Origin: Halogeometricum sp. S3BR5-2
GTDB taxonomy: Archaea; Halobacteriota; Halobacteria; Halobacteriales; Haloferacaceae
NCBI RefSeq assembly: GCF_031624635.1
Contig: NZ_JAMQOQ010000001.1
Coordinates: 1 to 64,000 of the forward strand
Direction of reading: 5' to 3'
Length of the DNA stretch: 64,000 nt
The translations under genes were made by a program, and so were the position numbers. Every line of letters starts with the position of its first letter. Position 1 is the first letter of the stretch. Under the pieces are notes generated by a model. That model ran no database searches. It saw only the letters and a list, made by a program, of their open reading frames with translations, and had not been told where the DNA came from. Positions 1 to 64,000 of the stretch are shown in pieces.

Positions 1-121
1 GTGTCTGCAGGGTAGCTTGGCCACGTGTTACTGAGCTATCTGCTGCGAGTCTGAACTCGCGCAACTAGCATGGCTAAGTCGGACTCCGATAGCAATGGCC
101 TCCGGCAGGATCAACCGGAAT
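1..121 (-). rRNA. 16S ribosomal RNA, 5' end (partial)
   Basis: Read on the minus strand the segment begins ATTCCGGTTGATCCTGCC and continues with the conserved archaeal 16S start (GGAGGCC, then the helix around the AACACGTGG block). Only the first 121 nt are present; the gene runs off the left edge. Mature 5' end placed at 121 from the universal ATTCCGG start. It is transcribed leftward, away from the origin at about 4 kb and divergently from tbp. Confidence 0.97.
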
Positions 122-845
122 GTTCCCTTCTGTGACGAAGGGGGTTTGGCGGGATGGTCCTCGACGATGTGTCGAGGGCATCACCATTGCGTGGTCCGTT
201 CGTGGTGCTCGGCACCACCGTATAACCGAACGGGTGGCACCGAACTACCAAGGCTAACATCAGATTCCATCTGTACGGCGGACCGCAGGGGTGGAATCCT
301 CATGGCTTCGGACTTGGACGTTGCACGTTCGTTGGCTTAAGGCCGTCGGTTCGTGCTCGGTCGAGTGGTCCCGAAGGACCGTGTCCGAGTGTGCGCCGGG
401 ATTGAACCGTCGCACGGTCGCGGTGTGTCGTTCGCATTCTTCCGAAATGGACTCGAACACTTAAGGGCGTCGTCTCGCGTTTGTCGTGAGAGTGCGAGGC
501 ACTCCCCCGACGGGAGACGAGGCGGTTCAAGCTGACTCGGAAGGTGGCGCTCCGGACCTCGGTGGCCCGGGGCGCCCCGCGTATTTCTACGAATGGCCGG
601 GTTGTACTTAACCTCGTTGATTCGGGACGATCTCCAAAAAATAGTGAGATATTGGTGGTATTGTGTAACGAAGACGCGCTATAGCTCGCCTCGAACGACA
701 TCCGAACAGATTATATACCGCTCGGGATGCCAACGTACGCGGGCGAACGCGCGAAACGAGCAGTGGTATAAGTGCCGAAGGCCGGTTAGGTCCGTGTGAC
801 AACGGGTCGCTTTATAAGCTAGGGGAGAGACGTTTGCAGCGAACA
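122..845 (-). promoter_or_regulatory. 16S rRNA leader with several candidate promoters
   Basis: This 724-bp stretch has no credible gene. On the minus strand it carries at least four TATA/BRE-like boxes: CCTTAAGT near 459-466, followed about 25 nt later by TGCGAACG (the start-site motif known for haloarchaeal rRNA promoters); CCTTAAGC near 336-343, followed by TGCAACG; GGTTAAGTA near 605-613; and TATATAAT near 708-717. A nested hairpin lies in the transcribed leader: TGGTGC/GCACCA at 203-217 inside CGTTCG/CGAACG at 197-232, possibly part of precursor folding. Tandem promoters are usual for haloarchaeal rRNA operons; the exact start sites here are inferred. Confidence 0.75.
811..818 (+). promoter_or_regulatory. 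TATA box of tbp
   Basis: TTTATAAG lies 28-35 bp upstream of the tbp ATG at 846. That spacing predicts a transcript beginning within a few bases of the start codon, i.e. a leaderless or nearly leaderless mRNA. This decides the ATG at 846 over the in-frame TTG at 834. Confidence 0.65.
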
Positions 846-1406
846 ATGAGTGCGCCGGCAGACTCCATCGAGATTCAGAACGTAGTCGCATCGACCGGAA
901 TCGGACAGGAACTCGACCTCGAAGCACTCGCGGACGACCTCCCCGGTGCCGACTTCAACCCCGACAACTTCCCCGGTCTGGTCTACCGGACGCAGGACCC
1001 GAAGGCGGCCGCCCTCATCTTTCGGTCCGGAAAGATCGTCTGCACGGGCGCGAAGAGCATCGACGACGTCCACGAGGCACTGGGCATCATCTTCGACAAA
1101 CTCCGCGGGCTGAACATCCCCGTCGACGAGGACCCCGAGATAACCGTTCAGAACATCGTCTCCAGCGCGGACCTCGGACACAACCTCAACCTGAACGCTC
1201 TCGCAATCGGCCTCGGCCTCGAAGACGTCGAGTACGAACCGGAGCAGTTCCCCGGTCTCGTCTACCGGATGGACGAACCCGAAGTCGTCATCCTCCTGTT
1301 CGGTTCCGGTAAGATAGTCATCACGGGCGGAAAACAGACCGACGACGCCGAGACGGCCGTCGTCGAAATCGTAAAGCGCATCGACAACCTCGGACTGCTC
1401 GACTGA
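846..1406 (+). CDS. tbp: TATA-box-binding protein
   Basis: Basal transcription factor that binds and bends the archaeal TATA box and recruits TFB and RNA polymerase. The 186-aa product is the usual size and shows the two direct repeats that form the saddle (about residues 8-88 and 97-178). Each repeat carries FPGLVYR followed by a (F/L)xSGKIVxTG block. The ATG is placed from the TATA box 28 bp upstream; a TTG four codons earlier is less likely. It is divergent from the rRNA operon. Haloarchaea often encode several TBPs; this one has the acidic tail residues of the general type. Confidence 0.97.
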   Translation: MSAPADSIEIQNVVASTGIGQELDLEALADDLPGADFNPDNFPGLVYRTQDPKAAALIFRSGKIVCTGAKSIDDVHEALGIIFDKLRGLNIPVDEDPEITVQNIVSSADLGHNLNLNALAIGLGLEDVEYEPEQFPGLVYRMDEPEVVILLFGSGKIVITGGKQTDDAETAVVEIVKRIDNLGLLD

Positions 1407-1471
1407 CTGCCAGGTTCGAGGGGGCCGAGCAGTCCAAAGCGTGATAGCACCGGCCAAGCAAGTAGTCGAGT

Positions 1472-2305
1472 ATGAGTGCACGCGATGAGATAGCGTTTCT
1501 CGTCGGATCTGAGAGTCGGGTCGCGATTCTGCGGGCCCTTCGGAAACACCCTCACCGACCGAGCGAGTTGGGGACGGAGTGTTCGTGCGCGCGCGAGACG
1601 GCGCAACGGACGGTGAGCGCCTTCGTCGAACGCGGATGGGCCGAAAAGGAGACCGAGGACGGGCGGTACGCGCTGACGGCCGCGGGGGATATGGTCGCGG
1701 ACGGATACGAGGAGTTCGAGGCGACGGTCGCCGTCGCCGACCGGTTCTCGGTGCTACTCGCCAATGTGGGCAGCGTCGTCGCCGACCTCGACCCCGTCGT
1801 TCTCCGCCGACTCCACGGGACGGCGGCGACGTCTGACAACCCGCACGCGCCTATCAACCGATTTCTGACCGTCACCGGGAGCGAGTACGTCGACGAGTTC
1901 CGCGGAATCACGCCCATCGTCAGCCGCATCTTCAACGAGGCGGCCGAGCGCATCATCGGCCCCGAGTCGAGCGTCCAACTCGTCATCGACGAACGCGTCT
2001 TCGAGACGTCCGCGTCGGAGTATCCCGACGACCTCGCCCGCGCCTACGAACTCGACCAGTTCCAACTGTTCGTCTCGCCGAGGCGATTGGAGTTCGGACT
2101 CATGCTGGTGGACGGCCACGCGTACCTCGCCGCGTACGACGAGCAGGGCAACCTCATCGCCAGCGTCGACGGCACCGACGAGGAGTTCGTCGACTGGGCC
2201 GAACGGACGTACGCCCGCTACCGGACCGACTCGTACACCCCCTCGGTGGGCGACGAGACGAACGGCGAGACGGCGAAGAACCCCTTCGAGCCGGACGGTG
2301 CGTGA
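1472..2305 (+). CDS. Winged-helix transcriptional regulator, FilR1-like
   Basis: A 277-aa protein with an N-terminal winged helix-turn-helix (about residues 5-75, ending in a typical wing before LTAAGDMVADGY) and a C-terminal ligand/effector-like domain (about 130-260) resembling the middle domain of the archaeal FilR1/DUF1724 family common in haloarchaea. No DNA target can be read from the sequence. It starts 65 bp after tbp on the same strand and converges on orc1. The effector is unknown; the family call rests on overall layout rather than a catalytic motif. Confidence 0.75.
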   Translation: MSARDEIAFLVGSESRVAILRALRKHPHRPSELGTECSCARETAQRTVSAFVERGWAEKETEDGRYALTAAGDMVADGYEEFEATVAVADRFSVLLANVGSVVADLDPVVLRRLHGTAATSDNPHAPINRFLTVTGSEYVDEFRGITPIVSRIFNEAAERIIGPESSVQLVIDERVFETSASEYPDDLARAYELDQFQLFVSPRRLEFGLMLVDGHAYLAAYDEQGNLIASVDGTDEEFVDWAERTYARYRTDSYTPSVGDETNGETAKNPFEPDGA

Positions 2306-2500
2306 GCCGCCCGGTCACTCGTGACCGTTCCAATCACTTCTGAACGTGGGAAGATATAAGTTCCCGCTCGTGAACTATCAGATGCGGTTGCGTCGATGTC
2401 GATCCCGACGCTCGGACCCCGCTTCGCTTCGGCCCGACACCGCCCGGCGGCCAGTGAGCGCGTTCGGCTGAGCACTCGTGCCTCGTGCCCTTCGGACGAC

Positions 2501-3706
2501 TCACGTTCCGACGTTTTCGGTCAGTACGTCCCTGACGACTTGCGGGTCTTCGAGCAGTTGGTGTTTCGTGTAACTCCCCTCGGCGCTCCCGCCGCTGTGT
2601 TTCGACTGCTCGATGATGTCGAGGAACGCGTGTTCTTTCAGCAGGTCGCGGACCCGCCTGAGCGACAGGCTGTCGGAGCCCTGACCCGTGCAGATGTTTT
2701 CGTACACCTCGTAGACACGACTGGTCCGGAAGCCGTCCTTGCGGTCGTTCGAGAGCGACAGCATCGCGAGGGCTTGGAGGACGTACCGGGAGTGCGGCGT
2801 CGACCCGCGGATGAGTTCCCGGAAGCGGTCGGTTTCGGCCCGTTCGCGGGCCTGCGTAACGAACTCCTCGCGAACGGTCGAGGCGGCCGTCGACTGCGCT
2901 ATCTCGCCGGCGTAGCGGAGGATGTCGATGGCCTTCCGAGCGTCGCCGTGTTCCCGCGCGGCCAGCGCCGCGGCCCGCGGAATCGTCGACGCGTCCAGCA
3001 CGCCGTCGCGGAAGGCGTCGCTGCGGGCCTGCATGATGTCACGGAGTTGGTTCGCGTCGTACGGCGGGAAGACGAACTCGCGTTCGCAGAGACTGGATTT
3101 GACCCGTTCGTCCATCCGGTCTTTGTACTGTATCTTGTTGCTGATTCCGATGACGCCCAGTTTGCACTGGTCTATCTTACCGGCCTCGCCCGCCCGCGAG
3201 AGCTGCATCAGGATGTCGTCGTCGTTCAACTTGTCTATCTCGTCGAGGATGATGAGAACGACGTCGTACTGCGCGTCGAGGATGCGCCAGAGGCGTTTGT
3301 AGTATGTCGACGTGCTGAGACCTTTGTCGGGGACCTTGATTCCGGTCACCTCCGACCGGTTGACGCTGTCGGCGATGGTCTGGACCGCTTGGGTCTCGGT
3401 CGTGTCCTGCGCGCAGTCCACGTAGGCGAAGGTCGCTTTCACCGCCTCCTCGCTCGCGGTTTCGACGAGGCGCTGTGAGACGTACTTCGCGCAGAGCGAC
3501 TTTCCGGTACCCGTCTTTCCGTAGATGAGGACGTTGCTCGGACTCTGCCCGAAGATGGCGGGGTTGACCGCCGTCGCGAGGTTGGATATCTCGTCGTCGC
3601 GGCCGACGATGCGGCCCTCGCCCGGCAGGTGGTTTATCTCGAGGAGTTCCTTGTTGGCGAAGATGGGGTCCTCCCGAGTGAAGAGGTCGTCGCTGGCGTT
3701 CGGCAT
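2501..3706 (-). CDS. orc1: Orc1/Cdc6 replication initiator
   Basis: AAA+ origin-recognition ATPase that binds ORB repeats and loads MCM. The 401-aa product has Walker A (GKTGTGKS, about residues 63-70), Walker B (VVLIILDE, about 149-156), an arginine-finger-type region and a C-terminal winged helix. The open frame extends 80 codons further upstream, but that extension reads through two origin repeats, so I start at the ATG at 3706 (MPNASDDLF, a typical haloarchaeal start). It lies immediately beside the repeat-rich origin. The nearest repeat is only 9 bp upstream of its start codon, which suggests autoregulation. Confidence 0.95.
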   Translation of the reverse strand: MPNASDDLFTREDPIFANKELLEINHLPGEGRIVGRDDEISNLATAVNPAIFGQSPSNVLIYGKTGTGKSLCAKYVSQRLVETASEEAVKATFAYVDCAQDTTETQAVQTIADSVNRSEVTGIKVPDKGLSTSTYYKRLWRILDAQYDVVLIILDEIDKLNDDDILMQLSRAGEAGKIDQCKLGVIGISNKIQYKDRMDERVKSSLCEREFVFPPYDANQLRDIMQARSDAFRDGVLDASTIPRAAALAAREHGDARKAIDILRYAGEIAQSTAASTVREEFVTQARERAETDRFRELIRGSTPHSRYVLQALAMLSLSNDRKDGFRTSRVYEVYENICTGQGSDSLSLRRVRDLLKEHAFLDIIEQSKHSGGSAEGSYTKHQLLEDPQVVRDVLTENVGT

Positions 3707-3714
3707 ACTACAGG

Positions 3715-3735
3715 ACACCACGTTTCCGGTGAAAT
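3715..3735 (-). repeat. ORB-like repeat, copy 1
   Basis: On the minus strand it reads TTTCACCGGAAACGTGGTGT. It sits 9 bp upstream of the orc1 start codon and overlaps its promoter position. The identical 21-mer recurs at 41759-41779. Confidence 0.85.
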
Positions 3736-3762
3736 GGCTTGTCATCTTCAGGTCCGACACAC

Positions 3763-3782
3763 ACACCGGGTTTCCGGTGAAC
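3763..3782 (-). repeat. ORB-like repeat, copy 2
   Basis: Minus-strand copy matching the consensus TTCACCGGAAACCCGGTGTG. It has the same orientation as copy 1, about 48 bp away, and lies on the orc1 side of the AT-rich element. Confidence 0.88.
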
Positions 3783-3826
3783 GGCCCCACACCCGGGGGT
3801 AGGTCCAGTCGAAACGGGGGAAGAGG

Positions 3827-3847
3827 TTCACCGGAAACCCGGTGTGT
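3827..3847 (+). repeat. ORB-like repeat, copy 3
   Basis: Plus-strand copy with the full consensus, inverted relative to copies 1 and 2. The core contains the dyad CACCGG-AAAC-CCGGTG. Confidence 0.88.
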
Positions 3848-4195
3848 TCGGCGGCGTCCTCGCTCTCCGTGGAGGGACGAAGAGGGGGAATCGTCGCGGA
3901 GAAGGTAGCGAAGGTATCGGGGCGAGTGAAGCGCTCGGGACTCCACGAGAAGCCGCGTGACCGCAAGAGAAGCCGCGTGACGACGAGAGAAGAGTCGAAC
4001 CGGAACTCGAAGGAAGCAGTCATCTCGGACGAGAGCCGAGTCGACGACACCCTCGTGGACCGGATGCGCGAGCGGTAAGTCCTCCCCAGTCGGACGCGGC
4101 GAACGAAATCGAGCGTCTCACTCGCCGAGTCGGTGAACGCCTTCCCTTCTCCTGTAGTCGGTTCGAGTATCGAACCTCTAATCTCTTGCGAGTGT

Positions 4196-4255
4196 ATCAA
4201 TGGACGTTTACACTAAACAACTATTTAATAGTTGTTATAGTAGTCGTTCTAGATG
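4196..4255. other. AT-rich candidate duplex-unwinding element
   Basis: The only AT-rich block in the origin region. It includes TTTACACTAAACAAC and a perfect palindrome of 9-bp arms, AACAACTAT and ATAGTTGTT, around a 3-nt TTA centre (4216-4236). It is flanked by ORB-like repeats at 3.7-3.85 kb and 4.39-4.82 kb. It is the best candidate for initial melting, inferred from composition and position. Confidence 0.7.
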
Positions 4256-4394
4256 CCGGTGGTGGCCTCCGCCACGTGTGACCCCTGATGGTAAAATCGG
4301 GAGAAAAAGGACGATTAGGGGAGTCGGGAGTTGTCCGGGCGTCCCGGACCGATCGGGTCCACGACGGAGTACCGTCACCGTTCGAGCCGAACCG

Positions 4395-4414
4395 TTTCAC
4401 CGGAAACCCGGTGT
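4395..4414 (+). repeat. ORB-like repeat, copy 4
   Basis: Plus-strand full-consensus copy, the first on the far side of the AT-rich element. Confidence 0.88.
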
Positions 4415-4481
4415 GACCACGACTCACACGAGGTCTGAGCTATCTGCCTCTCCGTAGCTGTCATCCCGTCGAACGGGGAAA

Positions 4482-4500
4482 TACACCGGAAATGGGGTGC
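4482..4500 (+). repeat. ORB-like repeat, copy 5 (degenerate)
   Basis: TACACCGGAAATGGGGTGC keeps CACCGGAAA but replaces the CCCGGTGTG half with a GGGGTG run. That run is closer to the G-string of classical archaeal ORBs. Confidence 0.65.
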
Positions 4501-4574
4501 GAACCACGGGTTCGAGAAATTCCCCGTTGCTCGCAGATTGGCCTCCCCGTGACCCTCGCCTCCCGTCGACCCGA

Positions 4575-4595
4575 TTCACCGGAAACCCGGTGTGT
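4575..4595 (+). repeat. ORB-like repeat, copy 6
   Basis: Full-consensus plus-strand copy preceded by ACCCGA. The 16-nt context ACCCGATTCACCGGAA recurs at the isolated site near 56.25 kb. Confidence 0.88.
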
Positions 4596-4633
4596 CCGCG
4601 TCTCACGGAACCCCGCCGTCGCTTCGCGTCGTC

Positions 4634-4653
4634 TCACCGGAAATCCGGTGTGT
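4634..4653 (+). repeat. ORB-like repeat, copy 7
   Basis: Plus-strand copy with one substitution in the spacer (AAATCC instead of AAACCC), 39 bp after copy 6. Confidence 0.85.
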
Positions 4654-4710
4654 CTCCGCCACCACCCGTCCGCAGTCGACGGGTCCGTCACCCCGAGACC
4701 GCCCGCGCCG

Positions 4711-4730
4711 TTTCACCGGAAACACGGTGT
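4711..4730 (+). repeat. ORB-like repeat, copy 8
   Basis: Plus-strand copy with AAACAC in the spacer; otherwise it keeps the TTTCACCGG and CGGTGT halves. Confidence 0.85.
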
Positions 4731-4801
4731 CCGCCCGCGCGTCGGACTCCCGTCCGCCCTCTCGGTTCGACCGTCGCCCTAGGTCGGTGTGGGAGACACT
4801 C

Positions 4802-4822
4802 GTTCACCGGAAACCCGGTGTG
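4802..4822 (+). repeat. ORB-like repeat, copy 9
   Basis: Full-consensus plus-strand copy, the last of the origin cluster and 107 bp before the start of the next gene. Confidence 0.88.
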
Positions 4823-4928
4823 TCTCTCCGAGACGGCCGAGGAGCGCCGCGTCGCTCCCGACGGGAGACTACCCGGCCGGCGGCGCGCGTCCGTCAGTTC
4901 GATAAGGGGTCCCGCCCTACGGTCGGTG

Positions 4929-5468
4929 ATGACGTCTTCGGTGCTTCGCCGAACGGGGCGCGGGGTCCGACGGGTCGGGTCCCGACTCACCGCACCGTTT
5001 CGGCGAATCGTACACGCGGTTCGACCGTCCGACGACGCCTCCGACGACGACGGCTGGCGACTCGCGGACCTCCGACAGACCGAGACGCGGTGGCGGCGAG
5101 GCGACGAGACGGTTCGCTGTTTCCGCTTCGACGACGGCTACGTCTCCACCGTCGAGTACGGGTCGCGCGACGTGACCTGGCAGTTGACGCCCGGACAGGT
5201 CCCCCTCGCGAGCGCGCTGGCGATGACGGCGCTGTACCTCCAGCACGGGACGACTCCGCAGTCGGACCCGGACGGTCGCCCGTTCGTCGCCGTCGGCGAG
5301 TCGGGACCGCGGCAGGTGTTCGAGGAGATAGCCGACGAACCCGTCGACTACGTCTACCTCGACGCCGTCCGGACGCTGGAGGAGTTCCCCGCGTTCGTCG
5401 AAGTCGGAGAGGACCTCCGGGCCGTCTACGACCAGATGTCGCCGGCGCGGTTCAACACGCTCGGCTGA
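4929..5468 (+). CDS. Conserved-type hypothetical protein next to the origin
   Basis: A 179-aa soluble protein with a basic N-terminus (about residues 1-30, Arg-rich) followed by an acidic alpha/beta-looking body with no motif I recognise. The ATG at 4929 is preferred because upstream codons read through ORB repeats. Its position immediately outside the last origin repeat makes an origin-associated role possible, but that is inference from location only. It is followed 143 bp later by the XPB-like helicase on the same strand. Confidence 0.7.
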   Translation: MTSSVLRRTGRGVRRVGSRLTAPFRRIVHAVRPSDDASDDDGWRLADLRQTETRWRRGDETVRCFRFDDGYVSTVEYGSRDVTWQLTPGQVPLASALAMTALYLQHGTTPQSDPDGRPFVAVGESGPRQVFEEIADEPVDYVYLDAVRTLEEFPAFVEVGEDLRAVYDQMSPARFNTLG

Positions 5469-5611
5469 CGCCGGTCGGCCGAGACAGAATCCGCGGCGTT
5501 CCGAACTCGCTTTTCGCCGTCTCGACCGCCCTCTGTCGCGCCGAACTCGCTTCCTCGACGGACTTCTCCGCAGCGCAAGCCGTTTCCCCGCCGCGCCCCA
5601 GACGTGAGACG

Positions 5612-7714
5612 ATGACCGAGGACGACGCCGGCGACACCGGCGACGCCGATGCCGACGCCGACGTTGACGCCCGCGCTGGGAACGACTCCGCGCCCGGTGC
5701 CGACGGCGCCGACGGCTCCGACGCTCCTTCGACGCTCTCCGAGATGCGGTCGCAGGAGTCCAACACCGGTGTCCGCGACGAGGCCGACGAAGCGACCGCC
5801 GGCGACGCGGCCGCGGACGACCACGACCGAGACGCGACTCCGGACGACCCCGGCGAGGCTGTCGAACCGGCGGACGACGCGGCGCCCGCAACGTCGGCCG
5901 AACTCGTCGACGTCTCCGTCGACGGCTTCTACGACGCTTTGGAGGCCGAGGGTCGCCCCGTCGTGACCGCCCAGCAGGCGAGCCGACGGCTGGGCCTCAC
6001 GCAGTCGGAGGCGTCCGAAGCCCTCGACCGGTTGGCCCGCGAGGGGGCGGTCCAGCGGATGAACGTCGAGGCGGACCCGGTGGTCTACTACCCGACCGAG
6101 TGGGGGAAACTGGCCGAACGCGAACGCGTCGTCCTGTTCCCGGAGCGCCGCGAGATAGTCGTCGACCACCCGACACAGTACACACGCGCGCGACTCGCCC
6201 AGTTCGCCCACCTCGTCGACTCCACGGGCGACCGGAACACCGGCACTCGGGGCTACCTCTACAAGATTCGACAAGAAGACGTCTGGCAGGCGCCGTTCGA
6301 GTCGCTGGAGGACTTACTGCGGATGATGCGCTCGGTGCTCCCCCGCCGGTCGCCGCACCTCGAACAGTGGGTCGAGAACCAGTGGAAGCGCGCGAACCAG
6401 TTCCGCCTCTACACCCACGAGGACGACTACGTGGTGCTCGAAGCCGCCTCCGAGAGCCTGATGGGCAACGTGGGGCGGCAGAAACTCGACGAGGAACACC
6501 TCGTCGCGCCCATCTCCGACACCGAGAGCTGGGTCCGCGACGGCAAGGAGTCGCACATCAAGCGCATCCTCTACGAGGCGGGCTACCCGGTGAAAGACGA
6601 CCGCGACTTGGAGACGGGGGCGCCCCTCGACGTGGACCTCCGCGTGGAACTCCGCGACTACCAGCAGGACTGGGTCGACCGCTTCACAACGCAGAAGGCG
6701 GGCGTCCTCGTCGGTCCGCCCGGGGCGGGCAAGACCGTGACCGGCATCGGCGTCCTCGGGGCCGTCGGCGGCGAGACGCTCATCCTCGTCCCCTCGCGCG
6801 AACTCGCCGCGCAGTGGCGCTCGGAACTGCTCAGACACACCTCCTTGGAGGAGGACCAAATCGGCGAGTACCACGGCGGGGAAAAGCAGGTCCGACCGGT
6901 CACCATCGCCACCTACCAGACGGCCGGGATGGACCGCCACCGTTCGCTGTTCGACGACCGCGAGTGGGGCCTCATCGTCTACGACGAAGTGCACCACGTC
7001 CCCTCGCGCATCTACCGCCGGAGCGCGGACCTGCAGGCGAAACACCGACTCGGCCTCTCCGCGACGCCCATCCGCGAGGACGACAAGGAGAAGGAGATAT
7101 TCACGCTCATCGGCCCGCCCATCGGCACCGACTGGTCGAAACTGTTCGACGCGGGCTACGTCCAAGAGCCCGAAGTCGAAATCCGCTACGTGCCGTGGGC
7201 GGACGACACCGCCCGCAACGAGTGGTCCAGCGCGGACGGGCGCGAGAAACACCAACTCGCGGCGATGAACCCGCAGAAGGTGGCCGAGACGCGCCGTCTC
7301 CTGCGCCAACACCCCGAGTCGAAGGCGCTCGTCTTCGTCGACTACCTCGACCAGGGCGAGGCCATCGCGGAGGCGTTGGACGTCCCCTTCATCAGCGGCG
7401 AGATGCGCCACCACCACCGCGAACGCCTGTTTCGGCAGTTCCGAGAGGGGGAGCTCAGAACGCTCGTCATCTCCCGCGTCGGCGACGAGGGTATCGACCT
7501 CCCGAACGCCGAACTCGCCGTCGTGGCCTCGGGTCTCGGCGGGTCACGCCGACAGGGCGCCCAGCGCGCGGGGCGGACGATGCGCCCCGCGGGCAACGCT
7601 CTCGTCTACGTGCTCGCCACGCGCGGGACGAGCGAGGAGGACTTCGCGCAGCGACAGATGCGCCACCTCGCGGAGAAGGGCGTCCGCGTCACCGAGAGCG
7701 ACCTGAGCGACTGA
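5612..7714 (+). CDS. XPB/Rad25-type DNA helicase
   Basis: A 700-aa superfamily 2 helicase. The order is an acidic low-complexity N-terminus (1-100), a winged-helix-like segment (about 110-165, containing LGLTQSEASEALDRL), a second accessory region, then the helicase core. The core has Walker A (VGPPGAGKT, near 367), the DEVH box (near 457), SAT (LGLSATPI) and motif VI (QRAGRTMRP, near 650). Archaeal XPB homologues are linked to nucleotide-excision repair or transcription-coupled DNA opening. The frame continues upstream through origin repeats; I use the ATG at 5612, where the acidic haloarchaeal N-terminus begins. Confidence 0.88.
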   Translation: MTEDDAGDTGDADADADVDARAGNDSAPGADGADGSDAPSTLSEMRSQESNTGVRDEADEATAGDAAADDHDRDATPDDPGEAVEPADDAAPATSAELVDVSVDGFYDALEAEGRPVVTAQQASRRLGLTQSEASEALDRLAREGAVQRMNVEADPVVYYPTEWGKLAERERVVLFPERREIVVDHPTQYTRARLAQFAHLVDSTGDRNTGTRGYLYKIRQEDVWQAPFESLEDLLRMMRSVLPRRSPHLEQWVENQWKRANQFRLYTHEDDYVVLEAASESLMGNVGRQKLDEEHLVAPISDTESWVRDGKESHIKRILYEAGYPVKDDRDLETGAPLDVDLRVELRDYQQDWVDRFTTQKAGVLVGPPGAGKTVTGIGVLGAVGGETLILVPSRELAAQWRSELLRHTSLEEDQIGEYHGGEKQVRPVTIATYQTAGMDRHRSLFDDREWGLIVYDEVHHVPSRIYRRSADLQAKHRLGLSATPIREDDKEKEIFTLIGPPIGTDWSKLFDAGYVQEPEVEIRYVPWADDTARNEWSSADGREKHQLAAMNPQKVAETRRLLRQHPESKALVFVDYLDQGEAIAEALDVPFISGEMRHHHRERLFRQFREGELRTLVISRVGDEGIDLPNAELAVVASGLGGSRRQGAQRAGRTMRPAGNALVYVLATRGTSEEDFAQRQMRHLAEKGVRVTESDLSD

Positions 7715-7879
7715 CGAGCGACGACGGACGAGACGACTGACTATGGACCACGCTCTCGGCTCCCCCCATTCCTCCCGAACGGATGCCGTTAAGTCCGGAC
7801 CGCCCGTCGTCCGGTGCAGACGCGCGCGTCGTCGCCCCGTCTCGCCGCGCCCCGCCGGACGGCGACGCGTTCCCAACCG

Positions 7880-10279
7880 ATGACCCCCGCACCCGAATCC
7901 GACTCCAACCTCGACGAGGACCGACTCGACGCCTGCGAGACACTCCTCGACCGGTACCGCGCCGCCCTCCGCGACCGCTCGGACGACCCTCCGGTGGCCG
8001 AGGCCCGCGAGTCGTGGCGGGCGTTCGTCGGCGAGCACCACGGTCCGGTGTTCGACCGACTGGCGGACGAATCGACCTCCGGTTCGCGGTCCGCGACCGA
8101 ACCGCTGTCGCCCCCGGACGACGCCGACGATGTCGCCCGCGAGGTGTTCGTCCGGACGCTCTCGTTCGATTTCCTGCTCTCGACGCTCTCGGCCGCCGCC
8201 GAACGCGAGTTCTCGGTCGCGGTGACTCCCCCTCGTTCGTCCGCTTCCGACGGCGACGGCGGTCGTTCCGATTCCACCCCCGACCTCCTCGCCGCGTTCG
8301 ACGCCGTCCACGGGACGGTCCGTCCCGACCTCTCGTCCGCGGTTCGGACCGCCGCGGCCGACGCGGCGGGCGCGTTCGTCCGCGAGTCGGACCCGACGGC
8401 CGTCGCCGAACTCCACCGGCGGACCGTCCCGCGCCCCGTCCGGCGCGTCTTCGGCCGCTACGACACCCCCGCCGGACTGGCCGAACTGGCGGTCGAGAGC
8501 GTCCGCGCCGACGAAACCGATGCGTTCCGCGACGCCCTCGTCCTCGACCCGGGGTGCGGCGCGGGCGCGTTCCTCGCCGCCGCGGCGCGGGCGAAATTCG
8601 ACTCCGCAGACGCCGACGCCGACGCGAACCCCTCCGCCCTCGCCGCACACGTCGCCGAGTCGGTCCGCGGGTTCGACGTGAACCCGGTCGCCGTCCGCGC
8701 CTCCCGCCTCGCACTGGTCCTCGCGTGTCGTCCCCTCCTCCGCCGCGACGGCGTCGAAGCGTTCGCGCCGCGGGTCGCCCTCGCGGACGCGACGGAGACG
8801 ACGGCCGAAGACGCACCCCTGAGCGGTGCGCGCGCGGACGTCCTCCTCGGCAACCCGCCGTGGCTGACGTGGGACTCGCTGACGCCGCGGGTGAAAGAGC
8901 GCTGGCGCGAGGGGCCGATGGCCGACCCGGCTCTCGACCTGTTTCCTCATCGGGGGCGGGAGGCCCGCCTCGGGCACGCGAACGACGACCTCTCCGTCCC
9001 GTACGTCTGGACCTGTCTCCACCGCCTCCTCCGCGACGGCGGCCGCGCGGCGTTCGTCCTCAAGCGAGACCTGATGACCGGACCGGCGGGCGAACTCCTG
9101 CGCCGGCGCCGCGTCGGCGACCGCTCGCTGGCGATGCGCCGCGTCCACGACTTCGGGTCGCTGTCGCCGTTCGGCCGCGAGGTCGACGCCGGAACCGCGC
9201 TGTACCGTCTGGACGTGGGCGGCGCGGGGAGCGCCGACACGCCCGACGACTCCGCGGCCGAGAAATCCGCCGCCGACAACCCCGGTACCGACGTCGAGAT
9301 TCCGGCGACGAGGTGGTCGCGCGCCGACGCGCGACCCGACGACGCGCGGTCCGCCGACGTCGCGCCCGCGTTCGGATCGCTGTCGGACCTCCGGCGGACC
9401 CTCGCCGCCGAGGAGACGGCGTTCGTCGCTGCCGACCCGACGACCGAGGCGTCGCCGTGGATTCGCGCGGACGCCGAACGCGGGGCGCTCGGTCCCTCCG
9501 AGTACCGCATCCGTCACGGCGTCAAGGACGACGCGAAGGCGGTGTACGCGCTGGACCGCGAGACCATCGAGGCGAACGACATCGAACCCGACCACGTCTA
9601 CCCCTACCTGAAATCCAAGCACGTCGTGAAGTACGGCCTGTTCGGCCACGATAGACTCCTCGTCCCCCAGCGACTCGCCGGCGAGAACAACGAGGCGGCC
9701 CTCCGCCGCGAGGCGCCGAACACGTACGCCTACCTCGACGCGAACCGCGAGCGACTGGAGTCCCGCGGGTCGTCGTGGTTCGACGGCGGGCCGTTCTACT
9801 CGCTGTTCGGCCTCGGGCCGTACACGTGGGCCGACTACAAGGTCGTCTGGTGTCGCCTCGGCTACAAACCTCACTTCGCGGTCGTCTCGACCGTCGATGA
9901 CCCCCTTCTCGGCGAGAAACCGGTCGTCCCCGGCGACCACTGCATGTTCGTCGGCACCGACGAGGAACGCGAGGCGCACTACCTCTGCGGCCTCCTGAAC
10001 TCCGCGCCGTACCAGCGCTGTCTGCGCGATATCTCTTCGGGGGGAAAATCGAGCCTCTCGAAATCGACCGTCTCCAGACTGGCGACGCCCGAGTGGGAGG
10101 GCACGGAGCGACAGGCCGCCCTCGCAGAGGCGTCGATGCGAGCCCACCGAATCGTCCCCGACCACGTCGACTGCTCGAAGCGAGCGTACAACGCGAAGAC
10201 CGTCCCGGAACTCGACGCCGCGCAGGCGCGGGTCGACCGACTCGCCGAGCGGTTTCTGGCCGCCCGCGACGACCAATGA
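7880..10279 (+). CDS. N6-adenine DNA methyltransferase, Eco57I/TaqI-like
   Basis: A 799-aa class I methyltransferase. The SAM-binding motif DPGCGAGAF is near residue 223 and the catalytic NPPW motif near 325, the gamma-type adenine methyltransferase order. A long C-terminal part (about 530-780) resembles the TaqI-like target-recognition region of type IIG enzymes. I see no PD-(D/E)XK nuclease signature at the N-terminus and no separate restriction gene nearby, so it may be an orphan methylase or a degenerate type IIG enzyme. ATG at 7880 preferred over an in-frame GTG at 7814. Confidence 0.82.
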   Translation: MTPAPESDSNLDEDRLDACETLLDRYRAALRDRSDDPPVAEARESWRAFVGEHHGPVFDRLADESTSGSRSATEPLSPPDDADDVAREVFVRTLSFDFLLSTLSAAAEREFSVAVTPPRSSASDGDGGRSDSTPDLLAAFDAVHGTVRPDLSSAVRTAAADAAGAFVRESDPTAVAELHRRTVPRPVRRVFGRYDTPAGLAELAVESVRADETDAFRDALVLDPGCGAGAFLAAAARAKFDSADADADANPSALAAHVAESVRGFDVNPVAVRASRLALVLACRPLLRRDGVEAFAPRVALADATETTAEDAPLSGARADVLLGNPPWLTWDSLTPRVKERWREGPMADPALDLFPHRGREARLGHANDDLSVPYVWTCLHRLLRDGGRAAFVLKRDLMTGPAGELLRRRRVGDRSLAMRRVHDFGSLSPFGREVDAGTALYRLDVGGAGSADTPDDSAAEKSAADNPGTDVEIPATRWSRADARPDDARSADVAPAFGSLSDLRRTLAAEETAFVAADPTTEASPWIRADAERGALGPSEYRIRHGVKDDAKAVYALDRETIEANDIEPDHVYPYLKSKHVVKYGLFGHDRLLVPQRLAGENNEAALRREAPNTYAYLDANRERLESRGSSWFDGGPFYSLFGLGPYTWADYKVVWCRLGYKPHFAVVSTVDDPLLGEKPVVPGDHCMFVGTDEEREAHYLCGLLNSAPYQRCLRDISSGGKSSLSKSTVSRLATPEWEGTERQAALAEASMRAHRIVPDHVDCSKRAYNAKTVPELDAAQARVDRLAERFLAARDDQ

Positions 10280-10319
10280 GTAATTCTTAAGTCCGGCGAC
10301 GGCGCTACGAGTAGATGGA

Positions 10320-10393
10320 CCGCCCTTAGCTCAGACTGGTAGAGCAGCCGACTGTAGATCGGCTTGCCCCCCGTTCAAATCGGGGAGGGCGGA
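10320..10393 (+). tRNA. tRNA-Tyr (anticodon GTA)
   Basis: 74-nt cloverleaf: acceptor CCGCCCT pairs with AGGGCGG, the D-arm contains GCTCAGACTGG, anticodon loop CTGTAGA gives GTA, and the T-arm is CCCCCGTTCAAATCGGGG. No intron and no encoded CCA. Its last 21 nt plus 8 nt of flank are duplicated at 10500-10528. Confidence 0.96.
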
Positions 10394-10401
10394 CTCGTTC
10401 T
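10373..10401 (+). repeat. Direct repeat, left copy (tRNA-Tyr 3' end)
   Basis: 29 nt starting at the T-loop (GTTCAAATCGGGG...) and running 8 nt past the tRNA. It is identical to 10500-10528. This is the arrangement produced when an integrative element uses a tRNA 3' end as attachment site, although only 98 bp separate the copies here. Confidence 0.9.
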
Positions 10402-10499
10402 GTCGCCGCCACTACGCGAGCGAAGCGAGCGTACGTGCGGCGATCGTCGTGGCACCCTCGACTCGATTCGAGCAGCGAGCGAACGCGGTGAGCGAGTGA

Positions 10500-10528
10500 G
10501 TTCAAATCGGGGAGGGCGGACTCGTTCT
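10500..10528 (+). repeat. Direct repeat, right copy (partial tRNA-Tyr 3' end)
   Basis: Exact 29-nt copy of the tRNA-Tyr 3' end plus flank, without the rest of the tRNA. The 98 bp between the copies are rich in GAGCGAG-type motifs and contain no gene. Confidence 0.9.
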
Positions 10529-10564
10529 CTCACGCGACCCACACGGCCTGAGCGGCTGAACTCG

Positions 10565-11002
10565 TCATTCCCGTCCGCCCCACACGTACTTGTCCTCGAC
10601 CAACTCCACCGTCATGGGTTCGCGCACTCGAATCTGACACGAGAGCCGCGGGTAGCCGAACCGCGCCGCCAGCCTGTCGTGCCAGTGCTCCGGCGCGGGT
10701 TCGCCCTCTCTAATCCGAACGCCGCAGGTGGCACAGAGCCCGTTGCCGCCGCAGTTCGCGCGCTCGGTCAGCCGCGTGTACGGCGAGAGGCCGCAGTCGA
10801 GCAGGTGGTCTCTGAGCGTCTCGCCGACGGAGGCGAACGTCTCCGTTTCCTCGTTCCCGTGGCGAACGAGGACGCGAACCTCGTCTCGATTCCTGTTCTC
10901 ATCTCCGCTCGCGCCGTTCCCGTCCCCGTCCCCGTGCCGTTTGTTCACAAACGAGCGTTCGTCCACACCGAACGAAACGGTTCCGGCCGAGAACCGTGCC
11001 AA
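10565..11002 (-). CDS. [2Fe-2S] ferredoxin domain protein
   Basis: Electron-transfer protein of up to 145 aa. The plant-type iron-sulfur loop is visible as C-(7)-containing ANCGGNGLCATCGVRI (cysteines in CxxxxCxxC spacing) with the fourth ligand in the later LSCQIRV. The first about 40 residues are charged low-complexity sequence and the true start may be internal (around the EVRVLVRHG strand). It converges with the duplicated tRNA-Tyr end and is divergent from the small gene at 11072. Partner enzymes are not evident. Confidence 0.8.
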   Translation of the reverse strand: MARFSAGTVSFGVDERSFVNKRHGDGDGNGASGDENRNRDEVRVLVRHGNEETETFASVGETLRDHLLDCGLSPYTRLTERANCGGNGLCATCGVRIREGEPAPEHWHDRLAARFGYPRLSCQIRVREPMTVELVEDKYVWGGRE

Positions 11003-11041
11003 TCGCCGTCTCTATACCACGATATATTCAACATATTTCAG

Positions 11042-11050
11042 TTTAAGGGC
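11042..11050 (+). promoter_or_regulatory. TATA-like box upstream of the small gene at 11072
   Basis: TTTAAGGG starts 29 bp before the ATG at 11072, preceded by AT-rich TATATTCAACATATTTCAG. Leaderless transcription is likely. The paralogue at 41976-42320 has a TTTAAG box at the same distance. Confidence 0.6.
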
Positions 11051-11071
11051 CTCCAGTCACAAGTGGGAAGT

Positions 11072-11353
11072 ATGAGCGTCGAAACCACCGCGCCGACGCG
11101 CGTCGTCGTCAGAAAGACCATGAACGACCACCACACGATGACCGTCGAAGTCGAGCGGTCGAACGAGACCCGTCACCTCGTCGACTACGCCGACGCCGAC
11201 CTCCGCGACACCTTGGCGGCGCTTCCGCCGGGGACGACCATCCCGGTATCGCTCTCGCGCGCCGGCGCCCGGTCGAACGTCTGGCGCGTCGAGTCGCTGC
11301 ACCGCGGGGCATCCGCGGGCGGTCCGGACCGGGCCGCGCCCACGTCGGACTGA
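11072..11353 (+). CDS. Small protein of a two-member paralogous family
   Basis: 93 aa, soluble, no catalytic motif recognised. The central part (MNDHHTMTVEVE... to SNVWRV) aligns with the 114-aa product at 41976-42320. Shared features are MNDH-xMTV, a hydrophobic LVxYxxxxxRxTLAxLPxGxxxP core and (S/N)xWRV near the end. Such short Asn-Asp-His-starting proteins look like small haloarchaeal beta-rich proteins of unknown role. ATG chosen from the TATA-like box 29 bp upstream. Confidence 0.78.
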   Translation: MSVETTAPTRVVVRKTMNDHHTMTVEVERSNETRHLVDYADADLRDTLAALPPGTTIPVSLSRAGARSNVWRVESLHRGASAGGPDRAAPTSD

Positions 11354-11456
11354 CGGCGCCGACCGCTCGTCACCCGACGAGTCCCGCCCCGGCGACGCTC
11401 TCCACGGCTTCGCAGGCCGTTCTTCTCTTTTCGGCGCGGCAGTTGCTAGAGACTCG

Positions 11457-11873
11457 CTAGCACGCGTTCTCCTCTCCGTCCTCGTGCGGGAGCGACAGCA
11501 CCGTCGCCTCGCCGCTCACCGCGACCGCCCCGTCGACGCGGGCCGTCGTCTCCGCGCGGAGGCGGTCGCCGCCCAGTTCCTCGACCACCTCAGCCGTCGC
11601 TCGAATCTCGTCGCCCGGCCGGACCGGACGCTCGAAGGTGAGGTCCTGCGAGCAGTAGACGATGTCGCCGGGCAGTCTCGCCATCGCCGCGCTGAGGACG
11701 GAGGCGGCTATCATCCCGTGAGCCACCCGGCCGCCGAACAGCGTCTCCGCGGCGTAGGCGTCGTCGAGGTGGATGGGGTTCTCGTCGCCCGAGAGGGCGG
11801 CGAACTCGTCGATGGTCGACTCGGTGACGCGGAGCGACGCCTCGGCGGCGTCGCCGACGGTTGCGACCGGCAT
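11457..11873 (-). CDS. MaoC-like (R)-specific enoyl-CoA hydratase
   Basis: 138-aa hotdog-fold hydratase. The hydratase-2 motif is clear: FAALSGDENPIHLDD followed by FGGRVAHGM, giving the Asp/His catalytic pair. These enzymes hydrate trans-2-enoyl-CoA to (R)-3-hydroxyacyl-CoA, in haloarchaea often feeding polyhydroxyalkanoate or fatty-acid metabolism. No PHA synthase is in this window. ATG at 11873 (MPVATVGD) preferred over a GTG eight codons upstream. Confidence 0.88.
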   Translation of the reverse strand: MPVATVGDAAEASLRVTESTIDEFAALSGDENPIHLDDAYAAETLFGGRVAHGMIAASVLSAAMARLPGDIVYCSQDLTFERPVRPGDEIRATAEVVEELGGDRLRAETTARVDGAVAVSGEATVLSLPHEDGEENAC

Positions 11874-11957
11874 GCGTGACGGTTCGCGCCCGGGCACTTC
11901 GTCTCTGTGACGGATCGAGAACGCGAGAGAGGGCAGTTCGGAAGCACTACCGGTCGT

Positions 11958-13718
11958 TCACTCGCCGCCGCTTCCGCTCCTGCTCCCGCTCTCGCCTCCG
12001 TCGCTCGCGGACTCCGGTTCGGCGTCGCGAGGGGCGGCGCTCGGCTCCCGCGTCCGTCCCCGACGCGGCTTCGACAGGGTGAGAAAGCTCGACGCGAGGA
12101 GCGTGACGAGGACGAACAGCACGAGGACGACGAACACGCTCCGCTGTGCGCTCACCATCGCCTCCCGGATAATCTCGGTGAGTTGCCGCTGCACGTCGGG
12201 GGACAACCCGTTCACGAACGCCTGTTGCTGCGCCTGTGTCGTCGTCTCCACGGCGTCTTCGAGTTTCACCGCGAGTTGTCGCCGCTCCTCGCCGGTGACC
12301 GCCGTCCCGTTCGAGAGCAGCGTCGCCCCCGCGACGACGTCCGAGTAGAACGCGGCGAGTTGGATAGACCCGACGACGGCCGTCCCGAACGCGTACCCGA
12401 GTTGGCTCAGCGAGTTGATGACGCCCGAGGAGACGTCCGAGTACGACTCCGGAACGGCCGACATCGTCAGGTCGACTAACTGCCCGGTGAACAGGCCGAG
12501 GCCGATACCTATCACCGACATCGGCAGTATCATCCCGGAAACGGTCTGGTCGAGTCCGGTCTGCCCGAGCAGCAAGAGCATGCCGGCGCCGATGAGCACG
12601 AGGCCCGCTTGGACGATGCGCTTCTGGGCGGCGTAGCGCCGCCAGCCGGTCGAGACCACCGCCACCACCAGCGTCGCCACCGAAAACGGCAGCAGCGCCA
12701 CCCCGCTGTCGAACGCCGACAGGCCGAGCGCCGACTGGAGGAACACCGGGACGGTGAACATGAATCCCGACAGGAACAGCGACTCGCTCGCGAACGTCGA
12801 GATGCCGGCGGCGAACGTCCGGTTCCGCAGGACGGTCGGCGGGACCAGCGTCGGCCGGTCGCGGCGTTCCTGCCGGAGTTCCCACTGGACGAACAGCACG
12901 AGGAGGGCCGCTCCCAGCCCGATGCACCATATCGCGGGCGAGAGCCCGAGCGGTTGGACGAGGGCTCCCTCCACGACGAGCGGGCGCAACGGGCGGACCC
13001 AGCCGTAGTGTCCGGCCAGCAGCGACCCGCCGATGACGCCGACGATGCCCAGTATCGACAGGACCGTCCCGCCGACGTCCAACCGGATTCGTCCGTCGCT
13101 CGGGTTCGACTCCAAGTATCGCAGGGTCAGCGCGACGATTCCCAACACGACGAAGAACTCGCCGATCAGCCCCCAGCGCCAGCTCGCGTACGTCGTGAGC
13201 GTCCCGCCTATCATCGGACCGACGGCGACGCCGACGGCGGTCACCCCGCCGACGGCCCCGAACGCCCTCGCGCGGTCGCTCCCCCGGTAGTTCTCGACGA
13301 TGAGCGAGTAGGTTATCGGCAGCAACAGCGCCGCGGCCATTCCCTCGATTACCGACCAGCCGAGGAAGAGCACCGCCATGCTCCAACTGAACCCCGCCAA
13401 GAGCGTCCCGACGCTGTACACGGCGAGCGTAGCGACGAGGAGGCGCTTGGTGTCGATGGCCGCCCGGAGGCTCCCCCCGGGGATGATGAGCGCGGCCATC
13501 ACCATCGAGTACACCGCGATGGCCCCCTGAAGCGCGCTCACCGAGGTGTCGAGGTCCCGCGCGATGGCCGGGACGGCGACGTTCATCATCGAGGAGTCCA
13601 GCACGCCGAGGAACATGCTCGACGCCGCAACCACGGCCGGCGCCCAGTACCGGAACCCCTTCCGCCCGCCGCCGAGCGCGGAGCCCTCTTCGTCGGCCGG
13701 GTTCGTTGCTGTGCTCAT
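11958..13718 (-). CDS. MFS multidrug exporter, DHA2 (14-helix) family
   Basis: 586-aa membrane protein with about 14 hydrophobic segments. It has the DHA2 motif region LDSSMMNVAVPAI in helix 1, motif A-like sequence after helix 2 and the GPMIGGTL (motif C) antiporter signature near helix 5. It probably exports hydrophobic compounds with H+ antiport. A hydrophilic charged segment (about residues 440-500) lies before the last helix, and the acidic C-tail is low complexity. It lies alone; the divergent neighbour is a thioesterase. Confidence 0.9.
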   Translation of the reverse strand: MSTATNPADEEGSALGGGRKGFRYWAPAVVAASSMFLGVLDSSMMNVAVPAIARDLDTSVSALQGAIAVYSMVMAALIIPGGSLRAAIDTKRLLVATLAVYSVGTLLAGFSWSMAVLFLGWSVIEGMAAALLLPITYSLIVENYRGSDRARAFGAVGGVTAVGVAVGPMIGGTLTTYASWRWGLIGEFFVVLGIVALTLRYLESNPSDGRIRLDVGGTVLSILGIVGVIGGSLLAGHYGWVRPLRPLVVEGALVQPLGLSPAIWCIGLGAALLVLFVQWELRQERRDRPTLVPPTVLRNRTFAAGISTFASESLFLSGFMFTVPVFLQSALGLSAFDSGVALLPFSVATLVVAVVSTGWRRYAAQKRIVQAGLVLIGAGMLLLLGQTGLDQTVSGMILPMSVIGIGLGLFTGQLVDLTMSAVPESYSDVSSGVINSLSQLGYAFGTAVVGSIQLAAFYSDVVAGATLLSNGTAVTGEERRQLAVKLEDAVETTTQAQQQAFVNGLSPDVQRQLTEIIREAMVSAQRSVFVVLVLFVLVTLLASSFLTLSKPRRGRTREPSAAPRDAEPESASDGGESGSRSGSGGE

Positions 13719-13961
13719 GCCCGACTCTACGTCGCACTCTCAAATAATCGAATTGGTGACATATACTGAACTAATATCGGGTCATTCACCGACTGAGGTC
13801 CGTCTCGGGGGGTGATAGGGACTCACGAGAACAGTCAGACTACAGTACTATATGTTCGACACCCACCGACGCGCCGTCTCCGCCGAAGGTGCGACGGCGC
13901 GGGGGTGACCGAGAGAGCGACGACCGGCGGAATTTAGCGCCCCGCCGGCGACCACTCCCAC

Positions 13962-14354
13962 GTGACAGAGTTCATCTACGAGAGCGAACTGCAGGTCCGT
14001 TTCCGCGACCTCGACCCGCTCGGACACGTGAACAACGCCGTCTACGCCAGTTACTGCGAGCAGGCCCGAATCGAGTTCTTCCAGGAGGAGTTCGACATCG
14101 AGGAGGTCAACACCGTGCTGGCGAACATCGAGATAGACTACCGCCGACCCATCGAGGGCCTCGGCGAACTGACCGTCGGCCTCGACGTGACCGACATCGG
14201 TAACTCCTCGTTCGAGATGTCCTACGAACTCCGGTCCGAGGGAGAGGTGGTCGCCACCGCCTCCACCGTGTTGGTCGTCATCGACCCCGAGACGACGGAA
14301 CCCACCCGGGTGCCCGACGAGTGGCGCGAGGCCGTCGCGGAACTGCGGGGCTGA
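13962..14354 (+). CDS. Acyl-CoA thioesterase, 4HBT/YbgC-like
   Basis: 130-aa hotdog thioesterase. The motif DLDPLGHVNNAVYASYCEQAR matches the 4-hydroxybenzoyl-CoA thioesterase family, with the catalytic Asp equivalent in DPLGHVNN. It hydrolyses acyl-CoA thioesters; the natural substrate cannot be told. The start is GTG at 13962 (no ATG is available before the conserved domain). It lies just upstream of the queDEC genes but is likely a separate unit. Confidence 0.88.
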   Translation: MTEFIYESELQVRFRDLDPLGHVNNAVYASYCEQARIEFFQEEFDIEEVNTVLANIEIDYRRPIEGLGELTVGLDVTDIGNSSFEMSYELRSEGEVVATASTVLVVIDPETTEPTRVPDEWREAVAELRG

Positions 14355-14445
14355 GCGGGTCTGAGCGGGGAGGAAACGAGGACGGCGAAACTCGGGGACG
14401 CCGCCGAAACGGCGGACTTTTCACCCTAACGGATAATCTCGGAGT

Positions 14446-14931
14446 ATGCCCGAGAACTTATTGGGGTCCGAACGGAGTCGTAACGACTCCGCCGACCGCG
14501 CCTCGCTCGCGGCCCGGGCGGGCGAACGCGTCCTCCGCATCGGCGCGGACCGGCCGATTCGCATCAGCGCCGGACACCGACTCCTCCACCACGACGGCAA
14601 GTGCAGTCGCCCGCACGGCCACAACTACGAGATAGCCGTCGAGGTGACCGGCGAACTCACCAAGGAGGGCTGGGTCGTCGACAAGGGCGCCGTGACGGAC
14701 GTGATAGACGAGTGGGACCACCGCTTCCTCGTGGAGTCCGGCGACCCCCTCGTCGAGGCGTTCGAGGCCAGCGGCGACGGCGACTCGCTGGTCGTCCTCG
14801 ACGCGCCGCCGACGGCCGAGGTGATGGCCGCCCTCCTCGAAGAGGAACTCTCGGCCCGCCTCCCGGACACCGTCTCCGACGTGGCCGTCGAGGTGGCCGA
14901 GACGGGCGAACTCCGGACGAGCCGTCGATAA
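14446..14931 (+). CDS. queD: 6-carboxytetrahydropterin synthase QueD
   Basis: 161-aa member of the 6-pyruvoyl-tetrahydropterin synthase family, which converts 7,8-dihydroneopterin triphosphate to 6-carboxytetrahydropterin in deazapurine (archaeosine/queuosine) synthesis. Zinc-binding histidines are in AGHRLLHH and RPHGHNY, the catalytic Cys is in GKCSRPHGH, and the later DHRFL carries the catalytic Asp/His. About 40 extra N-terminal residues precede the core. Its TAA stop overlaps the ATG of queE by one base, so the two are translationally coupled. Confidence 0.93.
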   Translation: MPENLLGSERSRNDSADRASLAARAGERVLRIGADRPIRISAGHRLLHHDGKCSRPHGHNYEIAVEVTGELTKEGWVVDKGAVTDVIDEWDHRFLVESGDPLVEAFEASGDGDSLVVLDAPPTAEVMAALLEEELSARLPDTVSDVAVEVAETGELRTSRR

Positions 14932-15701
14932 TGCCCGTCTCCTCCGAGGTCGAGAGACCGGAGAGCGCCCCCGACGGCCCCGCCCTCCCGGTGAACGAAC
15001 TGTTCGCCTCGTTACAGGGCGAGGGCAAACTCGCCGGCGTGCCGAGCACGTTCGTCCGCACCAGCGGCTGTAACCTCCGCTGCTGGTTCTGCGACTCCTA
15101 TCACACCTCCTGGGAGCCGACCCACGCGTGGATGGGCGTCGACGACGTCGCGAGCGAGGTCGACGCCCGCGACCCCGACCACGTCGTTCTCACCGGCGGC
15201 GAACCCCTCATCCACGACGAGAGCGCGACGCTCCTGCGCGAACTCGCCGACGACTACCACGTCACCGTCGAGACGAACGGCACCGTCGTCCCCGACGCGC
15301 CGATGGACCTCGCCTCGATAAGCCCCAAACTCTCCACGTCGACGCCGACGCCCGCCAACGCGCCCGAGGGCGTCGACGTGGGCGAGTGGGAGGCGCGCCA
15401 CGAGGAGCGTCGCATCGACCTCGACCCGCTCTCGACGCTGGTCGAACGGCACGACTTCCAGTTGAAGTTCGTCGTCACCGGCCCGGACGACCTGCCCGAA
15501 ATCGAGGGCCTGCTCGACGATTTGCGCGGCGTCGCCGACGCCGAGATACGCGACGACGACGTGCTCCTCATGCCCGAGGGGCAGACCCGCAAGGAACTGG
15601 CGGCGACGCGGAACGTCGTCGCGGACCTCGCCCTCGAACGCGGCTACCGGTACACCCCGCGTCTCCACGTCGACCTGTGGAACGACGCGCCCGAGACCTG
15701 A
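14931..15701 (+). CDS. queE: 7-carboxy-7-deazaguanine synthase QueE (radical SAM)
   Basis: 256-aa radical SAM enzyme that contracts 6-carboxytetrahydropterin to 7-carboxy-7-deazaguanine. The cluster motif is CNLRCWFC (CxxxCxxC), preceded by the QueE-typical NELFASLQGEG and FVRTSG. VVLTGGEPL follows. It is the second gene of the queD-queE-queC run; in archaea the product is taken on to preQ0 and inserted in tRNA position 15 as archaeosine precursor. Confidence 0.95.
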   Translation: MPVSSEVERPESAPDGPALPVNELFASLQGEGKLAGVPSTFVRTSGCNLRCWFCDSYHTSWEPTHAWMGVDDVASEVDARDPDHVVLTGGEPLIHDESATLLRELADDYHVTVETNGTVVPDAPMDLASISPKLSTSTPTPANAPEGVDVGEWEARHEERRIDLDPLSTLVERHDFQLKFVVTGPDDLPEIEGLLDDLRGVADAEIRDDDVLLMPEGQTRKELAATRNVVADLALERGYRYTPRLHVDLWNDAPET

Positions 15702-15770
15702 ACCGACGAACCGCGACGTTGAACCGAGAACCCGCCACGACCGAACACGACCCCGCCACACCACACGACG

Positions 15771-16511
15771 ATGACCGACCAGACTCACGACACCGACACG
15801 ACCGACGCCCCCGCCGACGAGGACGGACGGACCGCCGTCGTCCTCCTCTCCGGCGGCATGGACAGCGCGACGACCGCCTACGAGGCTAAATCCAGAGGCT
15901 ACGACCTCCACTGTCTGCACACCTCCTACGGCCAGAAGACCGAATCGAAAGAGTACGACTGCGCGAGACGGCTCGCCGACGACTTGGACGCCGCGGACTT
16001 CCTGCACGTCGAGACGGACCACCTCTCCGACATCGGCGCGTCGAGCCTCACCGACGCCGAAATCGAGGTCGACGACGCCGACACGGACAGCGAGGAGATA
16101 CCGACCTCCTACGTCCCGTTCCGCAACGCGAACCTCCTCTCGATGGCCGTCTCCTACGCCGAGGCGAACGGCTGTTCGGCCGTCTTCGTCGGGGCGCACT
16201 CGGAGGACTACGCGGGTTACCCCGACTGCCGCCCCGAGTTCTTCGAGGCGTTCGAGGCGATGGTCGACGTCGGGACGAAGCCCGAAACCGACATCGCAAT
16301 CGAAGTCCCGTTCGTCACCGACTCGAAGACGGACATCGCCCGCCGCGGCCGCGAACTCGGCGTCCCGTTCGAGCACACGTGGTCGTGCTACCGCGACGAG
16401 GAACCGGCCTGCGGGACGTGCGACTCCTGCGCCTATCGCCTGCAGGCGTTCCGGAACGTCGGCGCGCGCGACCCCATCGAGTACGCCGAGCGACCGGAAA
16501 ACGCGAAGTAA
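15771..16511 (+). CDS. queC: 7-cyano-7-deazaguanine synthase QueC
   Basis: 246-aa ATP-dependent synthase that converts 7-carboxy-7-deazaguanine to preQ0. The PP-loop is LLSGGMDS near residue 26, and the C-terminal zinc site is the Cys series in CYRDEEPACGTCDSC. An acidic N-terminal extension of about 20 residues precedes the PP-loop. It lies 69 bp after queE and completes the local deazapurine pathway. The later steps (tRNA-guanine transglycosylase, archaeosine synthase) are not in this window. Confidence 0.95.
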   Translation: MTDQTHDTDTTDAPADEDGRTAVVLLSGGMDSATTAYEAKSRGYDLHCLHTSYGQKTESKEYDCARRLADDLDAADFLHVETDHLSDIGASSLTDAEIEVDDADTDSEEIPTSYVPFRNANLLSMAVSYAEANGCSAVFVGAHSEDYAGYPDCRPEFFEAFEAMVDVGTKPETDIAIEVPFVTDSKTDIARRGRELGVPFEHTWSCYRDEEPACGTCDSCAYRLQAFRNVGARDPIEYAERPENAK

Positions 16512-16526
16512 GAACCGGCGACCGCC

Positions 16527-17174
16527 TCACGCCTCGCCGTCGAGGTGCGCCGCGTCGCCGGACCGCTCGACTCGCCAGTCCGTTCCTCTCTCTTCACCGT
16601 TTTCACCTCCGTCGCGGGCGAACTCCGTCACCCCGCACGGCGGCGCCTCGACTCCCTCGGCCGACCCGACGAGGCCGTGGGCGACGCCGTCGACGGTGGC
16701 GCGGTGGCCGACGAACAGCACCCGGTCGGCGTCCGCGCTGTCGAGGATTCGCCGCGCCGTCTCGCCGATACGTCGCTCCGCGTCGGCGGCGTCCTCGGGG
16801 AACGTCGGTTCGAGGAGCGGTCGGTGGTCGGTGTCGGTCCGGGGGAACCGCTCGACTCGCTCCGCGCGCCCGAGTAGTTCCGGGTGCGCGTCGAACCGTT
16901 CGGGGTCGAGGTGCTCCCCGAGGCCCGGTTCGACGCGGACGGGGACCCCGACGGCGTCCGCGACGGGCGCGGCCGTCTGGACCGCCCGGAGGAACGGCGA
17001 CGCGTATATCTCTCCGACGTCCGCCTTCCGGAGTCGCTCGGCGGCCCGGTCCGCCTGTCTGCGCCCGCGGTCGGTCAGCCCCGGGTCGTGGACGCGTTCG
17101 GCCGTCTCCCGCCGGTTCTTCTCGACGCTCTCCCGCCGTTCCCCGTGTCTGAGGACCAGTACGACGTCGGTCAT
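16527..17174 (-). CDS. Histidine phosphatase family protein
   Basis: 215-aa phosphoglycerate-mutase-like fold. The catalytic RHGE is near residue 9, a second catalytic His is in LFVGHRATVDG, and IYASPFLRAVQTA is the family's ASPxxRxxxT segment. The substrate (a phosphate ester) cannot be deduced. It converges on queC with only a 15-bp gap and is divergent from the methyltransferase at 17302. Confidence 0.88.
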   Translation of the reverse strand: MTDVVLVLRHGERRESVEKNRRETAERVHDPGLTDRGRRQADRAAERLRKADVGEIYASPFLRAVQTAAPVADAVGVPVRVEPGLGEHLDPERFDAHPELLGRAERVERFPRTDTDHRPLLEPTFPEDAADAERRIGETARRILDSADADRVLFVGHRATVDGVAHGLVGSAEGVEAPPCGVTEFARDGGENGEERGTDWRVERSGDAAHLDGEA

Positions 17175-17301
17175 TCCCTCCGGAACTCGCCCGCCGACTC
17201 GAATGAGGGTTGCGGCGGTCCGCGTTCGCGGAGCGTCCCTCGCCGCGGACGCGTCGCCGTCGGGGCGGTCCTACTTCCCCCCGCGCCGCGAACCGGCGCG
17301 T

Positions 17302-18105
17302 ATGAGCGACGACCGGGGAGACGGCAAGCGCGAGACGGCGAGGCGGTTCGGCGCCGCCGCGTCGGCGTACTTCGAGAGTTCGGTGCACAGGGACGGCGAG
17401 GACCTACGGACGCTGGCGTCGTGGTGCGGGGACGCGACCCGCGCCCTCGACGTGGCCACCGGCGGCGGCCACACCGCGGGCGCACTCGCCGAGGCGGGCG
17501 TGCCGCGCGTCGTCGCGGCGGACGCTGCCCCCGAGATGGTCGCCACCGCGGTCCGCGAGTACGGCGTCGAGGGCGTCACCGCGGACGCCGAACGACTCCC
17601 GTTCGCCGCCGACGCCTTCGACGCGGCCGCCTGTCGCATCGCGGCGCACCACTTCCCCGACCCGGCGGCGTTCGCCGCCGAAGTCGCGCGCGTCCTCGAA
17701 CCCGGCGGCGTCCTCGCCTTCGAGGACAACGTCGCCCCCGAGGACGACGAACTCGCGGCGTGGCTGAACGGCGTCGAACGCCTCCGCGACCCCGCGCACG
17801 TCGCCCTCCTCTCGGTTTCCGAGTGGACGGACCTGTTCGAGGACGCCGGTCTGACCGTCGAGGAGACGACGGGCGCGAAACTCACGCTCGAATTCGACGC
17901 GTGGGTCGAACGGACCGGCGTCGCCGACTCGGACGTCGCCGAACTGCACCGCCGGTTCCGAGAGGCGCCCGACGGCGCGCACGACCTGTTCGAGGTCGAG
18001 TTCGCCGACGGTGCGGGAGCGAAAGACGCCCGCGACGCCGACGACCCGCGCACGGTCGTCTCGTGGGCGAATCCGAAGGCGCTGATGCGGGTCCGCAAGC
18101 GCTGA
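17302..18105 (+). CDS. SAM-dependent class I methyltransferase
   Basis: 267-aa protein of the UbiE/methyltransferase-11 type. Motif I is LDVATGGGHTAG, motif II VVAADAAPEM and post-motif ADAERLPFAADAFDAA, followed by HHFPDPAAF and VLEPGGVLAFEDN. It probably methylates a small molecule (quinone- or lipid-like); the substrate is unknown. ATG at 17302 is chosen because upstream codons belong to the intergenic promoter region. Confidence 0.85.
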   Translation: MSDDRGDGKRETARRFGAAASAYFESSVHRDGEDLRTLASWCGDATRALDVATGGGHTAGALAEAGVPRVVAADAAPEMVATAVREYGVEGVTADAERLPFAADAFDAAACRIAAHHFPDPAAFAAEVARVLEPGGVLAFEDNVAPEDDELAAWLNGVERLRDPAHVALLSVSEWTDLFEDAGLTVEETTGAKLTLEFDAWVERTGVADSDVAELHRRFREAPDGAHDLFEVEFADGAGAKDARDADDPRTVVSWANPKALMRVRKR

Positions 18106-18209
18106 CCCGCCCGAGAGCCGTTCGGTCCCGCGCCGTCCGACCGCCTCCCGGCCGAGCGTCGTATCGGATTCGGTACTCGACCGACCGGAACACCGTCTCT
18201 CTGACAGAT

Positions 18210-18221
18210 ATCAATATTGAT
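18210..18221. promoter_or_regulatory. AT-rich palindrome upstream of the sensor kinase
   Basis: ATCAATATTGAT is a perfect 12-bp palindrome in the 246-bp AT-richer gap (18106-18351) before the kinase gene. It could be an operator or part of a terminator/promoter; function is inferred only from position and symmetry. Confidence 0.35.
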
Positions 18222-18351
18222 TCTTAGAGGAAAACAAGTGCAGATGAGACGCAAACAGCTCCGGATTCCTCAGTTTGAATAACCAACGAGAATATCCATT
18301 CTGATATTGAGGTCGCAACGCTGATATGCCATCGAGTCAGCTAGACGTGAT

Positions 18352-20379
18352 ATGACGTTCCGCGAGGAGATATCCGTGCTCTACGTCGACGACGAGACGG
18401 AACTCTCCTCGATGGTCGCCACCTATCTCGAACGGGAGGTCGGGGACGCCGGACTCGCCGTCGAGACGGTGACGGACCCCCGCGAGGCCCTCGACCGCCT
18501 CGCGGACGCCGAGGTGACGGTCGACTGCGTCGTCAGCGACTACGAGATGCCGGACATGAACGGCGTCGAGTTCCTCCGCGCCCTCCGTCGCGTCCGGCCG
18601 AACCTCCCCTTTATCCTCTACACCGGCCGAGGGTCCGAAGACGTCGTCCGCGACGCGTTCCGGGTCGGAGCGACCGACTACGTGCAGAAATCGACGGGGA
18701 CGGACCAGTACGCCGTGCTGGCGAAACGGGTCGCGAACGCCGTCTCGCGGAACCGCGCCGAGGAGACGACCGAACGCTACGACAGCGCGTTCGAGGCGCT
18801 GGAGACGGCCGTCTACGTCCTCGACCGGTCGGGCCGGTTCGTCTCCGTCGACGACGTGTTCGTCGATCTGCTCGGGTACGACCGCGACGCCGTCGTCGGC
18901 AGCCACGTCTCGACGGTGTCGGTGGACGAGGAGGACCGCATCCGCGAGAAACTCGACCGCCTGTTCGACGAAGGCGGGTCGGAGACGGCCCGCTTCGAGA
19001 CTGAAGTGTACACCGTGGACGGCGAGCGCATCCGCTGTGTCGCCACCGTCTCCCCCCGCGTGTTCGACGGAAGCGTGCACCGCGCGGTGGGCACCCTCCA
19101 CGACGTGACCGAACAGCACCGCCGCCGGGAGGTCGAGCGGTCCAGAGAGCGACTGAAGGACCTCGTCCTCGACACGTCGACGACGCTGATGAGCGCCGAG
19201 GTGGACGAGATAGCGACGAAGGTACACTGGACGCTCCAGAACGTCGGCGAGTTCGCCGGCGTCGACGCGGCGGCCGTCTACTCCTACGACGCCGACGCGG
19301 AGGCCCTACAGAAGACCCACGAGTGGACGACCGACGGGGCGTCGCCGCGACCGACCGCGGTGACGTCGGGCGACTGCGAATGGTTCCTCGACCGCCTGTG
19401 CCGCTTCGAGAACGTCCGCGCACCCGACGCGGGCGCCGTGCCCCCCTGCGCCGCCGACTCGCTGTCGCTTCCCGACGGCGGGAGCCTCCTCGCGTTTCCG
19501 ATGGTGTCGAACTGGTCGCTCGCGGGGGCCCTCGTGCTCGTCTCCAACGACCCCCGGCGGTGGCCCAACAAGGAGGTGTCGCTGTTCGGCACCGCGGCGG
19601 ACGTGCTGTCGCACACGCTCGAACGCAAGCGGCGCGAGCGACAGCTCCGCCAGCAGAACGAGCGACTGGAGGAGTTCGCCAGCGTCGTGAGTCACGACCT
19701 CAGAAATCCCATGAACGTCGTCGAAGGGTTCGTCGACCTCGCCCGCGAGACGGGCGACGTCTCCCACCTCGACCGCGCGGTCGACGGCCTCGAACGGATG
19801 AACGCTCTCGTCAACGACGTGCTCGAACTCGCCCGGCAGGGCCGGACCGTCGGCGAGACGTCCACCGTCGACCTCGCCGGCGTCGTCGAACGCGCGTGGG
19901 ACGCCGTCGAGACGGGCGGGGCGACGCTCGAACTCGTCGGGGACCTCGGCACCGTCTCCGCCGACGCCGGCCGACTCACGCAGGTCGTCGAGAATCTCGT
20001 TCGGAACAGCGTGGAGCATGGCTCCACGAGCAGTCGGGCGAAGCCTGACGACGCTGTAGAGCACGGGTCTACAGGCGCCCGAACGGAGTCCGACGATTCC
20101 CTCTTTCTCACCGTCACCGTCGGCCCCCTCCCGAACCGCGGCGGCTTCTACGTCGAAGACGACGGCCCCGGCATCCCGCCCGAGGAGCGCGCGTCCGTCT
20201 TCGAGCAGGGCCACACCACGACCGAGGGAGGGTCGGGGTTCGGCCTCTCCATCGTCGAGAGCATCGTCGAGGCCCACGGCTGGTCCGTCGCGGTCACCGA
20301 GGGGACGGCGGGCGGCGCGCGCTTCGAGGTGACCACCGCGCCGCACGCGCAGGCGTTCGATCCGACCCGCGCGGACTGA
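18352..20379 (+). CDS. Hybrid sensor histidine kinase (REC-PAS-GAF-HisKA-HATPase)
   Basis: 675-aa cytosolic signalling protein with no membrane segments. Order: N-terminal receiver (1-125, phospho-Asp in VVSDYEMPDMNG, Lys in DYVQKS), PAS (about 145-265), GAF (about 280-430), dimerisation/phosphoacceptor helix (His near 448 in VVSHDLRNP) and ATPase domain (N box NLVRNSVEHG, G1 VEDDGPGIPP, G2 GSGFGLSIV). Unusual: about 30 residues with two VEHGST repeats are inserted directly after the N box, encoded by short DNA palindromes. Signal and partner are unknown. Confidence 0.92.
   Translation: MTFREEISVLYVDDETELSSMVATYLEREVGDAGLAVETVTDPREALDRLADAEVTVDCVVSDYEMPDMNGVEFLRALRRVRPNLPFILYTGRGSEDVVRDAFRVGATDYVQKSTGTDQYAVLAKRVANAVSRNRAEETTERYDSAFEALETAVYVLDRSGRFVSVDDVFVDLLGYDRDAVVGSHVSTVSVDEEDRIREKLDRLFDEGGSETARFETEVYTVDGERIRCVATVSPRVFDGSVHRAVGTLHDVTEQHRRREVERSRERLKDLVLDTSTTLMSAEVDEIATKVHWTLQNVGEFAGVDAAAVYSYDADAEALQKTHEWTTDGASPRPTAVTSGDCEWFLDRLCRFENVRAPDAGAVPPCAADSLSLPDGGSLLAFPMVSNWSLAGALVLVSNDPRRWPNKEVSLFGTAADVLSHTLERKRRERQLRQQNERLEEFASVVSHDLRNPMNVVEGFVDLARETGDVSHLDRAVDGLERMNALVNDVLELARQGRTVGETSTVDLAGVVERAWDAVETGGATLELVGDLGTVSADAGRLTQVVENLVRNSVEHGSTSSRAKPDDAVEHGSTGARTESDDSLFLTVTVGPLPNRGGFYVEDDGPGIPPEERASVFEQGHTTTEGGSGFGLSIVESIVEAHGWSVAVTEGTAGGARFEVTTAPHAQAFDPTRAD
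20011..20072 (+). repeat. In-frame palindromic repeat cluster within the kinase N box
   Basis: Three consecutive 17-nt palindromes with 7-bp arms and 3-nt centres: GTGGAGC-ATG-GCTCCAC (perfect, 20011-20027), GTCGGGC-GAA-GCCTGAC (one mismatch, 20033-20049) and GTAGAGC-ACG-GGTCTAC (one mismatch, 20056-20072). They encode the duplicated VEHGST peptide and linker, an insertion relative to ordinary histidine-kinase ATPase domains. Confidence 0.8.
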
Positions 20380-20390
20380 CGCGCCGCCGG

Positions 20391-20903
20391 TCACTCGTCC
20401 CGTCGACCCCGCGCCCGGATGCCCGACTCCAGTAGCTCCTTCGTCTTTCGGTGGCGGTAGCGGAACATCGGTTCGAAGCCGACGACGGCCGCCGGCGACG
20501 CCGCCCGGCCGACGGGACCGCCCGGCAGTTCGTACTCCAGGCGGTCCTCGACGAGCGTCTCGTCGCCGTCGGCATAGAACTGGTGGGTGTGGACCCACTT
20601 GCGGAACGGGCCGCCGACCATCTCGTCGCGGAACATCGCCGTGCCGCCCCCGTACTCGCGTTCGACGATGTGGGAGGTCCACCGCTGGGCCGGGCCGATG
20701 CCGAGCGGTCGCATCGACATGCGGACCTTCGACCCGGTCAGCAGTTCCTCGGGGTCGGGTTCGCCGTCGGGGCCGCGGACGGCGACGACGTCGAGGTTCA
20801 TCCACTCGGGCGTCAGCGCCTCCAGTCCAGATATCTTCGAGTGAAACTCCCAGACCTCCGAGAGCGGGGCGGCGACCCGCGTCCGACGGGTGTACGTGGC
20901 CAT
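20391..20903 (-). CDS. SRPBCC (START-like) family protein
   Basis: 170-aa protein with a polyketide-cyclase/START-like fold. It has an N-terminal strand TYTRRTRVAAPLSEVWEFHSKISGLEALTP, a middle GIGPAQRWTSHIVERE and a C-terminal helix. Such proteins bind hydrophobic ligands. It converges with the kinase gene (11-bp gap) and shares its strand with the glucoamylase. No catalytic residues identifiable. Confidence 0.78.
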   Translation of the reverse strand: MATYTRRTRVAAPLSEVWEFHSKISGLEALTPEWMNLDVVAVRGPDGEPDPEELLTGSKVRMSMRPLGIGPAQRWTSHIVEREYGGGTAMFRDEMVGGPFRKWVHTHQFYADGDETLVEDRLEYELPGGPVGRAASPAAVVGFEPMFRYRHRKTKELLESGIRARGRRDE

Positions 20904-20976
20904 ACCCCGGCTACGGGCGTCCGAAGGAAAAGCCCGCGGGCGTATCGGGCCGCGGGGTGACGTGAGCGACGCCCTC

Positions 20977-23900
20977 TCAGAGCGTAAAGCGGGTGACGGT
21001 CGTGCCGGCGGCGGTCAGGTCGGCGTCCGTCGCGCCGGCGACGGTCACCTGGTTCTCGCCGTGTTCGATGTCGACGGCCACCTCGAAGGCGCCGTCCTCG
21101 GGTTCGACCATCGACGTCTCGCTCGGCGTCTTGACCGCGACGACGGCCGCGTCCGTCTTCCCGGAGACGACGAGGTTGTCGCCCATGAAGCGCGTGCTCA
21201 CCTGTAGCTTCGGCCCCTCGGGCCGGTCGGTGTCGAGGTAGCGTTCGCGGACGAACGCGGGCATCTCGACGGGTTCGCCCACGTCGATGCTGTGCGCGAG
21301 GCGCACGAACTGCGCCATCGACCACGCCAGCGGCGTCGCCGCGCCCGTTCCCTCGCCGAACTCCCAGTTGTAGGCGGTGCTGTACTCGCGGTCCCACACC
21401 TGCTCGGATATCATCCGCCCGGAGTTGGCGAAACTGGCCATCGTCTCCAGCATGTTCGCGGGTTCGAGCGCCTCTTCTTCCGTCTCGTTCAGGAGTTCGA
21501 ACTCGCCGCGCTCGCCGGTGAAGATGGGCCAGAGACGACCCTTCCCCTTCGACTCGATGGACCACGGCGCACCCTCCTCGTCGCGTTCGCGTTCGCCGTA
21601 GCCGTCGCCGTTGTAGCGGTAGAACGCCGGTCCGTACGGCGTGTCGACGCGGATGGTGTTGTCCACCTCCGCGACGGTGTTCTGGACCACCTCGTCGTCG
21701 GCGGACTTGATTCCCAGCCTGACGAGTTCGAGGAAGCCGCCGTCGATTATCTCGCGTTCGTCCAGCGTCGGACCGCTGTTCGCGAGAGTTCGCAGGTGGC
21801 CGGCGTCCGGGTCGCCGTCGCGGGTGACGCGGACGTAGTACGGCGTGTGCTCGTGGCGGTCGGTGCCCGACTCCGTCGCCGTCCACGACTCGACGCTCTC
21901 CGTCCAGTCGTCGGCGAGGGCCAACCAGATGAGCGCGTCGGCGTCGTGGCCCTCGTCGATGGCGAGGGCGGCGGCCGAGGCGAGGCCGGCTATCTCGGCG
22001 GCGATGGACGAGGGCGAGTAGCCCGCTTCCTCCTCCCAGCGCTCCTGGGCCGTCGGCGGCCCGTTGCGCGCCACGTAGTCGGCCGAGCGCTTGACGTTCA
22101 CGTAGTCGTAGCTCACGTCGTCGAACTCGACGCCGCGTTCGGACAGCATGTACGCCATGACGGCCGGGAACGAGATGTTGTCCATCTGCTCGCCGCCCCA
22201 GCGCGTCCGACCGTTGAGGTAGGTGTTCTGCGGGATGAAGCCGCGTTCGTCCTGCTGGTACTCGTAGATGTACTGCAGGGCGTGGACGCCCGTCTCCACG
22301 TCGCCGATGGCGTCGAAGACGGTGAACACCTCGTACAGGTCGCGCGACCAGACGAAGTTGTACCCGTACCCCTTCGGCTCCTCGGAGGTGACGGCTTCAC
22401 CCCACGGCACCGACGGCGACGCGATGCCCGCGCCGAGGAACGTCTTGTCCTCGACGGCGCGCAGCGCCATCAGGCAGGCGCGGTACTGGTTCGCCAGCGT
22501 CTCGTCGCCGGCGACGGAGGCGGGCAGTTCCTTGTCCGCGAGGAACGCCTGCCAGGAGTCGACGTACTTCGCGCGCGCCGACTCGTAGCCGCGCGTGAGG
22601 GCGCCGGCGGCCTCGCCGAGGGCCGCCGCGGTGTCGGCGTTCTCGGCGAATCCGAGCGCGAGCGTCTCGCGCACGCGCGTTCCGGTGCCGATTCGACCCA
22701 CGAGCACGACGTTCTCGTTGTCGACGCGCTCCTGGGCGTTCGGCAGTTCGCCGTTCGAGAACAGTCGCGCGAGGTGTTCGGTGCCGGCGACGCCCACCGT
22801 CGCCCAGTCGAACCGCCCGGCGGCGGTCATGGCGACGGCGACGCTGTACTCGTCGCCGTTCTCGTCGATGAGGAGCGGTCGGGCCTCGCCCTCCTGGTCG
22901 TACGCGCCGGCGTCTCGGGCGACGAGGTGGTAGCTGCCCATCTGCCCGAGGCGGAGGCCGCGGTCCTTCCCGCCGGTGTTGACGAGCGCCGTGTCGGCCA
23001 CCGCGTACAGTTCGTACTCGTTGTCGTCTTCGGCCTCGAAGGAGGCGTCGACGAGGAGCGCGTCGTGTTCGGGGTCGGCGGCGTACTCGATGGTCAGTTT
23101 CCACTGGTGGCCGCGCCCGTCGCCGGACTCGGTGATGACGTGTCTGAACACGAGGGCGTCGTCCTCGGCCATCTCCGTCCGGCGCTCGATGGTGTCGGTG
23201 GCGTCGTCCCGGCGCGTCTCGTTGTGCGTCCGCGCGGTGTACGACGACTCGGGGTCGGCGTCCACCACCAGCATGTCGAGCGTCCGCAGGTTCATCAGGT
23301 CGACCCGCGGGAACCGCACCTCGGTGAGCGACCCCTCGGTGAGCGTGAACCAGACCCGCGAGGGGTCCTCCTCGGTGTGGTCGGCGACGGTGCCGACGCC
23401 GTACTTCTCGCCGGTGGTCCACCGGGGGCGGCTCTCGGGTCCGGAGGGCGCCGGTTTCGGCGCCGGCAGCGCGTCGTACTCCGAGAGCAGGGCGGTGGTG
23501 TTCAGACGAACCGCGTGCGACCACCCCAGCGGCGCGGCGCTGTCGGGCGTGCCGTCGTCGAACACCTGTTCGGTCAGGTAGCCGCCGCCCGTCGTGAACG
23601 CCCCGTCGGGGCGGAGCAGGTCGTACAGGTCCGTCGCCTCCTCGAGGAAGGCGTCGGCCTCCTCGCTCCGGCCGTACTCGTCGAGGAGGACGGCGAACGT
23701 CGCGGCGGCGTTGGCGCCCCACGCCGTCGACAGCGACCACAGCTTCGGCTCGTCCTGCTCCGCGGTCCGCCACCAGTCGTCCTCGAAGCGGACGAGGCCG
23801 GCCACCTCGCCGGTGTCGCGGTAGAGTTCCGACAGCGTCGTCTCAAGGTGCGACTCAAGTCGGTCGAGGGTGTCCTCCGAGAGCCCCTCCAGTCCGTCGT

Positions 23901-25512
23901 ACGCCGCGAACGCGTCGACGAGCGACAGCGTCGCGGAGTCGAGCCGCGAGTCGAGTTGCTCGCCCTGCAGTCGCGCGCCGTACACCTCGCGCTCGTCGTC
24001 CCACAGCGCGTCGAGCCCCTCGAAGACGGCTCTCGCCTGCTCGGCGGCGTGCCCGGCGAGCGACGAGTCGACGGGGGCGCGCGAGACGGCGACGTACGCC
24101 TGCAGGAACGTCGCGGCGGTGTGCGTGAACCGGCCCACCATGTTCTCCCACGCGTTCTGACACGTCTCCGGGAGCCCGTCGTCTTCGAGGCTGTCGTCGA
24201 GCGACTCGACGCCCAGTTCGATGGCGTCGCGGACCCGCCCGGCGAGTTCCTCGTCGAGTTCGTCCCGGCGGCCGTCGAGGAGCGTCGAGAGGAACGTCAC
24301 GACGCTGGCCGTCTGGTCGGCCTGGTATTCGGGCTTCTTGGACCCCTCGACGCGGGCGTTCGCCCACCCCGGCGCCAGCGACCCGTCGACGGCCCACGCG
24401 CGGTGGGGCCAGGAGCCGTCGTCCAACTGCGTCTCGCAGAAGAACTCCGCGTTCGTCGTCAGTCGGTCGGTGAGTTCCAGGTCGAAGGAGTCGTCGGCGC
24501 CGAGGAGGTACCGCGACACCTCCGCCTCGTCGCGGAACCACGTGTAGCCGTAACCGCCCGAGTGGGTGTAGAAGGGGTCGAACTCCGGCCCGGCGATGTG
24601 CGCGCCCGTGGGCGCGGTCAGGAGCGACAGCGCCCGCAGGTCGGCGCGGACGAGGTTCTGTCGGGGCACGTGTTCGGGGACGTACACCTCCGCGCGTTCG
24701 CGTGCCGCCGCCCGCAGGTCGTCCGCGGTTGCGTGCGCCAGCGCGCAGTGGTTCAGGTCCGAGAGCGCCTCCTCGCGGCTGAGCGAGCGGTGGTCGGACA
24801 GTTGGGTGACGAGCGTCGCTCGGACCGCCCGGCCCTCCGGTTCGAGGGGGGCGGAGACGACGATGTCGCCGCTCAGGTGGGTGTCCTCGTACCGCTCTAA
24901 GACGGCCTCGCGGGGGAACTCGAAGGTGTCCTCGGAGAGTATCTCGTCGAACCGCTCGGGCACCTGCCCGCGGACGTCGTCGAGGCCGGTGGAGGCCGTC
25001 ACGTAGTCGTGCTCGTTGCGGTGGAACACCTCGACGGCCTGCGTCCCTTCGGGGCCGCCCTCCTCGTGGACGAGGCGGCCGACGCGCGTCTCGCGCCCTT
25101 CGGGCGCCAGCGTCAGGAACGCCGTCAGGTGCGCGTCGGTCGGGATAGCGCCTCGAAGTTCCACGTGCGTGACGTGCGCTCGGCCGAGCGTGAGGTCGTA
25201 CTGGTGGACTGTGTACTCGCCGGCGTCGTACTCCGTCTCCACGAGGCTCGTCTCGCGGTAGTAGTGCTGTCGAACCGTGTCGAGGCTGTCGAACCAGCGG
25301 ATCTCGCCGTTCGCCTCGATGGCGAACCGCGACCGGTCGATTCCGTACAGTCCCGAGAGCGCAGAGGAGTAGTCGCGCAGTTCGCCGTCGGTCCCGACGT
25401 GCACTAATCGGTCGCCGTGGCCGGAGAACGCCCCGTCGGCGGTCGGACGCTCCTCCGGAAAACGCCCGCCGTGGTCGCGCTTGTATTCGTTCAGCGCGGT
25501 CCGTAGTCTCAT
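20977..25512 (-). CDS. Double-GH15 glucoamylase/glucodextranase-like fusion
   Basis: 1511-aa enzyme built of two glycoside hydrolase family 15 units. Residues about 1-690 form an archaeal glucoamylase (its YGYTWFRDEAE and LGWSHAVRL are GH15 landmarks). About 700-1000 is a glucodextranase-type N-terminal beta domain, and about 1000-1420 is a second GH15 barrel (YGYNFVWSRDLYEVF, PLAWSMAQFVRL), followed by a short beta domain. It would release glucose from alpha-glucans. No signal peptide is seen, implying cytoplasmic action. It is divergent from the GH13 genes; a TTAT box about 28 bp upstream suggests leaderless mRNA. Confidence 0.85.
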   Translation of the reverse strand: MRLRTALNEYKRDHGGRFPEERPTADGAFSGHGDRLVHVGTDGELRDYSSALSGLYGIDRSRFAIEANGEIRWFDSLDTVRQHYYRETSLVETEYDAGEYTVHQYDLTLGRAHVTHVELRGAIPTDAHLTAFLTLAPEGRETRVGRLVHEEGGPEGTQAVEVFHRNEHDYVTASTGLDDVRGQVPERFDEILSEDTFEFPREAVLERYEDTHLSGDIVVSAPLEPEGRAVRATLVTQLSDHRSLSREEALSDLNHCALAHATADDLRAAARERAEVYVPEHVPRQNLVRADLRALSLLTAPTGAHIAGPEFDPFYTHSGGYGYTWFRDEAEVSRYLLGADDSFDLELTDRLTTNAEFFCETQLDDGSWPHRAWAVDGSLAPGWANARVEGSKKPEYQADQTASVVTFLSTLLDGRRDELDEELAGRVRDAIELGVESLDDSLEDDGLPETCQNAWENMVGRFTHTAATFLQAYVAVSRAPVDSSLAGHAAEQARAVFEGLDALWDDEREVYGARLQGEQLDSRLDSATLSLVDAFAAYDGLEGLSEDTLDRLESHLETTLSELYRDTGEVAGLVRFEDDWWRTAEQDEPKLWSLSTAWGANAAATFAVLLDEYGRSEEADAFLEEATDLYDLLRPDGAFTTGGGYLTEQVFDDGTPDSAAPLGWSHAVRLNTTALLSEYDALPAPKPAPSGPESRPRWTTGEKYGVGTVADHTEEDPSRVWFTLTEGSLTEVRFPRVDLMNLRTLDMLVVDADPESSYTARTHNETRRDDATDTIERRTEMAEDDALVFRHVITESGDGRGHQWKLTIEYAADPEHDALLVDASFEAEDDNEYELYAVADTALVNTGGKDRGLRLGQMGSYHLVARDAGAYDQEGEARPLLIDENGDEYSVAVAMTAAGRFDWATVGVAGTEHLARLFSNGELPNAQERVDNENVVLVGRIGTGTRVRETLALGFAENADTAAALGEAAGALTRGYESARAKYVDSWQAFLADKELPASVAGDETLANQYRACLMALRAVEDKTFLGAGIASPSVPWGEAVTSEEPKGYGYNFVWSRDLYEVFTVFDAIGDVETGVHALQYIYEYQQDERGFIPQNTYLNGRTRWGGEQMDNISFPAVMAYMLSERGVEFDDVSYDYVNVKRSADYVARNGPPTAQERWEEEAGYSPSSIAAEIAGLASAAALAIDEGHDADALIWLALADDWTESVESWTATESGTDRHEHTPYYVRVTRDGDPDAGHLRTLANSGPTLDEREIIDGGFLELVRLGIKSADDEVVQNTVAEVDNTIRVDTPYGPAFYRYNGDGYGERERDEEGAPWSIESKGKGRLWPIFTGERGEFELLNETEEEALEPANMLETMASFANSGRMISEQVWDREYSTAYNWEFGEGTGAATPLAWSMAQFVRLAHSIDVGEPVEMPAFVRERYLDTDRPEGPKLQVSTRFMGDNLVVSGKTDAAVVAVKTPSETSMVEPEDGAFEVAVDIEHGENQVTVAGATDADLTAAGTTVTRFTL

Positions 25513-25700
25513 ATACGCAGGAGGTGTGCGCTCGGAGCATAAGTATTGGCCGTCTTCGTCCGCGTTCGGACGTGCCTACGTCGGAGTGTCGCCGAACGAA
25601 ACGAACTCGCGAGTCCGCGGGCGTCGCGCGCCCGTCACAACACGTCACGCCGCCCGAAGGAGGGGTAAAGGCAAAGTCCCGAGGGGTGTTTGCTCTCTCC

Positions 25701-35143: not shown

Positions 35144-36265
35144 ATGTTCCCACCGTTACCCTATCTCGAGTGGATATCCGGCCGGCCGGAGGAGGCGACG
35201 TACGACCTCGGGTCGAGCGACCTGCGAACGTCGGCGCACCGGTCGGGGGTAATCCCCGAGAGTCTGGCCGACCTCCCCGACCCCGACGAGGAGGTGACGC
35301 TCCGCTCGCAACTCGCCGACGAGTACGGCGTCGCCGAGGAGAACGTGCTCGTCACCGCCGGCGCGACGCACGCGAACCTCATCGCCGAGTCGGCCGCCCT
35401 CTCGGTCGCCGAGAGCGGGGACGGTGACGAGGACGACGGGACGCCGCCGCAGGTGCTCGTCGAGAAACCGGGCTACCAACCCCTCGTCTCCACGCCCGGC
35501 GCCCTCGGCGCCCGCGTCGACCGGTTCATCCGACCGGAGGAGGACGACGAACTCTCCGCGGACCGAATCGCCGCCGCGGCGCGGAGCAGTTTCGCCCTCG
35601 CGGTCACCTCGAACCGCCACAACCCGACGGGTCGGCTGACGACCCGCGAACGCCTCTCGAAGGCGGCCGACGCCGCCCGCGAGGCCGGCGGGTTCCTCCT
35701 CGTCGACGAGGTGTACGGCTCGTTCGTCACCGAGAACCCGGCCGGCCGCGCCTTCGGCGGCGTCACCGCCGCCGGCCTCGACGGGGCGGCCGTCACCGGG
35801 TCGCTGACGAAGTTCTACGGTCTCGGCGGCCTCCGAATCGGCTGGCTCATCGGCCCCGAAGAACTGCTCGACGCCGCCCGCGACGCGGCGTTTCACCTCC
35901 CCACCGTCGCCGAACCGAGTCGGGCGCTGGCCCGCCGCGCACTCCACAACCGCGAGCGACTCTCCGAGGCGGCCCGCGAACACCTCCGCGCGAACCACGA
36001 ACTCCTCGCGGGGTTCGCCGCGGCGCACGAGAAACTCTCGGGGGAGGTGCACGACGGCAGTTCCTACGCGTTCCTCGCCCACGAGGACGCCGACGGCGAC
36101 GAGGTGGCGGAGGCGGCGTGGGAGGAGGGCATCCTCGTCGTCCCGGGCCGCTTCTTCGACGACGCCGACGGCTTCCGGGTCGCCCTCGGGCGCGAACCCG
36201 ACCACGTCGAGGCGGCGCTGGACGCCCTCTCGGAGGTGCTGGCGTCGTTGTCGGCGGACGACTGA
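35144..36265 (+). CDS. PLP-dependent aminotransferase, class I/II
   Basis: 373-aa fold-type I aminotransferase. The Schiff-base lysine is Lys223 in GSLTKFYGLGGLRIGW; the PLP-binding Asp/Tyr are in LLVDEVYGSF and the Asn in SNRHNPTG. The C-terminal small domain carries the substrate-carboxylate Arg region VALGREPDH. Substrate is not deducible. ATG at 35144; converges with the D-lactate-dehydrogenase-like gene. Confidence 0.87.
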   Translation: MFPPLPYLEWISGRPEEATYDLGSSDLRTSAHRSGVIPESLADLPDPDEEVTLRSQLADEYGVAEENVLVTAGATHANLIAESAALSVAESGDGDEDDGTPPQVLVEKPGYQPLVSTPGALGARVDRFIRPEEDDELSADRIAAAARSSFALAVTSNRHNPTGRLTTRERLSKAADAAREAGGFLLVDEVYGSFVTENPAGRAFGGVTAAGLDGAAVTGSLTKFYGLGGLRIGWLIGPEELLDAARDAAFHLPTVAEPSRALARRALHNRERLSEAAREHLRANHELLAGFAAAHEKLSGEVHDGSSYAFLAHEDADGDEVAEAAWEEGILVVPGRFFDDADGFRVALGREPDHVEAALDALSEVLASLSADD

Positions 36266-36313
36266 TTTTCCCGTCGCGCTCCGTTCGCCCCGGTTCCATC
36301 CCGTCCGCTTCGC

Positions 36314-39300
36314 TCAGGTCAGCGCTTCGGCCAGCATCTCCACCGGGTGCGGCGGTTCTTCCCCCTCCTCGCGTTCGCCGAGTTGCGACCGGCAGGACGC
36401 GCCGGGGGCGACGACCACCTCGCCCTCCGAACCCTCGACTTGGTCGTAGAGGATGCGTCCCATGGCCTTCGACAGCGAGTAGTGTTCGCGTTCGTAGCCG
36501 AACGACCCGGCCATCCCGCAACAGGTCGAATCCAGCGGGTCCACCTCGTAGCCCGCGCGGCGCAGGACGCCGACGGCGTGGTGGTCCTTCTTCGTCGACT
36601 TCTGGTGGCAGTGACCGTGGTACGTCAGCGACCGGGGCGGGGCGTTCGCCTCCAGACCCGCGTTCTCCAGGAGACGGAAGGCGTCGAAGTACTCCATCAC
36701 GCCGTAGGTGTTCGCCGCGACGGTCTCGACGTCCTCGCCCGAGAGCAGGTCGAGGTAGTCGTGTTGGAACATCACCGCGTCGGAGGGTTCGACGACGACG
36801 ACGCTCCAGTCGTCGCGGACCTGCGGCGCGAGGGCGTCGACGTTCTGCTTCGCGCAGTCGCGCGCGCTGTCGACGAACCCCTTCGAGTGCGGCGGCCGGC
36901 CGGACCCGGTGACGCCCTCCGGAATCCGGACGTGGACGCCCGCCGCTTCGAGGGCGCGGACGGCCGCCCTGCCGGCGTCGGGGTGGTTGTAGTTCGTGTA
37001 CGTGTCGGGGAACAGGAGCACCTTCGAGGCGGCCTCCCGCTCCGATATTCGGGCGCCGCCACGGGAGTCAAACCAATCCACGAACGACTCGCGGTGGAAC
37101 TCGGGGAGGTCGCGTTCGCTCGCGATGCCTACCGTCTTCTCCATCACGAAGCGCGCGCCGGGCACCTTCGAGGCGAGGTTCGAGACGGGGGCGAGGGCGC
37201 TGCCGACGGCCGACAGCGTCCCGATGTTCGCGAACATCTTGTCGCGGAGGCTGGACCCGTTGCGCCGGTGGTACTCGTGGGTCAGTTCCGCCTTCATCTT
37301 CGCCATGTCGACGCCGCTGGGGCAGTCCTTGATGCAGCCCTTACAGCCGACGCAGACGTCCAGCACCTCCTCGACGAACTCGTCCGTGAACTGCTCCTCG
37401 TCCGAGAGGTCGCCGCTCATCGCCTGTCGGAGCATGTTCGCCCGCCCGCGCGTGGACTGTATCTCCTCCTCTGTGGCGCGGTAGGTCGGACACATCACGC
37501 CGCCCGTCGTCTCCTGCGGGCCGCGACAGCCCGCACAGCCGTGACAGAGTTCGGCCATCCCCTGAAAGCCGTTCTCGTTGGGCCACTCCATCGCTGGGTC
37601 GAACCCGGCGTCGAACTCGTAGTCGGGGTCGAAGCGGAGGTGCTCGGTCATGTCGTGGGCGCTCCTCCCGACCGTTCCCTCCGGTCGCTGCTCGTCGTCT
37701 TGGTAGCCGCAGACGTTGCCGGGGTTGAGGAGCCAGTCGGGGTCGAACGCGGTCTTGAGGTCGCGGAAGGTCCGCCAGAGGTCGTCGCCGTACAGCTTCC
37801 GGTTCCACTGCGTGCGGGCGCGGCCGTCGCCGTGTTCGCCCGATACCGACCCGCCGTACTTCATGACGAGGTCCGTCGCCTCGTCGGCGATGGCCTCGAA
37901 CGTCTCGACGCCCTCGACGGTCTTCGTGCTCACCAGCGGCCGGATGTGGAGGACGCCCGGTCCCGCGTGGGCGTAGTAGGAGGCGAACGTGTCGTGCTCT
38001 TCCAGAATCTCCTGGAACTCCGCGACGTACGCCGGGAGGTTCTCCGCGGGGATGGCGGTGTCCTCGATGTAGGCGATGTGCTTCTCGTCGGTGGTCCGCG
38101 AGAGGAGGATGGGGAGGCCGGATTTGCGCATCTTCCAGAACTTCGCGCGCGTCTCGGCGTCGTGCGCCTCCATCGCCGCCACGGCGGTGTGTGACTTCCC
38201 GGTCGTCTCCGCCGCGCCCGCCGAGGGGTCGGCCTCGCTCACCCCGCCCGGAACTCGGTCCGCGACGAGGTCGGCGACCTGCTGACGACCGTGTTCGTCG
38301 TCCTCGGCGTAGAACTCGACTAAGAGAACCGAGTCGGTCCCGTCGGGCAGCATCCCGACCACGTCCTCGAACTCGGGCGTCTCCCCCGCCAACCCGAGAA
38401 GCACGTCGTCCATCACCTCGACGGCGGCCGGGTCGTGTTCGAGGATGGGGGCGACGTCCTCCATCGCGTCGACCACGTCGTCGTACGTCAGAAGCGCCAC
38501 GGCGGCGGTGTTCGGGACGGGTTCGAGCGAGACGGTCGCCTCCGTGACGATACCGAGCGTCCCCTCGGACCCGGCGACGAGTCGCGCGAGGTTCACCGTC
38601 CCCGGTTCGCTCTCGGGGTCGACGCCCGAGTCGTCCGGGAGGCGTCGCTCCCCGCGCATCTCGTCGACCAGCATGTCGAGGTTGTACCCCGAGACGTTGC
38701 GTTTCAGGTCCGGATAGCGCTCCGAAATCTCGTCGGCCTCCTCGTCCAGCACCCGCGCGACTTCGGCGTAGATGCGCTCTTCGATGGAGCCGTCGGGGTC
38801 GCCCTCCTCGCGGAGCGTCTCGACTTCGACTTCGCCGAACGTCGTCACGGTGCCGTCGGCGAGCACCACCTCCGCCGATTCGAGATAGTAGTCGGTCTTG
38901 CCGTACTTCAGCGAGTGCGCGCCCGTGGAGTTGTTGCCGACGGCGCCGCCGAGCGCCGACTTGTCCCCCCACGCGGGGTCGGGGGCGAACTTCAGCCCGC
39001 GCGGCTCCAGTTCGGCGTTCAGGTCGCCCAGTCGGACGCCGGCCTGCGCCGTCGCCGTCGCGGCGTCGGGGTCGACGTCGTAGACGGCGTCCATGTTCGC
39101 CATCAGGTCGAGGACGACGGCCCGGTTGACCGTCTGCCCGGCGAGACTCGTCCCGCCGCCGCGCGGGAGGACCGGAATCTCCCGCCTCGCGCAGTACTCC
39201 ATCACCGCGACCACGTCCTCGGTCGAAGCCGGCATGACGACGCCGATGGGCGTCTGCTCGTACGCCGAGGCGTCCGTCGCGTACAGTTCCCGCGAGTAGG

Positions 39301-39442
39301 TGTCGAAGCGCACGTCGCCCTCGACCAGCGACTCCAAGTCCGAGACCATCCCCGGACGCTCGACGTCGTCGTTCACGTAGTCGTAGTTCGCGTCGTCGTC
39401 CGCCGCGGGGTCGGCGAACCGCTCCCGTGAGTTCGATGCCAT
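36314..39442 (-). CDS. FAD-linked oxidase/4Fe-4S/CCG protein, D-lactate dehydrogenase type
   Basis: 1042-aa fusion. Residues about 40-270 are the FAD-binding PCMH domain (PRGGGTSLAGQ, GNNSTGAHS) and about 270-570 the FAD-oxidase C-terminal domain (HGDGRARTQW). About 630-740 is a double 4Fe-4S region (CHGCAGCRG..., CVGCKGCIKDC) and about 800-1040 the CCG heterodisulfide-reductase-type domain (YHGHCHQK, STCCGMAGSFGYE). Such proteins oxidise D-lactate or glycolate and pass electrons to the membrane. Long single-chain form usual in haloarchaea. Divergent from the PRC-barrel gene. Confidence 0.88.
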   Translation of the reverse strand: MASNSRERFADPAADDDANYDYVNDDVERPGMVSDLESLVEGDVRFDTYSRELYATDASAYEQTPIGVVMPASTEDVVAVMEYCARREIPVLPRGGGTSLAGQTVNRAVVLDLMANMDAVYDVDPDAATATAQAGVRLGDLNAELEPRGLKFAPDPAWGDKSALGGAVGNNSTGAHSLKYGKTDYYLESAEVVLADGTVTTFGEVEVETLREEGDPDGSIEERIYAEVARVLDEEADEISERYPDLKRNVSGYNLDMLVDEMRGERRLPDDSGVDPESEPGTVNLARLVAGSEGTLGIVTEATVSLEPVPNTAAVALLTYDDVVDAMEDVAPILEHDPAAVEVMDDVLLGLAGETPEFEDVVGMLPDGTDSVLLVEFYAEDDEHGRQQVADLVADRVPGGVSEADPSAGAAETTGKSHTAVAAMEAHDAETRAKFWKMRKSGLPILLSRTTDEKHIAYIEDTAIPAENLPAYVAEFQEILEEHDTFASYYAHAGPGVLHIRPLVSTKTVEGVETFEAIADEATDLVMKYGGSVSGEHGDGRARTQWNRKLYGDDLWRTFRDLKTAFDPDWLLNPGNVCGYQDDEQRPEGTVGRSAHDMTEHLRFDPDYEFDAGFDPAMEWPNENGFQGMAELCHGCAGCRGPQETTGGVMCPTYRATEEEIQSTRGRANMLRQAMSGDLSDEEQFTDEFVEEVLDVCVGCKGCIKDCPSGVDMAKMKAELTHEYHRRNGSSLRDKMFANIGTLSAVGSALAPVSNLASKVPGARFVMEKTVGIASERDLPEFHRESFVDWFDSRGGARISEREAASKVLLFPDTYTNYNHPDAGRAAVRALEAAGVHVRIPEGVTGSGRPPHSKGFVDSARDCAKQNVDALAPQVRDDWSVVVVEPSDAVMFQHDYLDLLSGEDVETVAANTYGVMEYFDAFRLLENAGLEANAPPRSLTYHGHCHQKSTKKDHHAVGVLRRAGYEVDPLDSTCCGMAGSFGYEREHYSLSKAMGRILYDQVEGSEGEVVVAPGASCRSQLGEREEGEEPPHPVEMLAEALT

Positions 39443-39635
39443 CAGTTGTCACGTCGTTCGGCCGTTCCGCGTATAAACCCCGGGACGGCGGCACCCCGGC
39501 CGGAAGGATTCCGAGTCCACTCGGTCCTCGGTCGGCGCCCCGTCAGACGGCCGTCTGCCGCCGTCTCCCTCGCGACCGGCTCTCGCGGCCGCGGAGCTAC
39601 GAACAATTAAGGCGGATGGCCTCAAGAGAATCCAC

Positions 39636-39929
39636 ATGGACGGGACTCCCGAAGAGCTGACGACGCTCGTCGGGCGCGAGGTCTACTCGAACAACGGCGT
39701 CTTCGTCGGGGAGGTCGAGGACATCCGCCTCGACCTCGACCGACAGACCGTGACCGGACTCGCGCTCGGTAGACTCAACGACGAACTGTTCGGCACCCGG
39801 ATCGAAGCCGGAAAGGGCGTGCTGCTCCCCTATCGCTGGGTTCGCGCCGTCGGCGACGTCATCCTCGTCAACGACGTGATAGAGCGTCTGAGACAGCCCG
39901 AAGAGGAAGAGGAGACGGTCGTCGCCTGA
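39636..39929 (+). CDS. PRC-barrel domain protein
   Basis: 97-aa beta-barrel protein with the PRC-barrel pattern LVGREVYSNNGVFVGEVEDIRLD and ending in an acidic tail. Haloarchaea have several such proteins; in archaea some are linked to cell division (CdpB type) or RNA handling, but this copy cannot be assigned. A TTAAGG box about 28 bp before the ATG supports the start. Confidence 0.83.
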   Translation: MDGTPEELTTLVGREVYSNNGVFVGEVEDIRLDLDRQTVTGLALGRLNDELFGTRIEAGKGVLLPYRWVRAVGDVILVNDVIERLRQPEEEEETVVA

Positions 39930-40003
39930 GGCGGGCGGAGCCGAACTCGAACTCGAATTCGACCCCGACCGCTCTCAGTTTCGTTTCTGCTTCAGTCTCA
40001 ATC

Positions 40004-41455
40004 TCAGTTTCCGTTTCCGCTCTCGCTCTCGACGCCCATCGCCGCGAACAGTTTCTTGCGGACCGCCTCCTCGGTGAGTTGGAGCAGCGTATCGCGGTTG
40101 TCCTCCGAGGTTTCGATGCCGGTGAAGATGCCGAGCGGAATCTCGACGTCGCCCTGCGTGGAGTGGCCGCCCGCCTCGCCGATGCCCTGGAAGGCGTCCT
40201 GCAGGACGTTGCCGATGTTCATGCGGATGTCCTTCGACCGGGCCGAGAGGTAGATGTTGTTGTCGACGATGCCGAAGACGGCCGTCGTCGTCACGCCCTC
40301 CAGATTGAGGAGGTGCTGAGCCGCCTGCCCGAGGGCGTCCCTGTCGCGGATGAACCCCGCGTTCGAGACGAGGTGACTCCCCTGTACGTCGCGGTTCTGG
40401 ATGGCTTCCGCGAGGACGTCCAGCGTCTCCGGCGACATCGACGGCGACTCCACCTGTTCGAGGGTGTCGTGGTCGGCGAACGGGTAGAGGTACGCCGCGG
40501 CCGTCAGGTCGGCGGGCGTCGTCTCGCGCTTGAAGTCCAGCGTCTCCGCGCGGATGCCGTAGAGGAGGGCAGTAGCGACGGCCTCGCTGGGGCTGATGTT
40601 GAACTCCTGGATGTACTTCGTGAGGATGGTCGACGTCGAGGAGACGTTCGGTCGCACGTCGATGAAGGCGGGGTCGATGGTTTCGCTCGGCTCGAAGTGG
40701 TCGATGAACACGTCCACCTCGGTGCCGATGTCGGGTTCGCCCGACTTCATGTGGTCGACGAGGGCCACCGCGCCGTAGGAGGCGAGGTCCGGCGCCTCCG
40801 ACAGTCGCAGCAGGTCGATGCCGAGGAGGTTGACGAACGCTCGGTTCTCCTGGTGGCCCATCTCGCCGTCGTAGAGGATGTCGGCCTCCACGTCGTACTC
40901 GGTGGCGATTGCCTGGAGGGCGGCGGCGCTGGCGATGGAGTCGGGGTCCGGGTTGTCGTGCGTCAGGATGGCCAGCGTCCCCTCCGTCGACTCCAGGAGG
41001 TCGGCCAGTTGGCGGGCTTTGTACTCCAGTTCGCCCGACTCCAGGGAGCGGAGCGCGGAGTCGGCGATGACCTCCGAGGGGTTGATGACGACGTCGGCCC
41101 CGAGTTCGGCGAGTTCGTCCTCGGAGACGGGGTCGGAGGCGCGGACGACGACGAACTGGTCGTCGCCCCGTTCCCGGATGGCCGACACCGCCGCCTTGTT
41201 CGCCTCGACGTCCGACGAGAGGATGAGGATCACGTCCCGGTCGCTGACGACGTCCCCCACCTCGGACTCCGAGATGTCGGTCGTCTGCGCGTTCAGGTCC
41301 TGGTCGCGGAGGGCTTCGACGCGGCTCTCGTCCTTGTCGAGGATGAGGACGTCTTTTCCCTCCTCGGTGAGTTCCTCGGCGACGGCGTGCCCGACGCTCC
41401 CGCACCCCAGAATCGCGTAGGTGGACATCGAGGAGATGGTGACCCCAGCACTCAT
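40004..41455 (-). CDS. RCK/TrkA-N plus DHH-DHHA1 phosphoesterase
   Basis: 483-aa fusion. An N-terminal Rossmann RCK domain (ILGCGSVGHAVAEEL, about 10-125) is joined to a DHH phosphoesterase (LTHDNPDPDSIAS, VALVDHMKS) and a DHHA1 C-terminal domain with GGHSTQG. DHH enzymes of this type may cleave cyclic or linear dinucleotides; the RCK domain suggests nucleotide or ion sensing. Three in-frame ATGs exist; 41455 is chosen because a TTAAG box sits about 30 bp upstream (41484-41488), which fits leaderless transcription. 41428 (MSTYAILG) is the alternative. Confidence 0.85.
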   Translation of the reverse strand: MSAGVTISSMSTYAILGCGSVGHAVAEELTEEGKDVLILDKDESRVEALRDQDLNAQTTDISESEVGDVVSDRDVILILSSDVEANKAAVSAIRERGDDQFVVVRASDPVSEDELAELGADVVINPSEVIADSALRSLESGELEYKARQLADLLESTEGTLAILTHDNPDPDSIASAAALQAIATEYDVEADILYDGEMGHQENRAFVNLLGIDLLRLSEAPDLASYGAVALVDHMKSGEPDIGTEVDVFIDHFEPSETIDPAFIDVRPNVSSTSTILTKYIQEFNISPSEAVATALLYGIRAETLDFKRETTPADLTAAAYLYPFADHDTLEQVESPSMSPETLDVLAEAIQNRDVQGSHLVSNAGFIRDRDALGQAAQHLLNLEGVTTTAVFGIVDNNIYLSARSKDIRMNIGNVLQDAFQGIGEAGGHSTQGDVEIPLGIFTGIETSEDNRDTLLQLTEEAVRKKLFAAMGVESESGNGN

Positions 41456-41635
41456 AATCGTCAGCACGTCTGGTCGGACGACACTTAACAGCACTCGTTT
41501 CCCGCGGTAGCGTCTGCGAACCGACGCGTTCGCCGACGGCGCCCCATCCGGTCAGCCGGTCGGCGTGCGCCGTTCTCCCACCAAGGGACTTAAACGAAAG
41601 GTCTTTACTTATCCCCCGGAAACGAACGACTGCAC

Positions 41636-41709
41636 GGGCCGGTAGCTCAGTTAGGGAGAGCGTCTGACTCTTAATCAGACGGTCGGGGGTTCAACTCCCT
41701 CCCGGCCCG
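41636..41709 (+). tRNA. tRNA-Lys (anticodon CTT)
   Basis: 74-nt cloverleaf: acceptor GGGCCGG/CCGGCCC, D-arm GCTCAGTTAGGGAGAGC, anticodon stem GTCTGA/TCAGAC with loop CTCTTAA giving CTT, T-arm GGGGGTTCAACTCCC, discriminator G. A TATA-like TTTACTTA lies about 30 bp upstream. No intron, no encoded CCA. Confidence 0.96.
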
Positions 41710-41731
41710 CTTCACTTCTCTTCGGAACCAC

Positions 41732-41749
41732 GCCCGCCGAGCGGCGGGC
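41732..41749 (+). terminator. GC hairpin after tRNA-Lys
   Basis: GCCCGCC-GAGC-GGCGGGC forms a perfect 7-bp stem with a 4-nt loop 23 nt after the tRNA. It might end or process the tRNA transcript; no T-run follows, so it is a structural guess. Confidence 0.35.
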
Positions 41750-41758
41750 TCGGCCGAC

Positions 41759-41779
41759 ACACCACGTTTCCGGTGAAAT
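41759..41779 (-). repeat. Isolated ORB-like site (identical to origin copy 1)
   Basis: The 21-mer is exactly the one at 3715-3735 beside orc1, 38 kb away. It lies between tRNA-Lys and the paralogue at 41976, in a gap (41710-41975) with no gene. Confidence 0.8.
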
Positions 41780-41975
41780 TTCTATAGAGAGCCCTCGAAA
41801 AATCTGTTTTCGGCGTTATCGCTCCGCCAGTTCGAAGCCGCTCTCGGAGTCGGCCCACGAACAGGTCGTCGCGGGCGGTGCCGAACGAGTCCGTCCGGGG
41901 TGCTCGGCGAGGAATACGGCGAAGAAGGGGTCGAATCGAGTCGCTTCCGAGGCATCGTCGACGCGGCGCTCCGTC

Positions 41976-42320
41976 TCAGACCTCGACGCGCCGTTCGCGT
42001 TCGCCGCGTTCCTCGTCGGCGCGGCGGGCGTCGTCGCGCCTCGGGGCGTCCGTCCGTCGGGTGTGGTCGACGCCGACGAGTTCGGTGACGCGCCACGCGT
42101 TGCCGCGCGACCCGAGCGACTCCATCTTCAGCGGTACCGTCGCCCCCGTCGGAAGCCGCGCCAGCGTGCGCCGAACGGCGTCGCTCTCGTACTCGACCAA
42201 CTGTCGAACCTCGCTCGACGCCTCCACCCGCACCGTCATCGCGCCGTGGTCGTTCATCGGCCACTCGATTCGCGCCGTCGTCGTCCCCGCGCCGGACGGG
42301 TTGGTGGTGTGGGACCACAT
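41976..42320 (-). CDS. Paralogue of the 93-aa protein at 11072
   Basis: 114 aa. The N-terminal 80 residues align with the 11072 product: WPMNDHGAMTVRVE, then LVEYESDAVRRTLARLPTGATVP and NAWRV. The C-terminal 30 residues are a charged Arg/Glu/Asp tail not shared by the paralogue. Function unknown. A TTTAAG box about 28 bp upstream of the ATG supports the start and mirrors the paralogue's promoter. Confidence 0.78.
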   Translation of the reverse strand: MWSHTTNPSGAGTTTARIEWPMNDHGAMTVRVEASSEVRQLVEYESDAVRRTLARLPTGATVPLKMESLGSRGNAWRVTELVGVDHTRRTDAPRRDDARRADEERGERERRVEV

Positions 42321-42444
42321 ACTGAATACCTGTCACCACACCATCTTAAACTCTAGTTTGCAGCCGCTGTGTTTATTATCATAATCTGAGAACAACAAGA
42401 ACTAGTGAAGAATTATCTCGTCTCGAAGACGATGCGTCCGGCGG

Positions 42445-42933
42445 TTACTCGTCTTCGAGTAATTCGTCGAGAAGCGTCTCCAACTCGTAGTTCTGGAGGA
42501 CGCGCGAACTGTCGCGGAGCGTCGAGACGACGAACGTGGAGTTCGTCCGTTCCACCTCGTCTATCTGCTCGAAGTCGGTGATGAGTCGTTCGACCATCTC
42601 CCGGCCCGAGAGGTGGGCGACGACGATGAAGTCCGTCTCGCCCATCGTGAAGTACGCCTGCGTGACCCCCTCCACGTCGAGAATCTTGTCCTGAAAGGTG
42701 TGGTGGGGTCCGCTGTAGTCGGTGAGCAACTCGACCAGTACGGTCACGCCGAGTCCCACCTTCTCCAAGTCGATGTCGTACAGGTCGTTCTTGATGATGC
42801 CCGCGTCGCGCAGGTTGTTCAGCCGGTAGTGTATCGTCGAGACGGGGATGTCCGTCTCCTCGTGGAGTCGTTCCGGACTCCCGGTTTCGAGGTCGGAGAT
42901 GGCCTTTAGAAGGCGGATATCACGTTCGTCCAT
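42445..42933 (-). CDS. Lrp/AsnC family transcriptional regulator
   Basis: 162-aa regulator. N-terminal helix-turn-helix (MDERDIRLLKAISDLETGSPERLHEETDIPVSTIHYRLNNL compressed into about residues 1-45; TIHYRLNNL is the recognition helix) and a C-terminal ligand-binding RAM-like domain (about 65-145, containing YFTMGETDFIVV). Divergent from the EamA transporter, which is its likely target; TTGTNGACA motifs lie in the shared promoter region. ATG at 42933 chosen at the conserved MDERD start. Confidence 0.9.
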   Translation of the reverse strand: MDERDIRLLKAISDLETGSPERLHEETDIPVSTIHYRLNNLRDAGIIKNDLYDIDLEKVGLGVTVLVELLTDYSGPHHTFQDKILDVEGVTQAYFTMGETDFIVVAHLSGREMVERLITDFEQIDEVERTNSTFVVSTLRDSSRVLQNYELETLLDELLEDE

Positions 42934-43041
42934 GGCCCAGTTGTCTCTCCATACGTCGCTCCGCGGTTGTATGTTCCGTCTTCCGCTCGGATTAGCGCCG
43001 CGCCGCAACTCGGTGGCCCGTGTATCGAATTACCACGGGTT

Positions 43042-43094
43042 TTGTGGACACAAGATTGTACCAGAATCGGATTTACAACGAACTCTTGTAGACA
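43042..43094. promoter_or_regulatory. Candidate Lrp operator in the lrp-eamA intergenic region
   Basis: TTGTGGACACAA at 43042-43053 is a palindrome with 5-bp arms. A related TTGTAGACA lies at 43086-43094, 44 bp on, about four helical turns. A TTTAATTA box follows at about 43097-43104, roughly 30 bp before the EamA ATG. Operator role is inferred from symmetry and position. Confidence 0.45.
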
Positions 43095-43132
43095 GGTTTA
43101 ATTACCCGCGGACGAATGAATGTACTACGCAG

Positions 43133-44119
43133 ATGTCGCTCCGAACCTCCTCCACCTCCGCCGACCGAAACGCCCTCCTCTTTCTCGCACTCGCGTGCTT
43201 TTGGGGTACGTCGTTCGTCGCTATCGAAACCGGACTCGAATACTTCCCGCCCGTGCTGTTCGCGGGCGTGCGCTACGTCCTCGCCGGCCTCGTCATCCTC
43301 GCCTACGCCGTCGCCACCACCGACCGCTGGATTCCCCGTACCCGCGCGGAGTGGCTCAGCGCGGGCGTCGCCGGTCTGTTCGTCATCGCGGCCTACCACG
43401 CGCTGGCCTACCTCGGACAGATGCACGTCTCCGCGCCCGTCGCCGCCGTCGTCGTCAGCCTCTCGCCCGTGCTGACGGCCGTGTTCGCCGCGGCGATGCT
43501 CGACGAGTCGCTCGACGCCGTCGCGGGCGTCGGCTTCCTCCTCGGCGTCCTCGGCGTCGTCATCGTCGCCAACCCGGACCCGGCGAACTTCCTGTCGTCG
43601 AACCTGCTCGGCATCGTTCTCGTCCTCCTCGGGGCCGCAAGTTTCGCCCTCGGGTCGGTGCTCACGGCGCCCCTGCGGACGACGCTCCCCACCGAGTCGA
43701 TGCAGGCGTGGGCGATGCTCATCGGCGCCGCCGTCCTCCTCGCGGTGTCGGCCGCCCGCGGCGAGTCCGTCGCCGCCGTCGAGTTGACGCTCCCGGCGCT
43801 CGTCTCCCTCGGCTACCTGACGCTCGTCTCCGGCGTCGTCAGCTACCTCATCTACTTCGCCCTCCTCGACCGCGTCGGCGCGACCGAGATCAACCTCGTC
43901 GGCTACCTCCAACCCGTCGCCGCCGCCGTCACCGGGTGGGCGCTGTTCGGTCAGGTCGTCGACGCGACGACGCTCGCCGGCTTCCTCGTCATCTTCGTCG
44001 GCTTCGGTCTCGTCACCCGCGAGACGCTCCGCGCGCGCCTCTTCGGCCGGTCCGCCCCCGCCGCCGTCCCGGACGGTTCGGCGACGACGACACGGGCCGA
44101 CGGCTACGACGCGGACTGA
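43133..44119 (+). CDS. EamA/DMT family transporter
   Basis: 328-aa membrane protein with about ten transmembrane segments arranged as two EamA repeats. The first opens with LACFWGTSFVAIETGL and FAGVRYVLAG; the second ends in LVGYLQPVAAAVTGWALFG. These export or import amino acids and small metabolites. Divergently transcribed from an Lrp regulator, which makes an amino-acid-related exporter plausible. It is followed by an MFS gene 65 bp downstream on the same strand. Confidence 0.88.
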   Translation: MSLRTSSTSADRNALLFLALACFWGTSFVAIETGLEYFPPVLFAGVRYVLAGLVILAYAVATTDRWIPRTRAEWLSAGVAGLFVIAAYHALAYLGQMHVSAPVAAVVVSLSPVLTAVFAAAMLDESLDAVAGVGFLLGVLGVVIVANPDPANFLSSNLLGIVLVLLGAASFALGSVLTAPLRTTLPTESMQAWAMLIGAAVLLAVSAARGESVAAVELTLPALVSLGYLTLVSGVVSYLIYFALLDRVGATEINLVGYLQPVAAAVTGWALFGQVVDATTLAGFLVIFVGFGLVTRETLRARLFGRSAPAAVPDGSATTTRADGYDAD

Positions 44120-44184
44120 GCGCCGATACCGTCGAATATACTACGAATCGAAACCGCTTTTCGACCCTCCCGCGCAGTACCGCC

Positions 44185-45465
44185 GTGAACCGGGAGAAAA
44201 TACAGTTTTACGCGCTCTACCTCACGCGCTTCGCCGGCGGTTACGGGTTCATCACCCTCATCACGCTCCTCTCCGAGTACATCGACGCGCTCGACCCTAC
44301 GAGCGTCTCCGTCTTCGGCCTCTTCACGGTCGGGGCGGGGTTCATCGTCGGAATGTACACCGCGGGGTTCACCGGCGCGCAGACCGTCGCCGTCGTCCCC
44401 CTCGCGTGGGCGGGCGACCGCTTCGACAAGGGCGACGTGCTCGTCGGCGTCCTCGCCCTCGGAACGGTCGCGTACGCGCTCTTCGTCCCCGTCGACTCCA
44501 GTCTCGGGTTCATCGCCGTCCGCGCCCTGCAGGGCGTCGCCGTCACCGGCGCCGGCCTGATGTCGCTGGCGCTGGTGGGCGAACTCTCCGCCGTCGGGTC
44601 CCGCGCGAACAACATCGGCAAGGCGAACGCGTCGGCGTTTGCCGCCTCCATCCTCGGCAGCCTCCTCGCGGGGGCGCTGTACGACGCCTTCGGCTTCACG
44701 CCCATCTTCGCAATCATCGTCGTCATCATGGCGATAGCCACCGTCACCTGCTGGCTGTTCCTCGACGACGACGACACCCGCGTCCCCGGCTTCCCGTTCA
44801 CCGACCTCGCGCTGAACCGACGCATCCTCACCATCGCCACCTTCCGCGCGCAGTACGCCGTCGCCGTCACCCTCGTCCGGACGTGGGTGCCCATCTATGC
44901 CGGTGTCTCGGCGGCCACGGGCGGCCTCGCCTACGCCAGCCTCGCCGTCTCCTTCACCGTCGTCGCCGAGAAGTTCACGAACATGCTGTTTCAGCCCCGG
45001 ACGGGGACGCTCTCGGACCGCTACGGCCGCGCCCTGTTCGTCTTCGTCGGCGGCGGCGCGTACGGCCTCGTCGCCCTCGCGGTGCCGTTCTCGCCCGCCA
45101 TCGGCGCCGCCCTCGATCTGCCGGGCGCGTTCCCGATTCTGGGACCGCTCTCGCCCGCGTTCCTCCCCCTCGTGGGGCTGTCGGGGCTACTCGGCGTCGC
45201 CGACAGTTTCCGCGAACCGGCGAGCATGGCGCTGTTCGCCGACGAGGGCACCGACAGCGGCGGCGTCGCCTCCTCGTTCGGCATCCGCGAACTGCTGTGG
45301 CGGCCGGGGAGCGTCGTCGGCCCCCTTCTCGGCGGGTGGCTGATGTACGAAGTCGGAATGGAGTGGGTGTTCTTCGTCGGCGGCGGAACGGCGCTTACGG
45401 GCGTGCTGACCTTTCTCGCCGTCCTCGTCTACGACTTCGGACCGGGTGCGCTCACCGAGTGGTGA
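44185..45465 (+). CDS. MFS transporter
   Basis: 426-aa protein with about 12 hydrophobic helices. It has the loop 2-3 motif A-like AGDRFDKGDVLVG, a motif C-like AASILGSLLAGAL, and a second-half DRYGRALFVFVGG repeat. Substrate unknown. GTG start at 44185 (VNREKIQFYALYLTRFAGGYG), since the upstream frame runs through the eamA coding region. Confidence 0.87.
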   Translation: MNREKIQFYALYLTRFAGGYGFITLITLLSEYIDALDPTSVSVFGLFTVGAGFIVGMYTAGFTGAQTVAVVPLAWAGDRFDKGDVLVGVLALGTVAYALFVPVDSSLGFIAVRALQGVAVTGAGLMSLALVGELSAVGSRANNIGKANASAFAASILGSLLAGALYDAFGFTPIFAIIVVIMAIATVTCWLFLDDDDTRVPGFPFTDLALNRRILTIATFRAQYAVAVTLVRTWVPIYAGVSAATGGLAYASLAVSFTVVAEKFTNMLFQPRTGTLSDRYGRALFVFVGGGAYGLVALAVPFSPAIGAALDLPGAFPILGPLSPAFLPLVGLSGLLGVADSFREPASMALFADEGTDSGGVASSFGIRELLWRPGSVVGPLLGGWLMYEVGMEWVFFVGGGTALTGVLTFLAVLVYDFGPGALTEW

Positions 45466-45533
45466 GCGCCCGGCTATCATTCAAGATAACCGACCGGTCG
45501 GTATTTATGCCGTTGGCGGCTTCGTTTCACCTC

Positions 45534-46091
45534 ATGTTCCGCGCGGACGCACCACCGGAGGAGGCCTACGAGCGACTGCGGAAGACGCTCCGTTCGCTCC
45601 CCGAGGAAGTGGTGCCGCTGGCCCGAGTGACCGAAGAATTCCAACACGCCTACGGGGGATTGTTCCCCGACCTCAACGTCCCGCGGGCGATGCAGGACCT
45701 CATCGTCCTCGGCGAGGTCGAACTGTGCGCCGAGACCGAATCCGGCGCGCGCGTTTGGCTCCGCCACCGCTGGGGGGACGTCGATCCGGACGACAGGGCG
45801 GACGACCACCTCGCCGTCGCCGGGACGGCGTGGCGGTCCTACGTCGCCCCCGACTTCCGCCGCCGCCGCGCCGACCGCCTGTTCACCACCCGGAGCGCCG
45901 CGTTCGACCACCTCCGGCGCGCCGGCGGCGTCGACGTCGACGCGCTCGAACCCGTCTGGTTCCTCGACGAGGTGTGGGCCGCGGGGCTCGACTCCGGCGA
46001 GACCGCCGTCGTCCGGCGCGAACCGGTGTACGAACGCGAGGCCGCCCACGGCGAGTTCTACGAGGACGCGAGCGACTTCGGCCTAGAGTGA
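45534..46091 (+). CDS. Unrecognised soluble protein
   Basis: 185 aa, no family recognised; alpha/beta composition, no membrane segment, no Cys clusters. Two starts are possible. The ATG at 45507 sits inside a TATA-like TATTTATG, so transcription from that box would begin near 45530. The ATG at 45534 (MFRADAPPEEAYERL) then gives a leaderless message and is preferred. It lies between the MFS gene and the alpha/beta hydrolase, same strand. Confidence 0.65.
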   Translation: MFRADAPPEEAYERLRKTLRSLPEEVVPLARVTEEFQHAYGGLFPDLNVPRAMQDLIVLGEVELCAETESGARVWLRHRWGDVDPDDRADDHLAVAGTAWRSYVAPDFRRRRADRLFTTRSAAFDHLRRAGGVDVDALEPVWFLDEVWAAGLDSGETAVVRREPVYEREAAHGEFYEDASDFGLE

Positions 46092-46116
46092 AGAAACGCC
46101 CCCTCGTAGGGACGGT

Positions 46117-47589
46117 ATGGACAGCCTCGACACCCCGCGCCGACACCGACTCCTCGGCTCCCGCCTCGGGGGCCTGTTCGAGACGCAGACGTACGAGACG
46201 GTGGCGCTGCGTCGACTCCGGCGTCGGTACGCGGTCCGCCGCGCCCGCGCCGCCGCCGACGTGTCGCTCGGTTCCGGCCCCGCGGCGTTCCTCCGGGCGG
46301 CCGACGCGCCGCCGGCGCCGCACCTGCACGAGCGAATCGAGGCCGCCTTGGCCCGCTTCGCCGATATCCGAGAGCGACACGAGGACGCTGCCGACCGCTG
46401 GGAGGCGGCGTTCTGGGGCGACGAGGAGACGACGCCGGACGAACGCGTCGCCCGCGAACGCGAGCGTCGGGCGGCCGACGACGCCCACGCCGTCCCGGAC
46501 GACGTGTTCGGGTTCCTGGACCGCGACCACCTCGTCCCGCCCGTCGCGTTCGACGTCCCGACTCCCGACGACGCCCGCGAGCGCTGGGCGCACGAACTCG
46601 CCGAACCCGAACGGCTGTACGGCTTCGCCGACTCCACGGTGAACGAGTCGCTCCCGCGCGTCTCGCGGTCGAAGACGGTGCACGGTCCCGAGACGGTGGA
46701 GTACCGCGTCCGGTTCGACACGCCGTCGCTGCACGTCGGCGACACCGCCACCGCCCGGGTGTACGAACCCGAGTCGGCGACCGACGACCTGCCGACGCTC
46801 GTCTTCTTCTCCGGTCTCGGCTCCCTCGGCGACCGGACGGCGTACTGGCTCGAAGAGGAGGCCGTCGCCCGACCGCTGGCCCGCGAGGGGTACCGGGTCG
46901 TCCTGCCGGACGCGCCGTGGCACGGCCGGCGCGAACCCCTCGGCGCCCACGCGGGCGAACCCTACCTCGCCCGGGCACCCGTCGGCCACTTCGAGTTGTA
47001 CGGCGCCGCCGCCCAGGAGACGGGCGTCCTGGTCGACTGGGCGCGCACCGAGGGGGCGCCGGCCGTCGCCGTCGGCGGTCTGAGCCTCGGCGCCATCGTC
47101 TCGCTGCACGTCGCGGGTCGGTGCGGCGACTGGCCCTCGTCGATGCGTCCGGACCTCGTCGCTCCCGTCTCCGGCGTCGGCTCGGTCGCGCAGGCGCTCA
47201 CCGGGTCGCGCCTCGTCTCCATCCTCGGCGTCGACGACGCCCTCACCGCCGCGGGGTGGACCGGCGACGACCTGAACGAGTTCGCCCCCCTCTTGAATCC
47301 CCCCGCGAAACCGGCGCTGCCGCCCGAGCGAATCCTCGCCTGTTACGGCTCCCGCGACGACGTGGCGCCCGCCGAGGGGATGGCGAGCCTCCTCCGCCGC
47401 TGGGACGTCCCCCGGCGGAACGTGATGGTGTGGGACCGCGGCCACGTCGGCACCGCGACGCGTCTCGCCCGCGACGACGGCTTCAGAAACGTCCTGACCG
47501 ACGAACTCGACCGTCTGGCGGCGGACGCGGGCGGGAACGGCGACGGGAACGAGGGGGCCGACGAGGACGCCGCGGCGTCGACCGAGTAG
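46117..47589 (+). CDS. Alpha/beta hydrolase family protein
   Basis: 490-aa protein with an alpha/beta hydrolase core in its second half. Nucleophile Ser in VGGLSLGAIV, a catalytic Asp candidate in CYGSRDDVAP and His in WDRGHVGT. An N-terminal charged segment of about 170 residues of unclear role precedes it. The layout resembles ABHD18-like (DUF2048) proteins. The last 20 residues are acidic low complexity. Substrate unknown. Converges with thrS. Confidence 0.8.
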   Translation: MDSLDTPRRHRLLGSRLGGLFETQTYETVALRRLRRRYAVRRARAAADVSLGSGPAAFLRAADAPPAPHLHERIEAALARFADIRERHEDAADRWEAAFWGDEETTPDERVARERERRAADDAHAVPDDVFGFLDRDHLVPPVAFDVPTPDDARERWAHELAEPERLYGFADSTVNESLPRVSRSKTVHGPETVEYRVRFDTPSLHVGDTATARVYEPESATDDLPTLVFFSGLGSLGDRTAYWLEEEAVARPLAREGYRVVLPDAPWHGRREPLGAHAGEPYLARAPVGHFELYGAAAQETGVLVDWARTEGAPAVAVGGLSLGAIVSLHVAGRCGDWPSSMRPDLVAPVSGVGSVAQALTGSRLVSILGVDDALTAAGWTGDDLNEFAPLLNPPAKPALPPERILACYGSRDDVAPAEGMASLLRRWDVPRRNVMVWDRGHVGTATRLARDDGFRNVLTDELDRLAADAGGNGDGNEGADEDAAASTE

Positions 47590-47630
47590 ACCGACGCTGT
47601 AAGTCGGCGCGTCGCTCCCGAACCGGAGAA

Positions 47631-49556
47631 TCAGTCCGCGAGGAAGTCGGGTTCGAGGCGCTTCTCGCCGTACTCGGCGTCGAGGTGCTCGCGGAACGCC
47701 TCGACGGCAACGTCCTGCTCCTCGCGCTCCTTCCGGTCGCGCACGGAGATGGTGCCGGACTCGGCCTCGTTCTCGCCGACGACGAGCATGTACGGCACGT
47801 TGTCCTCCTGCGCCTCGCGTATCTTCCGCCCGAGCGTCCACGAGCGGTCCTCCACGTCGACGCGGAACTCGGAGAGTTCGTTCTTCACGCGGTGGGCGTA
47901 GCCGAGTTGGTCGTCGGAGATGGGGAGGATTCGGACCTGTTCGGGCGCCAGCCACAGCGGGAACTTCCCGTCGAAGTGCTCGATGAGGACCATGAAGAAC
48001 CGCTCGTAACTGCCGTACAGCGCGCGGTGAATCATCACCGGGCGGTGCTCCTCGTTGTCCTCGCCCGTGTACGTCAGGTCGAACCGCTCGGGCATGTTGA
48101 AGTCCACCTGCACCGTCGGGCCGTCCCACTTCCGGCCGAGGGCGTCCTCGAACGCGAAGTCTATCTTCGGCCCGTAGAACGCGCCGTCGCCGGGTTCGAG
48201 GTCGTAGTCGATGTTCTGGTTGTCGAGGACGGAGCGGAGTTGCGTCTCCGACTGCTCCCATATCTCGTCGCTCCCGACGGACTTCTCGGGGCGCGTGGCG
48301 AGGGCGACGTGTGCTTCTAATCCAAACGTCTCCAGCACCTCGTAGATGGAGTCCATCACCTGTCGAATCTCCGCCTCTATCTGCTCGGGGCGACAGAACA
48401 GGTGGCCGTCGTCGATGGTGAACGACCAGACGCGCGAGAGGCCGGACAGTTCGCCGCGCTGTTCTTTTCTGTAGACTTTCCCGTCCTCGAAGTAGCGGAC
48501 CGGGAGATCCCGATAGGACCACGAGTGCTGGTCGAAGATGGTCGCGTGACCGGGGCAGTTCATCGGTTTCAATCCGTACTCCTCGTCGTTCACGTCGAGG
48601 AGGAACATGTCGTCGACGTAGTTGTCGTAGTGCCCCGACTTCTTCCACAACTCGGTTCGAAAGAGGTGCGGCGTCTCGACGGGGTCGTAACCGGCGTCGA
48701 CGTTCAGCGACTCCGCGAAGCCCGACAGTTCGTCGAGTATCTTCTTGCCGTTCGGGTGGTAGAGGGGGAGGCCCGGCCCCGTCACCTCGGGGATGGAGAA
48801 GAGGTCCATCTCCTGACCCAGTTTGCGGTGGTCGCGCTCCTCGGCCTCCGCCCGCAGTTCCATGTACTCCTCTAAGTCCTTCTCGGACTCGAACGCCGTG
48901 CCGTACACGCGCGTCAGCGTCTCGTTGTCCTCGTCGCCGCGCCAGTACGCCGAGGAGATGTTCAGCAGTTGCACCGCGCCGATTTCGCCCGTCGACTCGA
49001 CGTGCGGACCCTTACAGAGGTCCTCGAAGTCGCCCTGCACGTAGAAGGAGAGTTCCTCGTCGCCGGCGGCCTCGTTCTCCAAGATGTCGCGTTTGTACGG
49101 GTTGTCCTCGTACAGTTCCAGCGCCTCCTCGCGCGAGCGGAGTTCGCGCTCGACGGGGAGGTCCTCCTCGAGTATCGACTCCATCTCGGCCTCTATCGCT
49201 TCGAGGTCGTCGGCGTCGAGGTCGACGTCCGTCACGTCGTAGTAGAAGCCCTCGTCCGTCGGCGGCCCGATGGCGAGTTTCGCCTCGGGGTGCAGGCGCT
49301 GGAGCGCCTGCGCGAAGACGTGCGCGGCCGTGTGCCGGAGGACGCGGAGGTACTCGTCGCTCTGGTCGGTGACGATGACGACCTGCGCGCCGTCGTGGAC
49401 GGGGGCGGCTTTGTCGACCAGTTCGCCGTCGACGACGCCCGCGACCGTGTCCTTTCCGAGCCCCGGCCCGATTTCGTAGGCGACGTCCGCGACCGTCGCA
49501 CCCTCCTCGACGGACAGCTCCGAGCCGTCGGGGAGCGTCACCACGATTTCACTCAT
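47631..49556 (-). CDS. thrS: Threonyl-tRNA synthetase
   Basis: 641-aa ThrRS: TGS domain (1-62), bacterial/eukaryotic-type N2 editing domain (about 63-230, [11 protein letters not shown] and [10 protein letters not shown]), class II catalytic core (motif 2 [18 protein letters not shown], motif 3 [12 protein letters not shown], zinc ligands Cys in MNCPGH and His in DGHLF plus a late His), and anticodon-binding domain. Charges tRNA-Thr and edits mischarged Ser. Most archaea use an unrelated DTD-like editing domain; haloarchaea having this form is consistent with ancient transfer from bacteria. Stand-alone gene. Confidence 0.96.
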
Positions 49557-49761
49557 GTGCGTTCGGAATCGGAGCGCACGAATAAGTGTTTTTGAAGGGC
49601 GCTACGGGGTCGCACGGGCGCGCTGGCCGTCGAGGACGGCCGCCGTGCGACCGGTCCGCGACGCCGTCTCCGGCGCGCCCCTCGGGGGCGACCGGCGCCC
49701 GAAGAGCGCGAACTTCGGAGACGGCGAAAATACCTTTGCACCGCCGCACGCACGAACCTGA

Positions 49762-50679
49762 ATGGATATCTCCTCGCTGTCGCGACGCGAAGCGCTCTCC
49801 GGTGCCGCCGTCGCCGCGGGTGCGGTCGGGGGCGGAGCGCTGGTCGGCGAGCGTCTCGGCTTCGACCCGCTCGGAATGGGCGGGCCCTCCGGCGACCCGA
49901 CCCTCGCGGCCTGTTCGTTCAACGTCCTGCACGAGACCTCCGACAGCGAGTTCCCGTGGGAGCCCCGACTCCCCCGCGTCGTCGACGCCATCGAGCGCAT
50001 CGACGCCGAACTGCTCGGTCTCCAAGAGATCATGCCGGAACAGCGGAGCGACCTGCGGGCGGCGCTCGACGGCTACGAGTGGTACGGCCGCGGCCGCGAG
50101 GGCGGCGACGAGAGCGAGGCTGTTCCCGTCGTCTGGTCGGCGGACCGCTTCGAGGCGCGCGACCGGGGAGATTTCTGGCTCTCGTCGACGCCCGGAGAGC
50201 CGAGCGCCGGGTGGGGCGCTCCCAACCGACGCGTCGCGACGTGGGTGAGCCTCACCGACGGGAACACGGGAACCGACATCTGGTTCTGCAACACGCACTT
50301 CTCCTGGGCCGACGAGGAGACGCGCCTCCGGTCGGCGGAACTCGTTCGACGGCGGGCGGTCGAACGCGCGGAGGGCGGCGAGTCGGTCGTCCTGACGGGC
50401 GACCTCAACGCCGAACCGGAGTCCCCGGCCCACCGCCGCCTGACGGGTGCGTCGGAGACCCGTTCGAGCCCGCTCGCCGACGGCCGCCGGACGGCGGACG
50501 CCGATTCGGTGTCCGGCCCCTCGCGGACGTACCACGACTTCTCGGACGACCTGGAGGACCGGGTCGACTACGCGTTCGTCCCCCGGGAAGCGGACGTGCT
50601 CGGTTATCGAACGCTCGGAATCCGGGAGGAGGGCTACCGCTCGGATCACCTGCCGGTCGTCGCGCGCTTCCGCCTGTAA
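49762..50679 (+). CDS. Endonuclease/exonuclease/phosphatase family protein, Tat-exported
   Basis: 305-aa EEP-fold hydrolase. The N-terminus SLSRREALSGAAVAAGAVGGGALVG (split here as twin-Arg SRREAL plus hydrophobic stretch) is a Tat-type signal. The catalytic set is visible: LLGLQE (Glu metal ligand), FCNTHFS, TGDLNAEPE and SDHLPVV. Enzymes of this fold cleave phosphodiesters (nucleic acids, phospholipids); the extracellular location suggests salvage. A TATA-like AAATACC sits about 28 bp upstream. Confidence 0.87.
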   Translation: MDISSLSRREALSGAAVAAGAVGGGALVGERLGFDPLGMGGPSGDPTLAACSFNVLHETSDSEFPWEPRLPRVVDAIERIDAELLGLQEIMPEQRSDLRAALDGYEWYGRGREGGDESEAVPVVWSADRFEARDRGDFWLSSTPGEPSAGWGAPNRRVATWVSLTDGNTGTDIWFCNTHFSWADEETRLRSAELVRRRAVERAEGGESVVLTGDLNAEPESPAHRRLTGASETRSSPLADGRRTADADSVSGPSRTYHDFSDDLEDRVDYAFVPREADVLGYRTLGIREEGYRSDHLPVVARFRL

Positions 50680-50773
50680 CCGGGGACGACGACGGCCCCC
50701 TCCGGACCCGTCGGCGGCCGGCCGTCGTCCCGACAGCCACACGCTTATCTCCCCGGACTCGGACAGGGAAACT

Positions 50774-52264
50774 ATGAGATTCGACCGACAGTCGGGCGTC
50801 TTTATGCACGTCACGTCCCTGCCGGGGCCGCACGGCATCGGCGACCTCGGCGACGGCGCCCGCGCGTTCGTGGATTGGCTCGCGTCGGCGGAGCAGTCGC
50901 TCTGGCAGTTCTGTCCGCTCGGACCGACGGCGTCGATTCACGGCGACTCGCCGTACCAGTCGTACTCGGCGTTCGCCGGCAATCCGCTGCTCGTCGACCT
51001 CCGCCGACTCCGGGAGGAGGGCTACCTCACCGACGACGACCTCGAACCCGTCCCCGAGTTCTCGCCGCACGACGTGGAGTACGACCGCGTCCGCGAGTAC
51101 AAGACCGAGATGCTCCGCACCGCGCACGACCGATTCCGCGCGGAGGCGACCGACGAGGACCGCGAAGCCCTCGAATCGTTCCGAGAGCGCGAGTCGGCGT
51201 GGCTCGACGGCTACGCGCTGTTCATGGCGCTGCGGACGCGCTACGACGGCGCGTGGATCGAGTGGCCGCAGGAGATACGCACGCACGAGGAGGAGGCCGC
51301 CGAGCGACACCGCGAGGAACTCGCCGAGGAGGTTCGCTACCGCGAGTTCGTTCAGTTCGTCTTCGACCGGCAGTGGCGCGACCTGAAGTCCTACGCCAAC
51401 GAGCGGGGGGTCGAACTGGTGGGCGACCTGCCCATCTACGTCGCCCTCGACAGCGCCGACGTGTGGGCGTCGCCGGAGGCGTTCGACCTGACAGAGGAGA
51501 ACGAACCCGCCGCCGTCGCGGGCGTCCCGCCGAACCCCGGCGACGACGGCCAGCGGTGGGGGAACCCCCTCTACGACTGGGAGTACCTCCGCGAGAACGG
51601 CTACGACTGGTGGATGGACCGGCTCGAACGGCTGTTCGAACTCGTCGACGTCACCCGCATCGACCACTTCAAGGGATTCGACGAGTACTGGGCCATCCCG
51701 GCGAACGCGCGGTCCCCCGAGGCGGGCGAGTGGCGACAGGGCCCCGGGGCGGCGTTCTTCGAGGCCGTCGAAGAGCGGTTCGGCGACCTGCCGTTCGTCG
51801 TGGAGGACCTCGGCTTCATCGACCAGAGCATGGTCGACCTGCGCGACCGGTTCGGGTTCCCGGGCATGCGCGTCCCCCAGTACGCCGACTGGTGCCAGCA
51901 GGGCGATATGTACCAGCCGATGCACTTCCCCGAGAACAGCGTCGGCTACACGTCGACGCACGACACCAACACGTTCGTCGGCTACTACCGCGACCTGCCG
52001 GACCAACAGAAGGACTGCCTGCACTACAACGTCGGAGCCGACGGCTCCGAGATACACTGGTCGGTCATCGACGCCGTCTGGCGGTCGAACGCCGTCCTCG
52101 CGTTCACGACGATGCAGGACGTGCTCGGACTCGGGTCGGAGGCGCGCTTCAACCTCCCCGGCACCGCACAGGGCAACTGGCGGTGGCGCTGCACCGACGA
52201 GGGGTTCGACCCCGACGCGGCGAACCGCCTCGCGGCCCTCACCGACGAACACATCCGCAACTAA
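50774..52264 (+). CDS. malQ: 4-alpha-glucanotransferase (amylomaltase)
   Basis: 496-aa GH77 enzyme that transfers alpha-1,4-glucan segments between maltodextrins and releases glucose. Family marks: GVFMHVTSLPGPHGIGDLG, SPYQSYSAFAGNPLL, RIDHFKGFDEYW (nucleophile Asp near 296), FVVEDLG (acid/base Glu near 344), STHDTNT. Cytoplasmic. It lies apart from the GH15/GH13 cluster 20 kb away but belongs to the same alpha-glucan metabolism. Confidence 0.95.
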   Translation: MRFDRQSGVFMHVTSLPGPHGIGDLGDGARAFVDWLASAEQSLWQFCPLGPTASIHGDSPYQSYSAFAGNPLLVDLRRLREEGYLTDDDLEPVPEFSPHDVEYDRVREYKTEMLRTAHDRFRAEATDEDREALESFRERESAWLDGYALFMALRTRYDGAWIEWPQEIRTHEEEAAERHREELAEEVRYREFVQFVFDRQWRDLKSYANERGVELVGDLPIYVALDSADVWASPEAFDLTEENEPAAVAGVPPNPGDDGQRWGNPLYDWEYLRENGYDWWMDRLERLFELVDVTRIDHFKGFDEYWAIPANARSPEAGEWRQGPGAAFFEAVEERFGDLPFVVEDLGFIDQSMVDLRDRFGFPGMRVPQYADWCQQGDMYQPMHFPENSVGYTSTHDTNTFVGYYRDLPDQQKDCLHYNVGADGSEIHWSVIDAVWRSNAVLAFTTMQDVLGLGSEARFNLPGTAQGNWRWRCTDEGFDPDAANRLAALTDEHIRN

Positions 52265-52470
52265 ACGACTCCCTTTCGTTCTCCCCGTCCGCCACCGCGG
52301 TTCCGCACGGCGCCGGTTGAGCAGTTGGCTGTTCGGGTCGGAACTCGAACGCCGTTCGACGGCTTGCCAATCGGAAACAATATCCTTGTGTACATGTCCT
52401 CGAAGCACGCCAAATTCAAAACGGCCGATGGATTCTAACCGCTGGCCCGGGAACCGAGAGCCACTACCAG

Positions 52471-53568
52471 ATGAACGCAACAGTCATCAGTCTCCGTCTT
52501 CTCGCGGGCGTCGCGCTCATTCTCGCGAACGGCTTCTTCGTCGCTATCGAGTTCGCGCTGACGCGCGCCCGGCAGTTCACCGAGGACGAGTTCGTCGGCG
52601 ACGACTCGCGACTCGAACGCGCGTGGTCGATGACGCAGGACCTCGAACTCTACTTGACCACCTGTCAGGTCGGCATCACCGCGTCGAGTATCGCGGTCGG
52701 TATCGTCGCGGAACCCGCGCTCGCGGCCCTGTTCGAACCGCTGTTCGGCGGCACGGCGCTCGCCACGGTCGGCGCGGGCGCGATACTCGCGTACGGTATC
52801 ATCAACCTCGTCCACCTCACCCACGGCGAACAGGCGCCGACGTACCTCGGCGTCGAGCGCTCCCGGACGGTGTGCCGGTACGGCGCGGCACCGCTGTACT
52901 GGTTCTACGTCGTCATCTCGCCGCTCATCACGCTGGGCGACGCGGTGGCGAAGTGGACGCTCAAACTGTTCGGCATCGAGATGACGGGCGCGTGGCTCGA
53001 AACCGAGGAGGACGTCATCGAGACGCGCGCGCAACTCCACAATCGGATGAGTTCGCTCCTGGACCGCGGCGAGATATCCGGCGAGCGACACGAGGAGGTG
53101 CTGAACGCCTTGGAGGCGGGGGAGATTCAGATTCGAGACGTGATGGTCGACGCCGCGGACGCCGTCTACCTCTCGATGGACGCCTCGCCCGAGGAGAACC
53201 TCCGTCGCGTCTCCGACACGCCGCACACCCGGTATCCACTCGTCGACGGCAACCTCGGCTCGGTCGAGGGCGTCGTCTACGTCCCGAGCGTCGTCGACCG
53301 CATCGACGACCTGCGGTCCGGCGACGTGACGTTCGCCGAAATCGCCGCGCCGCCGATGACGATATCGGCGGAGACGACCGTCAGCGACGCGATAGACCGC
53401 TTCCAAGCCGAACGACAGGAACTCGCGGTCGTGTTCGCCGACGGCGACGCCATCGGACTCATCACCGCGACGGACGCGCTGGAGGCCGTGATGGGCGACC
53501 TGGAGGACCCGCTGGACGCGGGGGACGACCGGGACCCGTCCGACCGCGGCGACGCGACGCCGAGTTAG
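52471..53568 (+). CDS. CNNM/CorC-type transporter-associated protein (DUF21-CBS)
   Basis: 365-aa membrane protein: DUF21 domain with about four transmembrane segments (1-150, NGFFVAIEFALTRAR, LTTCQVGITASS, HGEQAPTYLG) and a cytoplasmic CBS pair (about 205-340). Family members regulate or transport Mg2+/Co2+ or act in ion homeostasis. Its stop codon overlaps that of the convergent DJ-1/PfpI gene by 4 bp. corA-type Mg transport is encoded separately at 59.4 kb. Confidence 0.87.
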   Translation: MNATVISLRLLAGVALILANGFFVAIEFALTRARQFTEDEFVGDDSRLERAWSMTQDLELYLTTCQVGITASSIAVGIVAEPALAALFEPLFGGTALATVGAGAILAYGIINLVHLTHGEQAPTYLGVERSRTVCRYGAAPLYWFYVVISPLITLGDAVAKWTLKLFGIEMTGAWLETEEDVIETRAQLHNRMSSLLDRGEISGERHEEVLNALEAGEIQIRDVMVDAADAVYLSMDASPEENLRRVSDTPHTRYPLVDGNLGSVEGVVYVPSVVDRIDDLRSGDVTFAEIAAPPMTISAETTVSDAIDRFQAERQELAVVFADGDAIGLITATDALEAVMGDLEDPLDAGDDRDPSDRGDATPS

Positions 53569-54146
53569 AGCGCCGAGCGACCGCCCTCCTCTCCGTTCGG
53601 ATAATCCATCTGTTCTGCGACCGCCGCCCGCGTCTCGGCGTCGGTCAGTCGCTCGACGAGGTACAGACCGAGGTCCAGCGCCGAGGTGACGCCGCGGGCG
53701 GTCACCACGTCGCCCTCGTCGACGACGCGGTCCGACGACACCTCGCAGTACGCCGCGAGTTCCTCCGTCGCCCCGGGGTGCGTCGTCGCCGTCTTCTCCT
53801 CCAGGAACCCCGCCGCGCCGAGCAGCAGCGACCCGGTGCAGACCGACGCCAACAGGTCCGCATCGGCGGTTTCGAGCCACGCGAGGAAGTGCTTGTCCGC
53901 CTGCAGGGTTCGGGTGCCCGCGCCCCCCGGGACGACCACCAGGTCGTACCCGTCCAAGGGTTCGCCGACCCTGTCGGCCTCGAAACGGAGACCCGCCGTC
54001 GCCGTCACCGTCTCCGTGGGGGCGCAGACGTCCCATTCGAACGGGAACGGCGCGAGGTCCATCGTGTCGAGGCGGGTCAGCGGGTCGAACGCCCCGACGA
54101 AGTCGAGGGCGGTCATCTCGTCGAAGGCGACGAAGGCGGTTCGCAT
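53565..54146 (-). CDS. DJ-1/PfpI family protein
   Basis: 193-aa class I glutamine-amidotransferase-like protein. The nucleophile Cys is in LLASVCTGSLLLGAAG and a supporting Glu in the N-terminal FVAFDEMTALDFVGAFDPL. It resembles isonitrile-hydratase/cyclohexyl-isocyanide-hydratase-like members; precise activity unknown. ATG at 54146 preferred; 35 upstream codons run into the divergent mscS gene. Confidence 0.85.
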   Translation of the reverse strand: MRTAFVAFDEMTALDFVGAFDPLTRLDTMDLAPFPFEWDVCAPTETVTATAGLRFEADRVGEPLDGYDLVVVPGGAGTRTLQADKHFLAWLETADADLLASVCTGSLLLGAAGFLEEKTATTHPGATEELAAYCEVSSDRVVDEGDVVTARGVTSALDLGLYLVERLTDAETRAAVAEQMDYPNGEEGGRSAL

Positions 54147-54220
54147 ACGGGCGCTTCGACGCCGGAGGAGGTAAAGCCGCCCTCCGGTAGTTTTTCGCCG
54201 TCCCGCGGAGACGACGACGC

Positions 54221-55177
54221 GTGCCGCGCCGCCGCCTCGGTTACCTCTCACTGCTGCTCGCGCCCGCCCTCCTCGTCGCCGCCAGCGTCGTCTCCGCGTT
54301 CTCGCTGTTCGGCGACGCCGCCGTCGGCGACGTCCCCCTCACGTTCGTCGTCTCGCGGGCGCTGACCGCCGTCGCCATCGTGTCGGCCGCGTTCGGGGCG
54401 TACCTCGTGGTCCTCCACGCCGTCGCCGCCCGGTTCGACAACAAGCGCCGGTCGCACGACGCGCGGAACGTCCTCCGACTCCTCTTCGGCGCGGTGGGTC
54501 TCGTCGCCGTCCTCGGCGTCGTCACCGACCAGTGGGTGGGCGTCCTGCTCTCCTTGGGCGTCGTGGGGTTCGCAATCACGTTCGCCCTCCAGCAGCCCCT
54601 GCTGTCGCTCATCGCGTGGTTCTACGTGATGCTCAAGCGGCCGTTCTCCGTGGGCGACCGCGTCGAAATCGGCGGGACGCGGGGCGACGTGGTCGACGTG
54701 GGCTTCCTCGCCACGACGCTGTGGGAGGTGCAGGGACCGCTCGTCTCGACGGGGCAACCCTCCGGACGCGTCGTCACCGTCCCGAACGCGCAGGTGCTCT
54801 CCTCGCAGGTGACGAACGACTCGGCGCTGTTCAGTCACGTCTGGGCGGAGGTGACCGTGCAGGTGGCCTACGAGACGGACCTCGCGTTCGCCCGCGCCGT
54901 CATGGTCGAGGCGGCCGACGACCACCTCGGCGACGAGATGGCCGCGGCCGTGCGCTCGTACCGCGAACGACTCGACGAGACGGCCGTCGTCCTCGACGTG
55001 CACGACCGGCCGACCGTGAACGTCGTTCAGCGGGAGTCGTGGGTCGAACTCCGCCTGCGCTTCCTCTCGCTTCCGCGGCGCGTCACCCGGAACCGCAACG
55101 CCATCTACGAACGGGTGCTCGCGCGGTTCAACGAGGAACCCGAACGGGTGCAGTTCCCCGTCGGCCGCAACCGCTGA
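54221..55177 (+). CDS. mscS: Small-conductance mechanosensitive channel, MscS family
   Basis: 318-aa membrane protein with three to four transmembrane helices, the pore helix region ITFALQQPLLSLIAWFYV and the MscS beta-domain motif RPFSVGDRVEIGGTRGDVVDVGFLATTL (read in parts), then VTVPNAQVLSSQVTN. Opens on membrane tension to release solutes at hypo-osmotic shock. GTG start at 54221. The cytoplasmic C-terminal domain is complete. Confidence 0.9.
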   Translation: MPRRRLGYLSLLLAPALLVAASVVSAFSLFGDAAVGDVPLTFVVSRALTAVAIVSAAFGAYLVVLHAVAARFDNKRRSHDARNVLRLLFGAVGLVAVLGVVTDQWVGVLLSLGVVGFAITFALQQPLLSLIAWFYVMLKRPFSVGDRVEIGGTRGDVVDVGFLATTLWEVQGPLVSTGQPSGRVVTVPNAQVLSSQVTNDSALFSHVWAEVTVQVAYETDLAFARAVMVEAADDHLGDEMAAAVRSYRERLDETAVVLDVHDRPTVNVVQRESWVELRLRFLSLPRRVTRNRNAIYERVLARFNEEPERVQFPVGRNR

Positions 55178-55245
55178 GGCGCCTCGAATCGGAGAGCGCC
55201 GGCGCATCGAAACCCCGATACCCGCCGCCTCCCTGACCCGAGACG

Positions 55246-56178
55246 ATGGAGTTCGAAACCGGGGCGATTCCCCTGTCGGACCTCGACGGCGCGTTCGACC
55301 TGCAGGCGACGCTGGAGAGCGGGCAGTCCTACCTCTGGGACCGCGCGGACGGCCGGATGTACGAGACGATGAGCGTGCACGGCGGCGACGCGTGGTACGA
55401 AACGGTCGTGCCCCCGATTCCGGGCGTCTCCGAGGAGTCCCTCGTCGTCCGGGTCCGGCAGACCGGCGACGAACGCGAGGGGCGTCTGGAGTGGGAGGCG
55501 ACGGGGGACGCGGTGCCGGTTCTCACCCACCTCCTCCGCCTCGACGACGACTTGGACGCGATACTCGGGGGGACGCCCGACGATTCACTGCTCGACCGCG
55601 CCTACGACGCCTACGAGGGGATGCGCCTCGTGCGCGACCCGGCGTTTCCCTGCCTCGTGTCGTTCATCTGCTCGGCGCAGATGCGCGTCTCCCGCATCCA
55701 CGGGATGCAGATGCGACTCGCCCGCGAGTACGGCGAGACGGTCGCCGTCGACGGCGAGACGTTCCACGCGTTCCCGACGCCCGAACGGTTGGCCGCGCGG
55801 ACGGAGGAGGAACTCCGCGACCTGTCGCTGGGCTACCGCGCGCCGTACGTCCGGCGGACGGCCGAGATGGTCGCCGACGGTGAGGCTCACCCCGACGAGG
55901 CCGCGGGACTCCCCTACGAGGAGGCCCGCGAGTCGCTGACGCGGTTCGTCGGCGTCGGCGACAAGGTGTCCGACTGCGTGCTCTTGTTCTCCTTGGGCTA
56001 CCTCGAAGCGGTCCCCCTCGACACGTGGATTCGCTCCGCCATCGAAGAGCACTACCCCGACTGCGAGAAGGGGTCGTACGCCGCCACCTCCCGGGCCATC
56101 CGCGACCGACTCGGCGGAACGTACGCCGGATACGCTCAGACGTACCTGTTCTACTATCTCCGCGCCGGCGGGGAGTGA
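55246..56178 (+). CDS. 8-oxoguanine DNA glycosylase, OGG1 type
   Basis: 310-aa HhH-GPD glycosylase/lyase. N-terminal OGG-N-like domain (1-120, LESGQSYLWDR), then the HhH-GPD core with catalytic Lys240 (GVGDKVSDCVLLFSL) and Asp259 (AVPLDTW). It excises 8-oxoguanine from DNA. It has no Fe-S cluster Cys set. The gene is alone, about 70 bp after mscS. Confidence 0.9.
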   Translation: MEFETGAIPLSDLDGAFDLQATLESGQSYLWDRADGRMYETMSVHGGDAWYETVVPPIPGVSEESLVVRVRQTGDEREGRLEWEATGDAVPVLTHLLRLDDDLDAILGGTPDDSLLDRAYDAYEGMRLVRDPAFPCLVSFICSAQMRVSRIHGMQMRLAREYGETVAVDGETFHAFPTPERLAARTEEELRDLSLGYRAPYVRRTAEMVADGEAHPDEAAGLPYEEARESLTRFVGVGDKVSDCVLLFSLGYLEAVPLDTWIRSAIEEHYPDCEKGSYAATSRAIRDRLGGTYAGYAQTYLFYYLRAGGE

Positions 56179-56250
56179 CCGTCCCGGAATCCGACCGGCG
56201 GTCGCCGGACCGACCTCGGTTCTGACGACCGCGGGATACCGCCGGTACCC

Positions 56251-56270
56251 GATTCACCGGAATACGGGGT
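56251..56270 (+). repeat. Isolated ORB-like site
   Basis: GATTCACCGGAATACGGGGT shares ACCCGATTCACCGGAA context with origin copy 6 (4575-4595) and carries a GGGGT end like classical ORBs. It is located upstream of the DUF555 gene, 51 kb from the origin. Confidence 0.55.
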
Positions 56271-56356
56271 CGCTCGCGCCGGAGACGGGGGTTCGGCTCC
56301 GACGAGATGCGAGCGTCCGGGCCAACCTTCATGCGGCGCCCGACGTAAGGTCGACT

Positions 56357-56803
56357 ATGGACTGCAGGGTCGTCGTCGAGGCCGCGGTTCCCGTGTACGA
56401 CGTCGAGACGGAGGACGAGGCCATCCGCATCGCCATCGCGAAGACCGGCGAACTGCTGAACCCGGACCTCAACTACGTCGAGATCAGCATGGGGTCGCGC
56501 ACGTCGCCCGCCGGCGAGGAACTCGTCCCGGCGTTCGTCGCCGCCGACGAGGCCCTCGTCGCCCTCGAACTGGAGATGACCGTGTTCAACGTCGAACGGG
56601 AGGAACACGCCGCGCGCATCGCGCGCAAAGAGATCGGTCAGCGACTGGAGAGCGTCCCGCTGAAGGTGCTCCGCGTCGACGTCCTCCCCGACGAGGAGGA
56701 AGAGGAGGCCGAGGAGGCGAACGGGAACGGAGGCGGGAACGCAGACGCGGACGCGGACGACGACCTCATCCCGGAGTTCGACGACCTGATGGACGACGGC
56801 TGA
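56357..56803 (+). CDS. DUF555 (UPF0212) family protein
   Basis: 148-aa archaeal-specific protein: a conserved core (1-112, starting VVVEAAVPVYDVETEDEAI and containing PDLNYVEI and KEIGQRLESVPL), then an acidic Gly/Asn tail. Function unknown. An isolated ORB-like site lies about 87 bp upstream. Confidence 0.88.
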   Translation: MDCRVVVEAAVPVYDVETEDEAIRIAIAKTGELLNPDLNYVEISMGSRTSPAGEELVPAFVAADEALVALELEMTVFNVEREEHAARIARKEIGQRLESVPLKVLRVDVLPDEEEEEAEEANGNGGGNADADADDDLIPEFDDLMDDG

Positions 56804-56952
56804 GGGAGTCCGTTTCGGACTTCGACCGCTCTCCCGCCGTCAGTCTCGCGACCGAAGCCCGTTCTTCGCGTCGCTCCGTCTCCGCTCGGCGCCGAGGAGA
56901 GATGTGACTCGGCGGTCGGGGTGGTCGGAGGAGTCGCTGTTCTGTGGGCGTT

Positions 56953-57189
56953 TCAGTCCGCGTGCGGTGCGACGGCTTCTTGCTCGGGTTCGTCCATCGA
57001 CGAGGTGATTCCTTTCACGAGTTTGAAAACAGCGGCCTTGTGGTCGGTCTTGGACTTGTGAATCGACGTCGGTCGGACGCCGAGTTCGTTGTACGCTGTG
57101 AGCGGGATATCGCTGTCTTCTCGCTCCTCGATTTCTGTGTGTACCTCTGCGAGCAGGCCGTGCAGGTGGATGAGTTCCTGCTTCTTCAT
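56953..57189 (-). CDS. UPF0058 family protein
   Basis: 78-aa helical protein of a small archaeal family (starting MKKQELIHLHGLLAEV; contains YNELGVRPTSIHKSKTDHK). Function unknown. ATG at 57189 preferred over a TTG two codons upstream; an AT-rich stretch (57212-57236) lies upstream as likely promoter. Confidence 0.85.
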   Translation of the reverse strand: MKKQELIHLHGLLAEVHTEIEEREDSDIPLTAYNELGVRPTSIHKSKTDHKAAVFKLVKGITSSMDEPEQEAVAPHAD

Positions 57190-57464
57190 GAGCAAACCCC
57201 ACTTGAGACTGGAGGATTATATTACTATCTTGACCCTCGTTAGCACACCCTCCCTAAACGGCCGGAAAATACCGTCTGAAGGCCGATTTCAATACGTTAG
57301 ATGATGACAGTTCGGCCGCGTGCGCGGTCTCATCGCGTTCGAATACAGTCGTTCGCAGAGACCGTTCGCCGCTCGCGGCCTAAGGGCTGACGGTTCGCGG
57401 ACGCGCCGTGCGGGACGCGCCGCTCTCCTGAACGTTTTAGACGCCGCGTTCCCTTCTTTCCCCC

Positions 57465-57872
57465 ATGGGCTACGAGGACCAACTCGACAGAGCGCTCGAA
57501 CAGTCGCCCGACGTCGCCGACAGGAGCGACCGCTTTCGGGTCCCCGACCCGCGGATTCGTTCGGAGGGGAACGCGACGGTGTACGAGAACTTCGACGAGA
57601 CGTGCGACCGACTCGCGCGCGACCCCTCGCACCTGATGAAGGCGATACAGACCGAACTCGGGACGAGCGCGGAGATAGACTCCAAGGGCCGCCTCCGTCT
57701 CACCGGGAACTTCAACGACCGGCGCCTGCAGGTCGCACTCGACGAGTACGTCGACGACTACGTCCGCTGTTCCGAGTGCGACTCGCCGGACACGCGCCTC
57801 GTCACCGAGCAGGGGACGACGGTGCTGAAGTGCGACGCCTGCGGGGCGCTCTCGGCGGTTCCGGACCTGTAG
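57465..57872 (+). CDS. Translation initiation factor IF-2 subunit beta
   Basis: 135-aa aIF-2beta, the subunit that together with alpha and gamma brings initiator tRNA to the ribosome. N-terminal helical segment MGYEDQLDRAL, central domain NFDETCDRLARDPSHLMK and GRLRLTGNF, and C-terminal zinc ribbon with CxxC pairs in CSEC and CDAC. Length is normal. TTTTAGA box about 32 bp upstream. Confidence 0.95.
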   Translation: MGYEDQLDRALEQSPDVADRSDRFRVPDPRIRSEGNATVYENFDETCDRLARDPSHLMKAIQTELGTSAEIDSKGRLRLTGNFNDRRLQVALDEYVDDYVRCSECDSPDTRLVTEQGTTVLKCDACGALSAVPDL

Positions 57873-57914
57873 AAAGGGGTTCCGTCGTCCGTCGCCGGGG
57901 CGTCCGACCCCGCG

Positions 57915-58094
57915 CTACTCGAACTGTCTCACCGTCTGGAGGTCGCGTTCGGTTCGCATGAACTCGGCGAGGCGGCGGGTCGCGCCGCACGACGAGCACG
58001 TGTAGTTCTTCTTGGTGCCGGGGAGTTCGGACGGGTTCGCTTCCCAGTCCTTCCCGCACTCGGGGCACAGCAATCGAACAAACGCTTCGACCAT
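57915..58094 (-). CDS. Small zinc-ribbon protein
   Basis: 59-aa protein with CxxC pairs CPEC and CSSC (24 residues apart) and a C-terminal helix ending RTERDLQTVRQFE, matching a small haloarchaeal zinc-ribbon family. ATG at 58094 (MVEAFVRLL) or at 58103 three codons earlier; I cannot decide. It sits 8 bp before nothing coding and follows TFB on the same strand 118 bp away. Confidence 0.8.
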   Translation of the reverse strand: MVEAFVRLLCPECGKDWEANPSELPGTKKNYTCSSCGATRRLAEFMRTERDLQTVRQFE

Positions 58095-58211
58095 GGTTGC
58101 CATTGACTCGCGGTGCAGGAATAAAGGTTTCCGCGTCGAAAACTCGCGTTCCGCGTCGGGTTCGTCGGCGCCGTCCGCCGCCGAGTCGTGCGAAAAAATG
58201 CGGCCGCGTGA

Positions 58212-59210
58212 TCAGGCGAACAGGCCCGCATCATCCACTTCGAGCAGCTCTTTGTACCGGTTCCGGATGGTGACTTCGGAGATGCTCGCCACCTCGCTCA
58301 CCTGGCTCTGCGTCACCTTCTCGTTGGTGAGCAGCGCGGCCGCGTAGACGGCCGCGGCGGCGAGGCCGACGGGCGATTTGCCCGAGTGGATGCCGGCCTC
58401 CTTCGCCCCTCGGAGCAGCGTGTGGGCCTGCCGCTCGGCCTCGTCGGAGAGGTCGAGTTCGGAGGCGAACCGCGGGACGTACTGCTCGGGGTCGGCGGGC
58501 TCGATTTCGAGCTTCAGTTCGCGGACGATGTATCGGTACGTCCGGGTGAGTTCCATCTTGTCGACGCGGGAGACCGTCTTCAACTCGTCGAGCGACCGGG
58601 GCGTTCCGGCCTGTCGCGCGGCGGCGTACAGCGACGCCGTGGCGACGCCCTCGATGGACCGTCCCGGAAGCAGGTCGTCGTCAAGCGCGCGGCGGTAGAT
58701 GACCGAGGCCGTCTCGCGGACGTTCTCGGGCAGGCCGAGCGCGGAAGCCATGCGGTCTATCTCGCCGAGCGCCTGCTTGAGGTTGCGCTCCTTCGAGTTC
58801 CTCGTTCTGAACCGCTCGTTCCACGTGCGGAGCCGCTGCATCTGCTCTCGCTGGCGCGCCGACAGCGAGTTGCCGTAGGCGTCCTTGTTCTGCCAGCCGA
58901 TGTTGGTCGACAGCCCCTTGTCGTGCATCATCCGGGTCGTCGGCGCGCCGACGCGGGACTTCGAGTCGCGCTCCGAGGAGTCGAACGCGCGCCACTCGGG
59001 GCCGCGGTCGACGGCGTCCGTCTCGACGACGAGGCCGCAGTCGCCGCAGACCGTCTCGCCGCGGGCCTCGTCGGTGACGAGCGACCCGCCGCACTCGGGA
59101 CACACCTGCCGCTCGGTCTCCGCTTCCGTCTCGCGTTCCGTCGCCGTCTCGTCGGCGCTCTCGCGCCGTCGGTCTGTGCTGACGTACTCTCTGATTGTCG
59201 TATCGCTCAT
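58212..59210 (-). CDS. tfb: Transcription initiation factor TFB
   Basis: 332-aa TFIIB homologue that bridges TBP-DNA and RNA polymerase. N-terminal zinc ribbon (CPECGG ... CGDCG, about 37-57), B-finger/linker (RVGAPTTRMMHDKGLSTNIGW), and two cyclin repeats (about 130-215 and 225-315). An acidic N-terminal extension of about 35 residues is haloarchaeal. Box TTTAAATA on the minus strand lies near 59305 with the palindrome TTACT-CTT-AGTAA at 59280-59292 between it and the gene. Confidence 0.96.
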   Translation of the reverse strand: MSDTTIREYVSTDRRRESADETATERETEAETERQVCPECGGSLVTDEARGETVCGDCGLVVETDAVDRGPEWRAFDSSERDSKSRVGAPTTRMMHDKGLSTNIGWQNKDAYGNSLSARQREQMQRLRTWNERFRTRNSKERNLKQALGEIDRMASALGLPENVRETASVIYRRALDDDLLPGRSIEGVATASLYAAARQAGTPRSLDELKTVSRVDKMELTRTYRYIVRELKLEIEPADPEQYVPRFASELDLSDEAERQAHTLLRGAKEAGIHSGKSPVGLAAAAVYAAALLTNEKVTQSQVSEVASISEVTIRNRYKELLEVDDAGLFA

Positions 59211-59279
59211 GGTGGGATGCGGACCCGTCGCCGACCGGGTGAAGAACTGAGAATCGAGAGAGACCGGCGGCCCGAGTCC

Positions 59280-59312
59280 TTACTCTTAGTAACCGCGACA
59301 AGTATTTAAATG
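59280..59312 (-). promoter_or_regulatory. tfb promoter with palindrome
   Basis: TATA box ATTTAAATA (59304-59312) on the minus strand and a TTACT/AGTAA palindrome at 59280-59292 near the expected transcription start. The leader to the ATG would be about 70 nt, longer than the usual leaderless arrangement. Confidence 0.5.
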
Positions 59313-59437
59313 TTTCCCCAATTTAGACCCCAGAAAACCGCAGTACTGAGGCGACGAACGGACAGATTTCGGGCGCTTCGGGACGAATCGTGAACGACTG
59401 TTCGGATGGTATCGAATAATATATGGCTTTCGGCGGC

Positions 59438-60433
59438 TCAGAGCCACCCCTCGCGGTCGAAGTAGAGGAGGAGGACGGCCGTGACGAGGGTCATTCCGAC
59501 CATCACCGCCGGGTAGGCGTACGGCCACGTCAGTTCGGGCATGTTCCCCGCCCCGGAGAAGTTCATCCCGTAGACGCCGACGACGAACGTCAACGGGATG
59601 AAGATGGTCGCCACGACGGTGAGGCGCCGCATCACCTCGTTGGTCGACTGGGAGACGACGCTCAGGTAGATGTCGCGGGCGCCCCGAGCCAAATCGCGGT
59701 ACGTCTCGGTCAGGTCGACCACCTCGACGAGGTGGTCGTACACGTCGCGGTAGTACTTCTCGGTCGGTTCGCGGACGTGCGCGGCGTCGCCGCGGGCGAG
59801 TATCGAGACGGCCTCGCGGGTCGGCCACACCACCTTCCGGAACGACAGCAGGTCGCGCCGGACGGCGTTGAGGCCGTCGAGCACCTCCTCGTTCGGTCCG
59901 TCGAGCACTCCCTCCTCTATCTCCTCGATGGTGTCCTCGACGTCGTCCAAGAGGGCGAAGTAGTCGTCGACGACGCGGTCGATGACGCGGTAGGCCGCGA
60001 AATCCGGGCCGTTGACGAGGATGCGGCCCTCCCGGTTCTCGACGGACTGCCAGACGCGTTCGACGGCCGGCACGGCGGCGTCCTCGACGGTGAGGGTGAG
60101 CACCCAATCCGCCCCGACGAACAGGCCGACGGACTTCGTCCGCACCTCCTCGTCGAACGTCGTCTCCCCCCGCCTGAGCGACGCCGCCTTCACGAGGACG
60201 AACGTGTGGTCGGGGAACTCCTCGGTCTTCGGCCGCACGCCGTTCCGCACGTCTTCGAGTTCCAGCGGGTGGATGGCGAACACCCGCGAGACGGCCTCTA
60301 TCTCCGCGTCCGTCGCGGCGCTGACGCGGATCCACGTCGTCCCCGGCGCGTCGCGCGCCCGTTCGAGGTCCGCCTCGGAGTCGACTTCGCGGGTATCGAC
60401 GCCGCCCACGTCGTACACTCGCGCGTCTATCAC
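59438..60433 (-). CDS. corA: Magnesium/cobalt transporter CorA
   Basis: 331-aa CorA with a large cytoplasmic N-terminal domain and two C-terminal transmembrane helices joined by the signature YGMNF. It takes up Mg2+ (or Co2+). The start is GTG at 60433. It overlaps the stop of the preceding 55-aa membrane-protein gene in the tetranucleotide GTGA, so translation is coupled. Confidence 0.93.
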   Translation of the reverse strand: MIDARVYDVGGVDTREVDSEADLERARDAPGTTWIRVSAATDAEIEAVSRVFAIHPLELEDVRNGVRPKTEEFPDHTFVLVKAASLRRGETTFDEEVRTKSVGLFVGADWVLTLTVEDAAVPAVERVWQSVENREGRILVNGPDFAAYRVIDRVVDDYFALLDDVEDTIEEIEEGVLDGPNEEVLDGLNAVRRDLLSFRKVVWPTREAVSILARGDAAHVREPTEKYYRDVYDHLVEVVDLTETYRDLARGARDIYLSVVSQSTNEVMRRLTVVATIFIPLTFVVGVYGMNFSGAGNMPELTWPYAYPAVMVGMTLVTAVLLLYFDREGWL

Positions 60434-60597
60434 GCGCCGCCTCCGCCCCCGCCCGTCCCGACGGCGACCAGCGTCACTCCGACCATGACGCCGACGATGG
60501 TGACCGAGCGACCCGGGTAGGCGGCGACGACGCCGACGCCGTAGCCGAGAAGCGAGAGGCCGGTCAGGACGGTTCCGGCGGTCCGTTCGCGGTTCAT
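60430..60597 (-). CDS. 55-aa small membrane protein upstream of corA
   Basis: Starts ATG at 60597 (MNRERTAGTVLTGLSLLGYG) and has two hydrophobic stretches (about 9-27 and 31-47) separated by YPGRS, ending in a Gly-rich tail. Its TGA overlaps the corA GTG by the GTGA arrangement. Small proteins that accompany transporters can regulate them; here that is inference from overlap and membrane topology. Too short for most ORF finders. Confidence 0.7.
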   Translation of the reverse strand: MNRERTAGTVLTGLSLLGYGVGVVAAYPGRSVTIVGVMVGVTLVAVGTGGGGGGA

Positions 60598-60646
60598 GCG
60601 CGGTACGTCCCGCGGCGACGAGAAAAGCGTTGTTCGGTCGCCCGCG

Positions 60647-61291
60647 TCAGGCCGGGTGTTCGATGGCCCGCATCATCGACAGCACGTTCGCCTCCTCGCC
60701 GTCCAGTCGCTGCGGGTAGACGCCGATGGCGACGACGAAGTCATCGCCGTCGCGGTACTTCGTGACGTGGACGTACACGTCGACTTCTTGGCCCTGCACG
60801 GTCGCGGTTCCGGAGTACTTCGTCACCTCCGTCTGTTGACCCTGAACCGTTATCGTCTGCGAACTGACCTCCTGCACGTCGTTCAGCCCTTCGTACTGGT
60901 CCTGCACGAGGGAGACGAGTCGCCGGTTCGAGAACTCCCCGATGGGGTTCAGCGTCTGCCCGGCTATCTCGACGGCGGGCGTCGAGACGACGGTGAACAC
61001 GCCCAAGTCGGCCTCGAAGATGCCCAAGTCGAGCGTCTTCCGGTACGTGGTCACCTGGTTCTCCGCGACCACTTCCCGCTCCTGTCCGGCCGCGGACACC
61101 GTCCGGTTGACCGAGAGGGTGCGGGGACCGTCGGTCGAATACCCGGCGCTCTCGGCGGCCGACTCGTCCACCACCGCGGGGTCGGCGGAGAACGACAGCG
61201 CTTCATCTCCGGTCAGAAATCCGATACAGCCGGACGTCGTCGTGAGCATCGCCACCGCGAGCACCGCGGCGACGACTCGTCTGGAGGTCAT
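60647..61291 (-). CDS. Secreted lipoprotein, DUF6517-like
   Basis: 214-aa lipoprotein: N-terminal hydrophobic signal and lipobox TTSGC at about residues 18-22, then a beta-rich extracytoplasmic domain with repeated VTTYRK, VTKYSG, VTKYRD segments and the STPAVEIAGQTLNPIGEFSN stretch I associate with the haloarchaeal DUF6517 family. Function unknown. ATG at 61291 is chosen because the 31 codons before it lack signal character. Confidence 0.8.
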   Translation of the reverse strand: MTSRRVVAAVLAVAMLTTTSGCIGFLTGDEALSFSADPAVVDESAAESAGYSTDGPRTLSVNRTVSAAGQEREVVAENQVTTYRKTLDLGIFEADLGVFTVVSTPAVEIAGQTLNPIGEFSNRRLVSLVQDQYEGLNDVQEVSSQTITVQGQQTEVTKYSGTATVQGQEVDVYVHVTKYRDGDDFVVAIGVYPQRLDGEEANVLSMMRAIEHPA

Positions 61292-61422
61292 CGTTAACTG
61301 ACTTTTCTTCCCAAGTAGAATAAGTTGTTCGGAGAAATATCTCCGATTCGTCATTTCTGGCATTCGGGAGAATCGGCGCGTCACTCTCGCTGTGCCACCC
61401 CTGCGGCCGCCGGTTCGTCGCC

Positions 61423-61917
61423 CTACTCCGAACCTGTCCGGTCGCGTTCCGCCGACGGCCCCGGCGGCCCGTCGTTCGCCGTCTCGGCTCTATCGCCCGC
61501 CGTCTCCGCTCCGTCGCCCGCCGCCTCCTCGCCGTCGTCCGGCGATTCGTCCTCGGAGAGGCCGCGCCGCTCGTTCTCCCGTCGGACGATGCGGCCGACG
61601 TACCAGCAGTAGACGAGCGTGACGAACGGGAACACCAGCGCCGACGCGAACCAGAGGTGTCGGGAGAGGCCCCACTCGACGCCCTGCTTCCGCAACGCGC
61701 GGATGTCCGCCCAGATGATGCCCGAGAAGAAGATGTGCATCACCACGACGACGGCGAGGGCGCCGCTGACGTTCGCGCCGAAGACGGCGAGGGCGATGAC
61801 GGTTCCGATGGTCCAGATGACGAGCAGGAGCCTCCGGTAGACGCTCCCCACCCGTCGCCTCCCCTCCGTTTCGGCCCGACGGCCGCGCCGGTAGCCGTCG
61901 TCGCTCGTCCGACTCAT
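61423..61917 (-). CDS. Membrane protein of unknown function
   Basis: 164 aa with three hydrophobic segments (about 28-45, 50-70, 92-112) and a charged N-terminus and an acidic low-complexity C-terminal tail of about 45 residues. No motif recognised. Isolated gene. Confidence 0.7.
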   Translation of the reverse strand: MSRTSDDGYRRGRRAETEGRRRVGSVYRRLLLVIWTIGTVIALAVFGANVSGALAVVVVMHIFFSGIIWADIRALRKQGVEWGLSRHLWFASALVFPFVTLVYCWYVGRIVRRENERRGLSEDESPDDGEEAAGDGAETAGDRAETANDGPPGPSAERDRTGSE

Positions 61918-62047
61918 ACCCGTTTCGTCCCGCCCCCGATGTAAAAGCCCGTCGCGCTTCCGTCGTCCCGTCGCTCGTCCCCGTTATCTCCGTCCGTCGG
62001 CGCCGCGTGTCCGCCCGCGTCGCCGTCGCGCCCCGTCTCGGCGCGAC

Positions 62048-62503
62048 TCACCCGAGGTAGTTCACGTCCACGTCGTGGGCGCCCGACGGCGTCTCCAGCG
62101 TCGCCCGCCCCTCCAGGCTGTCGCGGACGGTCCGTCGCCACGCCTCGACGGCCTCGGCGTGACGCTCGCGGTGTCGCTCGCGGCTGTAGGGTTCCTCGGA
62201 GGCGCGGAGTTCGTCGCCCGTCTCGTCGACGGCCGGGAAGGACGGGGCGTCGCGGACCAGTCGCTCCGGCGGGAGGTGGACGGGCCGCGCGTCGTCGTCG
62301 TACCCGCCCTCGGCGCCCGCGAGGTGGAGACGCGCGCGCATCCGCCCCGCGAACGGCGGCGTCACGCGCAGGACGGCGTTCCGGCCGCGCCGCTCGTTGG
62401 CTTCGAGCGCCGTGACCACGTCTTCGGTCGTCACCGCCAGCGACCTGATCCGCTCGGGACTCCCTCGCGACTCGCCGGCGCTCGGGTCCGACTCGTCAGT
62501 CAC
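62048..62503 (-). CDS. Unrecognised haloarchaeal protein
   Basis: 151 aa, acidic and Arg-rich soluble protein, without a family signature. The start is GTG at 62503, which lies inside the last codons of the preceding 44-aa zinc-ribbon gene (overlap of 8 bp), so the two genes are coupled. C-terminal DVDVNYLG is beta-like. Function unknown. Confidence 0.68.
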   Translation of the reverse strand: MTDESDPSAGESRGSPERIRSLAVTTEDVVTALEANERRGRNAVLRVTPPFAGRMRARLHLAGAEGGYDDDARPVHLPPERLVRDAPSFPAVDETGDELRASEEPYSRERHRERHAEAVEAWRRTVRDSLEGRATLETPSGAHDVDVNYLG

Positions 62504-62630
62504 CGGTGACTCTCGTCGGTCCGTCGAACGGACCGAGCTCTCCGCCGCAGTCGGGGCAGGTCGACCGGAACGACCCCGCCGAGACACGGTTCCCGCAGTC
62601 GCGACAGACGAAAGGTGACCGTTCGCTCAT
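62496..62630 (-). CDS. 44-aa zinc-ribbon (rubredoxin-like) microprotein
   Basis: ATG at 62630 opens MSERSPFVCRDCGNRV and has two CxxC pairs (CRDC and CPDC, 16 residues apart), a rubredoxin-like zinc ribbon. It ends inside the start region of the 151-aa gene. Upstream AT-rich TTAGAGACTCCGCGTG contains a weak promoter. Too short for ordinary ORF tracks. Confidence 0.72.
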   Translation of the reverse strand: MSERSPFVCRDCGNRVSAGSFRSTCPDCGGELGPFDGPTRVTGD

Positions 62631-62793
62631 CGTTGACGGCAGATAATTAGAGACTCCGCGTGTTAAACGTTACCGCAGCGTAGGGGGTGCCCCGCAGTTC
62701 GATTTTTCACTGTATAGCGTCGCGATTTCGGGGGTGCTATGAGTCTAGATACTGTTCTTTCGGGGTTAGGGACCTTCCATGAGGGTGGATCTC

Positions 62794-63012
62794 ATGAGCA
62801 AGAGACCACGCGGAATCGACGGCGCGTTCCTGTGGGGGTTCGCCTGCCCGCGGTGCGGGGGCGACACCGACGTGTTCGTCGACGAGCGGTCGGAAACCTA
62901 CGGGTGGATCTGCCCCGCGGCGGACTGTACTGCCGTCGGGTTCGGATTCGAATCGCGCCGCGCGGCGCGAGTGGGCCTTCGCGCGTACCTCGACGAAGGA
63001 CCCGCGTCCTGA
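62794..63012 (+). CDS. Small Cys-rich protein
   Basis: 72 aa with CPRC and a second pair CPAADC, consistent with one zinc site. ATG at 62794 is preceded by GGTGGATC, a ribosome-binding-like stretch; an ATG five codons upstream is the alternative. Function unknown. Divergent from the zinc-ribbon gene at 62496-62630. Confidence 0.75.
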   Translation: MSKRPRGIDGAFLWGFACPRCGGDTDVFVDERSETYGWICPAADCTAVGFGFESRRAARVGLRAYLDEGPAS

Positions 63013-63122
63013 CGGTCGCGGTGCCGGCGCCCGAGCATCGCCGGCGGGAGCGGTGATTCCCTCCCGCCTCCGCGACCGCCTGTTTTACTCGTGTGTGTCC
63101 TCGCCTCGCGCGAGGATTCGAG

Positions 63123-64000
63123 TCAGTGCTGCTTGGCCCGACCGTTGCCCCGTTGCTGGGCGCCGATGGCGGGCGAGAAGTAGCCGTCCTTCATCTCGCG
63201 CACGATTTCGGTCTCCGCGCCGTCTATCCGGACCTGGAGGCTCGGTGCGAGCGTCCCCCCGAACAGCCGTTTTTGCTCCTCCGGGGGGAGGCTCCCGACG
63301 TCCTGCAACGAATCCGTCTCGCGGAAGTTGTAGAAGCTGGTGACCGCGAGGTCGTCGCCCATCGGGAGCGCGAGCCACGAGTACGTCTGGAACGGCGCAG
63401 ACTCGGGGTTCGAGACGACGAGTCCGCCCTCGTTCAGCGGTTCGTAGTCGCCGTCGAGCGAGTCGGCGACGAAGCCGTAGAGACCGTCGGGACCGGTGAG
63501 TCCGGGGGCGAACGTGAACTTGTGGCTGATGGTGAACAGGTAGTAGTTCCCGTCGTTCACGACGACGTGCGGCCGTTCGAGTTGCTGGTTGACCGTGATG
63601 GCCTCCACGAGCGGTTCCTGCAGTTCCCACTCGTCCAATCCGTCGCCGGTCGCCTTCGCGACGCCGACGTTGCCGTTCCAGTCGGTGTACTCCGAGGGGT
63701 TCTCGATGGGCGTGTTGCCCTCGAACAGGGCGTACACCGCTCCCGTCTCCGGGTCCTCGAAGAACCACGGGTCGCGGAAGGCGTAGATGATGCCTTGGTC
63801 GCGCGACTGCTCCAGCGTCTGGTAGAGTTCGCCGTCCGCTTCGGCGATGATGTCGTGGTCGAACCCGTCGGTTATCTCGACGCCGTCGCCCGACGTCTCG
63901 ATGGACGCCCCCGTGCCGACGGCGAGTCGCTGGCGGTACTCCGGCGCCGCGCTGACGGCGGTGTAGAACACGTTGACGTCGCCCGTCTCCTCGTCGTACA
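63123..64000 (-). CDS. Levansucrase-type GH68 enzyme, C-terminal part
   Basis: The frame is open to the right window edge (292 codons seen, 5' end missing). GH68 features: FRDPWFFED (stabilising Asp region) and QLERPHVVV (acid/base Glu), followed by FAPGLTGPDGLYGFV. Such enzymes split sucrose and build levan/inulin-type fructans outside the cell; several haloarchaea have them. The signal peptide, if any, lies beyond the window. Confidence 0.85.
   Translation of the reverse strand, partial: YDEETGDVNVFYTAVSAAPEYRQRLAVGTGASIETSGDGVEITDGFDHDIIAEADGELYQTLEQSRDQGIIYAFRDPWFFEDPETGAVYALFEGNTPIENPSEYTDWNGNVGVAKATGDGLDEWELQEPLVEAITVNQQLERPHVVVNDGNYYLFTISHKFTFAPGLTGPDGLYGFVADSLDGDYEPLNEGGLVVSNPESAPFQTYSWLALPMGDDLAVTSFYNFRETDSLQDVGSLPPEEQKRLFGGTLAPSLQVRIDGAETEIVREMKDGYFSPAIGAQQRGNGRAKQH

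Follow-up and report, generated by a model that had tools for sequence, protein, structure and literature searches.

A predicted orc5-type replication origin of Halogeometricum with its own class of initiator boxes and conserved single boxes elsewhere on the chromosome

The window analysed here is a single 64,000-nucleotide stretch of Halogeometricum DNA. At one end, the 5' end of a 16S rRNA gene, a gene for the TATA-box-binding protein (TBP), a gene whose product had no match in an NCBIfam search, an orc1/cdc6 initiator gene and a repeat region follow one another. The features on which the analysis is built, including a tRNA gene and one additional box found far from the repeat region, are as follows.

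1..121, (-) strand: 5' end of the 16S rRNA gene (Rfam SSU_rRNA_archaea, 96.5 bits), transcribed away from the origin
846..1406, (+) strand: TBP gene (NCBIfam NF001595, E 4e-105)
2501..3706, (-) strand: orc1/cdc6 initiator gene (TIGR02928, 434 bits), orthologue of Haloferax volcanii orc5 (HVO_1725)
3714..3733, (-) strand: Box 1, at about -27 from the orc start codon, a probable autoregulatory copy
3762..3781, (-) strand: Box 2, from the motif scan
3827..3846, (+) strand: Box 3, on the orc side but facing the other way from Boxes 1 and 2, in a position conserved in several genera
4155..4254, no strand: AT-rich segment (best 100 bp, 64% AT), a probable unwinding element
4216-4236, no strand: palindrome AACAACTATTTAATAGTTGTT, inside the AT-rich segment, a genus-level feature
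4396..4415, (+) strand: Box 4, where the distal array begins
4482..4501, (+) strand: Box 5, degenerate, with 3 mismatches
4575..4594, (+) strand: Box 6, from the motif scan
4633..4652, (+) strand: Box 7, from the motif scan
4712..4731, (+) strand: Box 8, from the motif scan
4803..4822, (+) strand: Box 9, from the motif scan
41636..41710, (+) strand: tRNA-Lys(CTT) gene (ARAGORN), its 3' end separated by 47 bases from the satellite box downstream
41758..41777, (-) strand: satellite box of site B, an exact match 37 kb from the origin, syntenic in six genomes

When the window was scanned for TTCACCGGAAACNNGGTGTG allowing up to 3 mismatches, 10 matches were obtained against 0.03 +/- 0.17 in dinucleotide shuffles. 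Nine of them are the repeats that a first-pass annotation had described next to orc1: all are present as 20-base boxes at 3714-4822, and their orientations had been given correctly, copies 1 and 2 on the (-) and copies 3-9 on the (+) strand. The tenth, at 41758-41777(-), falls outside 3707-4928. Copy 3 had been singled out as an exception; its orientation was read properly but it is no anomaly, because boxes at -141(-), -75(+) and -27(+), counted from the orc start, are a recurrent set, seen in Haloferax, Haloprofundus and Halogeometricum among others. On the far side, distal boxes face one way in 251 cases and the opposite way in 6 (257 in total), and the AT-richest 100 bp has boxes on either side in 74/79 loci. 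As for the AT-rich palindrome, it is real, but among the loci examined it was seen only in Halogeometricum, and it was therefore rejected as a general element.

Each of the 81 loci has one copy that begins 23-37 nt ahead of the matched orc start. H. volcanii transcripts are mostly leaderless (PMC3986360), so that a box at about -27 of orc probably covers the core promoter, which suggests that it autoregulates orc. The copy nearest the orc start (3714-3733 in the window, and its counterparts in relatives) usually ends in GGTGTC and not in GGTGTG, a difference kept across many genera; it is perhaps a weaker site.

The class consensus is TTCACCGGAAACnnGGTGTG, derived from 531 copies with at most 2 mismatches at 81 orthologous loci. 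Its nn pair is GT in 168 copies, CC in 148, AC in 104 and something else in 111. Since the inner CC is thus unconstrained, the box is polar and symmetric only in CACC...GGTG, its direction being given by the GGAAAC core. The dyad CACCGG-AAAC-CCGGTG, proposed at first as the defining feature, fits only the copies with nn = CC and ignores the asymmetry of the core; a 6-bp dyad was accordingly rejected as the functional unit, the nn pair being free among the 531 copies and variable at most satellites too. Also, copy 5 with its GGGGTG had been taken for a classical-type variant. It is a degenerate copy with 3 mismatches, and with nn = GG in only 4/531 copies a classical sub-class was discarded. 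The idea that the box carries another sequence in place of the usual G-run survives in part: the run is shortened, GG compared with GAAGGGGTGGGG at the oriC1-type boxes of this genome.

Canonical haloarchaeal ORBs have an extended G-string after the GAAAC core, whereas this class has only the GG of nnGGTGTG. All H. volcanii origins have been described as containing G-strings (PMC3528665), a point against the explanation that we favour below, and for Haloarcula hispanica oriC1 the G-string has been reported as essential (PMC3528665, PMC3936714). Compared with those reports, the class either departs from the rule or holds a minimal form of it, and rules derived from oriC1 do not cover the orc5 box. 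It may well be that the H. volcanii oriC2 box is already in print, in the origin-mapping paper (Norais 2007) or in ORB-logo supplements.

Which origin is this? The window Orc protein shares 98-99% identity with its counterparts in Halogeometricum limi and H. pallidum and 93% with those of the Haloferax loci. The published H. volcanii orc5 deletion primers (PMC6063281) match the Haloferax loci, engineered sites and a few mismatches aside (MHorc5R1 shows 2 mismatches in three species, and MHorc5F2 matches exactly over its 3' part), and the window gene is therefore the orthologue of orc5 (HVO_1725). Deletion of orc5 in H. volcanii abolishes initiation at oriC2 (PMC6063281), and Haloferax mediterranei has three active chromosomal origins, at one of which, oriC3, the orthologue cdc6G is found (PMC4595724). 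With the oriC2-orc5 (HVO_1725) origin of H. volcanii and the oriC3-cdc6G origin of H. mediterranei the locus shares the orthologous initiator and the proximity of an rRNA operon, which lies 6 kb from H. volcanii oriC2 (PMC2841640) and is likewise near the origin in the window. The TBP neighbour, the box class and the layout of the Haloferax oriC2/oriC3 loci match as well, although the window locus has more CC-type boxes and its origin activity is predicted. Comparison of sequences thus makes it very probable that this is a chromosomal orc5-type origin, orthologous to H. volcanii oriC2 and H. mediterranei oriC3 and equipped with its own box class; this degree of confidence covers the origin and the box assignment and is separate from the role of the satellites. 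The origin predicted beside orc1 in the first-pass annotation is in this way supported by its orthology to active origins (PMC6063281, PMC4595724), and it would be a further member of a known family.

It is very improbable that this genome's copy of the origin lies dormant and keeps its repeats for another reason. Species do differ in origin use, oriC4 is dormant in wild-type H. mediterranei, and this genome contains about 13 orc genes besides oriC1-type boxes at another place; against this, the orthologous origins fire in two Haloferax species (PMC6063281, PMC4595724), the layout is conserved among loci, and the skew of a relative switches at the locus. In 400 kb of that relative, G083, whose chromosome is one 3.0-Mb contig and was used for the skew analysis, GC skew changes sign, positive to negative, no more than about 10-20 kb from the locus; haloarchaeal GC skew has been described as inverted (PMC2841640). 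An identity with oriC1 was rejected, because the oriC1-type boxes of this genome were found only on contig C5.

The TBP gene is a neighbour of the origin in nearly all Haloferacales loci and is missing from those of Natrialbales and Halobacteriales. In several genomes of the latter two orders (L105-L124) the orc5-type system is found on plasmids or a second chromosome, and many of these loci carry extra boxes downstream of orc, resembling the H. hispanica oriC2D region. The Halogeometricum genome itself encodes about 13 orc1/cdc6 proteins (loci L021-L035).

The first-pass annotation had also suggested that the repeats form an initiator-specific ORB group. Among 60 genomes of the family, exact boxes occur in 29/29 genomes with the orc orthologue and in 1/31 without it (Fisher p = 5e-16), and the reversed pattern gave no matches. 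The orthologous group was delimited at 82% identity or more (82-100% within it), while the next relatives, including the best ones in the other 31 genomes, reach 58% or less. Most other orc genes of the Halogeometricum genome adjoin different, unrelated repeats. This co-occurrence supports an initiator-specific box, an idea that is not new, since origin families with family-specific ORBs were proposed by Wu et al. in 2012 (PMC3528665). The single exception, genome G099 (L159, C4:39837), has one exact box and no orc5 orthologue, possibly a relic after initiator loss. How archaea with several origins and several Orc proteins pair each origin with its own initiator, and prevent it from refiring, is the question to which the orc5 box speaks: it and its initiator form a clean pair, present together and absent together across genera.

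Outside the array, the box is present as satellites. At 2 mismatches or fewer, the genome has 9 matches to the CC form, 7 in the array and 2 single distant ones, and both copies outside the array are exact (C1:41758, in the window, and C1:187618). Genome-wide dispersal, which had been named as an outcome that would count against the origin, is not what is seen: random dispersal was rejected, because besides the array there are only single syntenic satellites. About 70 satellite places were collected in relatives and grouped by common flanking sequence, which gave the following recurrent sites.

Site A: gyrA against arginase, 9 genomes
Site B: by tRNA-Lys, 6 genomes
Site C: 3' end of a CDC48-family or prenyl-diphosphate-synthase gene against the 3' end of bcp, 20 genomes
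Site D: by ndk, 6 genomes
Site E: isopentenyl phosphate kinase against an RNase Z-like gene, 3 genomes
Site F: by a fumarylacetoacetate-hydrolase-family gene, 4 genomes

One satellite is also found in three Haloferax species; some genomes (G028, G093) have none at 1 mismatch or fewer. When the box is kept in register, the 18 fixed positions of satellites are 94-98% identical between genomes, identity at the nn pair is 27-67% (100% at site E, known from three genomes), while most flanking bases are near 30%. Only about 0.0001 exact and 0.006 one-mismatch matches are expected per genome. With the box conserved, the flanks diverged and so few matches expected by chance, satellite boxes are under selection. 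Their binding by Orc, which the co-occurrence would imply, and their function are what we infer. Satellites appear to be undescribed: no description of them was found in the papers searched.

In six single-contig chromosomes (3.0-4.25 Mb), all 12 satellites are found at distances of 53-560 kb from the origin, none beyond 26% of the half-chromosome (seven distinct sites, p about 9e-5), and sometimes they lie on both sides of it, at 181 and 200 kb in G083 and at 195 and 212 kb in G101. For systems carried by a second chromosome or a plasmid, completely sequenced records place 12/12 (Halovivax), 7/7 (Natronorubrum bangense) and 8/9 (Salinibaculum) boxes on the replicon of the origin. Gene orientation, assigned with a simple composition-based caller and family searches, puts 6/7 classifiable sites (A-E and one between YchF and an aminotransferase) between 3' ends, in convergent gaps, which account for about a fifth of intergenic DNA; the count is approximate given the crude gene calling. 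The strand of satellites relative to the origin, judged by eye, is mixed and follows no clear rule.

A model of how these elements could work together is as follows. Orc5 would bind its own polar box class on both sides of the AT-rich segment, which, by homology, would open and receive MCM. Free Orc5 would be held down, and the initiator limited and autoregulated, by the distal boxes that share one orientation together with the box at about -27; the single satellites, to judge from co-occurrence, would be further sites for the same initiator. Being copied by forks soon after firing, they would double and take up more Orc5. Alternatively, satellites might mark the origin domain for another factor. 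In either case, convergent gaps would be the places where a bound protein least disturbs promoters. Initiator boxes that lie outside the core origin and are copied early are what is expected of a titration locus, and satellites 53-560 kb off correspond to it. Nevertheless, two or three satellites compared with about nine array boxes would make a small reservoir, and we regard an initiator reservoir as tentative, a little short of an even chance.

What else could keep single boxes in place? A parS-like role, in which satellites mark the origin domain so that chromosomes segregate or fold and do not retain initiator, would agree with satellites that are few, single, short, intergenic, origin-proximal and sometimes on both flanks of the origin (G083, G101), but its partner protein would be hypothetical, and we consider it unlikely. 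Orc proteins can be regulators, as Sulfolobus Orc1-2 is in the DNA-damage response (PMC9738581), and the -27 copy at orc looks regulatory. Satellites at which Orc represses or activates neighbouring genes would follow this precedent, and site F is near the apparent start of a tandem gene; however, sites A-E, like the YchF/aminotransferase site, are bordered by 3' ends and not by promoters, and the neighbours are functionally unrelated, which leaves transcriptional regulation quite improbable. That satellites are functionless relics of former origins or transposed arrays is hardly credible. Orc-linked origins do move between replicons (PMC4441112) and G099 retains its box without the orc, but the remaining 30/31 orc-less genomes have no box, no orc remnant was noticed at satellite sites, and relics would not be expected to keep a box at 94-98% identity within flanks near 30%. 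Taking initiator control and domain marking together, it seems an even call that the conserved, single, origin-proximal satellite ORBs of convergent gaps control firing or organise the origin domain.

Bacterial datA and parS are initiator or origin-domain sites located outside the origin yet near it. By analogy, satellite ORBs might equally well prove to be, or not to be, a dispersed archaeal replication-control network comparable to datA or parS; satellites differ from these in being single copies of an archaeal Orc box in convergent gaps. Another parallel is H. hispanica oriC2D (oriC2-cdc6E), which also has many extra initiator boxes near the origin, proposed to titrate the initiator (PMC3936714). 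In the window, by contrast, the array is upstream of orc and within the origin, and a downstream array exists only in Natrialbales-type relatives. The synteny of satellites makes a model of dispersed control testable in a tractable organism.

Some satellites show additional features. At site C (L139, L143, L148, L151, L155, L176 and others), a partly conserved CTAGTTG...AGTTTAT is found just upstream of the box near bcp. L181 and L188, from Halohasta and Halorubrum, have near-identical flanks around a one-mismatch box, which suggests a recent transfer between genera.

The oriC1 family has in common with the window origin the ORB pairs around an AT-rich segment beside orc and the GAAAC core, and differs in its long G-string and, here, in its location on contig C5, where the boxes at C5:269.5-269.7 kb read TTCCAnnnGAAACGAAGGGGTGGGG. 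The oriC1-type boxes of that contig are at 266730, 269518, 269716, 295581 and 295628. Single copies of the oriC1 type are thus also found at a distance from oriC1, 26 kb in this genome and 21-58 kb in several relatives, and satellite boxes may therefore be general to haloarchaeal origins.
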